A stretch of 64,000 bases of DNA from Anaspis maculata. Lineage: Eukaryota > Arthropoda > Insecta > Coleoptera > Scraptiidae. A model generated the notes under the pieces. The model saw only the letters and a list, made by a program, of their open reading frames with translations. It was not told the DNA's origin and did not search any database. The DNA lies in contig OX421964.1 in assembly GCA_949128115.1 (NCBI GenBank), positions 35,208,177 to 35,272,176 on the forward strand, given 5' to 3'. Both the position numbers and the translations under genes were made by a program. This document shows, piece after piece, positions 1 to 64,000 of the stretch (position 1 is the stretch's first letter; every line of letters starts with the position of its first letter).

Positions 1-1639
1 GTCATTCCTGTCGAAACTTGGTAGACTGACACACTTTAGATTAGAGTCCTCCAAATCGCGATTAGATAATACCTTTCACAACTGATTTCCAAGGTAATGT
101 GGTTTTCACCAGCTCTGGAACTGCACACACGACTGTTCGCAGTCTTGCACCGCGATGACCCCAAAGAACAAACCCAACTATTTAATTAAACTAACTCGCA
201 CTCCCCGCGTCTGCAAACTCCCGCCTCATCCATAACCTCATTAATTACATCCCGGCACAATCTAGGCAGCCTTCTCTGTACCGCGGCGATAACATGAGAA
301 GTAATTCATTTTAGTTTATTGAGAGTCAGAGCCGTGGAAATTCCTCCAGGAAAGTTTTAAATGTGTACGTCGCAGTTGCCTTTTTGTTCGTTAACCCGGC
401 TATACACGAAACGCCGTTCCCCGGAGCAAACTTTGAAAAAAAAATTGAGTGTGTGGAATCTGGTGGAACTCGTGCTACAAGGAACCTCCATCGGAGTATA
501 CAGGAAGCGTGTGACAATGGTCGGTGATGCAATGTATTGTGGATGGTCTGCCGGAAGCGAGACACACTACCTTCCACTCCCTCTCCGGAGACGAGGGTCC
601 TTGAGGATTACCGACGCCGCCGCGACACTACTAGAGTTATTCAGGACTGTGTAGGTGCGCTCGCATACAAGGAGCAGCACCACAAAGATAGGTTAACACT
701 GTGCGTTTGAGTTTGGCTTTTGGAAAAGCCAATAGAAAATCAAACTCGGAACTTGTAACCGGTTCAGTCCTCTGAGGTCTTGCACATTTTCGTCGCTGCG
801 CAAGCATCAAGGACTCTTCAGAATTATCTCGTTGGATCTTGTGTGGTGGCATCGACGTGGAATCCGCTCGTTTTATTATTTGTACCGGGTTCCAGAAAGT
901 CACCGTCGCTGCAGCAAGCAGAAGCACCGTACTTCACATTCGTATCTCTTGGACTGGAAACTGTATGCACTAATTAGTTTAGGAGGAGGTATGCGTCTTC
1001 TCCAAGAACGTTCTGTGGATAGCGGTTGGCAGTTATTAATACATCTCACTCGAGAGTGAATGCCGCAGATGTGTTAATCAGTCAGTGGAGGAGCACCAAG
1101 TGGAATTTGCGCCAATTTTAAACAATTATACAAGTTGCATAAAGTAATCACAGACGTGCGCTAACGAAAATTTATTAGTCACAGTGGTGGCTGCGACGGT
1201 GCAGATGCTTGGTCGATTTATTGCGATCGTAATTAATCTGGACGCCACCGTTGTTGGTTGTTTAATACCGAATAACGTCGGGTATTGTAGTCGGGGCGTT
1301 ATGGTATCACCAAAGTACACATATCGGAGTAATGTTTAGCAGACTGTTTACCGCCCTGCAGGCTGCTGCCGTCAGACTGTGTCGCAGCTAATGCAACACT
1401 GAATTCGAACTGTGTTGCGGAGTTCTTGGGAGAGCACATTCGACTTGATATGACGTCTCTATAAGATTATACGAGTATATCATTCATGGGTGGTCTTTAA
1501 TGGATGTGAAGAACATCATAGATATCCTCTAGATCATTGGTGCGTACTGCATCATAAGATAGATAAACACTAACCACTTACTGAAAGTGAAAGCGTATTC
1601 CAGTGATGATGGCTTTACGTACGGGCGTGAGGCTCAATA
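1..1639. other. No gene or repeat recognised
   Basis: Mixed-composition DNA with only short open frames. The longest on the + strand (361-654, 97 codons) has no recognisable domain, no convincing start context and no splice signals that would tie it to another exon. It could include untranslated exon sequence, but nothing shows it. Confidence 0.4.
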
Positions 1640-1786
1640 GGGAGTTTGCGATTTCACGCAACGTACGACGCAACGCAACGTAAAACGTGAAAATTGCCCT
1701 GTAACTAAGGAATTCCAAATAAAAAACTCGTCTATTTTCACGTTGAAAGTTACGTTACGTCGTACGGACTGTCCAAGGAAACTCCC
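1640..1786. repeat. Small MITE-like palindrome
   Basis: A ~147-bp inverted repeat. The left end GGGAGTTT is matched by AAACTCCC at the right end, and inside them an acgtacgacg..acgtgaaaat arm pairs with attttcacgt..cgtcgtacgg. There is no coding capacity. Size and symmetry suit a miniature inverted-repeat transposable element, but I could not identify a target-site duplication or a family. Confidence 0.6.
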
Positions 1787-3250
1787 CAGTAGCGAGTTTT
1801 CTTTCGGATATATCCGCACAGTGTATGAAGTTTTCCTAAAATTAGTGATGTCGCGAGACGAGACAAGACGTCAGGGGTAGTCTTGTCTCCGTTTTGAATA
1901 AAAAGACGAGATAGTGCTACGGTCTCGCCTCGAGGCCTTGCAAAGTCCTCCTCGAGCTCGAGAATATATAATTTCGAGAAACAGAATGCCAAACAGCAAA
2001 ATGTCGAAAGTTCAATTGGGCGACGACCAAAACGTCTAAATTGCAGAAGATCGCAATCTCGATCGCAATACAAAATGCCGAAAACAGAATATAGACGATA
2101 GATTGAAAAACAATTTTTCCTACGACCACTTATGGAAGTGACGTTTTCTACATGCTCTTGACACTTCGAAAGTACATAATATCACACAAGTGTGATATTT
2201 CTGAAAATCGCACGCTACTTGATTATCCAGAAGTCTATGAAATTTATTACCTGCCAAATTGACATTTTCCAGCTTTTCCGCCACAATATTGATCCACTGG
2301 CACATATGTTTCCTGAAGCGTACATTATTTTGCATACATTCAATCGTGAATAACACCTTTTGCAATCATTTTATCGCCCCAAACATTCACGGAACACGGA
2401 ATTTCGAATCGTCCTCAAAGAGACAAAACTGTTCAATCTTTCACGTTTCTCGTTTGTTCGAATTCCCATTATATCAAAACAGAACTCGATAAATGGAACT
2501 GTTCCTACAAATCGATTACCCACTTCATCTATAATTATGCAATTAATATTTATCATTTTTCAGTTGCGGTTCAAGTATCAAAACTTGAAATCTGGTCAAG
2601 AAATCTTATCGTTCAGTCGTTCACCCCTGTTTGGATTGTTGCATTAGCTAAAAACTTCAATAGCTAGGATAGCTTTGAATGTGACGCATGGACGTCACGT
2701 CACAAAATGTCACGTGTTGTTTTATAAAAACGGCTTGATTTTGAAATATTCTTTCAAGTTCAAAAGCCGCCTAAAACAGATAGTGCTACTAATTTTGAAA
2801 TTATGAAAACTTGAAATTGACAATTTTTGACACCCACTTTGTATTAGAATAACTTGAAAAAATTAGTACCTGCTTCAACAATTTGTAAAAATTTGGATTT
2901 CTATTTTTTCTTCAGTTTCAATATAAGTATAATTTTGGGGCTTAGGGAAAATGTGTTGTTTCGTAGTCATAATTGGGTGAAATTACTGATTTTTTTCTCA
3001 TATAGTATTAGATAATTTTTCAGAAAATGATGTTGACTTTTTTTAAGATTGAAATTTTTGGGGTCGTAGGAAAAATAGTGTACACAACTCGTTGGAAAGT
3101 GTATTTCTTGTACTCGTGGGGTTTCCGCACTCGCCGTAAGCGGCTCGTGCTAAACGTCCCACTCGTCCAGCAGTCCAGCAGGATTCCGAGCAACCCATGG
3201 AGATTCGAAGGTTACTAAAACACGGAAAGATGTTAGGGACTTCTTAGGAC
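1787..3250. other. No gene; short simple-sequence patches
   Basis: AT-rich DNA. Around 1845-1965 there are purine/pyrimidine words related to tcttgtct and gagacgag, similar in texture to 55570-55690. No domain-bearing reading frame is visible. Confidence 0.4.
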
Positions 3251-3394
3251 AGTAAACTAGGGGGCCAAGCAAGGCTCCGACCAGCTCAAGAAGACAGAGG
3301 GATCTTATTAGACTGGAGTATTGTGATGGTACGCCCCCTCCCCCTCGCCTGACATTTCATTTGTTTGACCTGTGATCGTCTAAACCTTTCGCTG

Positions 3395-4060
3395 TGTCTA
3401 CTTTTGTTCAGGAATGAAATGAGCCAAAGGGTAAGAAGAAGTTCAATGCGACACGCTCATCATATGCAAAATTCTTCTCTTATAGTTCTTTTCTCAAAAC
3501 CTCTTGAAATGATTGTGACTGACAGAATGTACAAAATAACACAAAATAAACAAAATGAAAAACAACAAGACCTAGAGCAAATGTATGAGGTAAATTATTA
3601 TGAAATGTAAAAAGTCACGAGTAAATGTTTAGAATTGGAATAAATATCTCAAAAATGAAGCTCCAAATACAAGCTCCGAAACGCGTCGAGCGAAATAAAT
3701 ATTATACAAGTGAAGAGACAATATTTTTACTCTTTACATTTTCCAAAACTTCACTACGAGACATGGAGAACTTCATCAGAAGATATAAGAAAAACAATAA
3801 AATCAATACAATAATAAAACAATCGAAAACAACACAACAAAAAAATGGTCAAATTTCAGTCAAAAAGTAGGGAGAATGATTCGGAAAATAGGCAGTCAGG
3901 GGAAGAGTACGTCAAAGAAACCCCGAAAATTGCCCAAAGATCCTCAAATATGTTAAAGTGATTAACTCTCACTGATCTTTTCGGTGGTATGTAATGGCAA
4001 GCAAAAGCAAGCAAAATTAGTTAATTCACAACACTCAAAATACAAAACCGAAGACGTATT
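3395..4060 (+). repeat. Dispersed AT-rich repeat family X, copy 1
   Basis: This stretch aligns by eye with 22600-23440 and 46190-47000. All three share, in order, a gttcttttctcaaaac-type segment, an aacacaacaaaa-rich stretch, a gtcagtcaaag..gattcggaaa.agg segment, a gaaccacgtcaaagaaacc-type segment and a ctcactgat segment. Orientation is the same in all three. It has no coding frame of note. Its borders are uncertain, and degenerate satellite sequence lies on both sides (about 3255-3325 and 4320-4915). Confidence 0.6.
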
Positions 4061-4319
4061 AGTAGACAGGGCATACTAAACAAAACACTACAATACAACT
4101 ACAGAATAATACAAAATGGTGGTGTTGGGTATTTGCGTATTCCGTGTCCGAGGGTCCTGTAAGAGAACCTAACCCACAAAAGCTGACATGTGCCTCGTTA
4201 CGCGAGTCGCAAGCGGCTAAGTTGCAACCAATCAAACATATCCGCTCTGGCAGACCCGGTCCCTTCCCTGACAGGTAACATAAAAAAATCATCTCAGAAC
4301 AAACAAAGCAAAATCAATT

Positions 4320-4915
4320 ACAGTATCTTGAACTGAAAGACGAAAGACAGGACACAAGGGGCTCATATCAAGACTCCAAACGACACATTAAAAAACAAGG
4401 GGTTTGGTAGAACTTCGATCAACTCAAGAACACTGGAGAACGCTGGACAGACTTCTGAAAACCACAAAAAGATACGAGAGTTCAGCACGGCTCGAAAAAA
4501 CCCAAAGGGGCACAAGGGGACTAGCAGGACTGCGAGACACTCATGAAGATTGAAGCAGACCTTCTTGAGTGTCTCGCAACCACAAGAAAATATATCTCTA
4601 GAAGGCATGAAGTGACTTCGGAGGTAACTCAACTAAGTAAACGACACAGTCAGGCAAAAAAGGGGCGAGCAGGACCTCCAGCAACTCAAAGAGCCCACAA
4701 GGTGTCCTACACGAGTTCCAGTACAACACGAAAAGACAAAAGGGGGCTCATCGGACTCCAAACGGCATATGAAGACACAAAAGGGCTCAATACGATTGCG
4801 ACAAGCTCAGGAATATGAGGGGCTGATGAGAGCTCCGAAAACCAAATCACAGAAAAAGACACAAGAGGCCTAGCAGGGCTCCGAACAACTCAAGAAGATA
4901 CAATAAGCTGATCAA
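4320..4915 (-). repeat. Degenerate ~40-bp satellite, reverse copy
   Basis: Loose tandem units of the form ggggctcatcggactcc / aacaactcaagaagacacaag recur about every 40 bp. Read on the opposite strand they match the satellite that fills 17530-19843 (ggagcccta-tgagccccctt-tgtgtctt). A further unit lies at 3255-3325, so family X (3395-4060) may be inserted in, or belong to, this block. I see none of the 12-bp GGACAATTCGTC end motifs here, so this looks like an incomplete copy. Confidence 0.6.
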
Positions 4916-4996
4916 ATAATATATTCAATTTCGATTGACATGAAAGTGTGATATGATGAGCCAAGGTGGAGTCACAAGTCACAACTGAAAAATATC

Positions 4997-5138
4997 AGGT
5001 GCTTTCCTTTTACAACTTGAACCAAGTATTCTGATCTAAGTTGTAAGTGGTATCTCACTTTCGCGCATGTGATTTCTCGCTTTTTCTCTCTCTAACTTAG
5101 ATCAGATCAGTGAGTTTTGTGGTAAAAGGAAAGCACCT
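4997..5138. repeat. MITE-like palindrome with AGGTGCTTTCCTTTTAC ends
   Basis: The left end AGGTGCTTTCCTTTTAC is the exact reverse complement of the right end (5122-5138). A second inner pair, tgatctaagtt with aacttagatca, continues the symmetry. The 142-bp element has no coding potential and is typical of a short non-autonomous DNA element. Confidence 0.75.
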
Positions 5139-5681
5139 ATAAATGCCTGTTGTCCGCCTTTCCAGGCGTAAGTCTCATAAACTATTCATCGAAAAAGTTG
5201 CAAGGCTCTTAACTTCATTCCTGGAAGAGAAGTTTAACTGCAAAACTCCGTAATCAGGCAGCCGCACAGACCAGACACAATTTAGCACTTTCTTCGAAAA
5301 TGCGTCAAAAAGATAGATATTTAGGTAAACATATCAGTAGAATAATACAAAATCTTTCATGCACACACCTTGTTGAGAGAAAGCATCACTTACGGACAAA
5401 AATGTCAACGGACCATCCGTGCAACCGACTGAGTACCTGGGGCCCGTTTCATAAAACTACAAACGACAAATTACAAATATTCAACCTCGGAGACCCATTG
5501 TTGTAACAATGAGTTACCAAGACTACACACTTGTAAATTGTCTGAAATCTGGAAACTAATAGAACTGGTACCATCACTGTCGAAGATCTTCTTTCAAGAA
5601 CCAGACCAGCAAATGTCAAAACAAAAAAAAGACACAGAAGTCACATTGACGCGACACAAATTTTGAAATACTCTTTGCGAA
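5139..5681. promoter_or_regulatory. Upstream region of the Dpy-30-motif gene
   Basis: About 540 bp between the palindrome and the start codon at 5682. I see no clear TATA box. The start codon has a favourable context (G at -3, G at +4). Any promoter and 5' leader should lie here, but no element can be assigned. Confidence 0.3.
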
Positions 5682-6947
5682 ATGGCTGCCGACACTCATA
5701 GCATGGACGACACTCTCCTGAGTGGCAGTGTGATGAGCGCGACTCAACTGGAGCAACAAACCAAGTTCGATGGAACCATCAACGGAGGTTTCGATTTCTT
5801 GACCGACATCGCTCATCAGATGCAAGCCAGGATCGATTTGGTCGAAAGGATCGGTTTGCACTGCACCTGCATCGAATTCAAGACATACGAGGTGACCCAC
5901 GAGTTCGTGCAGCACATCAAGCACCTCCAGGCAAAAAGAGAAGCCTTGCTGAAACACGCGGATCGTGATGATGACGACGAGATAAGCCTTTCAGTCATTC
6001 CACAGTTGAATGCATTCGACAAGGAAATTCAAGTGATGGAATCTCAACACGAAGAAAAACTATTCGCTTTCAAAAAAGACAAACTCGAGCAACAGGAACG
6101 CTTGGAAGACTGCGTGCAGTTGTTGGATCAAGATTTTCTGAGATTGAATACGATTTATCGCAACTTGAAAAAGGAAATCGACGAAGACAAAGCCATTTAT
6201 CCCGACGAATTTACCAGCAAATACAGCCATAGAGTCGAGAAAATTGATACTTTCATAACGAATTTTGGAAAATTGCAATTGACTGGCTGGAAAACTCACA
6301 ACTCCGAAACCAATCTCGCGGAAATCTTGCAAGAGAACGGACTGATGGTCACGAAATCTGGCATGTTGTACACCAGATCTGGCAATCACTTGACTTTCTC
6401 CGAAGCACAGGATAAAGGATATTTGAAGAACCTGGACGTTCCGCTGCAACGAATTTTCGACATCTCTGGCGTGCCCGCGATTAAAAGTGTGCCGAGTCCG
6501 TCCAGCTCAAATTTGAGCATGAGCGTCAGCAAAGGGAGTTCTTCGTGCAGCGGAATGTCTTCCGAGGACGTGAAATATTTGAAAACGGTGGTCGGCAAAC
6601 CGTTGACGCTGGCGCTAGCCGAAATAACGGCGAAACAGCCCAAAGATCCGATCCATTATTTGGGGCATTACTTGTTCAAATACCGCTACAACCAAGAAAT
6701 TGAGCAAGTGCAGAAGGAAGAAGTCGAAGCGCTGGCGCACGAAAGAAAAGTGTTGAGCAAGCAGAGGTGGGACCAGTTTGTTTTGGAGGAAGCCAGGGCT
6801 GCTGTAGTCGACATGGTGCTAAGAGCCGAAATGGAAGCGTATCAAAATGAGTTGAAACGGATCGAGGAAGAAGCAGCCGCTTCAGAAGCCGAAGAAGTTG
6901 AAGAAGATGAACAGTACACGGACGAAGCTAGGGATAAATTTGTTTGA
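5682..6947 (+). CDS. Dpy-30-motif, coiled-coil protein (421 aa)
   Basis: An uninterrupted 421-codon frame starting at a well-placed ATG. Residues 1-60 are low in features. Residues about 75-175 are charged and heptad-like, probably coiled coil. Residues 296-337 form a Dpy-30 motif, recognisable from the YL..V..PL..AL.EI...(K/R)P.DPI.YL..YLFKY pattern. Residues 338-405 are again helical and strongly acidic near the end (EEVEEDEQ). Dpy-30 motifs are two-helix dimerisation modules that dock onto amphipathic helices. They occur in the COMPASS subunit DPY30 and in several axonemal or sperm-tail proteins. At 421 aa with flanking coiled coils this is far longer than DPY30 itself (~100 aa), so an axonemal or testis-type role is more likely, by inference only. 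The gene has no introns, which is unusual here and could mean a retrocopy that kept an open frame. An ATTAAA lies 15 nt after the stop. Confidence 0.8.
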   Translation: MAADTHSMDDTLLSGSVMSATQLEQQTKFDGTINGGFDFLTDIAHQMQARIDLVERIGLHCTCIEFKTYEVTHEFVQHIKHLQAKREALLKHADRDDDDEISLSVIPQLNAFDKEIQVMESQHEEKLFAFKKDKLEQQERLEDCVQLLDQDFLRLNTIYRNLKKEIDEDKAIYPDEFTSKYSHRVEKIDTFITNFGKLQLTGWKTHNSETNLAEILQENGLMVTKSGMLYTRSGNHLTFSEAQDKGYLKNLDVPLQRIFDISGVPAIKSVPSPSSSNLSMSVSKGSSSCSGMSSEDVKYLKTVVGKPLTLALAEITAKQPKDPIHYLGHYLFKYRYNQEIEQVQKEEVEALAHERKVLSKQRWDQFVLEEARAAVVDMVLRAEMEAYQNELKRIEEEAAASEAEEVEEDEQYTDEARDKFV

Positions 6948-6961
6948 AACTGTAAAATGAG

Positions 6962-6967
6962 ATTAAA
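6962..6967 (+). promoter_or_regulatory. Candidate poly(A) signal ATTAAA
   Basis: An ATTAAA hexamer 15 bases downstream of the stop codon of the Dpy-30-motif gene, the common variant of AATAAA. A very short 3' UTR would be implied, and the foldback element begins soon after (7031). Confidence 0.4.
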
Positions 6968-7261
6968 ATAATTGACTCTAGACACTGCATGCGGATAGAC
7001 TTGAGTGTCGGTTCACGCTTCGCGCGTTAAAGGCCAGTCAATAGGGAATTTGGAATGGCAAAACGTATACTCTGGCTGAATATTTGCATACACCTAGGGA
7101 ATCCCCCACAAAGCCCCGAACCTTGATTTTTGAATCCATCATAAATTTCTTGAGCTATATCTCGGTTCGTATTGGTTGGATTTCGATTTTCTTTTTTTTT
7201 TTTAAATGTTCGAAGAAATATTTCGAACAAGCTATGTTCAGAACTTTTCAATAACTTGTCA

Positions 7262-8847
7262 TAGCCCAGGCGCCAGGGAAAACAATAAGGAAATAATTGT
7301 TTCCTGGCTGGAAACTAGCTTAAAACAATGTGTGTAGCTTGGGTTTTGACATACTAGTTACCCCCCTTTCGGAAATGTCGGCGTCATGTCGCCATCATCA
7401 ACAAGAAGTGCACCAGCGTGATTTTTGCCAAATATCTTAATTTTGGGTCATCTGACAGCAAAAGATGTGAGGAGTCATTTTGAAGCCCATGAAATTCCCT
7501 ACAGTTTGGTTTTTCAATCAATTCTCTGCGACCTATGGTCTTTGAGATAGAGCTTCTGGAAGCGAGAGTCATTGTCGTGAAAGCTCCATGGCCACTTGAC
7601 TCAAAAAACTAAAATGTCGATGTGACAAAAAAAATTTCAAAATGAGATTACTCGAGAATTCTTCACGCTATAGTTGCGGTGATAGTCTTAAACTCTTCCG
7701 CTTGAACCGTAGATTACGAATACTGAAAAGTCAAAAACGTCACATTGTACATATACAGGGTATACTACGGAAATCAAATCAGAACAGAAAAATTTTACAT
7801 ATTTCTTCGATATAGCCTATGTGAAACTCTAAGCACTTATCACGAGTCCAATATCAATATGCATTGCTCTGTAAGCTTCACTTGATACACTTAAGAAGTG
7901 GTCAGCTCACAGCCTTTCCTGTGAAATGTTTTGAAGGCCCTCTGAAATCATCAAAATTCACAGTATAGTAGTAGTAACAGTATATTATATACCAAGGAAC
8001 CAAAGTGAATTTGTGATCCCTTGGCTGAAGTTTGTTGCTCGAGGGCCCTTTGGGCCCAAATCCCCGAATAAAAAATCCACTTTGGTCCCTTGGTATATAA
8101 TATACTGTTATATACATTCCTTGGTACTGAATTTTTAATATTTTGATGATTTCAGAGGGCCTTCAAAACATTTTACAGTAAAGCTGTGAGCTGACCACTT
8201 CTTTAGTGTATTAAGTGAAGCTTATTAAGCTAATCCATATTGATATTGGACTCGTGTTAGGTGCTTAGAGTGTCGCATATAGGCTAAATCGAAGAAATAT
8301 GTAAAATTTCTCTGATCTGATTTGATTCCCTCAGTACACCCTGTATATGTACAATGTGACGTTTTTGACTTTCCAATATTCGTAATCTACGGTTAAAGTG
8401 GAAGAGTTTAAGACCATCACCGCAACTATAGCATAAAGAATTCTCGAGTAATCTCATTTTGAATTTTTTTTTGTCACATCGACATTTTAGTCTTTTGAGT
8501 CAAGTGGCCATGCAGCTTTCACGACAATGACTCTCGCTTCCAGAAGCTCTATCTCAAAGACCATAGGTCGCAGAGAATTGATTGAAAAACCAAACTGTAG
8601 AGAATTTCATGGGCTTCAAAATGATTCCCTACATCTTTTGCTGTCAGGTGGCCTAAAATCAAGATATTCGGCAAAAACCACGCTGGTGCACTTCTTGTTG
8701 ATGATGGCGACATGACGCCGACATTTTCGAAAGGGGGGAAATTAGTATGTCAAAACCTAAGCCACACAAATCGTTTCAGGTTAGTTTCCAGCCAGGAAAC
8801 AATTATTTTCTTATTGAGCTGATTTTTGCTCCCTGGCGCCTGGGCTA
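7262..8847. mobile_element. Palindromic element nested in F1 (TCA target duplication)
   Basis: A 1586-bp near-perfect inverted repeat starting TAGCCCAGGCGCCAGGGA and ending with its complement. Its two arms carry the same 62-codon open frame (7384-7572 minus, 8527-8715 plus), which is simply the palindrome read twice. The centre near 8045 is a gggccctttgggccc-type hairpin flanked by accaaggaaccaaag and its complement. It is bordered by TCA on both sides (7259-7261 and 8848-8850). The F1 arm sequence ..aacttgtc / gagaaaaagtg.. is contiguous in the other F1 arm near 10940, showing that this is an insertion. Confidence 0.8.
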
Positions 8848-9240
8848 TCAAGAAAAAGTGCTAGAAGCCGAAAACCGTCGTTTTTTAGGTTGTTTTTTTA
8901 CAATTTTCTATCTGCTTTTCTATGATACAGTTATGGAAAAAATTCCCAACAAAAGTTGTAGCTCCTGTAAGTCCCTACAAGTTTCAACCGGAATGTGTTG
9001 CGAAAATTACCCACCCCAGAGGGCGCTAAAGTTAACCTTGTTTGGAAAATATTTCCAGGTGTAGGGGGCATCGATTTCAACTCCATCGTGTGGGGAGCTG
9101 AAGACCAAATTCTCATTTATGTTCGTACTTACTTTACTAATAATTGATGAATAACAAAACCTTTGTACAGAGTGACTTTTTTGAAAAGGACCACCCCCGA
9201 TATTTCGCTGCAAAAATTTTTACTTGGGAAAAAACCGAAC

Positions 9241-10540
9241 AGGTCGATTTTTATTTCGAGAGGGACATCTAAGACATGTGATGACAAATTTTTATCTTCA
9301 ACCTTTCGCCCCCACCCCATCCTATTTTAAAATTTCAAATAGCATCACCTACCTTGTGATACATCAAATTGAAGGTGATATGATTCCCTTTTTGTCAAAC
9401 ATATTTGAAATTCTCTCGAATCACCTCTCCAACCCCTTTTAAAATTCTCTCATTGTTAATGCACGAAAGTTTCTCCCTCATCATCACGTAACTCCCGATT
9501 CTTGAGTATCAGATTTTCCAGTGAAAACAGGTCGATTTTTATTTCGATAGGGCCATCTAAGACACGTGATAGCAAATTTTTATCTTCAACCCTTCGCCTC
9601 CACCTCACCCTATTTTAAAATTTCAAATGGCATTACCTACCTTGCGATACATCAAATTGAAGGTGATAAAATTCTTCTTCTGTCAAACATATTTCAAGTT
9701 TACTCGAATCACCCCTCCAACCCCTTTCAAAATTCTCTCATTGTTATTGCAGGAAAGTTTCTCCCTCATTATCCAACTCCCGATTCTTGAGTATCACATG
9801 TTCCAGTAAAAACATGTCGATTTTTATTTCGAAGAGGACACCTAGAACACGTATTGTCAAATTTTCCGCCCTTTGAACTTTTAAATAGCTTACCTATATA
9901 TGTGATACATCAAAATGAAGGTAATAAAATAGTCTTTCTGTCAAACAAGTCTGGAAAGTTTTTAATCACTCACTTTCAACCTTTCTCAAAATGGTCTTTG
10001 TTTATAAATTAAAGGAAAGTTTTTTCTCTTATAAACTTCCAATTTTTGAGAAATAGACTTTGTGTAGAGGAATAAGAGCTGGTTTGGAATATTTGAAATA
10101 ATTTTCCGCAGGATGGAAATTTCATTCTCTCTATCACAAAAATCACAAGATAGATAATGCCATTCGAAAGTAGGGTAGGGTGGGGGCGAAGAGGTTGAAG
10201 ATAAAAATTTGGCTATAGGTGTCTTAGATGTATCTCTCATAATAAAAATCGACCTGTTTTCACTGGAAAATCTGAAACTCAAGAATCGGGAGTAACGTGA
10301 TGAGGAAGAAACTTTCCTGCATCAACATTGAGAGATTTTTGAAAGGGGTTGGAGGGGTGATTCGAGACAATTTAAAATATGTTTGACAGAAAGGGAATTT
10401 TATCACCTTCAATTTGATGTGTCACAAGGTAGGTGATGTCGTTTGAAATTTTAAAATAGGGTGGGGTGGGGGCAAAAGGTTGAAGATAAAAATTTGTCAT
10501 CGCGTGTCTTAGATGTCCCTCTCGAAATAAAAATCGACCT
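9241..10540. repeat. ~290-bp units with GGTCGATTTTTAT core, tandem then inverted
   Basis: Units beginning AGGTCGATTTTTATTTCGA start at 9241, 9529 and, in a weaker form, 9814. The same core appears inverted ending at 10255 and 10540. Each carries, in order, a gacatctaagac segment, a caaatttttatcttcaacc segment, a ccccaccc tract, a gatacatcaaattgaaggtga segment and a tttctccctcat segment. The same unit recurs outside F1 at 14500-14705 and in the arms of the element at 56651-59167. Confidence 0.75.
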
Positions 10541-10892
10541 GTTCCGGTTTTTTCCCAGAAAAAATTTGTGCAGCGTAATATCGGGGGTGGGTCCTTTCCA
10601 AAAAAGTCACCCTGTACAAAGGTTTTGTTATTCATCAATCATTAGTAAAGTTAGTACGAACATAAATGAGAATTTGGCCTTCAGATCCCCACACGATGGA
10701 GTTGGAATCGATGACCCCTACACCTGTAAATATTTTCCAAACGAGGTTGACTGGGGGCGGGTAATTTTCGCGGCACAAAAACATTTTCGGTTGAAACTTG
10801 TAGGGACTTACAGGAGCTACAACTTTTGTTGGGAATTTTTTCCATAACTATCATAGAAAAGCAAATAGAAAATTGTAAAAAAAGCACCCCCC

Positions 10893-10907
10893 CCCCCCCC
10901 CCCCCAA
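10893..10907. repeat. Poly(C) run
   Basis: A homopolymer of roughly 15-17 cytosines in the right arm of F1. The matching left arm near 8880 lacks it, so it expanded after the arms diverged or is an assembly artefact. Confidence 0.5.
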
Positions 10908-11195
10908 ACGACGGTTTTTGGCTTCTGGCACTTTTTCTCGACAAGTTATTGAAAAGTCCTGAACATAACTTGTTCCAAATATTTCTCCGAACATTTCAAA
11001 AAAAATAAAATGAAAATCCAACCAATAGCAACCGAGGTGTAGAAAAAACACCATTATCTTGGAAAGCTCAAAGAAATTTTGGTGGATTTCCGCGGCTCGG
11101 GGCGCTATGGGGGATTCCCTAGGTGTATGCAAAAATTCAGCCAGAATATACGTTTTGTAAATATAGGATACTTTTTGAGCCAGGTTGACTGGCCT

Positions 11196-12832
11196 ATTAC
11201 AATAGACTGAAAGTGGTCGTGGTATAAACGCACACAAGTGAGGAACAATCATTTTGAGATAATATCTGTCTTATTAACTCATTAACAGTGAAAAGTTGCT
11301 CGCAATTAATTACGAAGTTTTGTTGAATAGATTATAACTTGTTAGGTAATATAAAAACAGGAACTCTAGTGCCGTGAGCTCTAATTATATCATGCAAAAA
11401 TGCTTCTGGATAATTATAATTATCGAGCTAGCTCTTGGAACCTATTGAGCTATGAATTGTTGCGCATATTTTTGATTATCGAAAATTTACGGGTGTCTTT
11501 CGAGACAACAAAGTGAGATTTTCCCTGTTTTGGATTGTGAAGTTTCTATACAGACCTCAATTGGGCATTAACCTTGGAAATACTTCAGAACTCAACTCCC
11601 GTGAGAATTTTGCTACTTGTTTGATACATATCATTTACCATAATACGCAATAGAGATCCTTTCAGTCTGTGGTCAGGTGGTTTTCATTCCTACAGTGTAT
11701 TGGTAGATATGTCTTCCTACTGTCCCTGAACGAGATGTCATTCCAAAGATGTGGTTTTCGTCGCTTGAGCTATAAACGAAAACACAACCTCCTTTGAAAG
11801 GAAGACCTTCCACCTTTTCAAGGGTGCAGTTTCGAGTCAGTTTTCCAAGAGCAAAGTGTATCTTCACCCTATCAGTTATTTCATCATCTTCTGGGCGCAG
11901 CATTTCAATCCATTTTTTCCATAGAACTTTATCACTAGGGAATGTATGTCGAAAAGTACCTACCCAACTTTTCTAGCTGATCAAAGATTATTACAACAGT
12001 ACGGAAAACTGCAAGTTCAGGATTGAAACATTTTGAACTTGGTGCCGAATGCTGATTCTAGTCGACGTCATACTGACAGTTTGTCAGTCTATTTCTCTAA
12101 CTCACCACCTGCATGCGTTTGCGCGTTCCTAAAACTACCAATCAGGATCAACGACCACAAAACGCACGTGCAACCAAGGTAAAACTGAAAGGGCCATTGC
12201 TCAGGAGCTTTCTGCGTGATTAAATTTTTCAATTATCCGAATTGAATTTTGAGTGTCGTGGAACAAACAGCCCCATCAGCCAGCAACGCACCGCGCCATC
12301 TTTTTGAAGTAATTACCGGTTCGCTCGTAAAGTTCAAATAGAAACTCGACTCCTCCAATCAATGCCCGTATATCTCTCCTGATTCAAAAGAGAAGGCGAT
12401 AAAATGGAGCTCCGGAATTAGCGAAATTAAAGATCTTTTGCTGCAACAATCTTGCAACATTGTGTGTGGCTCCGACGATGCTGCAGTCGGTAAGTCTAGG
12501 GCGGTAAACTAGGAGGGTAATTAGATTTTCCGAATGAAATTGCAAGATTCTATTTAATCAAATATCCGCAAGGAATGCTTCTTGTGCATATCAATCATAC
12601 CATGACTAACTTCAATCAGGTTGCATCTTTCGTCTTTTACAGGGTGTGTGCGACTTCGATTCGCAGGATCGCAGGTGTCATACTACTCATACTCATACCA
12701 TAACCTAGACTACCATTTTATATCTTCACGAAGTTGCACAGGGCACAAGCCATGTTACGCCCGCTTACCAAAAATTTATATTGTAGAGGTCCGAATATTG
12801 GCCCCGGTATCTTAGTGCGGCGGTTAGTCAAA
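11196..12832. other. No gene recognised
   Basis: Single-copy-looking DNA. On the minus strand 11673-11903 has a 76-codon frame that can be read further upstream to about 11945, with a FPSDKVLWKKW-type stretch vaguely like the start of a THAP zinc finger, but the required cysteines and histidine are not visible. I do not call it a gene. Confidence 0.35.
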
Positions 12833-14339
12833 CCTACCTTGCATTTTATTCTAGAGCATTCAGACCTGGCACAGTCGCAGTACATACCTCCATCCTTCTT
12901 TTAAGAAGTGGAAACAAGGCTGTAACCCCGGAAGAGCAGCGGGTTGTTTGCCTAACAGGAGTAGATTTCAAAACCTCAACCAATCGTCCGCTTTGGTGAC
13001 TTCTGTGGACGAGGATCGGTCCCCCACTTCCCCACTTGGCATTAACTAGTTCAAGGCATATGTCGACCTTGGCGATGGCTCGTGGAAGCGGCTTGTCTTT
13101 CTTCCAGGGGCACAAACAAATAATTCATCACCATTTTCAATAACTCAGTTATTTTTCAAGATATTCGGATGAAACTCGGTAAAACCTTAGAGAGTAAAGT
13201 CAGGAAGAGAATGCTTCTTTCCAATTGACCAAAAAGAGTTGTAGGACCGTTGGACACATTTTCACGAGTTTCACAGAGCTTTGGTGCTCACCATGGTCAA
13301 AATGACCATTGGATAGATGAAGGAGGCTGTTTAAAATTATCCTCTATCTTTTCCGAAAAGGGATACAAAACCATTTTGATTCAAGTTCAGTCTTTGCTGA
13401 AATAGCTTTAAAATATTCTGAAAAAATGGATAGTTCACTATAAAACACACTTTCAAATAGCCGGTATTATAGTAAAATCAAAAGGGTATACTCACTGGGA
13501 ATGATTATTTTTGCACTAAGATTATCGCCTATGACCATTTTCATTAGTACAGATTAATTCCTTACCTATTCAATAATGGGTGACTTCAAGATGGCGGCCA
13601 TGAGAAGAAAAAGAGTTCACTGTCATATTTTCAAAGATAGTGGACAGGGACAATAGCAACAAACGGCATTTCATTCTGAACTTTACTCTTTGAAGGACTA
13701 CCGAGTTTCACTGAAATATCTCAGAAAATCACCTCGGAGATTACTGATTTTTTAAAAAATGTGAATTCCCATGAAACTGACCACTTACTTCAGGATTTCT
13801 CAGAAACGGCTGAAGATATAGAAACGCAGTTTATTTTATCCTTACAAACATCAAATTGTGAATTTATGTTGTGACTTTCATGACTCCAACTTTTTTGGTT
13901 CAGGGGTTGGAATTTTTGTATTATCGAACACCCTGTATACGACGTCTTTATAGTTGCTCAGGGGCATGATGAACATTTTGTGACAAGTCCCATCGCTGGA
14001 TCATTCTTTGCAAGGTCCGTAACGTCCGGACTGGCTGTGATTCCGGTGATTTCTGTTTGTGCCCCTGAAAGATAGGCAACTCGCTGCCACAACTCATCGC
14101 CAAAATCGATATATGCCCATAACTAGTGAATGTCAAGTTTGGGACCGATCTTGGCCCATGAAAGTCACCGAAACGAACGATTTGTTGAGGTTTTGAAATC
14201 TACCCCTGTTAGGTAGAGAACTCGCTATACTGCTGCTCTTCTGGATTTGCAACCTTGTTTCCACTTCTTAAAAGTAAGCTGGGAGTATGTACTACAACTC
14301 TGCCAAGTTTGAATGCTCTAGAATAAAATGCAAGGTAGG
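12833..14339. mobile_element. Foldback element F2
   Basis: The left end CCTACCTTGCATTTTATTC and its complement at the right end delimit 1507 bp. Arms of about 280 bp (12833-13115 and 14055-14339) include matching tagatttcaaaacctcaac, ggaaacaagg and gggcacaaaca segments. The unpaired centre has no coding frame and ends near a caccctgtatac word (13929). No clear target duplication is seen. Confidence 0.7.
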
Positions 14340-14499
14340 TCTCAAAATCGTCCACTATCTTACATGGGGTCCATTTACGAAGCAACGCTATCTGGCAGGT
14401 GATGTCTGGATACTGGGTGATCATCCAAATGACGGATGACGTTGGCTGCATTGGAGAAAATTGAAGCGTCAAGAATATTAAATTGGACACACAGAGAAC

Positions 14500-14705
14500 T
14501 TGAGGAAGCTGGGGGGTGGGGTTGAAAATTTTGATAATATTTTTTCAGACTGAAAATTGAGCTGTCTTTAATTTGATGTATCGCAAGGTAGGAGTGCTGT
14601 CATTTGAAATCTCAAAGTTGAGGTGGTTGGAGGCGGGGGGGCTGAAGATAGAAATATGCCGATGCATGTTTCAGATGTCTCCCTCAATATAAAAATCGAC
14701 CTGTT
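14500..14705 (-). repeat. Stray copy of the GGTCGATTTTTAT unit
   Basis: Minus-strand reading matches the 56729 unit: a core ending at 14702, then tcagatgtctccctc, a gaagatagaaat segment, a ggaggcgggggggctgaag tract and an atttgatgtatcgcaaggtagg segment. It has no partner arm nearby, so it is a solo arm or fragment. Confidence 0.65.
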
Positions 14706-14785
14706 TTTGCTCGAAAGAATATTCACTAGAAATCAGGATTAATTGCAGGTGGATAGTTTTCGAATGATCACCCGGTATATACACT

Positions 14786-14955
14786 AATGCCCGCGGCACA
14801 CGAGGCATTTTTGCCTGCAATTTCCCTGGCATTTTTGCGTGCAATTTTTCAGGCTCGCGGGTTGTCATAGAAATCGAATTTGCGGGGTTTTTGCATGCAA
14901 ATTTGCGCGCAATTTTTCACGCAATTTTTCGTGCATGTTTTCGTGCATGTTTTCT
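14786..14955. repeat. Short-period repeat of GCATTTTTGCGTGCAATTTTTC type, copy 1
   Basis: It starts with atgcccgcggcacacgaggc and continues as degenerate ~12- to 18-bp units alternating gcatttttgc and gcaatttttc. The opposite orientation of the same opening (gccgcgggcat) ends the copy at 21484-21607. A more diverged copy is at 20948-21111. Confidence 0.65.
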
Positions 14956-15181
14956 GGCAGGATTTCTGACACATGTGACAACTCAATGAGAATTGTCAAT
15001 AAATCGGTGCTTTTATTTGCTATCTTGTGTGGGTTTCGAGGAGTAGTGCCTAATCTGTAGTTGCTTTCCAGCATTTACGATCCACGGTAACTCGGTAGAA
15101 AATCCAATCGTAGGAAGGCATTCCTTTCGATTTCATGTTCAAAAGTGACTCAAGACTGACCTCCGAGTCACCTTTCCTGAC

Positions 15182-15759
15182 TTGCAGCGTAGGAGTTCGA
15201 GCAAAACAATAAACATTGAAGGAATATACAACAGTGAAGTGGTATCACATTATCATACTGAGACAACAACTACTGTGAATTTGTGTTACCTGTGGCTCAG
15301 TTCAAAGTGCCTGGGAGAGCTCAAACTGCTGATCTGTATAATGGAGCTAGACCAACTTGGTAGAGGACCACAGACAGCAACAAGTGTCTTCCATCAAGAA
15401 TACCAGTATCCACTGCCTGACAGAATTGTTGAAAGAACTGTGTGGATGTCGAACTCGACACCATGAAGCCATTATTCACTCTTGAAGAATCAAATATACT
15501 TGTACCTACCTGCAATTTTTTGGATTTGTACCTACCTATAAAGCAGAAAGGCGAACATGTTCGATGAAACGCTACAGTAGTTCTTCAAACCTATAGTGAG
15601 CGTAAGCAAAGACTTTATCCTTTGGCATTTTAGTACTTCTAATTCAAAATAGTACACATAGGTACCTAAAAATTTTGAAAGAGATAAAATTCTAGGTGTT
15701 CTTGAAGCAATGGAATTTTTGGTGAAAACAGACCGTGTCCACTGACATGGTTACTTTAG
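15182..15759. other. No recognised gene
   Basis: A 94-codon plus-strand frame (15182-15466) has no recognisable domain. It lies directly upstream of the decayed gypsy pol and may be more of the same element, but I cannot align it to any retroelement protein. Confidence 0.3.
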
Positions 15760-16640
15760 GTGAAGAATCCGGAAGGGCAACTGACAAAATGGGCGGATAA
15801 AATGCAACAGTACGATTTCAAAATCCAATACCGACCAGGAAAAGTTATTGCAATGCAGGCACTCTTTTCTAAAGACCATGAAGAGACAACTGCGATCACT
15901 GCAAGAAGGTGGACAGGTCAAGTAAAGGACAGGTCAGGCCAATCCCGTAATGAGATTTCACAAAAATGGACCATAGCTACAGTGAAAAAAGAGCAACGGG
16001 AAGACTTTGCTGTTGGATCGGTTGCGTAAAGAAAACAGCTCTGGAAACAGAAAGCGATCTTAAGGACCGGAGCTAAAGGCCGTCTTGGTCCAATGAAACA
16101 TTTTGAGAATGGAGGGATATTAAAAAAACAGGAAGGCCCGAATAAGAAATACACTTGCCAAGAATAATAGAAACAAGTGGTGGAGGAGGTCTTGAGAAAG
16201 GTGCACGATGGCACTAATGGAGGGCATTTGGAGTGAACAAAATGTTGGGAAACGTGTGCGAAACAAAATCACACGGAGCGGCACGGAGTACACCGGTATA
16301 TTTAAGGTGTAGTCTCAGTAGAAACGTTTCAGATGTCAGGAACTATTATTTCAGCAAGTGGTCAGGAGCATACGCACTGCTTAACCAGTAGGTGGCTCCA
16401 ACCGTAGCTCTGAAGGATTTCAAGCTGGTGACCATATTTGTGTGGCTGTGCATACCTCGATGCAAAAAGAGAAGATCCCCGAGGCTCCATTCGTCGTTGA
16501 AGAGACCATGCACCTTGATAAAAAGGATCGACGATATTATACTTCCCAGAAGGAGTCACAGAAGTCTGAGTATTATGGAGCATGTAAAGAAGCGAATACT
16601 TGCTCGTGTATCTAAGGAGCGGCATGAAACCAGAGCAGAT
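15760..16640 (+). pseudogene. Decayed Ty3/gypsy pol remnant (RNase H end to integrase tail)
   Basis: At 15760-15870 the translation carries the typical end of a gypsy RNase H domain: KNPEGQLTKWADKMQQYDF followed by a YRPGK motif. Around 16185-16245 an integrase zinc-binding signature is visible (VHDGTNGGHL), followed by a frameshift. Around 16420-16560 a degraded integrase tail can be read in two frames (FQAGDHI in one, KRIDDII in another). Internal stops, frameshifts and missing core domains show that it is dead. It differs from the intact element at 23501-37001 in these motifs, so it is a separate, older lineage. No LTRs were found. Confidence 0.75.
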
Positions 16641-16851
16641 TTGAATTTAGAACGACCGACCGACCGACATGCGACAGTGCGGACAGCGAAGCCAAGAGAA
16701 GCAATACCTTCTCAATCCGTCAAATTATTTGTGGACTGTTACTTCATGAACAGTGCCTATACACAGTAATAAAATAGTCTTTGACCATTTGTCTCTGAAT
16801 TATTGAAGTATCTTCCCGCATGCAAATTCTTAACAGTAGGGGAGGAGGGGT

Positions 16852-17430
16852 TCAGTGATTTAGCACTTTTTTGATAACAAAATTTAGGTGATGGAAACAG
16901 CGCTGAGGGGCTACGGCTATACGGCGAATGACGGATGGCCACTGCTTCTGGCAGTTATTGTAGCCCCCCTGGCTTGCCATTTTATTTTTGCTCCAAAAAG
17001 TCTTAGTTCTTACTACTAACACCTTCCTGCTTTGAGGATCCTGGGTCCAAGATAAAGAGTCCTGGAGATGTCTGGGTACTGCTCGACTACGCTGCGGTTT
17101 GGACAGTATTCGAGGGGGGTCCATAAATGTGATGGCTTTCTCAAGATTGGACTTGGTGATGTTTGTCTGCTGTAGGAGCCCGATCGGTGCGGAGAAGGCT
17201 TTTAGAAAGAGTTGTAAAGGCTGTTGGACCTCTTTAATTAGGCTTCTTATTCCATCATACATCGTCTTCACCTGGTTTGCATGTACTCGAACTGGTCTGC
17301 GATTATGAAGTCCAACGTTGTATGTACGTACATAACGCTGCCGATTCTTTCTATAAGGTGCTGTAACTCAGCCAGATGTCCTCTCGCTTGGATTTCCTTT
17401 GTAAAGTTTGTTGCATGGATATCTACAGTG
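16852..17430 (-). pseudogene. Unrecognised minus-strand coding remnant
   Basis: Two minus-strand frames abut (16852-17271, 139 codons; and the part of 17268-17531 outside the satellite element). The composition looks protein-like, with a LIERIGSVMYVHTTLDFII stretch, but I cannot assign a family. The sequence continues beyond the satellite-filled element on the other side of its target duplication (19912 onward), so that element probably inserted into this remnant. A retroelement origin is plausible but not shown. Confidence 0.3.
17423..17430. repeat. Left target-site duplication CTACAGTG
   Basis: Eight bases identical to 19912-19919, directly outside the first inverted motif array. The pairing of identical 8-mers exactly at the element borders supports insertion by a DNA-transposon-like mechanism. 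Confidence 0.75.
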
Positions 17431-19911
17431 CGTGACCGGACAATTCGTCCCGCGGACAATTCGTAGCGGACAATTCGTCCCGCGGACAATTCGTCCCGCA
17501 GACAATTCGTCTCACGGACTATTCGTCGCAAAATAATGTTTTGCCCTTTGTCTTAGCTTTAACAAGTCCCTTTTTTTTTCGTTGCTTTTCGAACTTTGGT
17601 AAGCCCCCTATTCTTTTTTGTAGTATTTGGAGCCCTACTGCGCACCCTGGTTTCTTTATGTCTTTGGAGCTCTGCTCAGTTCTCTTGCATCATTCCGAGA
17701 ATTTTTGCTAGTACACCGAGCTTTGGGAGCACCAGTAAGCCCCTTAAGTATACTTTCATGAGATATTTGGCCCCTATCGGGTCCCTCATCTTTTCTAGTG
17801 TAATTTTTGAGCTCTAATGAGTCCTCTCATGTTTTTCATTGCTTTCAGATTTCCATAAGGCCCCTTTTGCAGTCTTGTGTTATTAAGAGCTCCATGCACT
17901 GGGCCCCCTTATTCTATATTCATCGTAATTTGAAGCCCTGCTGAGTTTCCTTGCATTTTCCATGAATTCCGGAGCAGCAAGTCGCGTTATGCCGTCATGG
18001 CATGTTGAAGCCCTATCGGGCCCCATTGCGCCTTCAGGTGTAGTTGGAGCCCCGTTGAGCCTCCTTATGTTTTTTCATGAATTTTGGAGTAGGTACCAGT
18101 AAGCCCCATTTCGCGTTATTTTGTTATACAGACCTCCATGGGGCCCCCTTGTGTCTTCAATACCGTTAGAAGTTCTCGTTATAAAGAGCCCCCTTATGTG
18201 TTCTCGTGGCTTTCAGAATTCCAGTAAGCCATCTTGTGGCTTTTGCATTGCTGGAAGCCCTAGTGTAAGTCCCTTCTGCCTTCATGTGATATACGGAGCC
18301 ATATCGGACCCCCTTGTGTCCGCAAGTGCAGTTTGGAGCCCTAGTGAGCCCTCTTTTGTCCAGAAGTATAGCTTGGAGCCCTAGTGAGCCCCCTTGTGTT
18401 TCTCCATGACAGAATTCCAGTAAGCCCCCTGTTGCCTTCTTATGTTATCCAGAGCTCCAGTGGGCTCCCTTGTTTCTTCAACGTCTTTTGAAGCCCTGCT
18501 GAGCCCCCTTACATCTTTCCGTGGCTTTCGGAGCAGTACCTTGTGCCTTTATGTGATATTCAGAGCCCTATCGGGCCCCTTGTGTCTTCAAGTGTAGTAT
18601 GGAGCCCTAATGAGCCCCCTTGTGTTTTTTTCGTAGCTTTCGGAATTCCAGTGAGCCCCTTTTGCCTTCTGTTGTTATATAAAGCTCTTTGGGCTCCCTT
18701 GTGCCTTTGTGATATGCGGAGCCCTATCGGAGTGTAGTTTGGAGTCCTAGTGAGACCCTTTTGTTTTTTATGGCTTCCAGAAACCCAGCACCCCCCTTTC
18801 ACTTTTTTGATTATACAGAGCTTCATTGGGCCCCCTTGTTGTATTTCCATGGCTTTAGGAGCTCCATCGGGTCCCCTTTGTACCCTTATGTGTAGTTTGG
18901 AGCCCCAATCAGTCCACTTGTGTTGGCTTTTAGAGTACCATACAGTAAGCCCCCTTTTGCTTTTTCTTGTTATAAAAAGCTCCTTGGGCCCCCTTGTGTC
19001 ACCAATATTATATGAAGTTCTATGGAGCCCCCTTGCATTTTCCCGTGATTTCCAGATTCTTGTTAGGCATCTTGTGCCCTGTGTGTCGTTAAGAGCCCTA
19101 ATGAGCCCCCTTATGTGTTTCCGTGGCTTTCAGAATTCCGGTAAGCCATCTTGTGCGCTTTTACATTGCTGAAAGCCCTAGTGTAAGTCCCTTGTGCCTT
19201 CATGTGATAAACTTACGGAACGCTCTTGGTCCCCCTTGTGCCCGCAAGTGTAGTTTGGAGCCCTGGTGAGTCCCCTGGTGTCCATAAGTGTAGCTTGAAG
19301 CCCTAGTGAGCCCCCTTGTTTCCACAAGTGTAGCTTGGAGCCCTAGTGAGCCTCCTTATGTTTTTCAATGCAACTATTAGAATTCCAGTGAGCCTTCTGT
19401 TGCCTTCTTGTGCTATAGCTCCCGTGAGCCCCCTTGTTTCTTCAACGTCTTTTGAAGCCCTGCAAGTCGAGCCCCCTCACACCTTTCCGTGGCTTTCGAA
19501 GCAGTAGTAAGCACCTTGTGCCTCTATGTGATATTCGGGGCCCTCTCGAGCCTCCTTGTCTCTTGGGTGTAGTATGGGACCCTAATTGGTCCACTTAAGC
19601 TTTTAATGGCTTTCAGAGTATCAGTTAGCTCCCTTTTGTCTTCATTTGTTATATGAAGCTCCATAAGGCCCCCTTGTGTTTTCAATATCGTTTGAAGCCT
19701 TGCTGAGCCCCGTTGCATTTTTCCGTGGCGTACGGATATCTGTCGAAACCCCTTGTATTTGCTTATGATTTTTAGATCCCTTTATTGACCCCCCTTGTGT
19801 CTTCATGTGTAATATAACCCCCTTACCTTCCAAAGCCTTCACTTGCGACGAATTGTCCGTTGGACGAATTGTCCGTGAGACGAATTGTCCGCGACGAATT
19901 GTCCTAGCACC
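17431..19911. mobile_element. Satellite-filled element with inverted GGACAATTCGTC end arrays
   Basis: The left end (17431-17529) has six copies of the 12-bp motif GGACAATTCGTC, some with one change. The right end (19844-19911) has four copies of its complement GACGAATTGTCC. The extreme termini also match (cGTGaccGGACAATTCG against gGTGctaGGACAATTCG). The body (17530-19843) is a degenerate tandem array of ~40-bp units built on gagccctagtgagccccctt, alternating with gaattccagtaagcccc and ttgtgtcttca variants. The whole 2481 bp is flanked by an 8-bp duplication. The architecture recalls Foldback-type elements and composite MITEs. An 8-bp duplication is usual for hAT and P-like transposases, but no transposase is present. 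Confidence 0.8.
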
Positions 19912-19919
19912 CTACAGTG
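19912..19919. repeat. Right target-site duplication CTACAGTG
   Basis: Matches 17423-17430 exactly and lies immediately after the last GACGAATTGTCC copy and its tagcacc tail. Confidence 0.75.
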
Positions 19920-20149
19920 TCTCCGGAGATGAAAGATTGTTGGCTTTAGGCTTTCTGCTGTATTAAAGTTCTGAGTGGGAGCTGTAGCTTTCTTGGCCTT
20001 GGGCATAATTATTAGGTGGTGGTTTCATTAGATCACTTGTTTGTTTGCCGCTGAAAGACAAAAACTTGAGAAACCTACGCTGCACATTCTCAAAACCTCC
20101 AATATGTGGGTTCTATAAGGAGCTCCAAACAATTGTTTTGTAGTAAAGC

Positions 20150-20690
20150 TCAATAGCGAAATGACCCTGATTTGATTCTACTGCAATAAGATCTGGCCCA
20201 AGCTAACCACGCACAATTTCAAGCAATTTCCCGCAGCACCCAAAGCTCGTCCCTTATAGGGGACGACTGGAGACTCCCCAGATTTGAAGATGCAAGAACT
20301 CTTGCCATGTGTAGTTCAGTATCGCCGTATACCTACCGCATGAACGTTTTTTCCCCTTGAAGGGCGAATGGAGGCCCTTCTTTCCTTCTTTACAAGGACA
20401 ATAAAGACCTAGGCCAGATTCCTTTGTGTTACCTACTGCATCAACAAAGCCCTTTTGAGGAGCGAATGGATGCCCATTCTAAGCACCAGTTGTCCGTACA
20501 ATAAAAACTCTCACGAGATTCTGCATTTTGTGGTAGGTACTGCAATGAAAGTTGAAGCAAATCATATTGTATCATTGCAAGTGATTTGTCCCGTAGCACC
20601 TAAAGTTTTGCCACTTGGGGGGACTGATCGAGGGCCTAATCATGATTCTACAGCAAAAGTTTTATGGAGTAGGTACACAGTTTGAATATT
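20150..20690. repeat. Two diverged relatives of the 48082-49536 arm
   Basis: Segments at about 20215-20330 and 20560-20640 share the order cccg(c/t)agcacc..aaa, a cttatagggg / cttggggg run and, in the first, gatttgaagatg and ttcagtatcgcc with the arms of the palindrome at 48082-49536. Here the two are in the same orientation and heavily mutated, so this is an old, rearranged member of that family. Confidence 0.45.
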
Positions 20691-20947
20691 GTAGAGCATC
20701 CCATCCCATTCATCTTCACATTGATTCTCACATGAGTTTGTCTGCTAGTGCTAGATCAACCTATTCCATCGGCCGACCCGCGGCGACATGCCGGAATGTC
20801 CTCCAGTAACCAGCGTCAAAATATTTTATTAAGAATCTGGATTCTGGCAGTGCATAACGTACTCACATGGAGGTACACAGATGAGGCTTATGTTGGAAAA
20901 TCAACCCCTATTTGATAAAGAAGATAGAAGCCGTTATTCCTTTTGAC

Positions 20948-21111
20948 ATTGACACAAAATTGCACAGAAAATTGCGCGAAAACATGCCTGAAACTCATCG
21001 TGAAAATTTGAAAAACTAGAAAGAGAGAGCTCGATTTCCATGACAACCCACGAGCCACAAAACATGCCCGAAAACATTCCTGAAAAATTGCACGGAAAAA
21101 TGCCCCGTGTG
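20948..21111. repeat. Short-period GCAATTTTTC-type repeat, copy 2
   Basis: Complementary-strand units of aaaattgcacggaaaaatgcc / gaaaacatgcc type, interrupted by a non-repetitive 60-bp stretch (about 21005-21050). Related to 14786-14955 and 21484-21607. Confidence 0.55.
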
Positions 21112-21483
21112 AATGGGTCAAAAATATGCGGCTTGTTTTCACGCAAGAAAGTTGACAGACCAATCTTAGGTTATGCTTCGATGACAAAATGCTTCACAAA
21201 GCTCTCTCCCCACAATTCATTTGAGAGCCCTGATCACTTCTAAGGCTAAATCCGGGTTCAAGGGAAAGAAGCGTCAGTAGAATGTAGCACTGGTTTATGA
21301 TTTTTCTATCAGACCTCCTCACAAACTCCACAATTCCATAGCTGTTTCAATTTCCACAATCAAAAATAGCACTTATCACTTTCGAAGAGGGTGAAACAGA
21401 CCCCAAGCAAGCTAATTCAGCCCCACATACTCATGAGATGACGTTTGCTATTCAAACTGACAGCGTAAGTCTAAAAACATGCA

Positions 21484-21607
21484 GGAAAACCTGCATCGTG
21501 TGCCGCCAAAACACACATGAAAAATTGCGTGAAAAAATGCCTGAAAAATTGCACGCAAAAATGCCTGGAAAATTGCGGGCAAAAATGCCTCGTGTGCCGC
21601 GGGCATA
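21484..21607. repeat. Short-period GCAATTTTTC-type repeat, copy 3
   Basis: Units aaaaatgcctgaaaaattgc repeat about every 20 bp and end with cctcgtgtgccgcgggcat, the complement of the opening of the copy at 14786. Confidence 0.65.
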
Positions 21608-21652
21608 ACACGGTGATAGCTGGTAAAATAAGTCTTGACAAAATGTTGAGTA

Positions 21653-21899
21653 TCATTTACATAGACCTTAACCGTAACAGTAAGAGCAACGCTAACCTTA
21701 GTGTAGAAGTTTGGACCTGTGTATTTTATCCGTGAGGCCGAGAACACAACGAAGGTAGGTTGTCGGCACCGAGACAGGAAACGACCAACTTGCCTTCGTT
21801 GTGTTCTTGGCCTCAGTGATGGAATGTACCTACAGGTCCAAACTTCTACGCTAAGGTTAGCGTTGCTGTTACTATTACGGTTACGGTCTATGTGAATGA
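21653..21899. repeat. MITE-like palindrome
   Basis: Arms of about 110 bp. Catttacatagacc..taaccgtaacag on the left pairs with ctgttactattacggttacggtctatgtgaatg on the right, and gtagaagtttggacctg and cctcgttgtgttc-type segments pair inside. The central ~30 bp is unpaired. No coding capacity. Confidence 0.75.
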
Positions 21900-22318
21900 G
21901 CCCTTAGTGTAAATTAAGACACCACCTAGTAGATAGCGCTATAAGTCAAAATCAAAACCAAATCTACGTTCAGATATCTGTCCATTAAGTTTTTTTTAAT
22001 TTGTTGCCGGATGAATGAAAGTGTCTAACTGTCAGCAGCCTGGAAATAAAACTCAAGCACTTTCTGAAGATACACTGTTTCTACACAACTGATGGGTTTG
22101 TTGATTTTTGGAAGGCATCTGATCTAAACAGTGTGCTGTCGGCCATGTGAAAGTTTTAAAATTTCATTATTGTATAAATTCAATATATTTTATCTCTATT
22201 TGTTGTATTTTTATTTTATTTCATTTTTACAAGAGGGAATAGTGAAAGATCGGCCAAAGCTGAACTATCTCCTTAGCTTATCTGTACCTTCACGTTAATG
22301 TACACTTGAGTTAAAATA

Positions 22319-22338
22319 TATCTATCTATCTATCTATG
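22319..22338. repeat. (ATCT)n microsatellite
   Basis: Four to five tandem tcta units. Confidence 0.8.
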
Positions 22339-22599
22339 GCGCTCTGTACATTTCGAATATCCCGCCCGTTTCAGCACCCTCATGCAGCAGTCGCGAACAT
22401 ATGTTGTTATATACCCCCCCCCCTGAACAATCCTGGTCACGGCACCACTCTGTTATATACCTCTTCCCCCCTACCCTCCTGAACATGACATTCATTTGGC
22501 CTTTTTGTGATCGTCCGAAATCTGGAATCTGGAACCCTTCGTTATGCCCGTTTTTGTTTTCGTTGCGCCCGCGTTGAAACCCGCGTGTAAGAACCCTTC

Positions 22600-23440
22600 G
22601 GTCCGCTTTTGCTCAGGAGTAAGACGACCCGGAGGGAGAGAAGAAGGAACTTACTAAAACACGCTCATTGCACAGAAATCTACATTTACTCAAGCAAAAT
22701 AAGTGCAAAATAATTCTTTTGTGGTTCTTTTCTCAAAACACCCAACACAGGACCGACAGAATTGCAAAATGAAACAAAGTGAGCAACATGAACAACAACA
22801 ATTAAAACACAACAAAAACAAGATGTCAAAACTGTCAGTCAAAGAAAATAGAGAGTGACGGATTCGGAAACAGGGCACAAAATGGAAGAACCACGTCAAA
22901 GAAACCATTGAGTTAAGCCCAAGAAATAAGAAGACTCAAATATGTGGCAAAATGACTAGCGACTCACTGATAATTTCAGGTATTCAATGTACGTAAAATT
23001 GAACAAACAAAATCGAAGGAACATCAGTAAACAAATGCAAAAACATCAGTGAATGAATGTCGAAAATTCAACAAGGAATAAAATCTACAAGGTATCATAA
23101 AATCAGCAATAATAAAATATCAATGGGAATCGTGAAAAATACAGAGGTACATCAAAAATATCTGACAGAATTAGCAGTGAGCATCGAAATGACATGAAAA
23201 AAATTTAGAGCCACAAAAACAGACGGAGGACAATTGACATTAAATTTACGTGAATATCCAATTATGACACAGACCAAAATACGGCGTACACAGAAAGTAT
23301 AGTCAAGTGAGGACGTAACCAGCAAATTTTACACAAAAGAAATGACATGATCATCATCAAAAATATGACATAAAATGTAAATGAACAAGCTCAAATTCAG
23401 ACGAGGTGAAACCTGCGTGTGTTTAAAAATAGACGGCCAG
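22600..23440 (+). repeat. Dispersed AT-rich repeat family X, copy 2
   Basis: Best-preserved copy of the family also seen at 3395-4060 and 46190-47000. It includes the ggttcttttctcaaaacac segment, aacacaacaaaaacaag, agagtgacggattcggaaac and gaaccacgtcaaagaaacc. The LTR retrotransposon begins about 60 bp downstream, so it landed at or beside the end of this copy. Confidence 0.65.
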
Positions 23441-23496
23441 AAAATAATGCGTGCGTTTCAATTTATCAGACAAATTAACGCAATAAATGATTTGAG

Positions 23497-23500
23497 GTAC
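23497..23500. repeat. Left target-site duplication GTAC
   Basis: Four bases directly before the left LTR, identical to the four directly after the right LTR (37002-37005). Four-base duplications are usual for Ty3/gypsy integrases. The target is itself palindromic. Confidence 0.85.
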
Positions 23501-24478
23501 TGTAAGATCCTGACCGAGAAGAGAATGCACAAGCAATTTTATTAAACGAGCCGTTAGTGTCCGGAAGGCGAAATGTAAAACAGATGATGCCTAGAATCGT
23601 GGGAACGCGGTGGAGGAAACCCAAAAAAGGACCAGACGTTATTTAATCTTCGTGTGCGCGAAAATTTCGGTGAAAGGCTAAGTCAACACGTATTAATTGC
23701 CAATGGAGGTGCCCGGACACATAAACTTCGTTCGACATAAAACCGAAAAATCCAAGCCAAATGGGCGTGTAACAGAATTAGGGTAAATTAGACGACGAAC
23801 CCATCAAAGGACCCCGCTGCGCTGGGACCAGGGCGAGCGACCAACCCCCAATGTATGTGTGAACGTCTGGAGATGACGAAAACAACGGACTTTGCGCGAA
23901 TCTATGTTAATTGAATATTAAAAGTGTTATTCTAGTTCTGTAATTGCCATTACTATGGTGGTTGAATTCGCGTGCACGCACAGGTGAAGAAAACACCAAA
24001 TAACATGTTATTGGGAGCCGGGAAAATTGCAAACGATAAGACCGCGATGTTCGTAAAAATAAATGAATTAAACTAGTGTGTGCATCGGGAAATCAAACCA
24101 CTATAGTAAGGGCATAAGCTTAGGTCAAATTCGTTCAAATTTACTGAGTAAGTAGAAAAGTAGGTAAGTGGCACCAACAGAATGCGACACGGGATGACAT
24201 CTATGGGGTGGTGTGTGAAATCAAAATTGCAGGCCGCGACCAGAGCAGGCTGTGAAGGGAGAGGGGACAATCCGGACAAAGCTACTCAGCGAATCCAAAG
24301 CCGAGGGTGGTTTTTGAAGAGGTCGGTGATTGGTCAATGACTTAAGCCACAAGAGGGGATGGAAAAATCTGAGCTATGGGAAAAGGAGAGCGTAATTCGG
24401 GAGTGACGATTGAGACGTTTTTGCGAACGGTCGAGAAATTAATTTCGTGACGGTTCCGAAATTTGGTCTAAGACTCGC

Positions 24479-24485
24479 TATAAAA
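24479..24485 (+). promoter_or_regulatory. Candidate LTR TATA box
   Basis: TATAAAA in the context cgctataaaaatatatt, about 980 bp into the left LTR. The copy in the right LTR is at 34565-34571. It would place U3 at about 1 kb and leave a long R/U5. Not proven. Confidence 0.4.
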
Positions 24486-26516
24486 ATATATTGTTTGAGT
24501 AAAATCCCGTACACTTGGGGAGATTTAATTTTGTGAATATTTCGAGCTTTGTCTAAAATTCTCTATTGTGAATTTCTGTAAGCAGAATCGAGTCTACTCG
24601 GGAAGGTTTGATTCGCGAAGTCGCGGCTTTGATAATCATTTGCTTTTAGAGTTAAATTGGGGTTTGTGGAAAGTTTGGGTTCTAAATAGTCATCGTAGAA
24701 TTGTTTGTTGGGATTCAAGGTGTGGGAGTTATTTGCTTTGCAGTGTTCACGAGATCTCGATTACTTGTGCACGGGAAACTTAGTGGGGTCTGCGAGTTCA
24801 GTGTTTCTAAGTGCCTGATTGTGAAACATAACAAGGAATAGTTCCTGTCAACGATTGATAGCAGAGAAAGGTTGGAGCCCCTTAATTGTGTGTTAGACTG
24901 TACCTGATTATGTTTTCCGGATAAAATGTTCGACTATGATTTTGTGTCAGAAGGCCTCAACCTCAATGTTTCAGTTTAGAATTACCTGTTGCTGAAAATC
25001 ACAAGTGACGGCTGGTGAATGTGACCGCGGGGTGGGTCTTGTTCTGTTTGTCTGTTGGTTTGTTTGTTTATTTGCTTGTCAGTACTTGACGTGGGAGCAA
25101 GTCCCACCATGTTCAATTAACGGACCGAGTCGCCGTAATAAGGATAAGCGGTGTAGTACCGCTATCACAACCGACCCCTTCGTTAAGATAGGAAGCCATG
25201 GTGCACTTTGAGCCGCGGAATTGAAGCCCTTTTTGTTTGTCAGTTCGGCGAGTGATGACTCCTAGCTCGATGAAAAAAACCTAGTCTGAGTCGCCAATGA
25301 CCGGCGAAAGTTCAAGAGCCACCGATGGGAATACCTATGTATTAAAAAAAGAACGTGAAGGCCTAGTGAACAGCTTCGGCGAACGTGTGGTTTCGAGGGT
25401 TTAGGGATCTTTGCATGTCTCGCATGATAGCGTTTCCGCGAGGGACCGGTGGTCGCGGGGGTCGTATATTCATCTGTAAGTTGTGTCACTTCCGGCCCAG
25501 CGACTGAAGAAAACTGGCCATCGTAAAGAAAAGAATAAGTCCTCCCAAATAACAAGATTAGTAATATAAATTTGGTCCGTTCATTATTTCATGTGTAATT
25601 TGAAATTGATGTAAAAAGTCACAATAGACTGCCGTGCTTCCTTAGGGTAGATAGCAGCTTTTCAGGTGACTCAAGAAGACGTCGGTGCCCAGGCCGAGAA
25701 TATAGGTTAGGCCGACTAAGTAGGTCAGAAACTCCTTTTATGCACCCTGCGGAAAACATTACACCATGCCCGTGTGTGCTATAAAATTCGGGAAGACGAA
25801 GATGCGTTATTGAAGGTACGATTTCCTCATTAATTATAAAAGTCTCTGGGCGAGATGCAGTGGAGCCACCTTGGCACGAAAATAACGTAATGGGGGTGAG
25901 GGTCAGTGAGCTGATCGAAAAGCCCATTTCTACAGGAGAACAATCAAAATTGTCCCGCAAATTAAAGCCTAGACACAGGAATCATAGTTCGAAATACGGA
26001 AATATTTTAGATTGTAATTCGAATATTTATGTACATGTATTGAGATTTGGCGCCTTGAAATATGCTTGTGTAAATCGTTGGAAAAACGAGAGAAGCCGCC
26101 AGCTGCATTGTTAGGTAACCCTTTTAACTAGATTCAGTCAGGGACGTCTCTCAGAGGTTTGATCAGGTTTTCTTTCAGGAACAACATAATCGCCCGCCGT
26201 GACAGGTAGACTAGTTAGCGTTGCTTCATCTCAACGGTGTGGCGGCAGCATCCCTCCTTCCAGTTGACATTGTTCAACTAGGGGGTGCAATGCCTCCCCG
26301 CCGTTCGATTGTAAAATGTAGGGACTTTCAGGTTAGGTAGTTGTCACTGAGAGCTTTCGCATCTAGTGAAACTAAATTAGTCTAATTAATATAAGAGCTT
26401 CTGAGCCCGCTAGAGCGAAGTTAGTCGGCCAGAATCATTATAGTCTGCGAACGAATTTGATCATTAGCCTAAGTACTCGATGTATTGCCAATTGAACAAT
26501 CAATTTCTTATGTACA

Positions 26517-26522
26517 AATAAA
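26517..26522 (+). promoter_or_regulatory. Candidate LTR poly(A) signal
   Basis: AATAAA in tgtacaaataaatctaag, followed within 30 nt by a tgtggtcc / ttgtctgtt GT-rich stretch. The equivalent in the right LTR is 36603-36608, which would end the transcript. Confidence 0.4.
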
Positions 26523-26915
26523 TCTAAGTGTGGTCCAAAGGTTGTCTGTTATCATTTCATTGCAAGGTCTGTGGTTTTAAATCACTAATCATAGAACGAG
26601 AAAGGCGGGGGGGGGAGGGAATGATAGGGAATGGAAGAGAAGTGAAAGGGGCTGTGGAACCTGTAATTAGTGGGCTTAACTCATTTAACAAGCAGTTAAG
26701 GGCTAATTACGTCAGCGGTGATCAGCGACGACGATGGAGGGGCGGGTGAGAAATAGGGGGAAAGGGGTAAGGGACATGACGTAGGAAAGAAAGGATGAGA
26801 TACTCGAGCCCCGGCGAGGGGTACAGGGTAAGACCGAAGGTGTAAGTATCAGACTTAACTATTTATGTTAACCTAGACGGTCCCGAAACTATGGCCAGGG
26901 AAGGGTTATGTTACA

Positions 26916-28112
26916 AAATGGTGCTGCGTGAACCAGGATGATTAGTCGCAAGTATTTAAAAAAACAGACGGTGATGTAAATGATAACAAACAAACAAACA
27001 AACAAACAAAAAATAGCCTTAGGAACGTAGTGAAACCAACATTAAAATCACAAGAGGTAGTAAAGGGGTAGTTGAAAGCGAAAGGGACGACCTATTCAGA
27101 GAGCGGTAACAAAAGAAACCCGGCGCCTTGGTGAGAGTACCGTTGGGTCGGGAATTTGTGGGACGGCCACATGGGTGTGTTGTGATGGCGCTAGACACGT
27201 ACTGTAAACAAGAAACAGGGCCGTAATCAAAATTGTGAAAGGGCCCTTCCTAAATTCAAGGTATTGAGATAGGGGGTGAAGGTGATAGAGGGGAGGGGAT
27301 GGAAGAAGGGGAGTGAGAACAATGCTTAACTAGTAAAGGGGGGTGAGGGGGGGGTGCACTAGATGGGGAGAAAGAAGCCAGCGAGAAATGATTTAGACTT
27401 AGGTACACGTTAATTTCCTAGTTGTTGATTTACTGTTGATGCGATTGTTTATTGGTAAGCATTGAGGAAAAGGATGCGCTTGCAGGCTGGCGCTAAGCGG
27501 GTAGGTCATGCGAAGTGGCGCTTGCGGTGTGTGTCTGTTCCAGGTAGGGACGTGCCCGGTGAATGGCCATGGCCATTGCCAGCGGCCATGCTCCAGGACG
27601 CAGACCAAGTATGAAGTTATGGCGGCTGTGGTGGTGAGAGAATTCTTAGTTTCAACGATGACGTGATGACAAAGCGAGCAGTATCACATGGAGACTAATT
27701 AACACAATTTATCCGCTTGCGTAATTAGTGTAGCCAATATGAGATGTATAGTAGGACTTAGTTAGGATCGTGAGGAGCCGGGATGAGCGACAACTAACTT
27801 AGAAATAATTCTAGTCAAATAACCACTATTATAAGAAACTTGTAGTACTTTCTCTAGCGGAGAGTTCCCGTCAACGTGGATGATGGCAAGAACGCCGCAC
27901 AGGGTGAAGGAGCTACCTTGGCGATGGTTGGCATGCTATTTGAATTTTAGTATGATAGAAGGAACGACCTTGGCCATTGGAAGAGGCTGCGCTCAAGTTA
28001 ATATCAGGAGTAGTGTCTGCGGGAAGTTAGAGATAGTTGGTGAAGTAGGGCCAATGCACAGTTGTAGAAGTAGGGGCGTGCGGAGGCCGAGCATGTCTAA
28101 TGAAGATGTCGG
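26916..28112 (+). other. Leader between LTR and gag
   Basis: 1197 nt including the primer-binding site, an (AAAC)n tract at about 26990-27009 and purine-rich G-runs around 27270-27370. A 78-codon upstream frame (27880-28116) overlaps the first possible gag ATG as ATGA. It has no recognised domain and could reduce or couple gag translation. Packaging signals would be expected here but cannot be pinpointed. Confidence 0.5.
26919..26938 (+). other. Candidate primer-binding site
   Basis: TGGTGCTGCGTGAACCAGGA begins three bases after the left LTR. A start with TGG, complementary to a tRNA CCA end, and this spacing are typical. I could not match it to a specific tRNA from memory, so the primer is unassigned. 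Confidence 0.5.
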
Positions 28113-29570
28113 ATGACGAGTGCTAATATGCGATTATTCTCAAACGATAGGATTACGGTCGTGATGGCAGGACGCAAGAACCCGCGAAAAATCCAGGTGG
28201 CGGAACGTTCCCGGAGCCGCTCGAATTTGAGGAAGGGCGCAAATCGGGAGGTAGCACCTGAGGAGGACCTCATCCCTGCGTGGTTCTTCCGCTACAATGA
28301 AGAGAGTGGGCGACGTCAAGACGAAGCGGAACGCCGTAATGAAGAAAGGGAGAGAAGACAAGCTGAGCGCGAGGCGACGATGATGGCGACGTTCGTGGAG
28401 GCGATGAACTCGCTGAAGGAGGTCGTTCGTCCGCCGACTGCCGCACCGGAAGCACCGGCTGTCCTCGAGGTCGGCGGAGGACCGGAAGAACAACCGCTCG
28501 CTGAGATGAGAAGTGGACTATCCACAGCTACATCCGGCGCGATGGAAATGGACGCACCCAGCCGGAACTTGACGCCAGCTGATCTGGGAAGCCAGCTAAG
28601 AGCGCTGGTAAATCAAGCGGCTCCATTACCTGCAAGGCCGAGCTTCGAAAGTACCGAGGGAGTGGGAAATCCGATGGTGTTTATCGAGAAGATAGAAGAG
28701 TGCGCGAGGAAGGGGAAGATGGACTACGAGCAAACCATCAACCTTGTGATGGAGTGTCTGAAAGGCAAGGCAAAGAGATGGGCGAGTGTCCACCAAGTTG
28801 AGTGGACATCCTACGCAGACTTCCGGGAGGACTTTCTCAACTACTTTTGGTCCGACATCAAACAAAAGTATATCCGGCGTCAGATTGAAGATGGAGAATA
28901 TGACGTGACTCGGAAATACTCACTCGCGGAGCACTTCACTTACCAGGTGGAAAGAGCCAGATTACTCACCTGCCCACCTAGTGAGGAAAGTCTGGTGAAG
29001 ACAATTATGAGGCATTATGACAGCAATATCCAAAGATTTTGGAAAAGAGAGAAGCAGTGCCGCACGATTGTGGCAACGGCAAGATTCTTGGAAGAGATGG
29101 AAGATGATGTCTCGAACGGACACGAGACCACCAGGCGCTCCGGTCGACTCCGAGAGGGTGGCTACCGGGGGGACTACCGGGACCAGCGACCGTACGAACG
29201 AAAGACGAATCACCGTGCACCCAAAGCCATTGAACAGGCACCGGCCATTCCGCAAATTACTTACCCAGCAACGCCACTGCCATCGATGATGTATCCACCA
29301 CCACCGATTGTACCCCCAATTACGTTCCCGATGGCTCAGACCCCTGTGCTTCAGCCCGAAGTGGCACGACGGGACGAGCGAGAACCAGCGAGAGCAGTAG
29401 CAACAGGATCGAGGCCATGGCAACAGCCCAATCGGTACAACTATCGGAATTCGTTCAATGGAAACAATCGTGGGAACGGGAAGGAGTGGCAACGGTGGTC
29501 TAAGACGGGAAATGATGCGAGGAAAAATGGCACGGCTTCGGGAAACGGAGCCCGAGCGGGAAACCATTAG
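28113..29570 (+). CDS. gag: Gag polyprotein
   Basis: 485 codons from the first ATG. The ATG at 28164 (residue 18) has a better context (G at -3 and +4), so the true start may be there, giving 468 aa. Residues 20-45 are basic. Residues 62-105 are highly charged and probably coiled coil. Residues 180-330 resemble a retrotransposon capsid domain (a helix-rich segment with FIEKIEECA, KGKAKRWA and a FREDFLNYFW stretch). Residues 370-415 are proline-rich. Residues 435-485 are rich in Arg, Gly and Asn. There is no CCHC zinc knuckle, which most Gags use to bind RNA, so the basic Gly/Asn/Arg tail probably does this (inference). Gag should form the particle that packages element RNA. The last codons carry two slippery heptamers that lead into pol. 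Confidence 0.9.
   Translation: MTSANMRLFSNDRITVVMAGRKNPRKIQVAERSRSRSNLRKGANREVAPEEDLIPAWFFRYNEESGRRQDEAERRNEERERRQAEREATMMATFVEAMNSLKEVVRPPTAAPEAPAVLEVGGGPEEQPLAEMRSGLSTATSGAMEMDAPSRNLTPADLGSQLRALVNQAAPLPARPSFESTEGVGNPMVFIEKIEECARKGKMDYEQTINLVMECLKGKAKRWASVHQVEWTSYADFREDFLNYFWSDIKQKYIRRQIEDGEYDVTRKYSLAEHFTYQVERARLLTCPPSEESLVKTIMRHYDSNIQRFWKREKQCRTIVATARFLEEMEDDVSNGHETTRRSGRLREGGYRGDYRDQRPYERKTNHRAPKAIEQAPAIPQITYPATPLPSMMYPPPPIVPPITFPMAQTPVLQPEVARRDEREPARAVATGSRPWQQPNRYNYRNSFNGNNRGNGKEWQRWSKTGNDARKNGTASGNGARAGNH
29540..29564 (+). promoter_or_regulatory. Candidate -1 frameshift sites (two GGGAAAC)
   Basis: GGGAAAC occurs at 29540-29546 and again at 29558-29564. Both are in the register X XXY YYZ relative to gag (codons gga aac). 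The second is three nt before the gag stop. The pol frame is -1 to gag and is open from 29516, so a slip at either heptamer fuses Gag to Pol. Downstream, ccgc (29580-29583) can pair with gcgg (29593-29596). This is a weak stem, so a strong stimulatory structure is not obvious. Confidence 0.65.
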
Positions 29571-29617
29571 GCCAATTTTCCGCTCACCTTTCGCGGCCGC
29601 CCAGAAGACCATCTTCA

Positions 29618-32600
29618 ATGACTTACCCAGGGGGGCGAATGCGGGAGGGACCGCCATTCCGTGACGGTATCCAAGTAGCTCCACACATTCAAGTGCTCGA
29701 GGGGGACGTGTTTACGGCACCAAGCGACTTTGCTCTTGTTCACTGCGTGGCTGAGGACTTCGAAATGTCCCGTGGGATTGCAGCCGAAGTCAGGAAGAGA
29801 TTTAAGGGTGAGGCTGAACTGAGGGACCAGAAGAAGAGAGTTGGCCAGGTGGCAAAGCTGGTCTGTGCTGACCGCACGATTCTGTATCTCGTCACCAAGA
29901 AGAGGTCGTATGAGAAACCTACATACGCAGCTCTAAAGGAATGTCTCGAAGTACTAAGAGGAGAGTGTCGGCTCTCGGGACTAAATAAACTGGCGATGCC
30001 AAAGATTGGATGTGGACTTGACCGGTTGAACTGGGGAACGGTCGAAGGGTTAATTAAGAACACCTTTGAGAATACTCCGATCAAGGTGTGGATCTACGAC
30101 AACATACGGATACCAAGACAAGCCACACTTAGTGACTCGTACCTCGCCTACGACGAAGTGTCGACTCCAGAAGGGAAGAGCTTTGGAATACTTTCCCTGC
30201 ACCGAGGTCTGCAGGATGCAGTTGAGGATGCTGATCCCAGACCATATAGGGTTACCCCGGAAATCGTTTGCCAGGTGGAGGGGGTGCCTACCCGTGCACT
30301 TGTAGACACCGGCAGTGAAGTGAGCTGCCTATCAGAGGATATGTGGCAGGCCATTTTGACAACAGGACGACGTCCAGCGACACTGCCAGTAACGGCCATC
30401 CAGCTGAGGGGGGCTATTGGACAGAAAAGCTGCAGAATTGTGGTACAGAGCGACATCAGCCTTCAGATCCGGGGGAAGGTGTGTCAGGTCCCTGCCCTGA
30501 TTGTGCGTAACCTAATTAAACCCTTGATTCTGGGTGCCGACTGGCTCAGTTACACCCAGGCTACGATTGACTTTGAGCAACAGCTGTTGCAACTTCGAGT
30601 TGATGGAGAAGAACTTCAAGTCGAATTTCAAAGGGGTGAACATGTTATTGAGGAGGGGTGTCAAGCAGGGGCCGATCCCGCTGATGCCTGTCACGTAGAA
30701 GTAACCCTTGCTCCTGAGACGTCTAGAACTCCAAAGGGAAGCATCAGACAAGAGCTTCAGAGCAAGGTTGATCAGCTGAGCTGCAGTGCAAGGCAGAAGA
30801 GTGAGCTAATGAGAATTCTCATCAACTCTGAAGACATCTTCAAGAATGAACCTGGAGTTACGCACCTGTATGAGCACCGCATCGAACTCCATGATGACAC
30901 ACCGTTCATTCAGAGGCCGTACCCAGTACCGTTCGCGTTGCGGCCGGCTGTAGAAGAGACGATCACTGAGATGCTGAGACTGGGGGTGATAAGACGAGAA
31001 GCCTCGTCATTCGCGAGCCCAATGACCGTGACAAAAAAGAAAGATGGGACTGTCAGAATTTGTCTGGATGCCAGAGCCATCAATGAAAAGATGGTGGCAG
31101 ACACCGAAACTCCACCGGCACCGGAAGAACTACTGCGGTACTTCCGAGATGTGAGGGTCATGTCCACTATTGACCTGCGGTCGTCATACTGGCAAATCCC
31201 GCTGCACCCTGCCAGCCGCAAGTACACGGCTTTTCTGTACAACGGGCGGTCGTACACATACACGCGGTTGCCGTTCGGATTGAAGACATCGACTGGGAGC
31301 TTCAGCCGAGCCATGGACATTGTGCTTGGTCCGGAGGTACGCGAGTTTGCCGTGAATTATATTGATGACCTGCTGGTGGCCTCGGCTACCTGGGAAGAGC
31401 ACCTTGGGCACCTCGCGAAGGTGTTGGAAAAGCTAAAAGTTGCCCGGATGACGGTGAACTTAGAAAAGTCCTCCTTTCTCCAAACCGAGGTAAAGTTTCT
31501 TGGCCACATCCTGACCACGGAGGGGATCAAGGCTGATCCAGAGAAGGTCATGGCTATCAGGAGGTTTCCCACTCCACAAAAGCACAAGGATGTCCGCGCA
31601 TTCTTAGGATTGTGCAACTACTATAGAAAATTTTCAAAGGACTACAGCGACGCCACGAAACCATTGACCCACCTTTTGCGCAAGGACGTTAAGTGGCAAT
31701 GGGGCCCACAGGAGCAGGTCGTCTTTGACAACGTCAAAAACCTCTTCCTGGAAACGGTACTATTGAAGCACCCCAAAGGGGACCAAACATTCTACGTCCA
31801 GACCGACAGTTCCGGATATGGACTTGGGGCGGAGCTGTATCAGCTGCACGACGAGAACCGGGGAGTGATCGCATTTGCCAGCCGATCTCTCCGTGGTGCA
31901 GAGCTGAATTATACTACGACAGAAAAGGAACTCCTGGGAGTGATTTTCGCCCTCGACAAATTCCGCATGTATATCCAAGGTGCCCGAATTGTTATCCGCA
32001 CCGATCATGCGGCTCTCAAATTTCTTGGACGGTGTCGACTGCTCAACGAACGGCTTACAAGATGGACGCTGTTCTTAAGCCAGTTCAACTACACCATAGA
32101 GCATGTCAAGGGGAAGGAGAATGTAGTTCCCGACATCTTGTCCCGGTTTCCGATGGATGGGAATGGTACGAACGAGTACCCACGTGACCAGCCGATTGTT
32201 GCCCTGTTCGAGGTGGAGGAATCACCTGAAGTCCTTGCAATGCTTGGTGATCTTCAGCAGCGACAGAAAGACGACGAATACCTGAGTCCTATTTGGAAGT
32301 GCAAGCTCTTGCCTGACGAGCCTTGTGCACCATCTGTTCAACGTGTCAGAGATAGATATTGTGTACATGCTAATGTTTTAATTTACAGAGCTGCCCATGA
32401 TACTCAAGCCCGACTCGCCATTCCGGCTAGCTGCGTCAAACAGCTCACGTGGTATCATCACCAGCTCTTGGGTCATTTCGGGGCGACCAAGGTCCACCAG
32501 GCCATGAAGCAGGTGTATCACTGGCCGAATATGTCATGCCGAATCCGGCAGATTATTCGCTCCTGTGACCTCTGCCAGAAAACGAAACATCCCAACCGCA

Positions 32601-33541
32601 CTAGCCAAGGGCCGATGACACCAATAATTGGGAAGGACCTGGGTGACCTGGTCTGTGTCGACTTCTACGGGCCGCTGCCGACTAGTCGGGGAGCCAACTT
32701 CATCTTCGTGGCCGTAGACGCGTTTTCAAAGTTTCTGAAGCTGTACCCGCTGAAGACTGCTACCGCAAAGGCTGCCGTCAATAAGGTGCTCCATGACTAT
32801 GCCAATTACATCCAGCCACGACGTGTACTAAGTGATCATGGAAGTCAGTTCACTTCTAAGAAGTGGCAGGGACCACTGCTGGCAGCCAACATAACACCGA
32901 CACTAGCTTCTATCCGACATCCCAGTTCAAATCCATGCGAGCGAGTCATGCGGGAATTAAGCCGCATTTTCCGTGCGTACTGTCAAGACCAACATGTCAA
33001 GTGGGCGAGCCACCTGCCCCAAATCGAAGAATGTATCAACCAAGTGCCACACGCAAGTACGGGGTACTCGCCTTACCATGTCCTCTATGGTCGAGAGCCT
33101 CCAATGCCGTTGGATGCTCTCACTCACAAACTGCTGCCAACAAGAAAGGTAGAGACCCAAGAGGAGATCCGACGCAACGTGCTGAAGAATCTGCAACATC
33201 AGGCTGAGCTCCGATGCAAACAACAAAGGGGCCTTACTACGAAGTTGCAGATCGGTGATTGGGTGCTGCTGAAGACAAATCCATCCTCAGCGACAGCCAC
33301 AGGGACGTATGCCAAGTTCCTGCCCTTGTACGAGGGACCGTATGTGGTAAAGGCTACGCCACATCCCAACACGTATGCCATTGCAAATGCTGAGACACAA
33401 GCCAGGAGGGGCGTGTACAACATGAGCAATCTGAAACTGTACTACCGACCTGATGACAACCCCTCGGACGCCAATCCCAAAAGTGGCAGCACTAACCGAG
33501 TTCAACCCCAACGGAAGGTTAGCAGAAGGGACGCGAGTTGA
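29618..33541 (+). CDS. pol: Pol polyprotein: macro domain, protease, RT, RNase H, integrase
   Basis: 1307 codons from the first ATG; the frame is open from 29516, so Gag-Pol fusion by frameshift is likely and the ATG may not be used. Domains by residue: TARG1/OARD1-like macro domain about 24-161; aspartic protease with VDTG at 229-232; reverse transcriptase about 430-620 with IDLRSSYWQI (518), LPFGL (551) and catalytic YIDD (581-584); RNase H about 724-845 with D730, E771 and D796; integrase with an HHCC zinc finger (H948, H953, C983, C986), catalytic D1015, D1073, E1108 (34 residues between the last two) and a GPY module at 1240. All key residues are present and no stop interrupts the frame. 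It ends 45 nt before the right LTR. Length is normal for gypsy Pol plus one extra N-terminal domain. Confidence 0.95.
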   Translation: MTYPGGRMREGPPFRDGIQVAPHIQVLEGDVFTAPSDFALVHCVAEDFEMSRGIAAEVRKRFKGEAELRDQKKRVGQVAKLVCADRTILYLVTKKRSYEKPTYAALKECLEVLRGECRLSGLNKLAMPKIGCGLDRLNWGTVEGLIKNTFENTPIKVWIYDNIRIPRQATLSDSYLAYDEVSTPEGKSFGILSLHRGLQDAVEDADPRPYRVTPEIVCQVEGVPTRALVDTGSEVSCLSEDMWQAILTTGRRPATLPVTAIQLRGAIGQKSCRIVVQSDISLQIRGKVCQVPALIVRNLIKPLILGADWLSYTQATIDFEQQLLQLRVDGEELQVEFQRGEHVIEEGCQAGADPADACHVEVTLAPETSRTPKGSIRQELQSKVDQLSCSARQKSELMRILINSEDIFKNEPGVTHLYEHRIELHDDTPFIQRPYPVPFALRPAVEETITEMLRLGVIRREASSFASPMTVTKKKDGTVRICLDARAINEKMVADTETPPAPEELLRYFRDVRVMSTIDLRSSYWQIPLHPASRKYTAFLYNGRSYTYTRLPFGLKTSTGSFSRAMDIVLGPEVREFAVNYIDDLLVASATWEEHLGHLAKVLEKLKVARMTVNLEKSSFLQTEVKFLGHILTTEGIKADPEKVMAIRRFPTPQKHKDVRAFLGLCNYYRKFSKDYSDATKPLTHLLRKDVKWQWGPQEQVVFDNVKNLFLETVLLKHPKGDQTFYVQTDSSGYGLGAELYQLHDENRGVIAFASRSLRGAELNYTTTEKELLGVIFALDKFRMYIQGARIVIRTDHAALKFLGRCRLLNERLTRWTLFLSQFNYTIEHVKGKENVVPDILSRFPMDGNGTNEYPRDQPIVALFEVEESPEVLAMLGDLQQRQKDDEYLSPIWKCKLLPDEPCAPSVQRVRDRYCVHANVLIYRAAHDTQARLAIPASCVKQLTWYHHQLLGHFGATKVHQAMKQVYHWPNMSCRIRQIIRSCDLCQKTKHPNRTSQGPMTPIIGKDLGDLVCVDFYGPLPTSRGANFIFVAVDAFSKFLKLYPLKTATAKAAVNKVLHDYANYIQPRRVLSDHGSQFTSKKWQGPLLAANITPTLASIRHPSSNPCERVMRELSRIFRAYCQDQHVKWASHLPQIEECINQVPHASTGYSPYHVLYGREPPMPLDALTHKLLPTRKVETQEEIRRNVLKNLQHQAELRCKQQRGLTTKLQIGDWVLLKTNPSSATATGTYAKFLPLYEGPYVVKATPHPNTYAIANAETQARRGVYNMSNLKLYYRPDDNPSDANPKSGSTNRVQPQRKVSRRDAS
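29687..30100 (+). other. TARG1/OARD1-type macro domain within Pol
   Basis: Pol residues 24-161. Seen in the translation: an EGDVF start, HCVAEDFEMSRGIA (42-55), LVTKKRSYEKPTY (91-103) and MPKIGCGLDRLNW (127-139). These are the signature blocks of the ALC1-like macro domain of TARG1, which removes ADP-ribose from glutamate and aspartate. The two residues known to be needed in human TARG1, Lys84 and Asp125, correspond to K94 and D135 here with the same 41-residue spacing. The fold should therefore bind ADP-ribose and may be an active hydrolase (inference). It probably derives from a captured host gene. Its purpose in the element is unknown; countering host ADP-ribosylation, as viral macro domains do, is one idea. 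Confidence 0.88.
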
Positions 33542-33570
33542 GTTTCCTGTGCCCATGCTGAGCAGCCGAA

Positions 33571-33586
33571 AACTCAAGGGGGTGAC
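33571..33586 (+). other. Candidate polypurine tract
   Basis: aactcaagggggtgac directly precedes the right LTR. The purine run is short (aaggggg), so this is a weak but correctly placed plus-strand priming site. Confidence 0.45.
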
Positions 33587-36500
33587 TGTAAGATCCTGAC
33601 CGAGAAGAGAATGCACAAGCAATTTTATTAAACGAGCCGTTAGTGTCCGGAAGGCGAAATGTAAAACAGATGATGCCTAGAATCGTGGGAACGCGGTGGA
33701 GGAAACCCAAAAAAGGACCAGACGTTATTTAATCTTCGTGTGCGCGAAAATTTCGGTGAAAGGCTAAGTCAACACGTATTAATTGCCAATGGAGGTGCCC
33801 GGACACATGAACTTCGTTCGACATAAAACCGAAAAATCCAAGCCAAATGGGCGTGTAACAGAATTAGGGTAAATTAGACGACGAACCCATCAAAGGACCC
33901 CGCTGCGCTGGGACCAGGGCGAGCGACCAACCCCCAATGTATGTGTGAACGTCTGGAGATGACGAAAACAACGGACTTTGCGCGAATCTATGTTAATTGA
34001 ATATTAAAAGTGTTATTCTAGTTCTGTAATTGCCATTACTATGGTGGTTGAATTCGCGTGCACGCACAGGTGAAGAAAACACCAAATAACATGTTATTGG
34101 GAGCCGGGAAAATTGCAAACGATAAGACCGCGATGTTCGTAAAAATAAATGAATTAAACTAGTGTGTGCATCGGGAAATCAAACCACTATAGTAAGGGCA
34201 TAAGCTTAGGTCAAATTCGTTCAAATTTACTGAGTAAGTAGAAAAGTAGGTAAGTGGCACCAACAGAATGCGACACGGGATGACATCTATGGGGTGGTGT
34301 GTGAAATCAAAATTGCAGGCCGCGACCAGAGCAGGCTGTGAAGGGAGAGGGGACAATCCGGACAAAGCTACTCAGCGAATCCAAAGCCGAGGGTGGTTTT
34401 TGAAGAGGTCGGTGATTGGTCAATGACTTAAGCCACAAGAGGGGATGGAAAAATCTGAGCTATGGGAAAAGGAGAGCGTAATTCGGGAGTGACGATTGAG
34501 ACGTTTTTGCGAACGGTCGAGAAATTAATTTCGTGACGGTTCCGAAATTTGGTCTAAGACTCGCTATAAAAATATATTGTTTGAGTAAAATCCCGTACAC
34601 TTGGGGAGATTTAATTTTGTGAATATTTCGAGCTTTGTCTAAAATTCTCTATTGTGAATTTCTGTAAGCAGAATCGAGTCTACTCGGGAAGGTTTGATTC
34701 GCGAAGTCGCGGCTTTGATAATCATTTGCTTTTAGAGTTAAATTGGGGTTTGTGGAAAGTTTGGGTTCTAAATAGTCATCGTAGAATTGTTTGTTGGGAT
34801 TCAAGGTGTGGGAGTTATTTGCTTTGCAGTGTTCACGAGATCTCGATTACTTGTGCACGGGAAACTTAGTGGGGTCTGCGAGTTCAGTGTTTCTAAGTGC
34901 CTGATTGTGAAACATAACAAGGAATAGTTCCTGTCAACGATTGATAGCAGAGAAAGGTTGGAGCCCCTTAATTGTGTGTTAGACTGTACCTGATTATGTT
35001 TTCCGGATAAAATGTTCGACTATGATTTTGTGTCAGAAGGCCTCAACCTCAATGTTTCAGTTTAGAATTACCTGTTGCTGAAAATCACAAGTGACGGCTG
35101 GTGAATGTGACCGCGGGGTGGGTCTTGTTCTGTTTGTCTGTTGGTTTGTTTGTTTATTTGCTTGTCAGTACTTGACGTGGGAGCAAGTCCCACCATGTTC
35201 AATTAACGGACCGAGTCGCCGTAATAAGGATAAGCGGTGTAGTACCGCTATCACAACCGACCCCTTCGTTAAGATAGGAAGCCATGGTGCACTTTGAGCC
35301 GCGGAATTGAAGCCCTTTTTGTTTGTCAGTTCGGCGAGTGATGACTCCTAGCTCGATGAAAAAAACCTAGTCTGAGTCGCCAATGACCGGCGAAAGTTCA
35401 AGAGCCACCGATGGGAATACCTATGTATTAAAAAAAGAACGTGAAGGCCTAGTGAACAGCTTCGGCGAACGTGTGGTTTCGAGGGTTTAGGGATCTTTGC
35501 ATGTCTCGCATGATAGCGTTTCCGCGAGGGACCGGTGGTCGCGGGGGTCGTATATTCATCTGTAAGTTGTGTCACTTCCGGCCCAGCGACTGAAGAAAAC
35601 TGGCCATCGTAAAGAAAAGAATAAGTCCTCCCAAATAACAAGATTAGTAATATAAATTTGGTCCGTTCATTATTTCATGTGTAATTTGAAATTGATGTAA
35701 AAAGTCACAATAGACTGCCGTGCTTCCTTAGGGTAGATAGCAGCTTTTCAGGTGACTCAAGAAGACGTCGGTGCCCAGGCCGAGAATATAGGTTAGGCCG
35801 ACTAAGTAGGTCAGAAACTCCTTTTATGCACCCTGCGGAAAACATTACACCATGCCCGTGTGTGCTATAAAATTCGGGAAGACGAAGATGCGTTATTGAA
35901 GGTACGATTTCCTCATTAATTATAAAAGTCTCTGGGCGAGATGCAGTGGAGCCACCTTGGCACGAAAATAACGTAATGGGGGTGAGGGTCAGTGAGCTGA
36001 TCGAAAAGCCCATTTCTACAGGAGAACAATCAAAATTGTCCCGCAAATTAAAGCCTAGACACAGGAATCATAGTTCGAAATACGGAAATATTTTAGATTG
36101 TAATTCGAATATTTATGTACATGTATTGAGATTTGGCGCCTTGAAATATGCTTGTGTAAATCGTTGGAAAAACGAGAGAAGCCGCCAGCTGCATTGTTAG
36201 GTAACCCTTTTAACTAGATTCAGTCAGGGACGTCTCTCAGAGGTTTGATCAGGTTTTCTTTCAGGAACAACATAATCGCCCGCCGTGACAGGTAGACTAG
36301 TTAGCGTTGCTTCATCTCAACGGTGTGGCGGCAGCATCCCTCCTTCCAGTTGACATTGTTCAACTAGGGGGTGCAATGCCTCCCCGCCGTTCGATTGTAA
36401 AATGTAGGGACTTTCAGGTTAGGTAGTTGTCACTGAGAGCTTTCGCATCTAGTGAAACTAAATTAGTCTAATTAATATAAGAGCTTCTGAGCCCGCTAGA

Positions 36501-37001
36501 GCGAAGTTAGTCGGCCAGAATCATTATAGTCTGCGAACGAATTTGATCATTAGCCTAAGTACTCGATGTATTGCCAATTGAACAATCAATTTCTTATGTA
36601 CAAATAAATCTAAGTGTGGTCCAAAGGTTGTCTGTTATCATTTCATTGCAAGGTCTGTGGTTTTAAATCACTAATCATAGAACGAGAAAGGCGGGGGGGG
36701 GAGGGAATGATAGGGAATGGAAGAGAAGTGAAAGGGGCTGTGGAACCTGTAATTAGTGGGCTTAACTCATTTAACAAGCAGTTAAGGGCTAATTACGTCA
36801 GCGGTGATCAGCGACGACGATGGAGGGGCGGGTGAGAAATAGGGGGAAAGGGGTAAGGGACATGACGTAGGAAAGAAAGGATGAGATACTCGAGCCCCGG
36901 CGAGGGGTACAGGGTAAGACCGAAGGTGTAAGTATCAGACTTAACTATTTATGTTAACCTAGACGGTCCCGAAACTATGGCCAGGGAAGGGTTATGTTAC
37001 A
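33587..37001 (+). repeat. Right LTR (3415 bp)
   Basis: Same length as the left LTR, with all short frames identical at offset 10,086. The one difference I found is G at 33809 against A at 23723. Near-identity of two 3.4-kb LTRs means that very little time has passed since insertion, or that gene conversion has occurred. Confidence 0.95.
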
Positions 37002-37005
37002 GTAC
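37002..37005. repeat. Right target-site duplication GTAC
   Basis: Matches 23497-23500. Confidence 0.85.
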
Positions 37006-38941
37006 ATTGAAAAACCCAATAAAGTGTTCAAAACAAGACGAAATTAGTACAGACATAAATAAATAAACGTACGTACCATGTAGCCCAGTCATCCTAGCAT
37101 TCGAGGTCGGAATCTCTCCCATAAAGCTGGATTTTTGCATACATGTCCAGAAAACAGCTTTCTTTCTATTAGTGATAAAAAAAATTTCTGAGACCCGGAG
37201 CGTTTTCCGCCATTTTGAAAAAACTGTCACTTTTTTCAGTTTTTCTTGAATAACTCTGTAAATATTTAACTTATTGGCATGAAAGTTTTTGCAGTGATTA
37301 AAGCTTGAAATTCTCCATCCAATGCTGCCAAAAATATTTTTTTTAGGATCCATGGTTTCTAAGAAATGTCAAATGAGTTAAGTGACTTTATTCACTTTCA
37401 TCATTCCATTTGACCAATTGGAAAAAAATTATCGAGCTTTCAACAGATCTGCACTCTTTTGCATTCGAATAAACATAGAAGAGGCTTCCAAAAAATATTC
37501 ATATATCGGTCGGTCTGCAGGTCTAACGGTCAGTCTGGTGGTCGGTCTGTTGAATTTTGTGCCCAGATTTATTCCCAAGCCGTCAAACCAATCCCGACCA
37601 AATTTGGTAAATTCATAAGTGACAAGTTTTGAACGACAACATCCAATTGTCATCCTGTTCTGTCACTTGGAAATGTCACTACAAAAAAATGACAGAAGGT
37701 CTATCTCACCGAATGCAACTTGTGATACATCATTCCAGAGCCCTCAAAAAAATGCATACAAAATAGCCAATGAGAACCTCTAATGTTGCGTCTGTCACAA
37801 AATCACAAGCTGTCAAACTTTAAATTTTAATTTTTCATAACTCTTGAAGTACGGAACGGAATTGAACCAAATTTTGTTCCCAACAATAGTGCCTCACAAT
37901 AATTTGATGGATCATGAAATGTACCGGCAGCAGACAGGGATGCAACCCGAGAAAAAAAAGGACCCCGCACGTTTTCTATGAAAAAGTGGTTTCGGTGAAT
38001 TTGGCTAATTTTTTTATATGTTGTAGATCTGGATTCAAGAAATATATTCCTGAAAAATTGGACCCCTCCTATGAACAGTTTTTCCCCTACACCCCTAATA
38101 AGGCCAAAATTAGGAATAGTCTCAAATTTTTTGAAATTTATGGAACTGGTTCAAATCGAACTCGTGATCAAGGGAAAAATAATTTTAAAAATCCAAGTTG
38201 TGAATTGGGGTAGTTATCAAAGGGGTTGGGGATCGAAATTGAGAAAATAAATTAAAATTCCGAATTTTTTTATTCTTATCTAATCTGAACAGGATAATAA
38301 TCGACAAATAATTTTGGAAAATCTAAATCAATCAATTGGGGGCTATTCTAAAGGGGGCTGGGGGTCGAAATCAAGAAAACGCAGTGAAATTCTGGAATTT
38401 GCGGTTCCCATAATATATGATTTTACGAGCAATGGGGAGATTGCTCAAAAAAATCTAAACCAATGAATTTGGGTGTTATTAAGGGGGTAGAGGGTCGAAC
38501 TTGAGAAAACAGTGGAGTTCTGGAACTTCCAGTTTATCTAAGGAAGATCTGGGCGAATGACAAAATGATAATACAACCAATGTGAATAAGGACTGAGTTC
38601 ATCGTTTCTCGATCATCCTCACCCCTTACCCAGGTACCTGGGTACCAAGCTCTGGGTACAACCATTATGATACCTACCCACAACCACAATGAGGGCCGGG
38701 GGGAGGGGGGTGGAATCGAGACTACTTGCAACAGCATTATTAATTACAGTTCTCGAGAAGCTCTCCACGGTTCTGTGTGCTGTCCATCATATAGCTTGTG
38801 TCAACAAAAATTGACTGGACTATCTTTTTTTAAATAAACATAAATCCTGCTTTTGGTCATTGGTTGATTCAATGAGATTCCAAAAATAGATCGATATTAG
38901 AAGTAAGGCTCAATTTTTCAAATCTGAATTTTTAGTTCTAA

Positions 38942-39446
38942 AGGGTCTTTCAATAAGAGTGATAGAACTTTGATAAGATTGTACTGTTATTTTTTGACAT
39001 AAATACTCAGTATATCTTACAAAATCATCTTCTTTCAACAAGACGGGGCTACGTGCCACACAGCAGGAGAAACCTTGAGACTTGTTGGCCGGAAACTTCC
39101 AAGGAAGAACAATTTCGCGGAATGGCGATTTCAATTGGCCAGCGAGATCTTGCGATATTACGTCCCTGAACTTTTTTCTGTGGGGTTATGTGAAGTCCCT
39201 GGTATACAAGAACAAGCCCAGAACCATTGAAGCCCTGAGGGACAATATTGTGCGTGTTATTACTGAAATAGAGCCCGATATCTGCCAGAAAGTCATTACA
39301 AATTGGACTTCTCGTCTGCCCGCCGTTAGACAAAGTCGAGGAGGCCATTTACTAGATGTTATTTTCCACACATAATGTCAAAAACTGTTCTTTGTTAATT
39401 TGTTTAATTTCAATTTGAAGTTCTATCACTCTCACTGAAGGACCCT
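38942..39446 (+). mobile_element. Internally deleted mariner element with transposase remnant
   Basis: Imperfect inverted termini (AGGGTCTTTCAATAAGAGTGATAGAACTT at the left, complement at the right) bound about 505 bp, with TA at or next to each border. The interior retains the C-terminal third of a mariner transposase. A FQQDGATCHTA block (second catalytic Asp, codon at 39042) is followed by a frameshift, and then 39082-39375 holds SCDIT (third Asp), FFLWGYVKSLVY and a terminal RGGHLLDVIF. The two Asp codons are about 37 residues apart, as in DD37D mariners. The N-terminal half is missing, so it is non-autonomous and dead as a gene. Confidence 0.85.
39082..39375 (+). pseudogene. Mariner transposase C-terminal fragment
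   Basis: 97 codons, mostly in frame with the mariner catalytic core end. WPARSCDITSLNFFLWGY corresponds to the family pattern WPPRSPDLTPLDFFLWG, and the tail NWTSRLPAVRQSRGGHL to its usual end. The upstream part (FQQDGATCH) is in another frame because of a one-base indel. The DNA-binding domain and first catalytic Asp are absent. Confidence 0.8.
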
Positions 39447-40451
39447 ACCCTCGACCCTACCCCTACACTATGAATTTAAAGTTTCGGAATTTCTTCCTTT
39501 TTCTAGATTTTGACCACTGTCCCCTCAGTAGGTAACCATCTCAATTTATTGATTCAGATTTTTTAAATTATTTCTCCATTACCCTATTCCTGGAATGCCA
39601 ATTCCTTTACTCGATTTCGACCTCCGCCCCCTCGATAATTACTCCAATTCACAACTTATATTTTTTATTCTTCAACTTAATGTGAGCCAGTTTCATGAAT
39701 TTTAAAATGCTTGAGACAAATTCTTATTTGGACTAGGACATGGTTGTAGGCAGATATTATGGTAGGTGGGAAAAGGGATGGTCGAGAAATGAAGAACTCA
39801 ATCCTTATGCAGATTGGTTTTATTATCATTTTGTCATTCACCCAGATCAATTTTTAGATGAACTGTAAGGTCCATAATTTCATTGTTGTCCTGATTTCGA
39901 CCCTCTACTTCCTCAATGACACCAGAACTCATTGGTTTAGATTTTTTGAATTATTCTCTCAATAATGGGAATCGCAAGTTTCGAAATGCTACTTCGTTCC
40001 CTTGATTTTGACCCCCAGCCCTCTTTAGAATAACACCCCATCAATTGATTTAGGTTTTCCAAAATTATTTCTCCATTATTATTCTGTTCAGATTAAAGAA
40101 TAATATTAAATAATAATTCTTATTTTATATAAGAATAAAAAAATTCGGAATTTTAATTTATTTTCTCAATTTCGATCCCCAACCCCCTTGATAACTACCC
40201 CAATTCATAACTTGGATTTTTTTAATTATTTTTCCCATGATCACGAGTTCGATTTGGACCAGTTTCGTGAATTTCAAAAAATTTGAGACTATTCCTAATT
40301 TTGGCCTTATTAGGGGTGTAGGGGAAAAACTGTTCATAGGAGGAGTCCAATTTTTTAGGAATATATTTCTTGAATCAAGAACTACAACATATAAAAAATT
40401 TAGCCAAATTCACCGAAACCACTTTTTCATATAAAACGTGCGGGGTCCTTT

Positions 40452-42840
40452 GCCTAGTCATCCGAGCCTGTAGTGTACCTACTTGAAATAGTCAAAAAAT
40501 CATCTCTTGCTTGAAGAAAGTAGTTCCCAAACGGTTTTCTTGCTATATGTTAGCTCTTCCCTATCTCTTTAACATGGTGAAAGCAGACATCCCTCTGACG
40601 TGTTCTATTTAGTATACAGGGTGAAGATTGAAAAATGAATATTTATAAATGTTTATTCCGTTGAAATAATCCTCGAGAAAAACAGGCTTTCATTATTTAG
40701 CAACTTTATTGTTTCCTGCTGAACATGTGAAAAATGTACCACTCCATAGCCACTGGTATTCTACGTACAGGGTGAAATCGATTTTTTCCAATATTTCTAT
40801 CTTTATCGAATAAATCAAGACAAAAACCATTTCCAGCTCTGTTACAAGCCATTAGTCTCTAATTCAAGATACAAAAATGTCAGATTTTGTCAAACTGCAG
40901 AAACACAACATACAGGGTGAAACTTAAGATTGATTTCACATTCACCCTGTACGTAGAATACCAGCGGCTGTAGAGGCGTACATTTTTGACATGTTCAATA
41001 GGAGACTATGAAGTATAGACTATATACTATAAGTAAGTATAAGTATATCTACTTATACAAAAAATCATAAGACTAGAAGCTTTATCAGTAAATAAGGGAA
41101 CGTATAAGAAGTACGGCTGAGGATCGACTGTATAATCTGGCTCATTTCTGGCGTAGAAACGGCTTCCAGATAAAGAAAGGCGTTTTTTGCAGTTTTTTGA
41201 CGGCAAATAATAACCATAAAAAGTTCATATCCAAGGTGGCATGCAGAAGCAAAAATCAATCATTCAGAACAACCGCCTTGATAGCAAGCGACTTCAACTA
41301 TTGATGATGGTTTCATATTTATTATTGATTTTTCAACATCTATCCGATGGGATCTCACTTGTTCAAGCAAGGTTCCTACCTGTGTACGTAGATCTCGACG
41401 TAGATGTAAGAACCTCTCAAAATCAATACATGCGAAAAAGTGGACTTGAATACTCTCTTACCCTTAAACACACAGCATTCTTTTCAAGTGTACCATCAGG
41501 TACAAACATGGCGTGATGGACGTGATGTGAAGAACAAGTTTCTGGATTAGGGATGGAAAGCTATACACCCCATGGTATTCAACATATCCCAATGACCGAG
41601 GTCCCTGCCTCATGAAGTCTTTTGTCGCAAATCTCCTGGAAACTGTAGGTACGTAGGCAGCATTTTCAATGAAAATGTATTTACAAGCAACTGTGGAAAG
41701 ATGGCTCTTGTCTCGAAGATGGTGTTGTATCCTTCGGGCCCTAGATGTTTATAGTGAGAGGGGTCTTCATCACACATATCTTCCGTCATCTCACGTGGTG
41801 TTGTAACTGAGTTTTGGTATTTTTTCTCATGTCCTCTTCTGAAAATTCTTCATGCAAAACTGGCGATATTATCTTACAAATGTGTATCGAAAATGATGAG
41901 AAGAATGAAGATCAATAATTTTCAGTCTAGGTTGGACAGATAATATTATCAGTTGAGCATGGAGAATTTTTTAAAAAGGACATGCAAAAAATATCAAAAA
42001 TCAGTTACGACACTACGTGAGATATCGGACGATATGTACAGATGTTGAGCTTGAGCTTGATCCAAGTGCGATTTAGAAATTTCTGTTTCACAGCAGCTAG
42101 GCTCAGATGACTAGTTCAAACGGTTTGTTGCTATTATGGTTAGCTCATACCTACCTGTTTAACATGTCAAAAGCATACATCCTTGTGACGCGTACTACTT
42201 AGTTGGTGTACAGGGTGAAAATAATAAAATAAATCTTCGAATTTTTTTTATTCAAGGTCAAATAATTCCCGAAAAAGACAGTCTTCCATTATTCAGCAAC
42301 CTTACGATCCCCTATTGAACATGTGAGAAATGTACCCCTCTATAGCCGCTGGTATTCTACGTACCAAAAATTTGATTTCACCCTGTATGTTGTGTTTTTG
42401 CATTTTGAGGAATCTGAAATTTTTGTATTTTGAATAAGAAATAATAGGCTTGTAACAGGGCTGAAAATGGTTTTTGTCTTGATTTATCCGATAGATAGAA
42501 ATATTGGAGAAAATCGATTGCACCCTGTACGCAGAATACCAGCGGCTATGGAGTGATACATCTTCCACATGTTCAGCAGGAGACTATAAAGTTTCTTAAT
42601 GATGAAAGACTGTTTTTCTCGAGGATTATTTCAACGGAAAAAACATTTTCAAATATTCATTTTTCAATGTTCACCCTGTATACTGAATACTACACGTCAC
42701 AGAAATGTCTGCTTTTACCATGTTGAAGAGATGTGGAAGAGCTTACCATATAGCAAAAAAATCGTTTGAGAACTACTTCCTTCAAGCAAGGGATGATTTT
42801 TTGACTGTAGTAGGTACACTACAGGCTCGGATGACTAGGC
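40452..42840. mobile_element. Palindromic element F3b nested in F3
   Basis: The left end GCCTAGTCATCCGAGCCTGTAG is mirrored at the right end. The motif GCC(C/T)AGTCATCC(G/T)AGC is shared with F3, so this is a related element inserted into its relative. The F3 arm sequence near 37935-37965 (ggatgcaacccgag..ggaccccgcac) is contiguous, whereas its complement is split by F3b. Multiple cagggtga / tcaccctg words (40617, 40768, 40913, 40942, 42211, 42378, 42521, 42671) mark internal junctions of the arms. No intact gene. Confidence 0.8.
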
Positions 42841-43716
42841 AATTTTTTTTCAGGTTGCATCTCTGTCTGCTGCCGGTATATTTCATGATCCATCAAATTA
42901 TTGCAAGACACTCTTGTTGGGAACAGAATTTGGTTTAATTCCGTTCTGTACTTCAAGAGTTATGAAATGTTGAAATTTAAAGTTTGACAGCTTGTGATTT
43001 TTTGACAGATGCAACATTGAGAGTTCTCACTGACTATTTTGTATGCATTTTTTCGAGGGCTTTGAAATGATGTGTCACAAGTTGCATTTGGTGAGATAGA
43101 CCATCTGTCATTCTTTTGTAGTGACAGATCAAGATGACATTTGGATTTTGTCGTTGAAACCTTGTCACTTACGAATCTACCAAATTTGGTCGGGATTGGT
43201 TCAACGGCTTGGGAATAAATCTGGGCACAAAATTCAACAGACCGACCACCAGACTGACCGTTAGACCTGCAGACCGACCGACATAATGAATATTTTTTGG
43301 GAGCCTTTTTTATGTATACTCGAATGCAAAAGAGGGCAGATCTGTTGAAAGCCCAATAATTTTTTTTCAATTGGTCAAATGAAATGATGAAAGTGAATGA
43401 AGTCGCTTAATTTCATTTGACATTTCTCAGAAGCCATGGAATCTAGAAAAAATATTTTTCCCACATTGGTTGCAGAATCTCAAGCTCTAATCACTGCAAA
43501 AACTTTTATGTCAATAAGTTGAATATTCACAGAGTTATTCAAGAAAAACTGAAAAAATGACAGATTTTTCAAAATGGTGGAAAACGCTCCGGGTCTCAGA
43601 AAAAATTTTCATCACTAATTGAGAGAGGGCTGTTTTCTGGACATGTATGCAAAAATCCAGCTTTATGGGAGAGATTCCGACCTCAAGCCCTGAAATGAGC
43701 TAGGATGACTGGGCTA

Positions 43717-46189
43717 ATGGGTATACATAAACAAACAACACCTCTTCGACCGCCAGATACAAAACGAGTCCCCCTGCATTTCTTGCGCGAGGTGCTTAGC
43801 TCCCCGGCACAAAGACATGAAATTCCCTTTCTCCCCTTGACCCACGACCAGGCTATGAACCCCACAAATATCGTCGCATTGCAATAATTCGAACATATAC
43901 AAGTTTTTAAAGCTATCGACGGGGCGCTAATAGCTAAAATACATGCTTAAATATTAAAATAAAATAAAGCAAAACCCTACAATGTATGCGTAGAGCAGCG
44001 TAGAGCGTAGAGGACTTTTTCCAAACGTGCCGACACCGCACAACTAAACTAGGTCACCAAAGAAAATGACTTATTTCGAGGGCTTATAACTCTTGACCTA
44101 TACTTCTGATTCTAGAAATTCTTCTTCTGTTTGATTCCTTAACGTCTCAACAATGAAATAGTATTTTTCGATACAAGAGCGCGTTTTCAGGCCCGAAACC
44201 TTGTTTGCCATCATGAGGCGTAGCCGAATGCTGCAAAAGAGGCTGAGGGCCTGAAAAAGCCCAGCGCTTGTGTGTCGATTAACGTTTCTTGTATTCGTCG
44301 CTTGAACTGAGTAAAAACTCGAATTTCTTGTAAATTTTGACACTACATACTTTGACAAACGTCAAACTAGATACATAAACTGCAAAACTTATATTTTTGG
44401 TTATGTATTACTTTGCGCGTTATGTATCAATGAAACGATTACGAGAAATGACTTTTGAATTAGCCCTATTCTCCCGGAAGCTAGGGTAGTTTTAAGTCTA
44501 TAAAAAAAGTTGGGTGGGCCACTTCAATGATTGAATAGTTTTACAAGGACAATATTCCTGAAACTCCATCACAGTTCGAGTTCCCACTGGGAAGAGAAAA
44601 AGACACATTCACTGGTAAAATTACGATGTTAAAATGGAGCTTTGTTCCTGAGGGGCGTTCTGGTGATCTGTCAGTGACACCAATTTAATTTTCTTGAAAT
44701 TGAAAGCTGCAGCTGCTGTTCATAAAAGGAGCTATGCATTTTGTTGGTAACTGCAATTCAGGTACGTATGCAGTTTGAGAGCATAGCTGAAGTCTTGAAG
44801 CGAAATTCAAGGAACGCGTCACAGACATGCTCTTCGTCCCGTTTTTCTGAATTTATATTGTGCTACTGCTAATTTCTATATTGAGTCGCAGTATTATTTA
44901 TTTCTTTTTCTCTTGCGGACGAGGGAACATCCGCTCGTGCTGGGCTGCCGGCGTGTGAGAACTGAGGAGAACCGCGCGGATTTGAAATGAGCAAGTTAGG
45001 GCGCGCCTCTGCCACTTAGGCTTAGGGACGAAGATGGATGAGGACGTATCTTTAAGCCAACAATATGGACAGCTGAATTGAAAGCACCACTGCCATCCGC
45101 AGAAACAACTCGCGCCAGAAATAAATCTAGCTTTCCACTGAAATGAACCTGGAAGGAGATCTTCTTGTCTCAAATCACCGGGAAAAAGGCAATATGTATC
45201 GAGAGAGAGAAATACTAGACAGAGAGTTCCGCGTGCGAAAATTCGATTTATGAGGATATCGCGTCGCATCCGAAAATACTTGCGTCCGTAGTCATGGGGG
45301 TTCGTATATTATGTTCTTGGGTTTTCGAGAGCCTACTACAACACCAGTGTTAGCCCCTTCCGCTTCCGCGCCTTGTACAACTTTCTGGTATAATTGGGTG
45401 GACAAGTCTTTAGAGCAGTTCTCGAGTCATTAATCTTAATGAATGATGGACTCTGGTCGGGACGGCGAGTCGACCAAAAAACAACCACGAATTATTATTA
45501 ATCCCGGCATTAGTTGGACCGCGCCTGATGGTGGGTAATTAAAGCGTCGGCATCAATTAAACACCTTCCCTTCAAGCTCACCTTTGTTGCAGACCTTGCA
45601 AACAAACGGTTTACATTAGTTCATTTTATTCTCGGGCTTTATCCGAGGCTTCGCCTCGAAAAGTCCATGTTGGTACATGAACATAGCCACCACTCGTTCC
45701 GCGGGCGGCATCAAATTAATATCGGGTGTCGTGCTTTCTGAACGTTTGTACAATCCATCTAATAAGCTTTTTTGTCCACAGATACACATCAGATACTTGT
45801 GGCTATTTTTGCAGTTTTTTTTACATTAAAATGCCCTTGAAAATACCAGTACATAATTAGTTGAGAAACTAGTCAAAATCTGGGTCAGTTATTTAATACT
45901 AGCTTTCATCGGCCCGGGCAGAGCAAACAAAGTTATACATCGAGCAGATGATCTCCCTGAAGATTGATTGGCCCCTGAAAATTTTTCATAGATGAACACG
46001 TCTAACAGTAAAAAAATCGTCAAAATTGTCAAAGAGGAAACAAATGTTTACAAGTCAACTTGTTCAAACTTGTTTTTATCCAAATTTAAACAACGTATGC
46101 GAGTTCAGGAGGTTGAATTTAGTCGGAAAAGAGATCAAGCTTGTCGTGATCGGTTCTACATGGCCTGTACTGTTCCCCCTTTCTGACTT
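43717..46189. other. No gene recognised
   Basis: Mixed DNA. 44900-45750 is more GC-rich and looks single copy, with homeodomain-like taatta words around 45490-45560. It could hold conserved regulatory DNA, but I cannot show it. The 123-codon minus-strand frame at 44898-45269 has no recognised domain. Confidence 0.35.
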
Positions 46190-47000
46190 ATATTGAAAGT
46201 TGAACAGAAACACGAATTAACAGCGAACGAAATGATTTTTTTTTCATTAAAATCATCAGCAAAATTCAATATGATCAGATTCTTTTCATAAAACACCCAA
46301 CACAGGACTGAAGAGGAGCAAAATGACACACAATAGACAAAATGAACAAAAACAATTATAAACACAACAACACAATATGTCATACTGTCAGTCAAAGAAA
46401 AAGAGCAGGAGAGTGACGGATTCGGAATAGGGCACTCAGTGGAAGAACCCAGTCAAACAAACCCCTGAGTTAAGCTCAACGAAGAAAACTTTCAAATACG
46501 TGACAGAATGACAAGCAAACTCACTGATAAATTCCAGTATTCAATGTAAGTGAAATTAGTATAAACAAAATCGCAGAAACATCAGTGAACAAAATAATGT
46601 AAAACACATCAGTAAACAATGCATAATAAATCAACAAATCAACAATGCAGATCAAATCATCAACAATGCATAAAAATGCAAAACAAGACAAAATAGGGGT
46701 GGTTAGTAGGATCCTGTAAAACACCTAATTTGAATATCTGACAAACATAGCAGCGAGCATTAAAACAAAAACATGACATAAAAACATGAGAGTCATAAAA
46801 GACGGCGGACAATGACATTAGCATAAAAATCTAAACTACAGTCAAGCAAGTACATGACAAGTGATTACATTACAAGCAAATCACACACAAAATTGATGAA
46901 ATGGCCATAAAAATTTTTACATGAAAATCAGTAAGTTTACAAAATTCGTGAGACAACAAAAATGACATCAAAAATCAGAACGTAAACAGACTCAGACAAA
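46190..47000 (+). repeat. Dispersed AT-rich repeat family X, copy 3
   Basis: Contains acacccaacacaggact, gtcagtcaaagaaaaagag, gagtgacggattcgga and acatcagtaaac words in the same order and orientation as copies 1 and 2. No coding frame. Confidence 0.65.
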
Positions 47001-48081
47001 AAAGTAAATTATTCATGTTCAAATAGAAATCAATGAGTTAGCCCGGACCTGTATTTCCCGTATACGCACCTAAGCTCGAACGTGAAAGAAACAACGAAAT
47101 CCCATACGCGTTATTTTTAGAACCTCCAGTTCTTCGTGCGAGGCGTCAATGATGTCACCATCCGCGAGCCTACGCCAAGTAGGTACCTAACTTGCAGTTG
47201 AACCCTGTAAACCCTTCTTGTAACCCCCCGGCACGGTCGTTTGCAATCACCACCGTCCAAACACAGAGACAACGCAACAAATTCTATATCAAACCAAGGC
47301 CGAAACCCGCGAAAATCCCTCTTTCACAGTCCGTTTCTTTGTTCTCAATTCCCGTAAACTACCTATATTATTTTCAAGATGCCCGTGTTCTCACCGCGTC
47401 CGCGTGTTCTTGTTAGGCGATCTGCATTTCTTACACACTGCGACATCATCCAGAGGAAATAACGCGTAGGTACCGAGTACCTAACATACGTCCAAGATCA
47501 AGAGGGCCGTTGGGCATCCCAGAAAATTAGTAAAACACACGAGACGCGCAGGGAGCCCCCATCCTTGCTTCAAACTAGGCTGTGAAAACCGCGAAAACCC
47601 CTTTTTGGTCCTCTTCTTTGTTCCGTTCCCGGAGACAGGCACAATTGACGCCCGAACAGGAAGATGCGATTTGGGGAAACGAAAATTGAATCACCTAAAA
47701 ACTAATGCAGTCACACCAGAAGCGTTTGGGAATTATGTTAGTGAATAAATAAAAAATTACCCACCTCTGAAAGCCAATCTTGACGGACGTCGTCGTGCAC
47801 ATCTCGTTTCGACCAAGCACGACACAAGAATCCCCCTTGACCCGCGAGAGCCCGAATTCCTGCCGCGCTTACATTTAGATCCTAATATAGAAATATTTCA
47901 CTCGCGTTGAAGTATTAGAGTTTCAAGTTTGTGAAAAGTCGCTGAAAATGCGTTCCATCACAGGCCAAAAAAAAAAAAGGACCACCTAGCAGAGCTTCGC
48001 CCCCCACGACCCCCCCTCAACAATGGTCGGCACTTTTTGTGCCAAAATGGTATCAACGGGATATGATTCGTCGAATTATAT
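47001..48081. other. No gene recognised
   Basis: Single-copy-looking DNA with a poly(A) run at about 47970-47979. The 74-codon frame at 47192-47416 has no domain. Confidence 0.35.
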
Positions 48082-49536
48082 AGTTGCAGCGGTACGCTTT
48101 TTGATTCTGCATTTTGTCATACTGCAATGAGATTTGGCATATGCAAACTACATAAAATTTCAAATGATTTGACCCGCAGCACTCAAAAATTTGTTCATTA
48201 GGGGGCGACTGGGGGCCCCTCAAAATTTCAAGATGTCTGAATTTTTCCCATGCGCCATTCAGTACCGCCCTATCTACCGTACAGAACTTAAACAACTTTG
48301 TTCTTGACCATCATAACATTTTTCGTCATGTCAATTCCATTCTTCTTATAGAAAAAAAATAATTTCTTTGCCTGGTCAACAAATTGAAAAATAATTTTTT
48401 TTTGGACCACCAATAGATTGTTGAGTAGTTTTTGTGCGATCATCGATGAATCCGCATCCCCTTGATTCATTTATAAAAAGAAAACTTTTGCAGTGCTATT
48501 TTTCAACAAAGGAGTGACTTCAACTTACCATTATTTTCAACATTACCTTTTTCAATGTTTTATCTCGGTAAGTATGATTATTGTTACACTAATATACAGC
48601 TTGAAGTTCTCTTCAACGATGTGGATGATGAAACTGCCTCAGATTCCACCTGGAAGCCGTACATAATAATTTTTCTGCAAGGCCGTCAAATTTGGCATTT
48701 TTTATTTTCTAGCGGGAGCGGCCAAAATGTCAATACACACCACTCCGCCCAAGAGCATTGGTTTGCTCCAGCGGAAAACGATATTCATGCCTAACCATTT
48801 TGCACTTTGTGATACTGAAATGAGAGTTGGTGCGAAAGTACCGCAACCGGTGCTCTTGGGCGGAGTGGTGTGTATTGACATTTTGGCCGCTCCCGGTAGA
48901 AAATCAAAAATGACAAATTTGACGGCCTTGCAGAAAAATTGATATTGCCGGCTTCCAGGTGGAATCTGAGGCCGTTTCATCATCCAAACCGTTGAAGGAA
49001 ACTTCAAGCTATATATTAGTACAATAATAATCATATTTTCAGGGATAAAGCATTGAAATAGGTAATGTTGAAAATAATGATAAGTTGAGGTCACCCCTTC
49101 GTTAAAGAATAGAACAGCAATACTTTTGTTTTCATAAATGAATCAAGGGGATGCGGATTTATCGATGATCACACAAAAACGACTCAACAATCTATTTGTG
49201 GTCCAAAAATATATATATTTCTCGACTTGTTGACCAGACAAAGAAATAATTTTTTTCTGTAAGAAGAATGGAATTGACATGACGAAAAATGTTATGATGG
49301 TCAAGAGCAAAGTTGTTTAGGTCCTGTACGGTAGATAGGGCGGTACTGAATGGTGCATGGTAAAAACACTGACATCTTGAAATTTGGAGGGACCCCCAGT
49401 CGCCCCCTAATGGACAAATTTTTGAGTGCTGCGGGTCAAATCACTTGAAATTCTACGTAGTGGGCATATGCCAAATTTCATTGCAGTATCACAAAATGCA
49501 GAATCAGGGTCATTTTGCTAGCGTACCGCTGCAACT
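48082..49536. mobile_element. Palindromic element F4
   Basis: The 1455-bp inverted repeat runs AGTTGCAGCGGTACGCT to its complement at 49520-49536. Arms of about 700 bp share cccgcagcactcaaaaatttg, agggggcgactgggggcc and ggtagatagggcggtactgaa segments. The central 200 bp (about 48720-48890) is itself a tight pair of cactccgcccaagagc and gctcttgggcggagtg. No gene. Older relatives lie at 20150-20690. Confidence 0.8.
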
Positions 49537-51299
49537 GATAACGTATTTGCTTCCAATGGATTGACGGGTTCCATCCCCTCCATTCTAAGTTGCAATTTTT
49601 CACCACTCCTGCTCCTCCAACAACTCAAAACCGCCTGGTGCGATTTTTGGCGATTTTGGATTTTTTGTAGAGCACTCAATTCTGAACAGAATATCCAATT
49701 TTCAGGACGCCCATATTTTTTCCGAGGTTGAAATCTATCAATCTATCTTTCTTGTACTAGAAGTCGTGAGTCGTAGGACTGTCGGGGGAGCCAGATTATG
49801 CCAAAATACGACGACCAACCGTCTCTTGAAGTACCTAATGCTTCCGAGGTTCCAGAATGGATAATCACCAGGTCTGAGAAGGAGTTTTAGTTCGCAGTGA
49901 CGCGACCATCCAGCATCCTCTTGAAAAAAGCTAAAGGTACCTTCTTGGAGCAATTTGGCATCTCGCAAGCGCACTTTTTTTATGAAAGAAATCGGCTTCT
50001 CACCCATATAGCTACCAGGTTGCAAGTAACTCGAAAAAGCCGCAGGTGGGCCGGTGAGTCGACTGGTCACAGAATTGGATGTCGTAAACTCGGTCGTGAG
50101 GGATAAATTGCTCTGTAGTTAAGTTCATGAGCCGTATTCATATTAGGGGTCTAAGACTGAGATGGACGCAGAATAAGGAAATGCTTAAAACGATCTATGG
50201 GTACGGCTCAATGTGTTGATTCTTGTTGACGGCTAAGTAAACTTTCTATCGGTAGCGGCAATTGCCGTAGGAGGCTCGAAGTCTTCGTGCTGGAGTCAAG
50301 TCGTTGAGAAATATCAATAAGCTCTCAGTCGCAACCCTTCCAACTTCGCGCGGAACTTTTCCCAACTCATACCAGAGAGTCATGGGTGTTGATGGGTGGT
50401 GGAAGTATGAGTGCCAGCTTTCCTGGAGCCTGTAAGGCATGTATGTAAATTGGATGGGATAGGAGGACTGGATGAGGCAGGATGATGGAAACGGAACGCA
50501 CCCTTATGACGTATGCAGCGGAATGGCTTCCCCGTTCCTGCTTAACATTTCGTGACCTCCTTCCTCGACACGGGCTAAAGATTGAATTGGAATTTCAATA
50601 ACAAGAAGTTAAGAGGCGTGTGCCCGGAATGCTCGTGGCTTGATCAATATGGCAAGACATATACGGCTCCCCTCCACGGCTCACGTACGCTTTCTCCGTC
50701 CTTAAATATTTGTATTCTGCACCCCTAATTCGATTTGTCAACCCAACAATTAGCCTGCGTTCTCGCGCACACACACACATACCTGTTCACATTCTCCTTT
50801 TCCCTTTCCTCACTAGAAGAGAGGCGCCTTCGCGAATCTCTACTCATCCAATGCCGGGGAAATTTAGTTATATAAAAATTTGCTATTCATTTTGTTGCAC
50901 ACAGAACACAAGTACCTATAATACGAATATTTAGTTTATTTGGTATACTTAGTTATGTTTTCAGTTCAAGGGATGAATAACGCTTTGCCTGTAGAAAAAT
51001 ACTTCTGCCTCCAAACAAGAGCGCCTTGTCTCTTATTTTGCATAATTGCTCGAAAGCATTTGAGTACCTAAGTGGGGTCGGTACAGTATTTTACGCTGCA
51101 TTTTTTAGAAGTGCAATGCCCTTTGGCACACATGTTCTTAGAACCTGTCTGAATTATTTTGTCCATCGTCGCAAGCAAAATTTCAGTCAAGATAATGCAT
51201 ACATTGCAATCATTTTCGTTCCAAATAAATATATGTAGTTTTGAATAGTATTTTCACATACCTTCCACCCCGAGTTCCACCCTTAATTATGTTATTTTG
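49537..51299. other. No gene recognised
   Basis: Mixed DNA. An (AC)n tract sits near 50770. Short frames at 49738-50106 on both strands overlap one another and have no recognised domain. Confidence 0.35.
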
Positions 51300-52053
51300 A
51301 ATGGGGTACTTGCCAATGAAACAGATTTGACTGGAAATACTTTCAATCATCAACAAGAGTAATAAATAGTATTTCTTGAAAATTTCCGGGAAATACATAC
51401 ATCCATTGGTTAAAAGGATTTTTTTTCGATTTTTCTTTCAAAAGGTTGGTAACAGTAGGGAAACTTTAGTGAAATTTTTATGGCTGTATTTTTCAAATAT
51501 TGTGAAGCCACTCCAACAGTTTTTTGAGTTTTCTACCCAACAGTGCTGTTTGTTTAGTTTTTAGTATATTTGTGACGTCACAAATATATTTTCAAAACAG
51601 GCACACAACTTTGGGATGTTGTTCAGGGATGGTTAATTAACATTTTCGCAAGTTTTGGACCTCGAGGACCCTGTGCAAAAAGAGGAGGGGGGAAAATACT
51701 ACCAAATTTTCGACCTTCCTTCGGTTTTTCCTCGATAACGTTCTTCACTCGCGTCCTACGGCAAAGCATCGTGATATTTTTTTTGTAGAGCGTTAAATTT
51801 ACTACAATTTTGTTCTCACAAACATGTTTGTATGCTGATTCGTTACCGAGATACCGCGCTTCAAAAAAAAGATCATTTTTAAAATTTCGCAAAATATCCA
51901 GAATTTCACCTTATTTCTTCTGTTACACCCGAATTATGATGGAATGTTGTTGTGATTATGGCTCCTGGTCACAATGATCAACTTTGGACGGAGGATACTT
52001 GTGACATGAAGTGGTGTGGAACAAAACTCCCACAACCACATTCGAGATGCTGT

Positions 52054-53960
52054 CACAGAATAGCTATATACAGAAGCGTGACTAGAAAAGGGTATCAAAA
52101 ATTAGAGTGAGATAGAAAAAAATACCAGAAGGCGGTCCTTGAGTGCTACTCGGCAGTATTCGGTATAGTTTCGTTACCTTCCGTGTTATGCGGGCAATCC
52201 TATTGGGCACTGAGCGAGAGATGGGCACAGCGATGAGGACGCGCGAAGCGTTTGAAATGGCCGAGTAGACTGGGAATATTTGGCATTTGATTTTTCATGT
52301 CACTCTGACATTTCGATTTTCGAAAGCATTTTCTTCGGCATTTTCAAAACATTTCCACCATGAACGACGCAGAACAGGTGAAGCTGGAAAGCAAATGGGG
52401 CTTTGCAGGTTCGTACAAAGATTTCGGCTACAGATTCTATTCTGAAAGTGACAGTGAAGACTGAGAGCCTTCATCGCCGGTTCTTTCGATTTCCGAAAAT
52501 GTAAGTACCTACATACATACACAATTGTACAGTTTCTACATTCGTATTATTTCACCAAAAATTCACATTAATTCTGCTTCTTGGCGTGTGTTATGTTATC
52601 TTGCACGTATTTGATTTATTTTTGCTTCAGGTGTAAAATTTGAATCGAGAACAATGGTCGTGATGGACTTCATTTCAATGGATGGACTTCGATGGATTTC
52701 ATTGGCAAGATAAACCAACATCCATCTACAAGCAGTGGTTGTTTCACAAATGTTTCCGACGAAGGATCGAGTTCTTTTGGAGACATAATATGTGACCACT
52801 GACCAGCCAGCAGTTGAAAAAACCTAAAATACTGCAGAATATTTGAGGTAGGTACCTAATCAAAGATGAAATAAGAATTTTTCATATAGCAATAAAAATG
52901 TTTCAGTTTCTGAGATGATCAGTGACTTAGATGGACAGAGAGAAAAGCCGTCGCAGATGTCTCCAGCTCAAACTCAGACTTCCGAAACAAGAGAGTCTTC
53001 AGCTCAGACTCAAACTCCTCGAAGCTTTGAGGCAGAACTCATCAAGAAAAGTCACGCTGTTGGAAAAAAATGTCCATCTCCAAAAAGAAAATGCGGCTTT
53101 GAAGAAAAAGATTGACGAGAATTTTAGGAAAAGTAGTCAAGATTCGGACATGAATCCAGTTTCAATTTTTGTGTTACAAACTTTTAAATCCCGAATTATC
53201 CAAGCTAGCCGAAGTGCAATAAGCCAATCCATTGAAAAGAAATTGCCATGGCTGACGTTAGTTTGATGAATTCAAAAAGTTTGCTTTGTTATTATATTTT
53301 TTGGGCCCCAAATGTTACAAGCTCTTAAAAAAAGCACTTGTTCTGCCATCAAAGACTGTTTTAGAAAAATATGTCAGACAGGTTCATATGGTTTTCCACT
53401 GGAGTTGATGAAAATTTCTTCGCCTTTTTGTAACTGAAAGTCGACAAAATGGACATAGCAGACACAGCTTGCACACTTTTTTGTATTATACTGTTAATTG
53501 GTCTTTATTATAATAAACCATTCTACACTTGTTCCTTTACTTTTTTAATTACACCTACTTACGGCTGTGATGAAAAAAAAATTCGCACGGCTTCTTTGAA
53601 AAATTAGCTGAACTCACTTTCGATACATAATAACTTTTTTGATGCACTTCCAATGGAGATTATTGGGGCAGAAACAGTCTAGAATACCCCAATCAAAGGT
53701 AATTTCCATTGAAACTGGTTTAAAAAGCAAAAAGTGACATTCAATCAATGAAAAAAAGAAAAGAACCAACTGTGAGACCTTCAGCAAAGAAAAGGGAATG
53801 ATGAATAATAAATAATTCACCCCACTTCTCATTCTGCTGCATTTTTTTACGCCCACCTCTACGAAAATTTACCAACAAAATGGCGCAAGGTCACCGGTAA
53901 CCAAGGCAAAAGATCAAAGGGACCGCCACGAGTGATGCTTCTGTATATAGCTATTCTGTG
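52054..53960. mobile_element. P/hAT-like DNA transposon remnant inserted in the gene fragment
   Basis: Terminal inverted repeats of about 29 bp (CACAGAATAGCTATATACAG and on, mirrored at 53932-53960 with two changes) bound 1907 bp. ATGCTGT follows on both sides (52047-52053, 53961-53967), extendable to 8 bp if the right end is counted one base shorter. Eight-base duplications suit hAT or P elements. Inside are a 34-codon frame at 52360-52464, a possible splice donor at 52500, a coiled-coil segment (LLEKNVHLQKENAALKKKI, about 53055-53125), and a later LVLPSKTVLEKYV stretch (about 53330) like the post-coiled-coil part of THAP/P-type transposases. No THAP zinc finger or catalytic core is visible, so it is non-autonomous. 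Confidence 0.6.
52360..52464 (+). CDS. Small 34-codon frame inside the P/hAT-like element
   Basis: ATG in good context (ccaccATGa) followed by an acidic-tailed peptide (ends SESDSED) and a stop. A GTAAGT donor-like site lies 36 nt after the stop, so it may be the first exon of a spliced transposase. No family recognised. Confidence 0.3.
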   Translation: MNDAEQVKLESKWGFAGSYKDFGYRFYSESDSED

Positions 53961-55448
53961 ATGCTGTGATCTACGTACCTACATCAACTATGTGCAGAGA
54001 GACTTTGGGAGCAATGTGACTGTTGTATTTGGATGGATGAGGATACCCCACTAATGCTGGGCTACTAAAGCACCAAAGCTGTAGAACGAGCTCGCCGTTT
54101 TTCATTACAATCAGCAGTCGTGTTCTTCTTATCTACCATGATGACTATAGGACAAGAAAAGTTCATGGCAAACGATCACAATTAGAACGCATTAATTTCG
54201 ATGTTAATGTTGATGACACGAATGGCGGATGCTAGTATCAAAGTGAGGCAGGCATATGAGGGTACCAACGTGATGATCTCCAACACCGCCATATCCAAGG
54301 CCAGCGAATTCGACAGCGTCATCATTACTGCTGAAGATATGGACATACTTATTCTGTTATTGACAGCATTAGGTACGTCCACAAAGGACATCTATCTTCA
54401 GAAAAGTGGAAGAGGCAGTGGTCCCAATGTCCTCTACTCGGCAAGTTCTTGCTCCTTCCCCCGTAAGTACATACTTTTTCTCTACGTAGTGAGTGGTTGT
54501 GATACCATGTCAGCACCGTATGGATTGGGGAAGAAGAAAATTTGCAGCACCACATGAAGAATATCTCCCTCTCTGCAGCAGCGGCTCGGTTTCTCACACC
54601 AAACGGCTGTCCTCAGCAGATCAACGACTTTGGAGGAAAGCTCCTGGTAACAGTTTATGTTTACAGTTTACAACCTCGACGACTTACGGTACCGATTATT
54701 AACACGATCAGTGACGAAAACTAAATTGCAACTAGAGCCCGCCTACCACCAACAAGGGACGCTGCCAAGTACCACTCCCTCTGCACTTACCAGCAAGTAC
54801 AGGCGTGGTTAGGCAATGAACTTCCACCAGAGATCTTTTACCATCAGTTTGGGGCTGGAGCCTAACCAGGCGAGGGGTACCTACTGCCAATCCCCACAAC
54901 CAGAAATTCTGCGCCGAATGACATCCACCAGATTGTTTACTGCAAGTGCAGAAAGGGGGGGTCCAAAGTTGGTGATTGTAACCAGAAACCATAATTACAA
55001 CAACATTTCATCATAATTCGGGTATAACAGAAGAAATAAGGTGTGATTCTGCATTTTTGCGAAATTTGAAAAATGATCTTTTTTCGAAGCGCCATATCTC
55101 GATAACGAGTTGACATACAAACATGTTCGAAGGGTCAAAATTATAGGAAATTTAACACTCTACAAAAAAGTATCAGGATGCTTTGCCGCAGGACGTCAGG
55201 GAAAAATGTTATTGAGAAAAAACCGAAGGAAGGTCAAAAATTTTGAAGTTTTCCCCCCCTCCTTTTTTCGCACAGGGTCCTCGAGGTCCAAAACTTGGGA
55301 AAATGCCAATTAACCATCTCTGAACAACATTCCAAAGTTTCATTAACTTCAGACCTTTTTCTATCTGAAACTACCTGTCGACTGGACTAATATTTTTACC
55401 CATACTTTCGATTAAGCCAATAAAAAAAAATGGGCAAGTACCCCATTC

Positions 55449-55904
55449 TCACTGGATGTGAGAAATTTACAAACAAAACACATTCAGTAGACAATAAAAA
55501 CCGTCAACAGAGAGGAATATATCTGATTCCTTTTCATTTTTCATTTTTCTTTTGTAGAGTCACTCTTGATCTTGACAGCCCCACTCTTGTCTTGTCTAGA
55601 GATTTCAAGACAAAAGTTTCCAGAGGTCTTGTCTAAGTCTTGACACCTTTTCAAAACAAGAGTCTAGAAAGTCTAACTCTAGACGTCAACACTACTCATA
55701 AATATATTCTTACCTAATAATTAGGAAGTTAGGATTCCTAAACTACGTGAACCCAACTGGCTAAGATCCAGCTGGATTAGGATTATATTAGAATACGGTT
55801 ACGGTTAATATTCCTTCAAGGCTGTTCATAATTTTCGTAAAAATCTAACATGCTCGCAGTGGTGTATAAGTTGTAGAATAAAAATGTTTAAAAATGTCAG
55901 CACC
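55449..55904. other. No gene; tcttgtct-rich patch
   Basis: 55555-55690 is enriched for variants of tcttgtct/gtctag, a simple-sequence patch also seen near 1860. Confidence 0.4.
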
Positions 55905-56502
55905 TATACAGGGTGTTTCGATGACCTTGCATAATACTTCGGGAGGTGATTCCTCTCAAGAAAATAAGTTGAAAAGTAGGAGTAACATTTTACCCTGAAA
56001 TGCTTCCTAAGGGAGTTACAGCCCCTCAAAGGTACGAAAATCAACAAAGTTTTTAATTATTTGCTGAAAAACCGTCGAAGGTGGGAACTTCAAATTTGGT
56101 ATAGAGAAGTTTCTCAACAGTGCAAATGTGCATGCAAAGTTCTAATTGAATCTAACCAGTGGCAGCGAAATTAGAGGTGATTGAGATTATGTTGAAAATT
56201 ATTCATGACACGTCCGTTATTTTTCACTTTTACTTCAGAACGATGCATCCTACGGAAAAAATGCGTGAGTAACAAAAGTTTTGGATTAAACAAATCTATC
56301 TGAAACATCAAATGTGAAGCTCTCACCTTTGACAGTTGTTGGGCAAATAATTAAAAACTTTGTTGCATTTTGTACCTTTAAGGAGCTGTAACTCCCTCAG
56401 GGAGCACTTTGGGAAAAAAATTTACTCTTACTTTTCAACTAATTTTTTTGAGAGGAGTCACCTCCGGAAGTATTATGCAGGGTCACCGAAACACCCTGTA
56501 TA
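55905..56502. mobile_element. MITE with ~190-bp inverted repeats, TATACAGGGTG ends
   Basis: Left TATACAGGGTGTTTCGATGACC pattern is mirrored at 56482-56502. The arms also share gaggtgattcctctc, aacaaagtttttaattatttg and ggagttacagc-type segments. 598 bp in all, without coding capacity. Confidence 0.8.
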
Positions 56503-56652
56503 ATTATAGCCATGGTCATTGGTCACATCCGAAATTCTCTAAAATGATGTAGTATAACTGTCAAATAACTGAGTTTGTTAAACTGACTTATACGACATCA
56601 TTTTATTACTTCATTTTTGAGAATTTCGGATGTGACCATGGCTATAATTATA
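56499..56652. mobile_element. Short MITE with TATAATTATAGCCATGGTCA ends
   Basis: The first 20 bases are the exact complement of 56633-56652. Arms extend through catccgaaattctc. It sits exactly between two CAGGGTG-ended elements and shares its TATA borders with both. Confidence 0.75.
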
Positions 56653-59167
56653 TACAGGGTGGCCCAACGAAAACAGAACAGCAAGGTTTTCGGGCATTTC
56701 ACATAATTTTTCCAAAAAAAGCTCAGACAGGTCGATTTTTATATCGAGGGGGACATCTGAAACATACATTGGCAAATTTCTATCTTCAGCCCACTCACTC
56801 CTTCGACCTCAACTTTGGAATTCCAAATGACACCATCTACTTTGCGATACATCAAATCAAAGAGAATCAAATTCTTTTTTTGAAAAAAATATTCTCAAAA
56901 TTTTCAACCCCACCCCCATCTTCCTTAATTTCTCTGACTGTCCCATTTTATATCCTTGACCCCTCAATTCTCTTCAATTTCATAAGCGTCATCCCAAAGA
57001 GCATCTAAGGAGAAAATTTTCGGTGGAGAAAAATGTTACCCAAATTCACCCCTTTCCTCTCCCCCATAGTCCAGGAATTTTAGCTGTTTAAATCGCAAAT
57101 AGCGAACAAAAATGATAACTGGCCGGATTTTTGTATATAAGCTCAGTTAAGCATGTAGTTTAACATAGTAAAATTCCTCAAGAATCCGGTGTGAGCTTCG
57201 GCCGTTGTGGCCTCGAGAAGAACTTGATGGTCAGTTTATCTCGTGAACAATAGCACTTGGCAAAAAGATTCCTGGGAAGAAATTGTTGAAAATCTTATTG
57301 TCTACAAGAAAGGTCCCTACACATTTCATCGTCAGTCATCTCCTTCTTCGTCAAAACACAAGAAAATAAAAATTGTCCAGATGCTCGATGCTGAAGACTG
57401 GTATGAACCTTGAGTTTTATGATGGCGGAGTGCCACTTCGTAGAGGTGTTGTCTCATTCACTCTCTTTTGGTTGAAACTTGAAGCCATCAAGACGAACTA
57501 TGCCGGCGGCATATACAGGGTGAAATGAAGATAAAATGTTAAACATTTGTACCTCGAGAACAAAAATAGGTGAAGACATGTAAATCGCCATAAATAATTC
57601 TGATTTCATGGTCATGAAGTCGTCGTAAACTTGAATAAAAAATCTTGAGCCCTTCGTGAAATATCTTCAAAAGACTGAAGTTGTTACAAAAAATATATAT
57701 ATTTTCGTCTACTTATCAGAGAAAAAGTTGACTGTGTTTTCTCTAAAATTTGTTTAGAGAGGGCTTTCCACTTCAATTTCATTTTAAATGTAATTTATCA
57801 TTGTTTCGATTCAAAACACCAAGTTTCGATTCAATATCTGAAGAATTACTGATATACGGAAAACTATTTTTTTTCGTAACGACTTCAGTCTTCTGAAGAT
57901 ATTTCAGAAACGGCTCAACATATTTGATTCAAGTTTACGACGGCTTCATGGTCATGAAATTAGAAATATTTTTGGCGATTTACATGTCTTCACCTATTTT
58001 GGTTCTTGAGGTACATTTGTTCAACTTTTTATTTTTATGTCACCCTGTATATGCCGCCGGCATAGTTGGTATTGATGGCATCAAGTTTCAATCAAAAGAG
58101 AATGGATCGAACAACACCTCTACCAAATGGCACCCTGCCATCATAAAACTCAAGGTCCGTACAGTCTTCGGCATCGAGCATCTGGACTATTTAGCTTTTC
58201 TTGTGTTTTGACGAAGAAGGAGTCGACTGATGATGGAATATGTAAGGACCTTTCTTGTAGACAACACAATTTCCAACACTTTTGCTTCAAGTGCTTTTCC
58301 TCCAAGTGCCATCGTTCATGGGATAAACACGAAAAACTAATCCTCAAGTTCTTCTCGAGGCCACAACGGCCGAAGCTCACACCGGATTCTTGAGGAATTT
58401 TACTATGTTAAACTACATGCTTAACTGAGCTTATATACAAAAATCCGGCTAGTTTTCATTTTTGTTCGCTATTTTTTCTATAATTCCTGGACTACCACCC
58501 TAATTCCAAAACTTAACCTACTTTGTGATATATCAAATAAAAGGAAATTGATTTCTCTTTCTGAAAACAATTTTCTTGAAATTTACAACCCCTCTCCTGA
58601 TAAATTGAACATTCGGAGTATTTTAGGGGGGAAGGGGGCTTTTTGAAAATTTTGAAAGTATTTTATTCAGGAATACAATTTAATTCCCTTCTATTTGATG
58701 TATCACAAAGTAGGTAGTGTCAATTTAGATTTTGAAGTTGAGGTGGGGGAGTGAAGGGGTGAATTTGGGTGGCACTTTTTACACAGAAAATTTTCTCCCT
58801 TGATGCTGTGCAGGATGACGTTGACTGTACTGAAGAGAATTAGAGATCAAAATTATTACATCGAAAACTCTGAAAATTTTAGGAAGAAGAGGGGTGGGGT
58901 TGAAAATTATAGAAATATTTTTTCAGGAAGGGAATTCAATTTTCTTCAATTTGATGTATTGCAAAGTGGGTGGTGTCATTTGGAACTTCGAAGCTCGCTT
59001 CGAAGTTGGGCCGGGTGGTGGTGAGGGGGCTGAAGATAGAAATCCGCCAATGTATGTTTCAGATGTCCTCCTCAATATAAAAATCGACCTGGTCGAGCTT
59101 TTAAAAAAAAATGAGGTCAAATGCCCGAAAACCCCTCTGTTCTGTTTTCGTTGGGCCACCCTGTATA
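56651..59167. mobile_element. Palindromic element with TATACAGGGTGGCCC ends
   Basis: TATACAGGGTGGCCCAACGA at the left is mirrored at 59148-59167. Arms carry the GGTCGATTTTTAT unit (56729 forward, ending 59090 reverse). Inner arms continue with aagcatgtagtttaacatag, ttcggccgttgtggcctcgag and catatacagggtgaa against their complements (58020-58430). The 58600-58950 part holds extra tandem units, so the right arm is longer. Total 2517 bp, no intact gene. Confidence 0.8.
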
Positions 59168-60326
59168 GCCGAAACTAGTCATCCTTTTCAAATATACCAA
59201 CTTTAACGAAGTGGTGCTAACATTTTTAAACATTTTGATTCTATTGTTTATGAGTGAACAAATCATTTTGTTACTGCTTCTTCTTGTTGGTTGTCACTGA
59301 TTCGATTTGTGTCTTTTCTCTCGATGAGTGTGTGGTGTAAGTCGCTGTCATGGTTGGATTATAGTGCGGGTCAGTCTTGTCGGTGAGGGTTAGCGTTTGT
59401 CGGTGAAACATTCTTTCGACTGCAATTACAGATACCGGCGTTATCTAGGCGCTTGCATTACGGCTACGAACAATATGACCATTTGGCATAATAATTTGCC
59501 CGTTATACCCACCTTCACATACATTTACATTACATTTCTGCAATGCTGTGTACGCAAACGACGCTTCTCATTAACCGAAACATGGAAAAAAGCCGAAAGT
59601 CATTATCCCCTGGTCCCCTATACTACTATTCCTGCTGCCCGACGTATTTTAGATTAGGTACACCAAAATCATTACACGATAATCCCTAAATTATCTTGGG
59701 ACACATGTCGACTTCTCATTTGATTTTCCAAAACAAAACGCAACTGTTGACAATTTGAGATTTGGTGTGAACATTTTAATTCTACAGCTGATCGGTTTTC
59801 CGACCGCATTTCACCAATTTTCCACCGTCCGCGCTTTTGGGCGCTACTACTGCAGCCCTATATCAAAATGATTCAAGCGAAAATTGCTCTCTCCCGCGCT
59901 CCCTAATGGCTTTATTATCCGATAGAGCAACAAAACGTGTTTGAAATAAACAGCGGAATTTACTGTTTGAGCCTCAAGCTCGCCGGTGGTTACTTGTCAG
60001 GTACCTACCTACACGCCCGGGCTACAATGCAAAGCTTTTAGTGCATCGTCAGCTTCGCAATACGCCTCGCCTTTTCGCCCCGACTTGAAAATAAAGAAAC
60101 GGAATACTTCTTATCCGCGCGGTCTTGGCCGCAGCCAGCTAGTGGACTCTAGTCAGAGAACAAACAGTAAAAGCTTTGCTTTCCCGGTGTTGTGACCGCG
60201 CGCCCGATTAAGGTCGCTCCTATCCAGTTTACTCAAGCAGCCACTCCAAGCTGGCCGATAAATACCAATTTGTACCAAAACCTGCGATGCTATACTGATC
60301 CTTTCTCACTCTCTCGATTGTTGCAG
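59168..60326. other. No gene recognised; upstream of the neuroligin exon
   Basis: Looks single copy. A short frame at 59986-60195 has no domain. The last 30 bases form a pyrimidine-rich acceptor tract (ctttctcactctctcgattgttgcag). Confidence 0.4.
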
Positions 60327-60533
60327 AACTCTTACACCGAGTCATCCTGTTGAGTGGCTCCGGACTGAGTCCCTGGGCGCTTCAAAGAGATCCGCTTTCG
60401 GTGAAGCTGAGCGTGGCACAGCACACGAACTGCCACGGCGACCTGCACGACGACGATCTGGCGCCTTGTCTGCGAAGGAAACCGCTGAACCAACTCCTCA
60501 ACGTCAGGATAGACTCGCCTAGATTTTTACCAG
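60327..60533 (+). CDS. Internal exon of a neuroligin-like gene
   Basis: A pyrimidine tract ending in ttgcag precedes 60327, and cag/gtgagc follows 60533, giving a 207-bp exon with phase-1 borders on both sides. The translation has HRVILLSGSGLSPWALQRDP, then LSVKLSVAQHTNCHGDL, DDLAPCLRRKPLNQLL and SPRFLP. This matches the part of the carboxylesterase-like ectodomain of neuroligins after the position of the inactive nucleophile elbow. Neuroligins are postsynaptic single-pass adhesion proteins that bind neurexins. SGSxLSPWA and the CLR.KPL..LL segment separate it from ordinary carboxylesterases. The other exons are not recognisable in the window, so introns must be large. Which paralogue this is cannot be told. 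Confidence 0.85.
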
Positions 60534-61726
60534 GTGAGCTGTTCAACACAACCTCTCCGTTAGAAACAACCACCCAGTATCTGTTCTGGCTGCCGAGTCA
60601 ACGACATCGCTGACACTGTTGATTTTGGGAAAAGACTCGTACTTCTCCATTATTAAATCATAGACTTGCACTCATTTGAGAATAATAGTCATCCGTACAA
60701 CGTTGGCGTTCAATGGACCATTCACATTCAAAAAGCGCCACCTGCGGTAGAGCCTGACTGCTTGGATGAAATTTCACTTTGGGTGGTTGTGCCTGGTTAA
60801 CAAAGTACGAAACTTTCCGACAAGGGCTTGACGGCATCTTGTACTTTACAGTTTCAAGTTTTGTTTGACACCACAACCATGGTTGGCAGTCATCAACTTC
60901 GTGTATACGGTGCCAAGAGCCTGAAGATTGCAAATTTTTTGTTTCTTCATTTTGAAATTCAAAATTTTTCTCCATTTCTGTACCAATCCACTTGAAACTT
61001 CTAACAAACTGGAACCTAGAATTTTAATTTTTATACGGTGAAAGTTGTCTTGCAACTTCGAGCGATGGCCGCCATTTTCAGAAAAAAGTCTTTAATCAGA
61101 GATGCGGTGGGCGGCGGGTGTCACAGAATGTCGAGACGTAACTTCATTGCAGACATTTTTATTTCTCTTCTCAAGTCAACGAATGTCCCTGATTATGTCT
61201 GTCAATATCTGGTCTTTGAGAATGCCTACTAAAAAAAAACAAACCGAATTTTTAACACTGTTTTCTTCTATAGCCAAGCACAACTTTTTGTTTCGTCGCA
61301 CCGTGCAGACGAAGTTGATGGCTGACAACTGTGGTTGTAGTGTCAATCAAAACTTGAAACTATCAGTTATAAGATGCTGCCATGCCCCTGTTGATAAGTT
61401 TCTTACTTTTCTTGTCAGAAGCCATTCAAATTGTGACAGTACAAAAAAAACACCCTGCAAATTGTAATACTCACCTGCATTTCCATTGCAATATCTCGTA
61501 ATCGCAAAAAGCTGTGTAGTCTCTTTCGAGGCATCGCATCTCGATTGCTGATTGCCAATAATTGCCATTTTATTGATTTGAACTCATATTCTGTGTTGTT
61601 TTTTATTGTTTTTGTTTATACATCGAATTTTATCCACTTGTTGTCAGTTGTTGGAAGTTTTAAAATTCCATATCAAATTATAAGCGGGACATTTTATCAT
61701 TTCAAGCATAATTCAAGTTTCATATC
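60534..61726. other. Intronic DNA after the neuroligin exon; no gene
   Basis: Begins with the splice donor. Contains two diverged matching segments, about 60850-60970 and the complement-like 61290-61400 (gacaccacaaccatggttggcagtcatcaactt compared with aagttgatggctgacaactgtggttgtagtgtc), suggesting another old palindrome of about 600 bp. No coding sequence recognised. Confidence 0.45.
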
Positions 61727-61915
61727 GTGCCAAATTGTGCACGATGCCGAGCCGAGTGGTCTGAAGGCGTCATGCTCCAGTGCGAGGGTGCATGCGGCGA
61801 CTCGTTCTACTGCAGTTGCTTGAGCATTTGTGATTCTGAATGTAATCTACTAAATAGTCCTATCCATAGTCATTTCTCAAGGACATACTCAGATATCACC
61901 TCAAGTATCGCTTAG
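61727..61915 (+). pseudogene. PHD-finger-like remnant of a LINE
   Basis: The reading frame shows CARCRAEWSEGVMLQCEG followed by a CGDSFYCSCL block, a Cys spacing typical of the PHD-type zinc finger found in the first ORF of some non-LTR retrotransposons. It is cut off after the finger. Located 100 bp upstream of the LINE tail, so both are probably from one internally deleted element. Confidence 0.5.
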
Positions 61916-61989
61916 CTGAGTTACCCTTGGTCATTACCACGATTACGACGTAAACATCTGTTGCTCGGAGAATATGAAAAATTACTGCA

Positions 61990-62576
61990 GAATCCGAATC
62001 TACCAATTTCAAAGATATGAACATCATCCCTCTCCTAAATAGTAACTTGAGATTGAAATCCAGACAACCCTCTATAATAACAGCCAAAACCTTATATGAA
62101 GGAAACTTTAGAATTGAAGATCAATGGAATGTCTCCTGGAGAACAATTGAGGCGGAAAACAAACACCTTGTTACTGATCAAACGACCAAGGTTGAAGGTT
62201 TCGTTCTGGAAACAAAATTGTGGACAACTTTAAACAGAATTAGAACCGGTCAAGGGAGATGTAATTTCTTATTACACCGATGGGGTTATGTACAGTATGT
62301 TCATTAAAAAATTCAATAATGGGAGGCCGTGGACCGATGATAACCTGGCCGTTTTCGGATCGAATGGCCTGCGTCACAGCCTCTCTTTATTGAAGTTTTT
62401 AATGAACATACGGTAGAAAATCCAAGCTGCATCTGTGGAGCACAAAACCAAACTATGAACCACATAGTGTCAGATTGCCCATTAACCGCCTTTGATGAAG
62501 GACTAAATGCGATCCATAATCTCACAGGAACAGCTCAGGAATGGGTTTCAACAACTGGTTTTAGACTAGATTTATA
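61990..62576 (+). pseudogene. C-terminal end of a Jockey-type LINE reverse transcriptase ORF
   Basis: Frame 62017-62295 reads a RQPSIITAKTLYEGNF / WTTLNRIRTGQGRCNFLL segment. After a 114-bp insertion it resumes with NPSCICGAQNQTMNHIVSDC and ends in LDL-stop (about 62574). The LNRIRTG.GRC and C.CG..QT..HIV.DCP blocks are the usual C-terminal zinc-binding tail of Jockey/CR1-like proteins. The catalytic domain is missing. Confidence 0.8.
62297..62410. mobile_element. 114-bp MITE inserted in the LINE tail
   Basis: ATGTTCATTAAAAAATTCAATAA at the left is mirrored by TTATTGAAGTTTTTAATGAACAT at the right with one change. Removing it brings the two halves of the LINE tail together, which supports insertion after the LINE was formed. 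Confidence 0.75.
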
Positions 62577-64000
62577 ATTTTTTACACTTTCCCTCGCACT
62601 TTCCTTCAAGATCGTCTACATTTCGCTACTATATCACTATCGCTACTATATCACCCATATCGATTATTATAACTCATAAGTAATTCATGTCTTTTATATA
62701 CCCACCTACATAATTTATACAGTCATGTATCAATTTTTTCGAGCATAAAAAATATATATTACTTGGATGTTGTGTTCTGTATTCGCAAGTTCGGCTATCC
62801 TCGGAATGTAAGAAGGAAGTGGAAAGTTATTAAATAAATACATAAACCATTTTATTGATACATAAAGACTCTTTGTCTCATCGTACATCGTCGAAAATTA
62901 ATGTAGGTAAATCATGACAATAAACACAACAAACAAGCAATAGTCACCTGCACTGTTAGTGTTTTCAATGGTCTTTTCATCTCGAACAATGGCCACACTT
63001 GAAATCACTAGCATGAAACGTCAATCACCACACGATATTTCAATCAGTTTTATTGTTTACTCTCACTAGTACAGGCCAGTAAGATATCTACCCGGAAATT
63101 TCAAATAACGAGCTGAAATTTGGAGAGTATCTCCATAGACTCACTAGACACAAACTCTCAAAAGTCCCCAGAAATCCCATTTGGGCAAACGCCGATATCT
63201 TGATTTTTCATACTACTTTCATTGATTTCTGTTTCTAGCCGCCTATTCATCAACAAAACATCACAGTGACCCGCTTTTTATGATTTTCTACTTCTATAGA
63301 GTTTTTTTAGGGTGGATAACCGTAACTGGAAATCTATAAATCATTAATTCAACTCGAAATCACAATTTCAACACAAAGAAATCAAATATAAAAAATTGGA
63401 GATCTTGTTAAAATAGTCCGGATGTTAGACGAAAGCATCCTGCATTTTATGGTTGAAACATGCCACTTTGGCATATAGTTGTTATATAGACCATAATATT
63501 CCAATTCAGAAGTGTAGCCATCAGCGACAGATATGCAGCTTTGTATACAGGGTGAAAAAGGAAGAAGAAAAAATGTGACTCATGAACCGGAAGAGGTGAA
63601 GTCGCGTAAACGGGCATACATAGCCTTCTGTTCATGCCCATGAATCGAAGTTTCATCAAACAATCCCAGATGTACTGAAGCGTTTCTGAAATATCCTGAG
63701 AAAACTGGTCTTTTCCATGGAAATCAATTTTCGAGTAGGTAAATCAGTGAATCTTCAAAGTATAGGAGTAAAACATCATAGGACTTCATTCAGTAATGTA
63801 ACAAATTGAAAATGATCGGTAGCCAGTGCCTAGGCCGAGGCCTAGGCCCACTATCTCCAGAAGAAACACTGTTAGCGCGGTACACATAAAGACGGCAGCC
63901 TTCCGATGAAGGCTGCATTAAAACAATAACTCTTGGATTAGGAAAGCAGCAAGCGACAGTCAGAAATAAAATTCACAACAACAATCAAAAACTTTAATGC
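62577..64000. other. No gene recognised; a partial CAGGGTG-type repeat at the end
   Basis: 62577-62760 is probably LINE 3' UTR. 63420-63740 loosely resembles the middle of 56651-59167 (a tatacagggtgaaa word at 63544, then gaggtgaag..gtaaacgggcata and a tgaagcgtttctgaaatatc segment). A perfect 9-bp hairpin (gcagccttc-cgat-gaaggctgc) lies at 63895-63916. Confidence 0.4.

What the first reader, a model, noticed from the sequence alone, without database searches (positions are those of the whole stretch)
29687..30100. TARG1/OARD1-like macro domain fused to the start of a Ty3/gypsy Pol
The sequence shows a complete macro domain between the gag/pol frameshift and the protease, with the signature blocks of the cellular ADP-ribosyl-glutamate hydrolase and both catalytic residues (K94, D135) at the right spacing. 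The element is young and its frames are open, so the domain is likely under selection. Macro domains are known from positive-strand RNA viruses, where they reverse host ADP-ribosylation. I do not know of a described gypsy lineage with one here. It could protect Gag or cDNA from host PARPs, or remove ADP-ribose formed during integration; both ideas are inference.
Basis: partly seen in the sequence, partly recalled or inferred. Interest (0 to 1): 0.92.

Follow-up and report, generated by a model that had tools for sequence, protein, structure and literature searches.

The report
ADP-ribose eraser inside gypsy retrotransposons
A young animal retrotransposon carries, at the front of its polymerase protein, a copy of a cellular enzyme that strips ADP-ribose tags, and several other retrotransposon families in the same genome carry a related copy at other positions, which suggests that tagging by host enzymes is something these elements must undo.

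Summary
Confirmed and enlarged. The window holds a 13,501-bp Ty3/gypsy element (3,415-bp LTRs, 1 mismatch, TSD GTAC). Its Pol, in -1 frame to Gag, begins with a complete TARG1/OARD1-type macro domain: human TARG1 E 1.5e-36, predicted fold 1.0-1.2 A from TARG1 crystals, catalytic Lys and Asp present. It is neither a one-off nor an assembly error: the same genome has 16 matches of this family's domain (10 in intact 1,341-aa frames) and 9 of a sister family with it in the same place. At least four more families there, and 7 gypsy-type Pols in public data, carry TARG1 domains before PR, between PR and RT, between RNase H and IN, or after IN; retroviral dUTPases are recorded before PR, within Pol and after IN. 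Trees reject one capture; codon tests reject neutrality. The host has an array of PARP catalytic-domain genes, one shown to be PARP12-like. Most likely the domain travels with Gag-Pol and reverses host mono-ADP-ribosylation of element proteins or nucleic acids; that function is inferred. Nine open-access paper searches listed no report of it.

The parts
23497..23500 (.). target-site duplication GTAC, left
23501..26915 (+). 5' LTR, TGTAAG...GTTACA, 3415 bp
28113..29570 (+). Gag frame from its first Met (stop-to-stop 28104-29570); no Pfam match at E 1
29540..29546 (+). in-phase slippery heptamer G GGA AAC, first
29554..29585 (+). predicted hairpin 7 nt after the first heptamer (it contains the second heptamer)
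29558..29564 (+). in-phase slippery heptamer G GGA AAC, second, just before the gag stop
29516..33541 (+). Pol open frame, -1 relative to Gag, 1341 aa stop to stop
29684..30103 (+). TARG1/OARD1-type macro domain
29897..29899 (+). Lys equivalent to human TARG1 K84 (nucleophile)
   Evidence: role from PMC6397177 passage
30020..30022 (+). Asp equivalent to human TARG1 D125
   Evidence: role from PMC6397177 passage
30287..30550 (+). aspartic protease (DTG)
31034..31501 (+). reverse transcriptase (match cut by the end of the piece searched)
31781..32086 (+). RNase H
32420..32590 (+). integrase H2C2 zinc-binding domain
32648..32923 (+). integrase core (rve)
33587..37001 (+). 3' LTR, 3415 bp, 1 mismatch to the 5' LTR
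37002..37005 (.). target-site duplication GTAC, right

Best explanation
The element encodes its own TARG1-class ADP-ribosylhydrolase as an accessory Pol domain. Shown by sequence: the domain, its catalytic pair, its place right after the -1 frameshift and before the protease, its presence in many copies and in a sister family, and its recurrence in other gypsy families. Inferred: the Gag-Pol fusion takes it into the particle, the protease may free it, and there it removes mono-ADP-ribose that host PARPs (this host has an array of PARP genes, one shown to be PARP12-like) put on Gag, Pol or the element's nucleic acid, so that particle assembly, reverse transcription or integration can go on. It is a counter-defence or repair enzyme kept by selection.
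For: TARG1 identity. K84 and D125 kept in 16 of 16 retroelement TARG1 domains compared: 6 families of this genome, 8 domains of 7 public Pols, 2 fragments. Purifying selection in the macro domain: omega=1 rejected, 2dlnL 82.1 (W against C), 79.6 (A against B), 61.7 (A against D), 77.4 (B against D); 3 nonsynonymous and 8 synonymous segregating sites in 16 copies. In A-D and B-D the macro domain (50, 51% identity) is at least as conserved as RT (46, 44%) and more than IN (29, 30%). Recurrence: one clade of the 13 TARG1-bearing Pols rejected on the RT tree (AU p 1.9e-84), and one clade of 15 retro domains on the macro tree (p 0.0004). 7 of the host's 16 PARP matches lie within 0.3 Mb; the one compared with PDB is closest to human PARP12 (E 1.3e-26). 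TARG1 removes mono-ADP-ribose from acidic residues and from 5'/3' phosphates of DNA and RNA (PMC8053099, passages).
Against: No activity, expression, packaging or substrate was tested. dS is saturated between families, so omega has no reliable value. The macro domain is less conserved than RT in W-C (56 against 92%; PR 59%) and in A-B (55 against 69%). The loop before the catalytic Asp varies: 5 of 16 retro domains fail the published TARG1 pattern there. The nearest relative P0129 (RT 83%) and the Tribolium gypsies (RT 78%) do without the domain. The PARP array is only circumstantial, and one gene of it was typed. Drosophila data link PARP-1 to gypsy transcript levels, not to ADP-ribosylated Gag or cDNA (PMC7712786, passages).
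Confidence: 0.6

Rival explanations
1. Housekeeping of nucleic-acid ends: the domain mainly removes ADP-ribose from 5' or 3' phosphates of the RNA template or cDNA, so that reverse transcription or integration is not blocked, as dUTPase keeps uracil out of retroviral cDNA.
For: TARG1 cleaves ADP-ribose from terminal phosphates of dsDNA and ssRNA (PMC8053099, passages). TARG1 domains sit before PR, within Pol and after IN, the three places where retroviral dUTPases were acquired (PMC1224870, passages).
Against: No evidence of ADP-ribosylated retroelement cDNA or RNA was seen. A shared site may only mean that these are the tolerated insertion points in Pol; family E uses a further one.
Confidence: 0.25
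2. Reader, not eraser: the domain binds poly- or mono-ADP-ribose and tethers Gag-Pol or integrase to PARP-rich chromatin or RNA granules.
For: TARG1 goes to DNA damage sites depending on PAR (PMC8053099, passages). The domain lies next to IN in several families.
Against: A pure reader would not need the catalytic Lys and Asp, yet both are kept in 16 of 16 domains. Position varies from before PR to after IN.
Confidence: 0.1
3. It acts on free O-acetyl-ADP-ribose made by sirtuins and so shifts NAD metabolism or heterochromatin silencing.
For: TARG1 was first shown to hydrolyse O-acetyl-ADP-ribose (PMC8053099, passages). SIRT6 mono-ADP-ribosylates KAP1 to silence L1 (review PMC4695847, passages).
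Against: Fusion to Pol favours a local target in the particle, not a diffusible metabolite (inference).
Confidence: 0.04
4. Passenger, one-off fusion or chimeric assembly.
For: The closest relatives found outside this genome lack the domain.
Against: 16 family matches at distinct places, a sister family with it, and other families; TSD and near-identical LTRs around it; purifying selection.
Confidence: 0.01

Closest known systems
TARG1 / OARD1 / C6orf130 (human, PDB 4j5q, 4j5r, 4j5s)
   Same: Fold, K84 and D125, published active-site pattern
   Different: Here a domain of a retrotransposon Pol behind a frameshift, not a stand-alone cellular enzyme; 44-45% identity
Ty3/gypsy elements of Tribolium castaneum (P0130, P0131) and the unnamed P0129
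   Same: Same RT lineage (RT 78-83%), same PR-RT-RH-IN order
   Different: No macro domain in them; P0129 has an unrelated 160-aa stretch before PR, P0130 and P0131 run from Gag to PR without one
Retroviral dUTPases (betaretroviral N-terminal of Pro; non-primate lentiviral within Pol; MuERV-L C-terminal of IN; PMC1224870, passages)
   Same: Small accessory enzyme captured repeatedly at corresponding Pol positions
   Different: Other fold and chemistry; retroviruses, not gypsy
Macro domains of positive-strand RNA viruses (alphavirus nsP3 and kin)
   Same: Macro fold (lower Foldseek ranks) and de-ADP-ribosylation as the likely use
   Different: Another macro class, 15-18% identity, other kind of virus
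Kadipiro virus VP8 and other virus proteins with a TARG1-like fold
   Same: Best viral fold matches; 22-42% identity in the first 11 rows
   Different: Kadipiro virus and the named insect-associated RNA viruses in that list are not reverse-transcribing elements; several rows have no name
Other accessory domains in LTR retrotransposons: chromodomain, viral helicase, m6A demethylase in orchid gypsy (listing), DNA methyltransferase (listing)
   Same: Captured enzyme or reader domain in a retrotransposon polyprotein
   Different: None of these is an ADP-ribosylhydrolase

Membership tests
TARG1/OARD1 macrodomain | macro fold closest to TARG1 | tested here: met
   top 8 PDB hits all human TARG1; E 1.5e-36
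TARG1/OARD1 macrodomain | catalytic Lys84 and Asp125 | tested here: met
   present in the window and in 16 of 16 retro domains
TARG1/OARD1 macrodomain | published pattern TKx(30,35)Px[IL]GxGxD (PMC6397177) | tested here: met
   window yes; 11 of 16 retro domains yes; families A, C, D, E and P0194 fail at the loop
TARG1/OARD1 macrodomain | Pfam Macro above gathering cut-off | tested here: not met
   17.1 bits against 22 (sister family C passes with 24.6)
TARG1/OARD1 macrodomain | hydrolysis of ADP-ribosyl-Glu/Asp | not testable with these tools
   needs protein
Ty3/gypsy (Metaviridae) | LTRs and target-site duplication | tested here: met
Ty3/gypsy (Metaviridae) | PR-RT-RH-IN order | tested here: met
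Ty3/gypsy (Metaviridae) | RT lineage within gypsy Pols | tested here: met
   with P0129 and family C (100/100) next to Tribolium Pols
Errantivirus / insect endogenous retrovirus | env gene between pol and 3' LTR | tested here: not met
   45 bp between the Pol stop (33541) and the 3' LTR (33587); families A and B of the same genome do have a Baculo_F-type env frame
-1 ribosomal frameshift signal | in-phase X XXY YYZ, spacer, downstream structure | tested here: met
   z -2.1, 10 of 200 shuffles fold as well; two or more heptamers in 1.5% of shuffles, one or more in 12.6%; not shown to work

The most novel reading that the evidence does not exclude
TARG1 ADP-ribosylhydrolase domains are a recurrent, selected weapon of animal Ty3/gypsy elements and env-bearing insect endogenous retroviruses, captured several times and placed at Pol sites that correspond to those of retroviral dUTPases. 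Their spread, in a host with an array of PARP genes, points to ADP-ribosylation as an unrecognised layer of defence against retroelements in arthropods.
Probability: 0.45. Interest if true: 0.95.

Novelty: new variant of a known kind. Interest (0 to 1): 0.88.

Why it matters
No reverse-transcribing element with an ADP-ribosylhydrolase turned up in nine open-access full-text searches. Eight of them use macro-domain, TARG1, ADP-ribose or hydrolase terms (one search is on dUTPase), but only (2 papers; 11 papers) demand such a term together with a retroelement term; in the others only the top of a longer list was seen. Repeated capture and upkeep of such an enzyme suggests that ADP-ribosylation acts on retroelements often enough to select for its removal. 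That makes the question whether PARPs restrict retrotransposons testable: which PARP, which substrate, which step. Pfam's generic model misses the window's domain, so more cases are likely in existing genomes.

Tried and rejected
Rejected: chance or generic match; chimeric assembly or one-off; a single capture for the retro TARG1 domains. Doubtful: recent capture of the window's domain from this host's TARG1-like gene, which has an intron inside the domain, is 39% identical and stands, weakly supported, with P0128 and Anthonomus (AU p 0.06 for the host gene plus the six own families, so not excluded). A bacterial source is not favoured for the window's domain: unnamed rows taken as non-animal (only P0016 is named as bacterial) fall outside the animal/retro group in 19 of 22, 6 of 7 and 3 of 3 cases; P0030 pairs with P0194, so that one stays open.

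Led nowhere: the viral-contig scan gave one distant locus (L001); no tRNA in the window, so the primer-binding site is unassigned. Not answered: whether W or C elements WITHOUT the macro domain exist in this genome (protease query, 14 calls, all 'busy'). The host species was not identified; arthropod is inferred from the nearest named relatives (Tribolium, Anthonomus, Pyrocoelia).

Limits and rows dropped: RT trees used 69 of 119 rows and 42 of 124; 'no macro' is a label from database proteins, some of which start shortly before PR (such as P0132), so an upstream domain cannot be excluded for them. P0194 was left out of the macro tree as a long branch, and was not in the one beyond its row there; it is, where one clade is also rejected (p 0.007). 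The tool lists only 120 of 349 and 120 of 376 protein hits. In the genome only 150 of 474 macro candidates were scored, so counts are lower bounds; of the 124 places at 39-46% identity I read about thirty.

Full report
1. The thing. The window contains a complete LTR element at 23501-37001: two LTRs of 3,415 bp with one mismatch, TG...CA ends, and the 4-bp duplication GTAC on both sides. Gag (28104-29570) and Pol (29516-33541) overlap; Pol is in the -1 frame. Two canonical in-phase heptamers G GGA AAC lie at 29540 and 29558. A predicted hairpin starts 7 nt after the first and contains the second (z -2.1, 10 of 200 shuffles fold as well). Two or more such heptamers arise in 1.5% of codon shuffles of Gag's end, one or more in 12.6%. 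Pol holds PR, RT, RNase H and IN in gypsy order. Only 45 bp separate the Pol stop from the 3' LTR, so there is no env.

2. The domain. Right after the frameshift and before PR is a macro domain (29684-30103). Against all PDB sequences it hits human TARG1 at E 1.5e-36, with a gap to the next class. The AlphaFold2 model from 56 sequences (pLDDT 88.8) superposes on TARG1 crystal structures at 1.0-1.2 A, TM-score 0.85-0.96. K84 and D125 have their counterparts, whose roles are given in PMC6397177 (passages), and that paper's TARG1 pattern matches. Against this, Pfam Macro scores 17.1 bits, under its cut-off.

3. Copies. In the window's own genome (757.8 Mb, 50 contigs) 150 of 474 candidates were scored with the macro domain as query; 150 matches are listed, all at E 6.2e-28 or better. 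Sixteen are this family (W; 98.6-100% identity), the window's own copy included; 10 of the 16 have the 1,341-aa open frame. Nine more (57-58%) are a sister family C with the domain in the same place before PR and an RT 91-92% identical; a tenth match (L055, 58%) is decayed and shows no PR or RT in the stretch held. The remaining 124 (39-46%) belong, as far as read, to other families: A (1,482-aa frame) and B (1,437 aa) with the domain between RNase H and IN, D (1,627 aa) likewise, and E (1,340 aa), where PR has a frame of its own and the domain lies between it and RT. In all 26 places read both RNase H and the macro domain are found. In-phase heptamers lie in the gag/pol overlap of C, A, B and D, but none in E, whose shift is of the other kind. 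The copies of families A and B read for it have a Baculo_F-type env frame (L066, L067).

4. Elsewhere. Among the 125 proteins listed by the two Pol searches a TARG1 profile finds 12: 7 have RT (P0121 with two domains, P0125, P0126, P0127, P0128, P0189, P0194) and 5 are insect proteins in which no RT was found (P0122, P0123, P0124, P0191, P0192). The domain is N-terminal in P0128 and, truncated, in P0194; between RNase H and IN in P0125 and P0127; after IN in P0121, P0126 and P0189. P0220 has a macro domain of another class (best PDB hits MacroD-type) between RNase H and IN. Two fragments, P0021 and P0028 (Pyrocoelia), look like pieces of such Pols from their flanks (inference). The nearest relatives of the window element outside the genome lack the domain: P0129 (RT 83%) and the Tribolium elements P0130 and P0131 (RT 78%), whose sequence before PR is long enough to show it.

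5. History. On the RT-RNase H tree (42 of 124 rows) the five RNase H-IN cases (D, P0127, P0125, A, B) form one clade (99/97) and the three C-terminal cases another (100/99); W and C sit together (93/60, not firm) beside macro-less P0129 (100/100). Holding the 13 TARG1-bearing Pols as one clade is rejected (p 1.9e-84), also without W and C (p 0.007), and also for the five with the domain before RT (p 0.003). The least number of changes is 4 without P0220; it cannot separate gains from losses. On the macro tree W and C are sisters (100/99) and one clade of 15 retro domains is rejected (p 0.0004). So: more than one capture, then vertical upkeep. The six families of this genome group weakly (80/64). 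The host's own TARG1-like gene (exons in L070, intron inside the domain) is 39% identical to W; it stands weakly with P0128 and Anthonomus and is not shown to be the source.

6. Selection. Pairwise codon models reject omega=1 in the macro domain between W and C (2dlnL 82.1), A and B (79.6), A and D (61.7), B and D (77.4). dS is saturated, so values of omega mean little. If domains were captured separately from a conserved host gene, part of the signal would be the host's; W-C and A-B are sisters on both trees, which argues against that for them. Within W, 16 copies show 3 nonsynonymous and 8 synonymous segregating sites in the domain (pN/pS 0.11; linker and PR 0.09; the next stretch to RT 0.34); in the domain nearly all differences come from six related copies (L039-L044). 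Macro against RT identity: W-C 56 and 92%, A-B 55 and 69%, A-D 50 and 46%, B-D 51 and 44%. So the domain changes faster than RT between close families, which fits a host interface or weaker constraint, and holds as well as RT between distant ones.

7. Mechanism. Shown: an intact, conserved TARG1-class domain encoded as part of Gag-Pol. Known of TARG1 (PMC8053099, passages): it removes mono-ADP-ribose from acidic residues, hydrolyses O-acetyl-ADP-ribose, and frees ADP-ribose from terminal phosphates of DNA and RNA. Host side: 16 PARP catalytic-domain matches in this genome (20 of 20 candidates scored), 7 of them within C4:72,198,149-72,498,837. One, L079, is closest to human PARP12 and its YVIHY aligns with PARP12's YVIQY, a mono-ADP-ribosyltransferase type (the H-Y-I reading is recalled); three of the array were also matched to Pfam PARP alone. 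In Drosophila mobile elements, gypsy-type ones among them, are mainly upregulated without PARP-1 (PMC7712786, passages). I infer that the domain reverses host mono-ADP-ribosylation of element proteins or nucleic acid in or near the particle. Which substrate is open.

8. Comparison. Retroviral dUTPases were acquired three times, N-terminal of Pro, within Pol, and C-terminal of IN (PMC1224870, passages). TARG1 domains in gypsy Pols occupy corresponding sites (before PR, RNase H-IN, after IN) plus PR-RT in family E. That the lentiviral dUTPase lies between RNase H and IN is recalled. Nine searches of 5.39 million open-access papers listed no paper on a macro domain in LTR retrotransposons; only listings were seen, plus the first part of PMC6338049 (part 1 of 4) and passages of PMC8053099, PMC7712786, PMC12440569, PMC1224870, PMC6397177 and PMC4695847. 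Repbase, GyDB and subscription journals were not searched.

9. After the filing check I corrected the count of sister-family copies, the search description, the statement on bacterial rows and the host-gene placement, and added the A-B comparison; none changes the odds.

Noticed in passing
G000 C4:72,198,149-72,498,837 (L075-L077, L079, L080): Array of at least 7 PARP catalytic-domain matches, one (L079) shown closest to human PARP12; pairs of further PARP matches on C7 and C1.
   Followed up: partly
L067:272-1930 (-), L066:672-1832 (-): Copies of families A and B carry a Baculo_F-type env frame after Pol, so TARG1 domains also occur in env-bearing insect endogenous retroviruses.
   Followed up: partly
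P0220, residues 836-943: A gypsy Pol with a macro domain closest to MacroD-type chains, not TARG1, between RNase H and IN.
   Followed up: partly
P0122, P0123, P0124, P0191, P0192: Insect proteins with one or two TARG1 domains; P0123 has a second, degenerate macro-like stretch (E 1.7e-8, others weaker); P0124 has a PAM2 motif.
   Followed up: partly
Kadipiro virus VP8 and Frankliniella/thrips-associated RNA viruses: Several of the best named viral fold matches of the domain are in insect-associated viruses of different kinds.
   Followed up: no
G000 C4:93,220,497 and C4:93,230,557 (L045, L036): Two W matches 10,060 bp apart, near the 10,086-bp LTR spacing: probably tandem copies sharing an LTR.
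   Followed up: no
P0126: A gypsy Pol filed under Klebsiella pneumoniae; its macro domain pairs with a firefly fragment (100/97), so the record is likely contamination.
   Followed up: no
window 5667-6947 (+): 426-aa open frame with a Dpy-30 motif (E 1.3e-10), probably a host gene or retrocopy.
   Followed up: no
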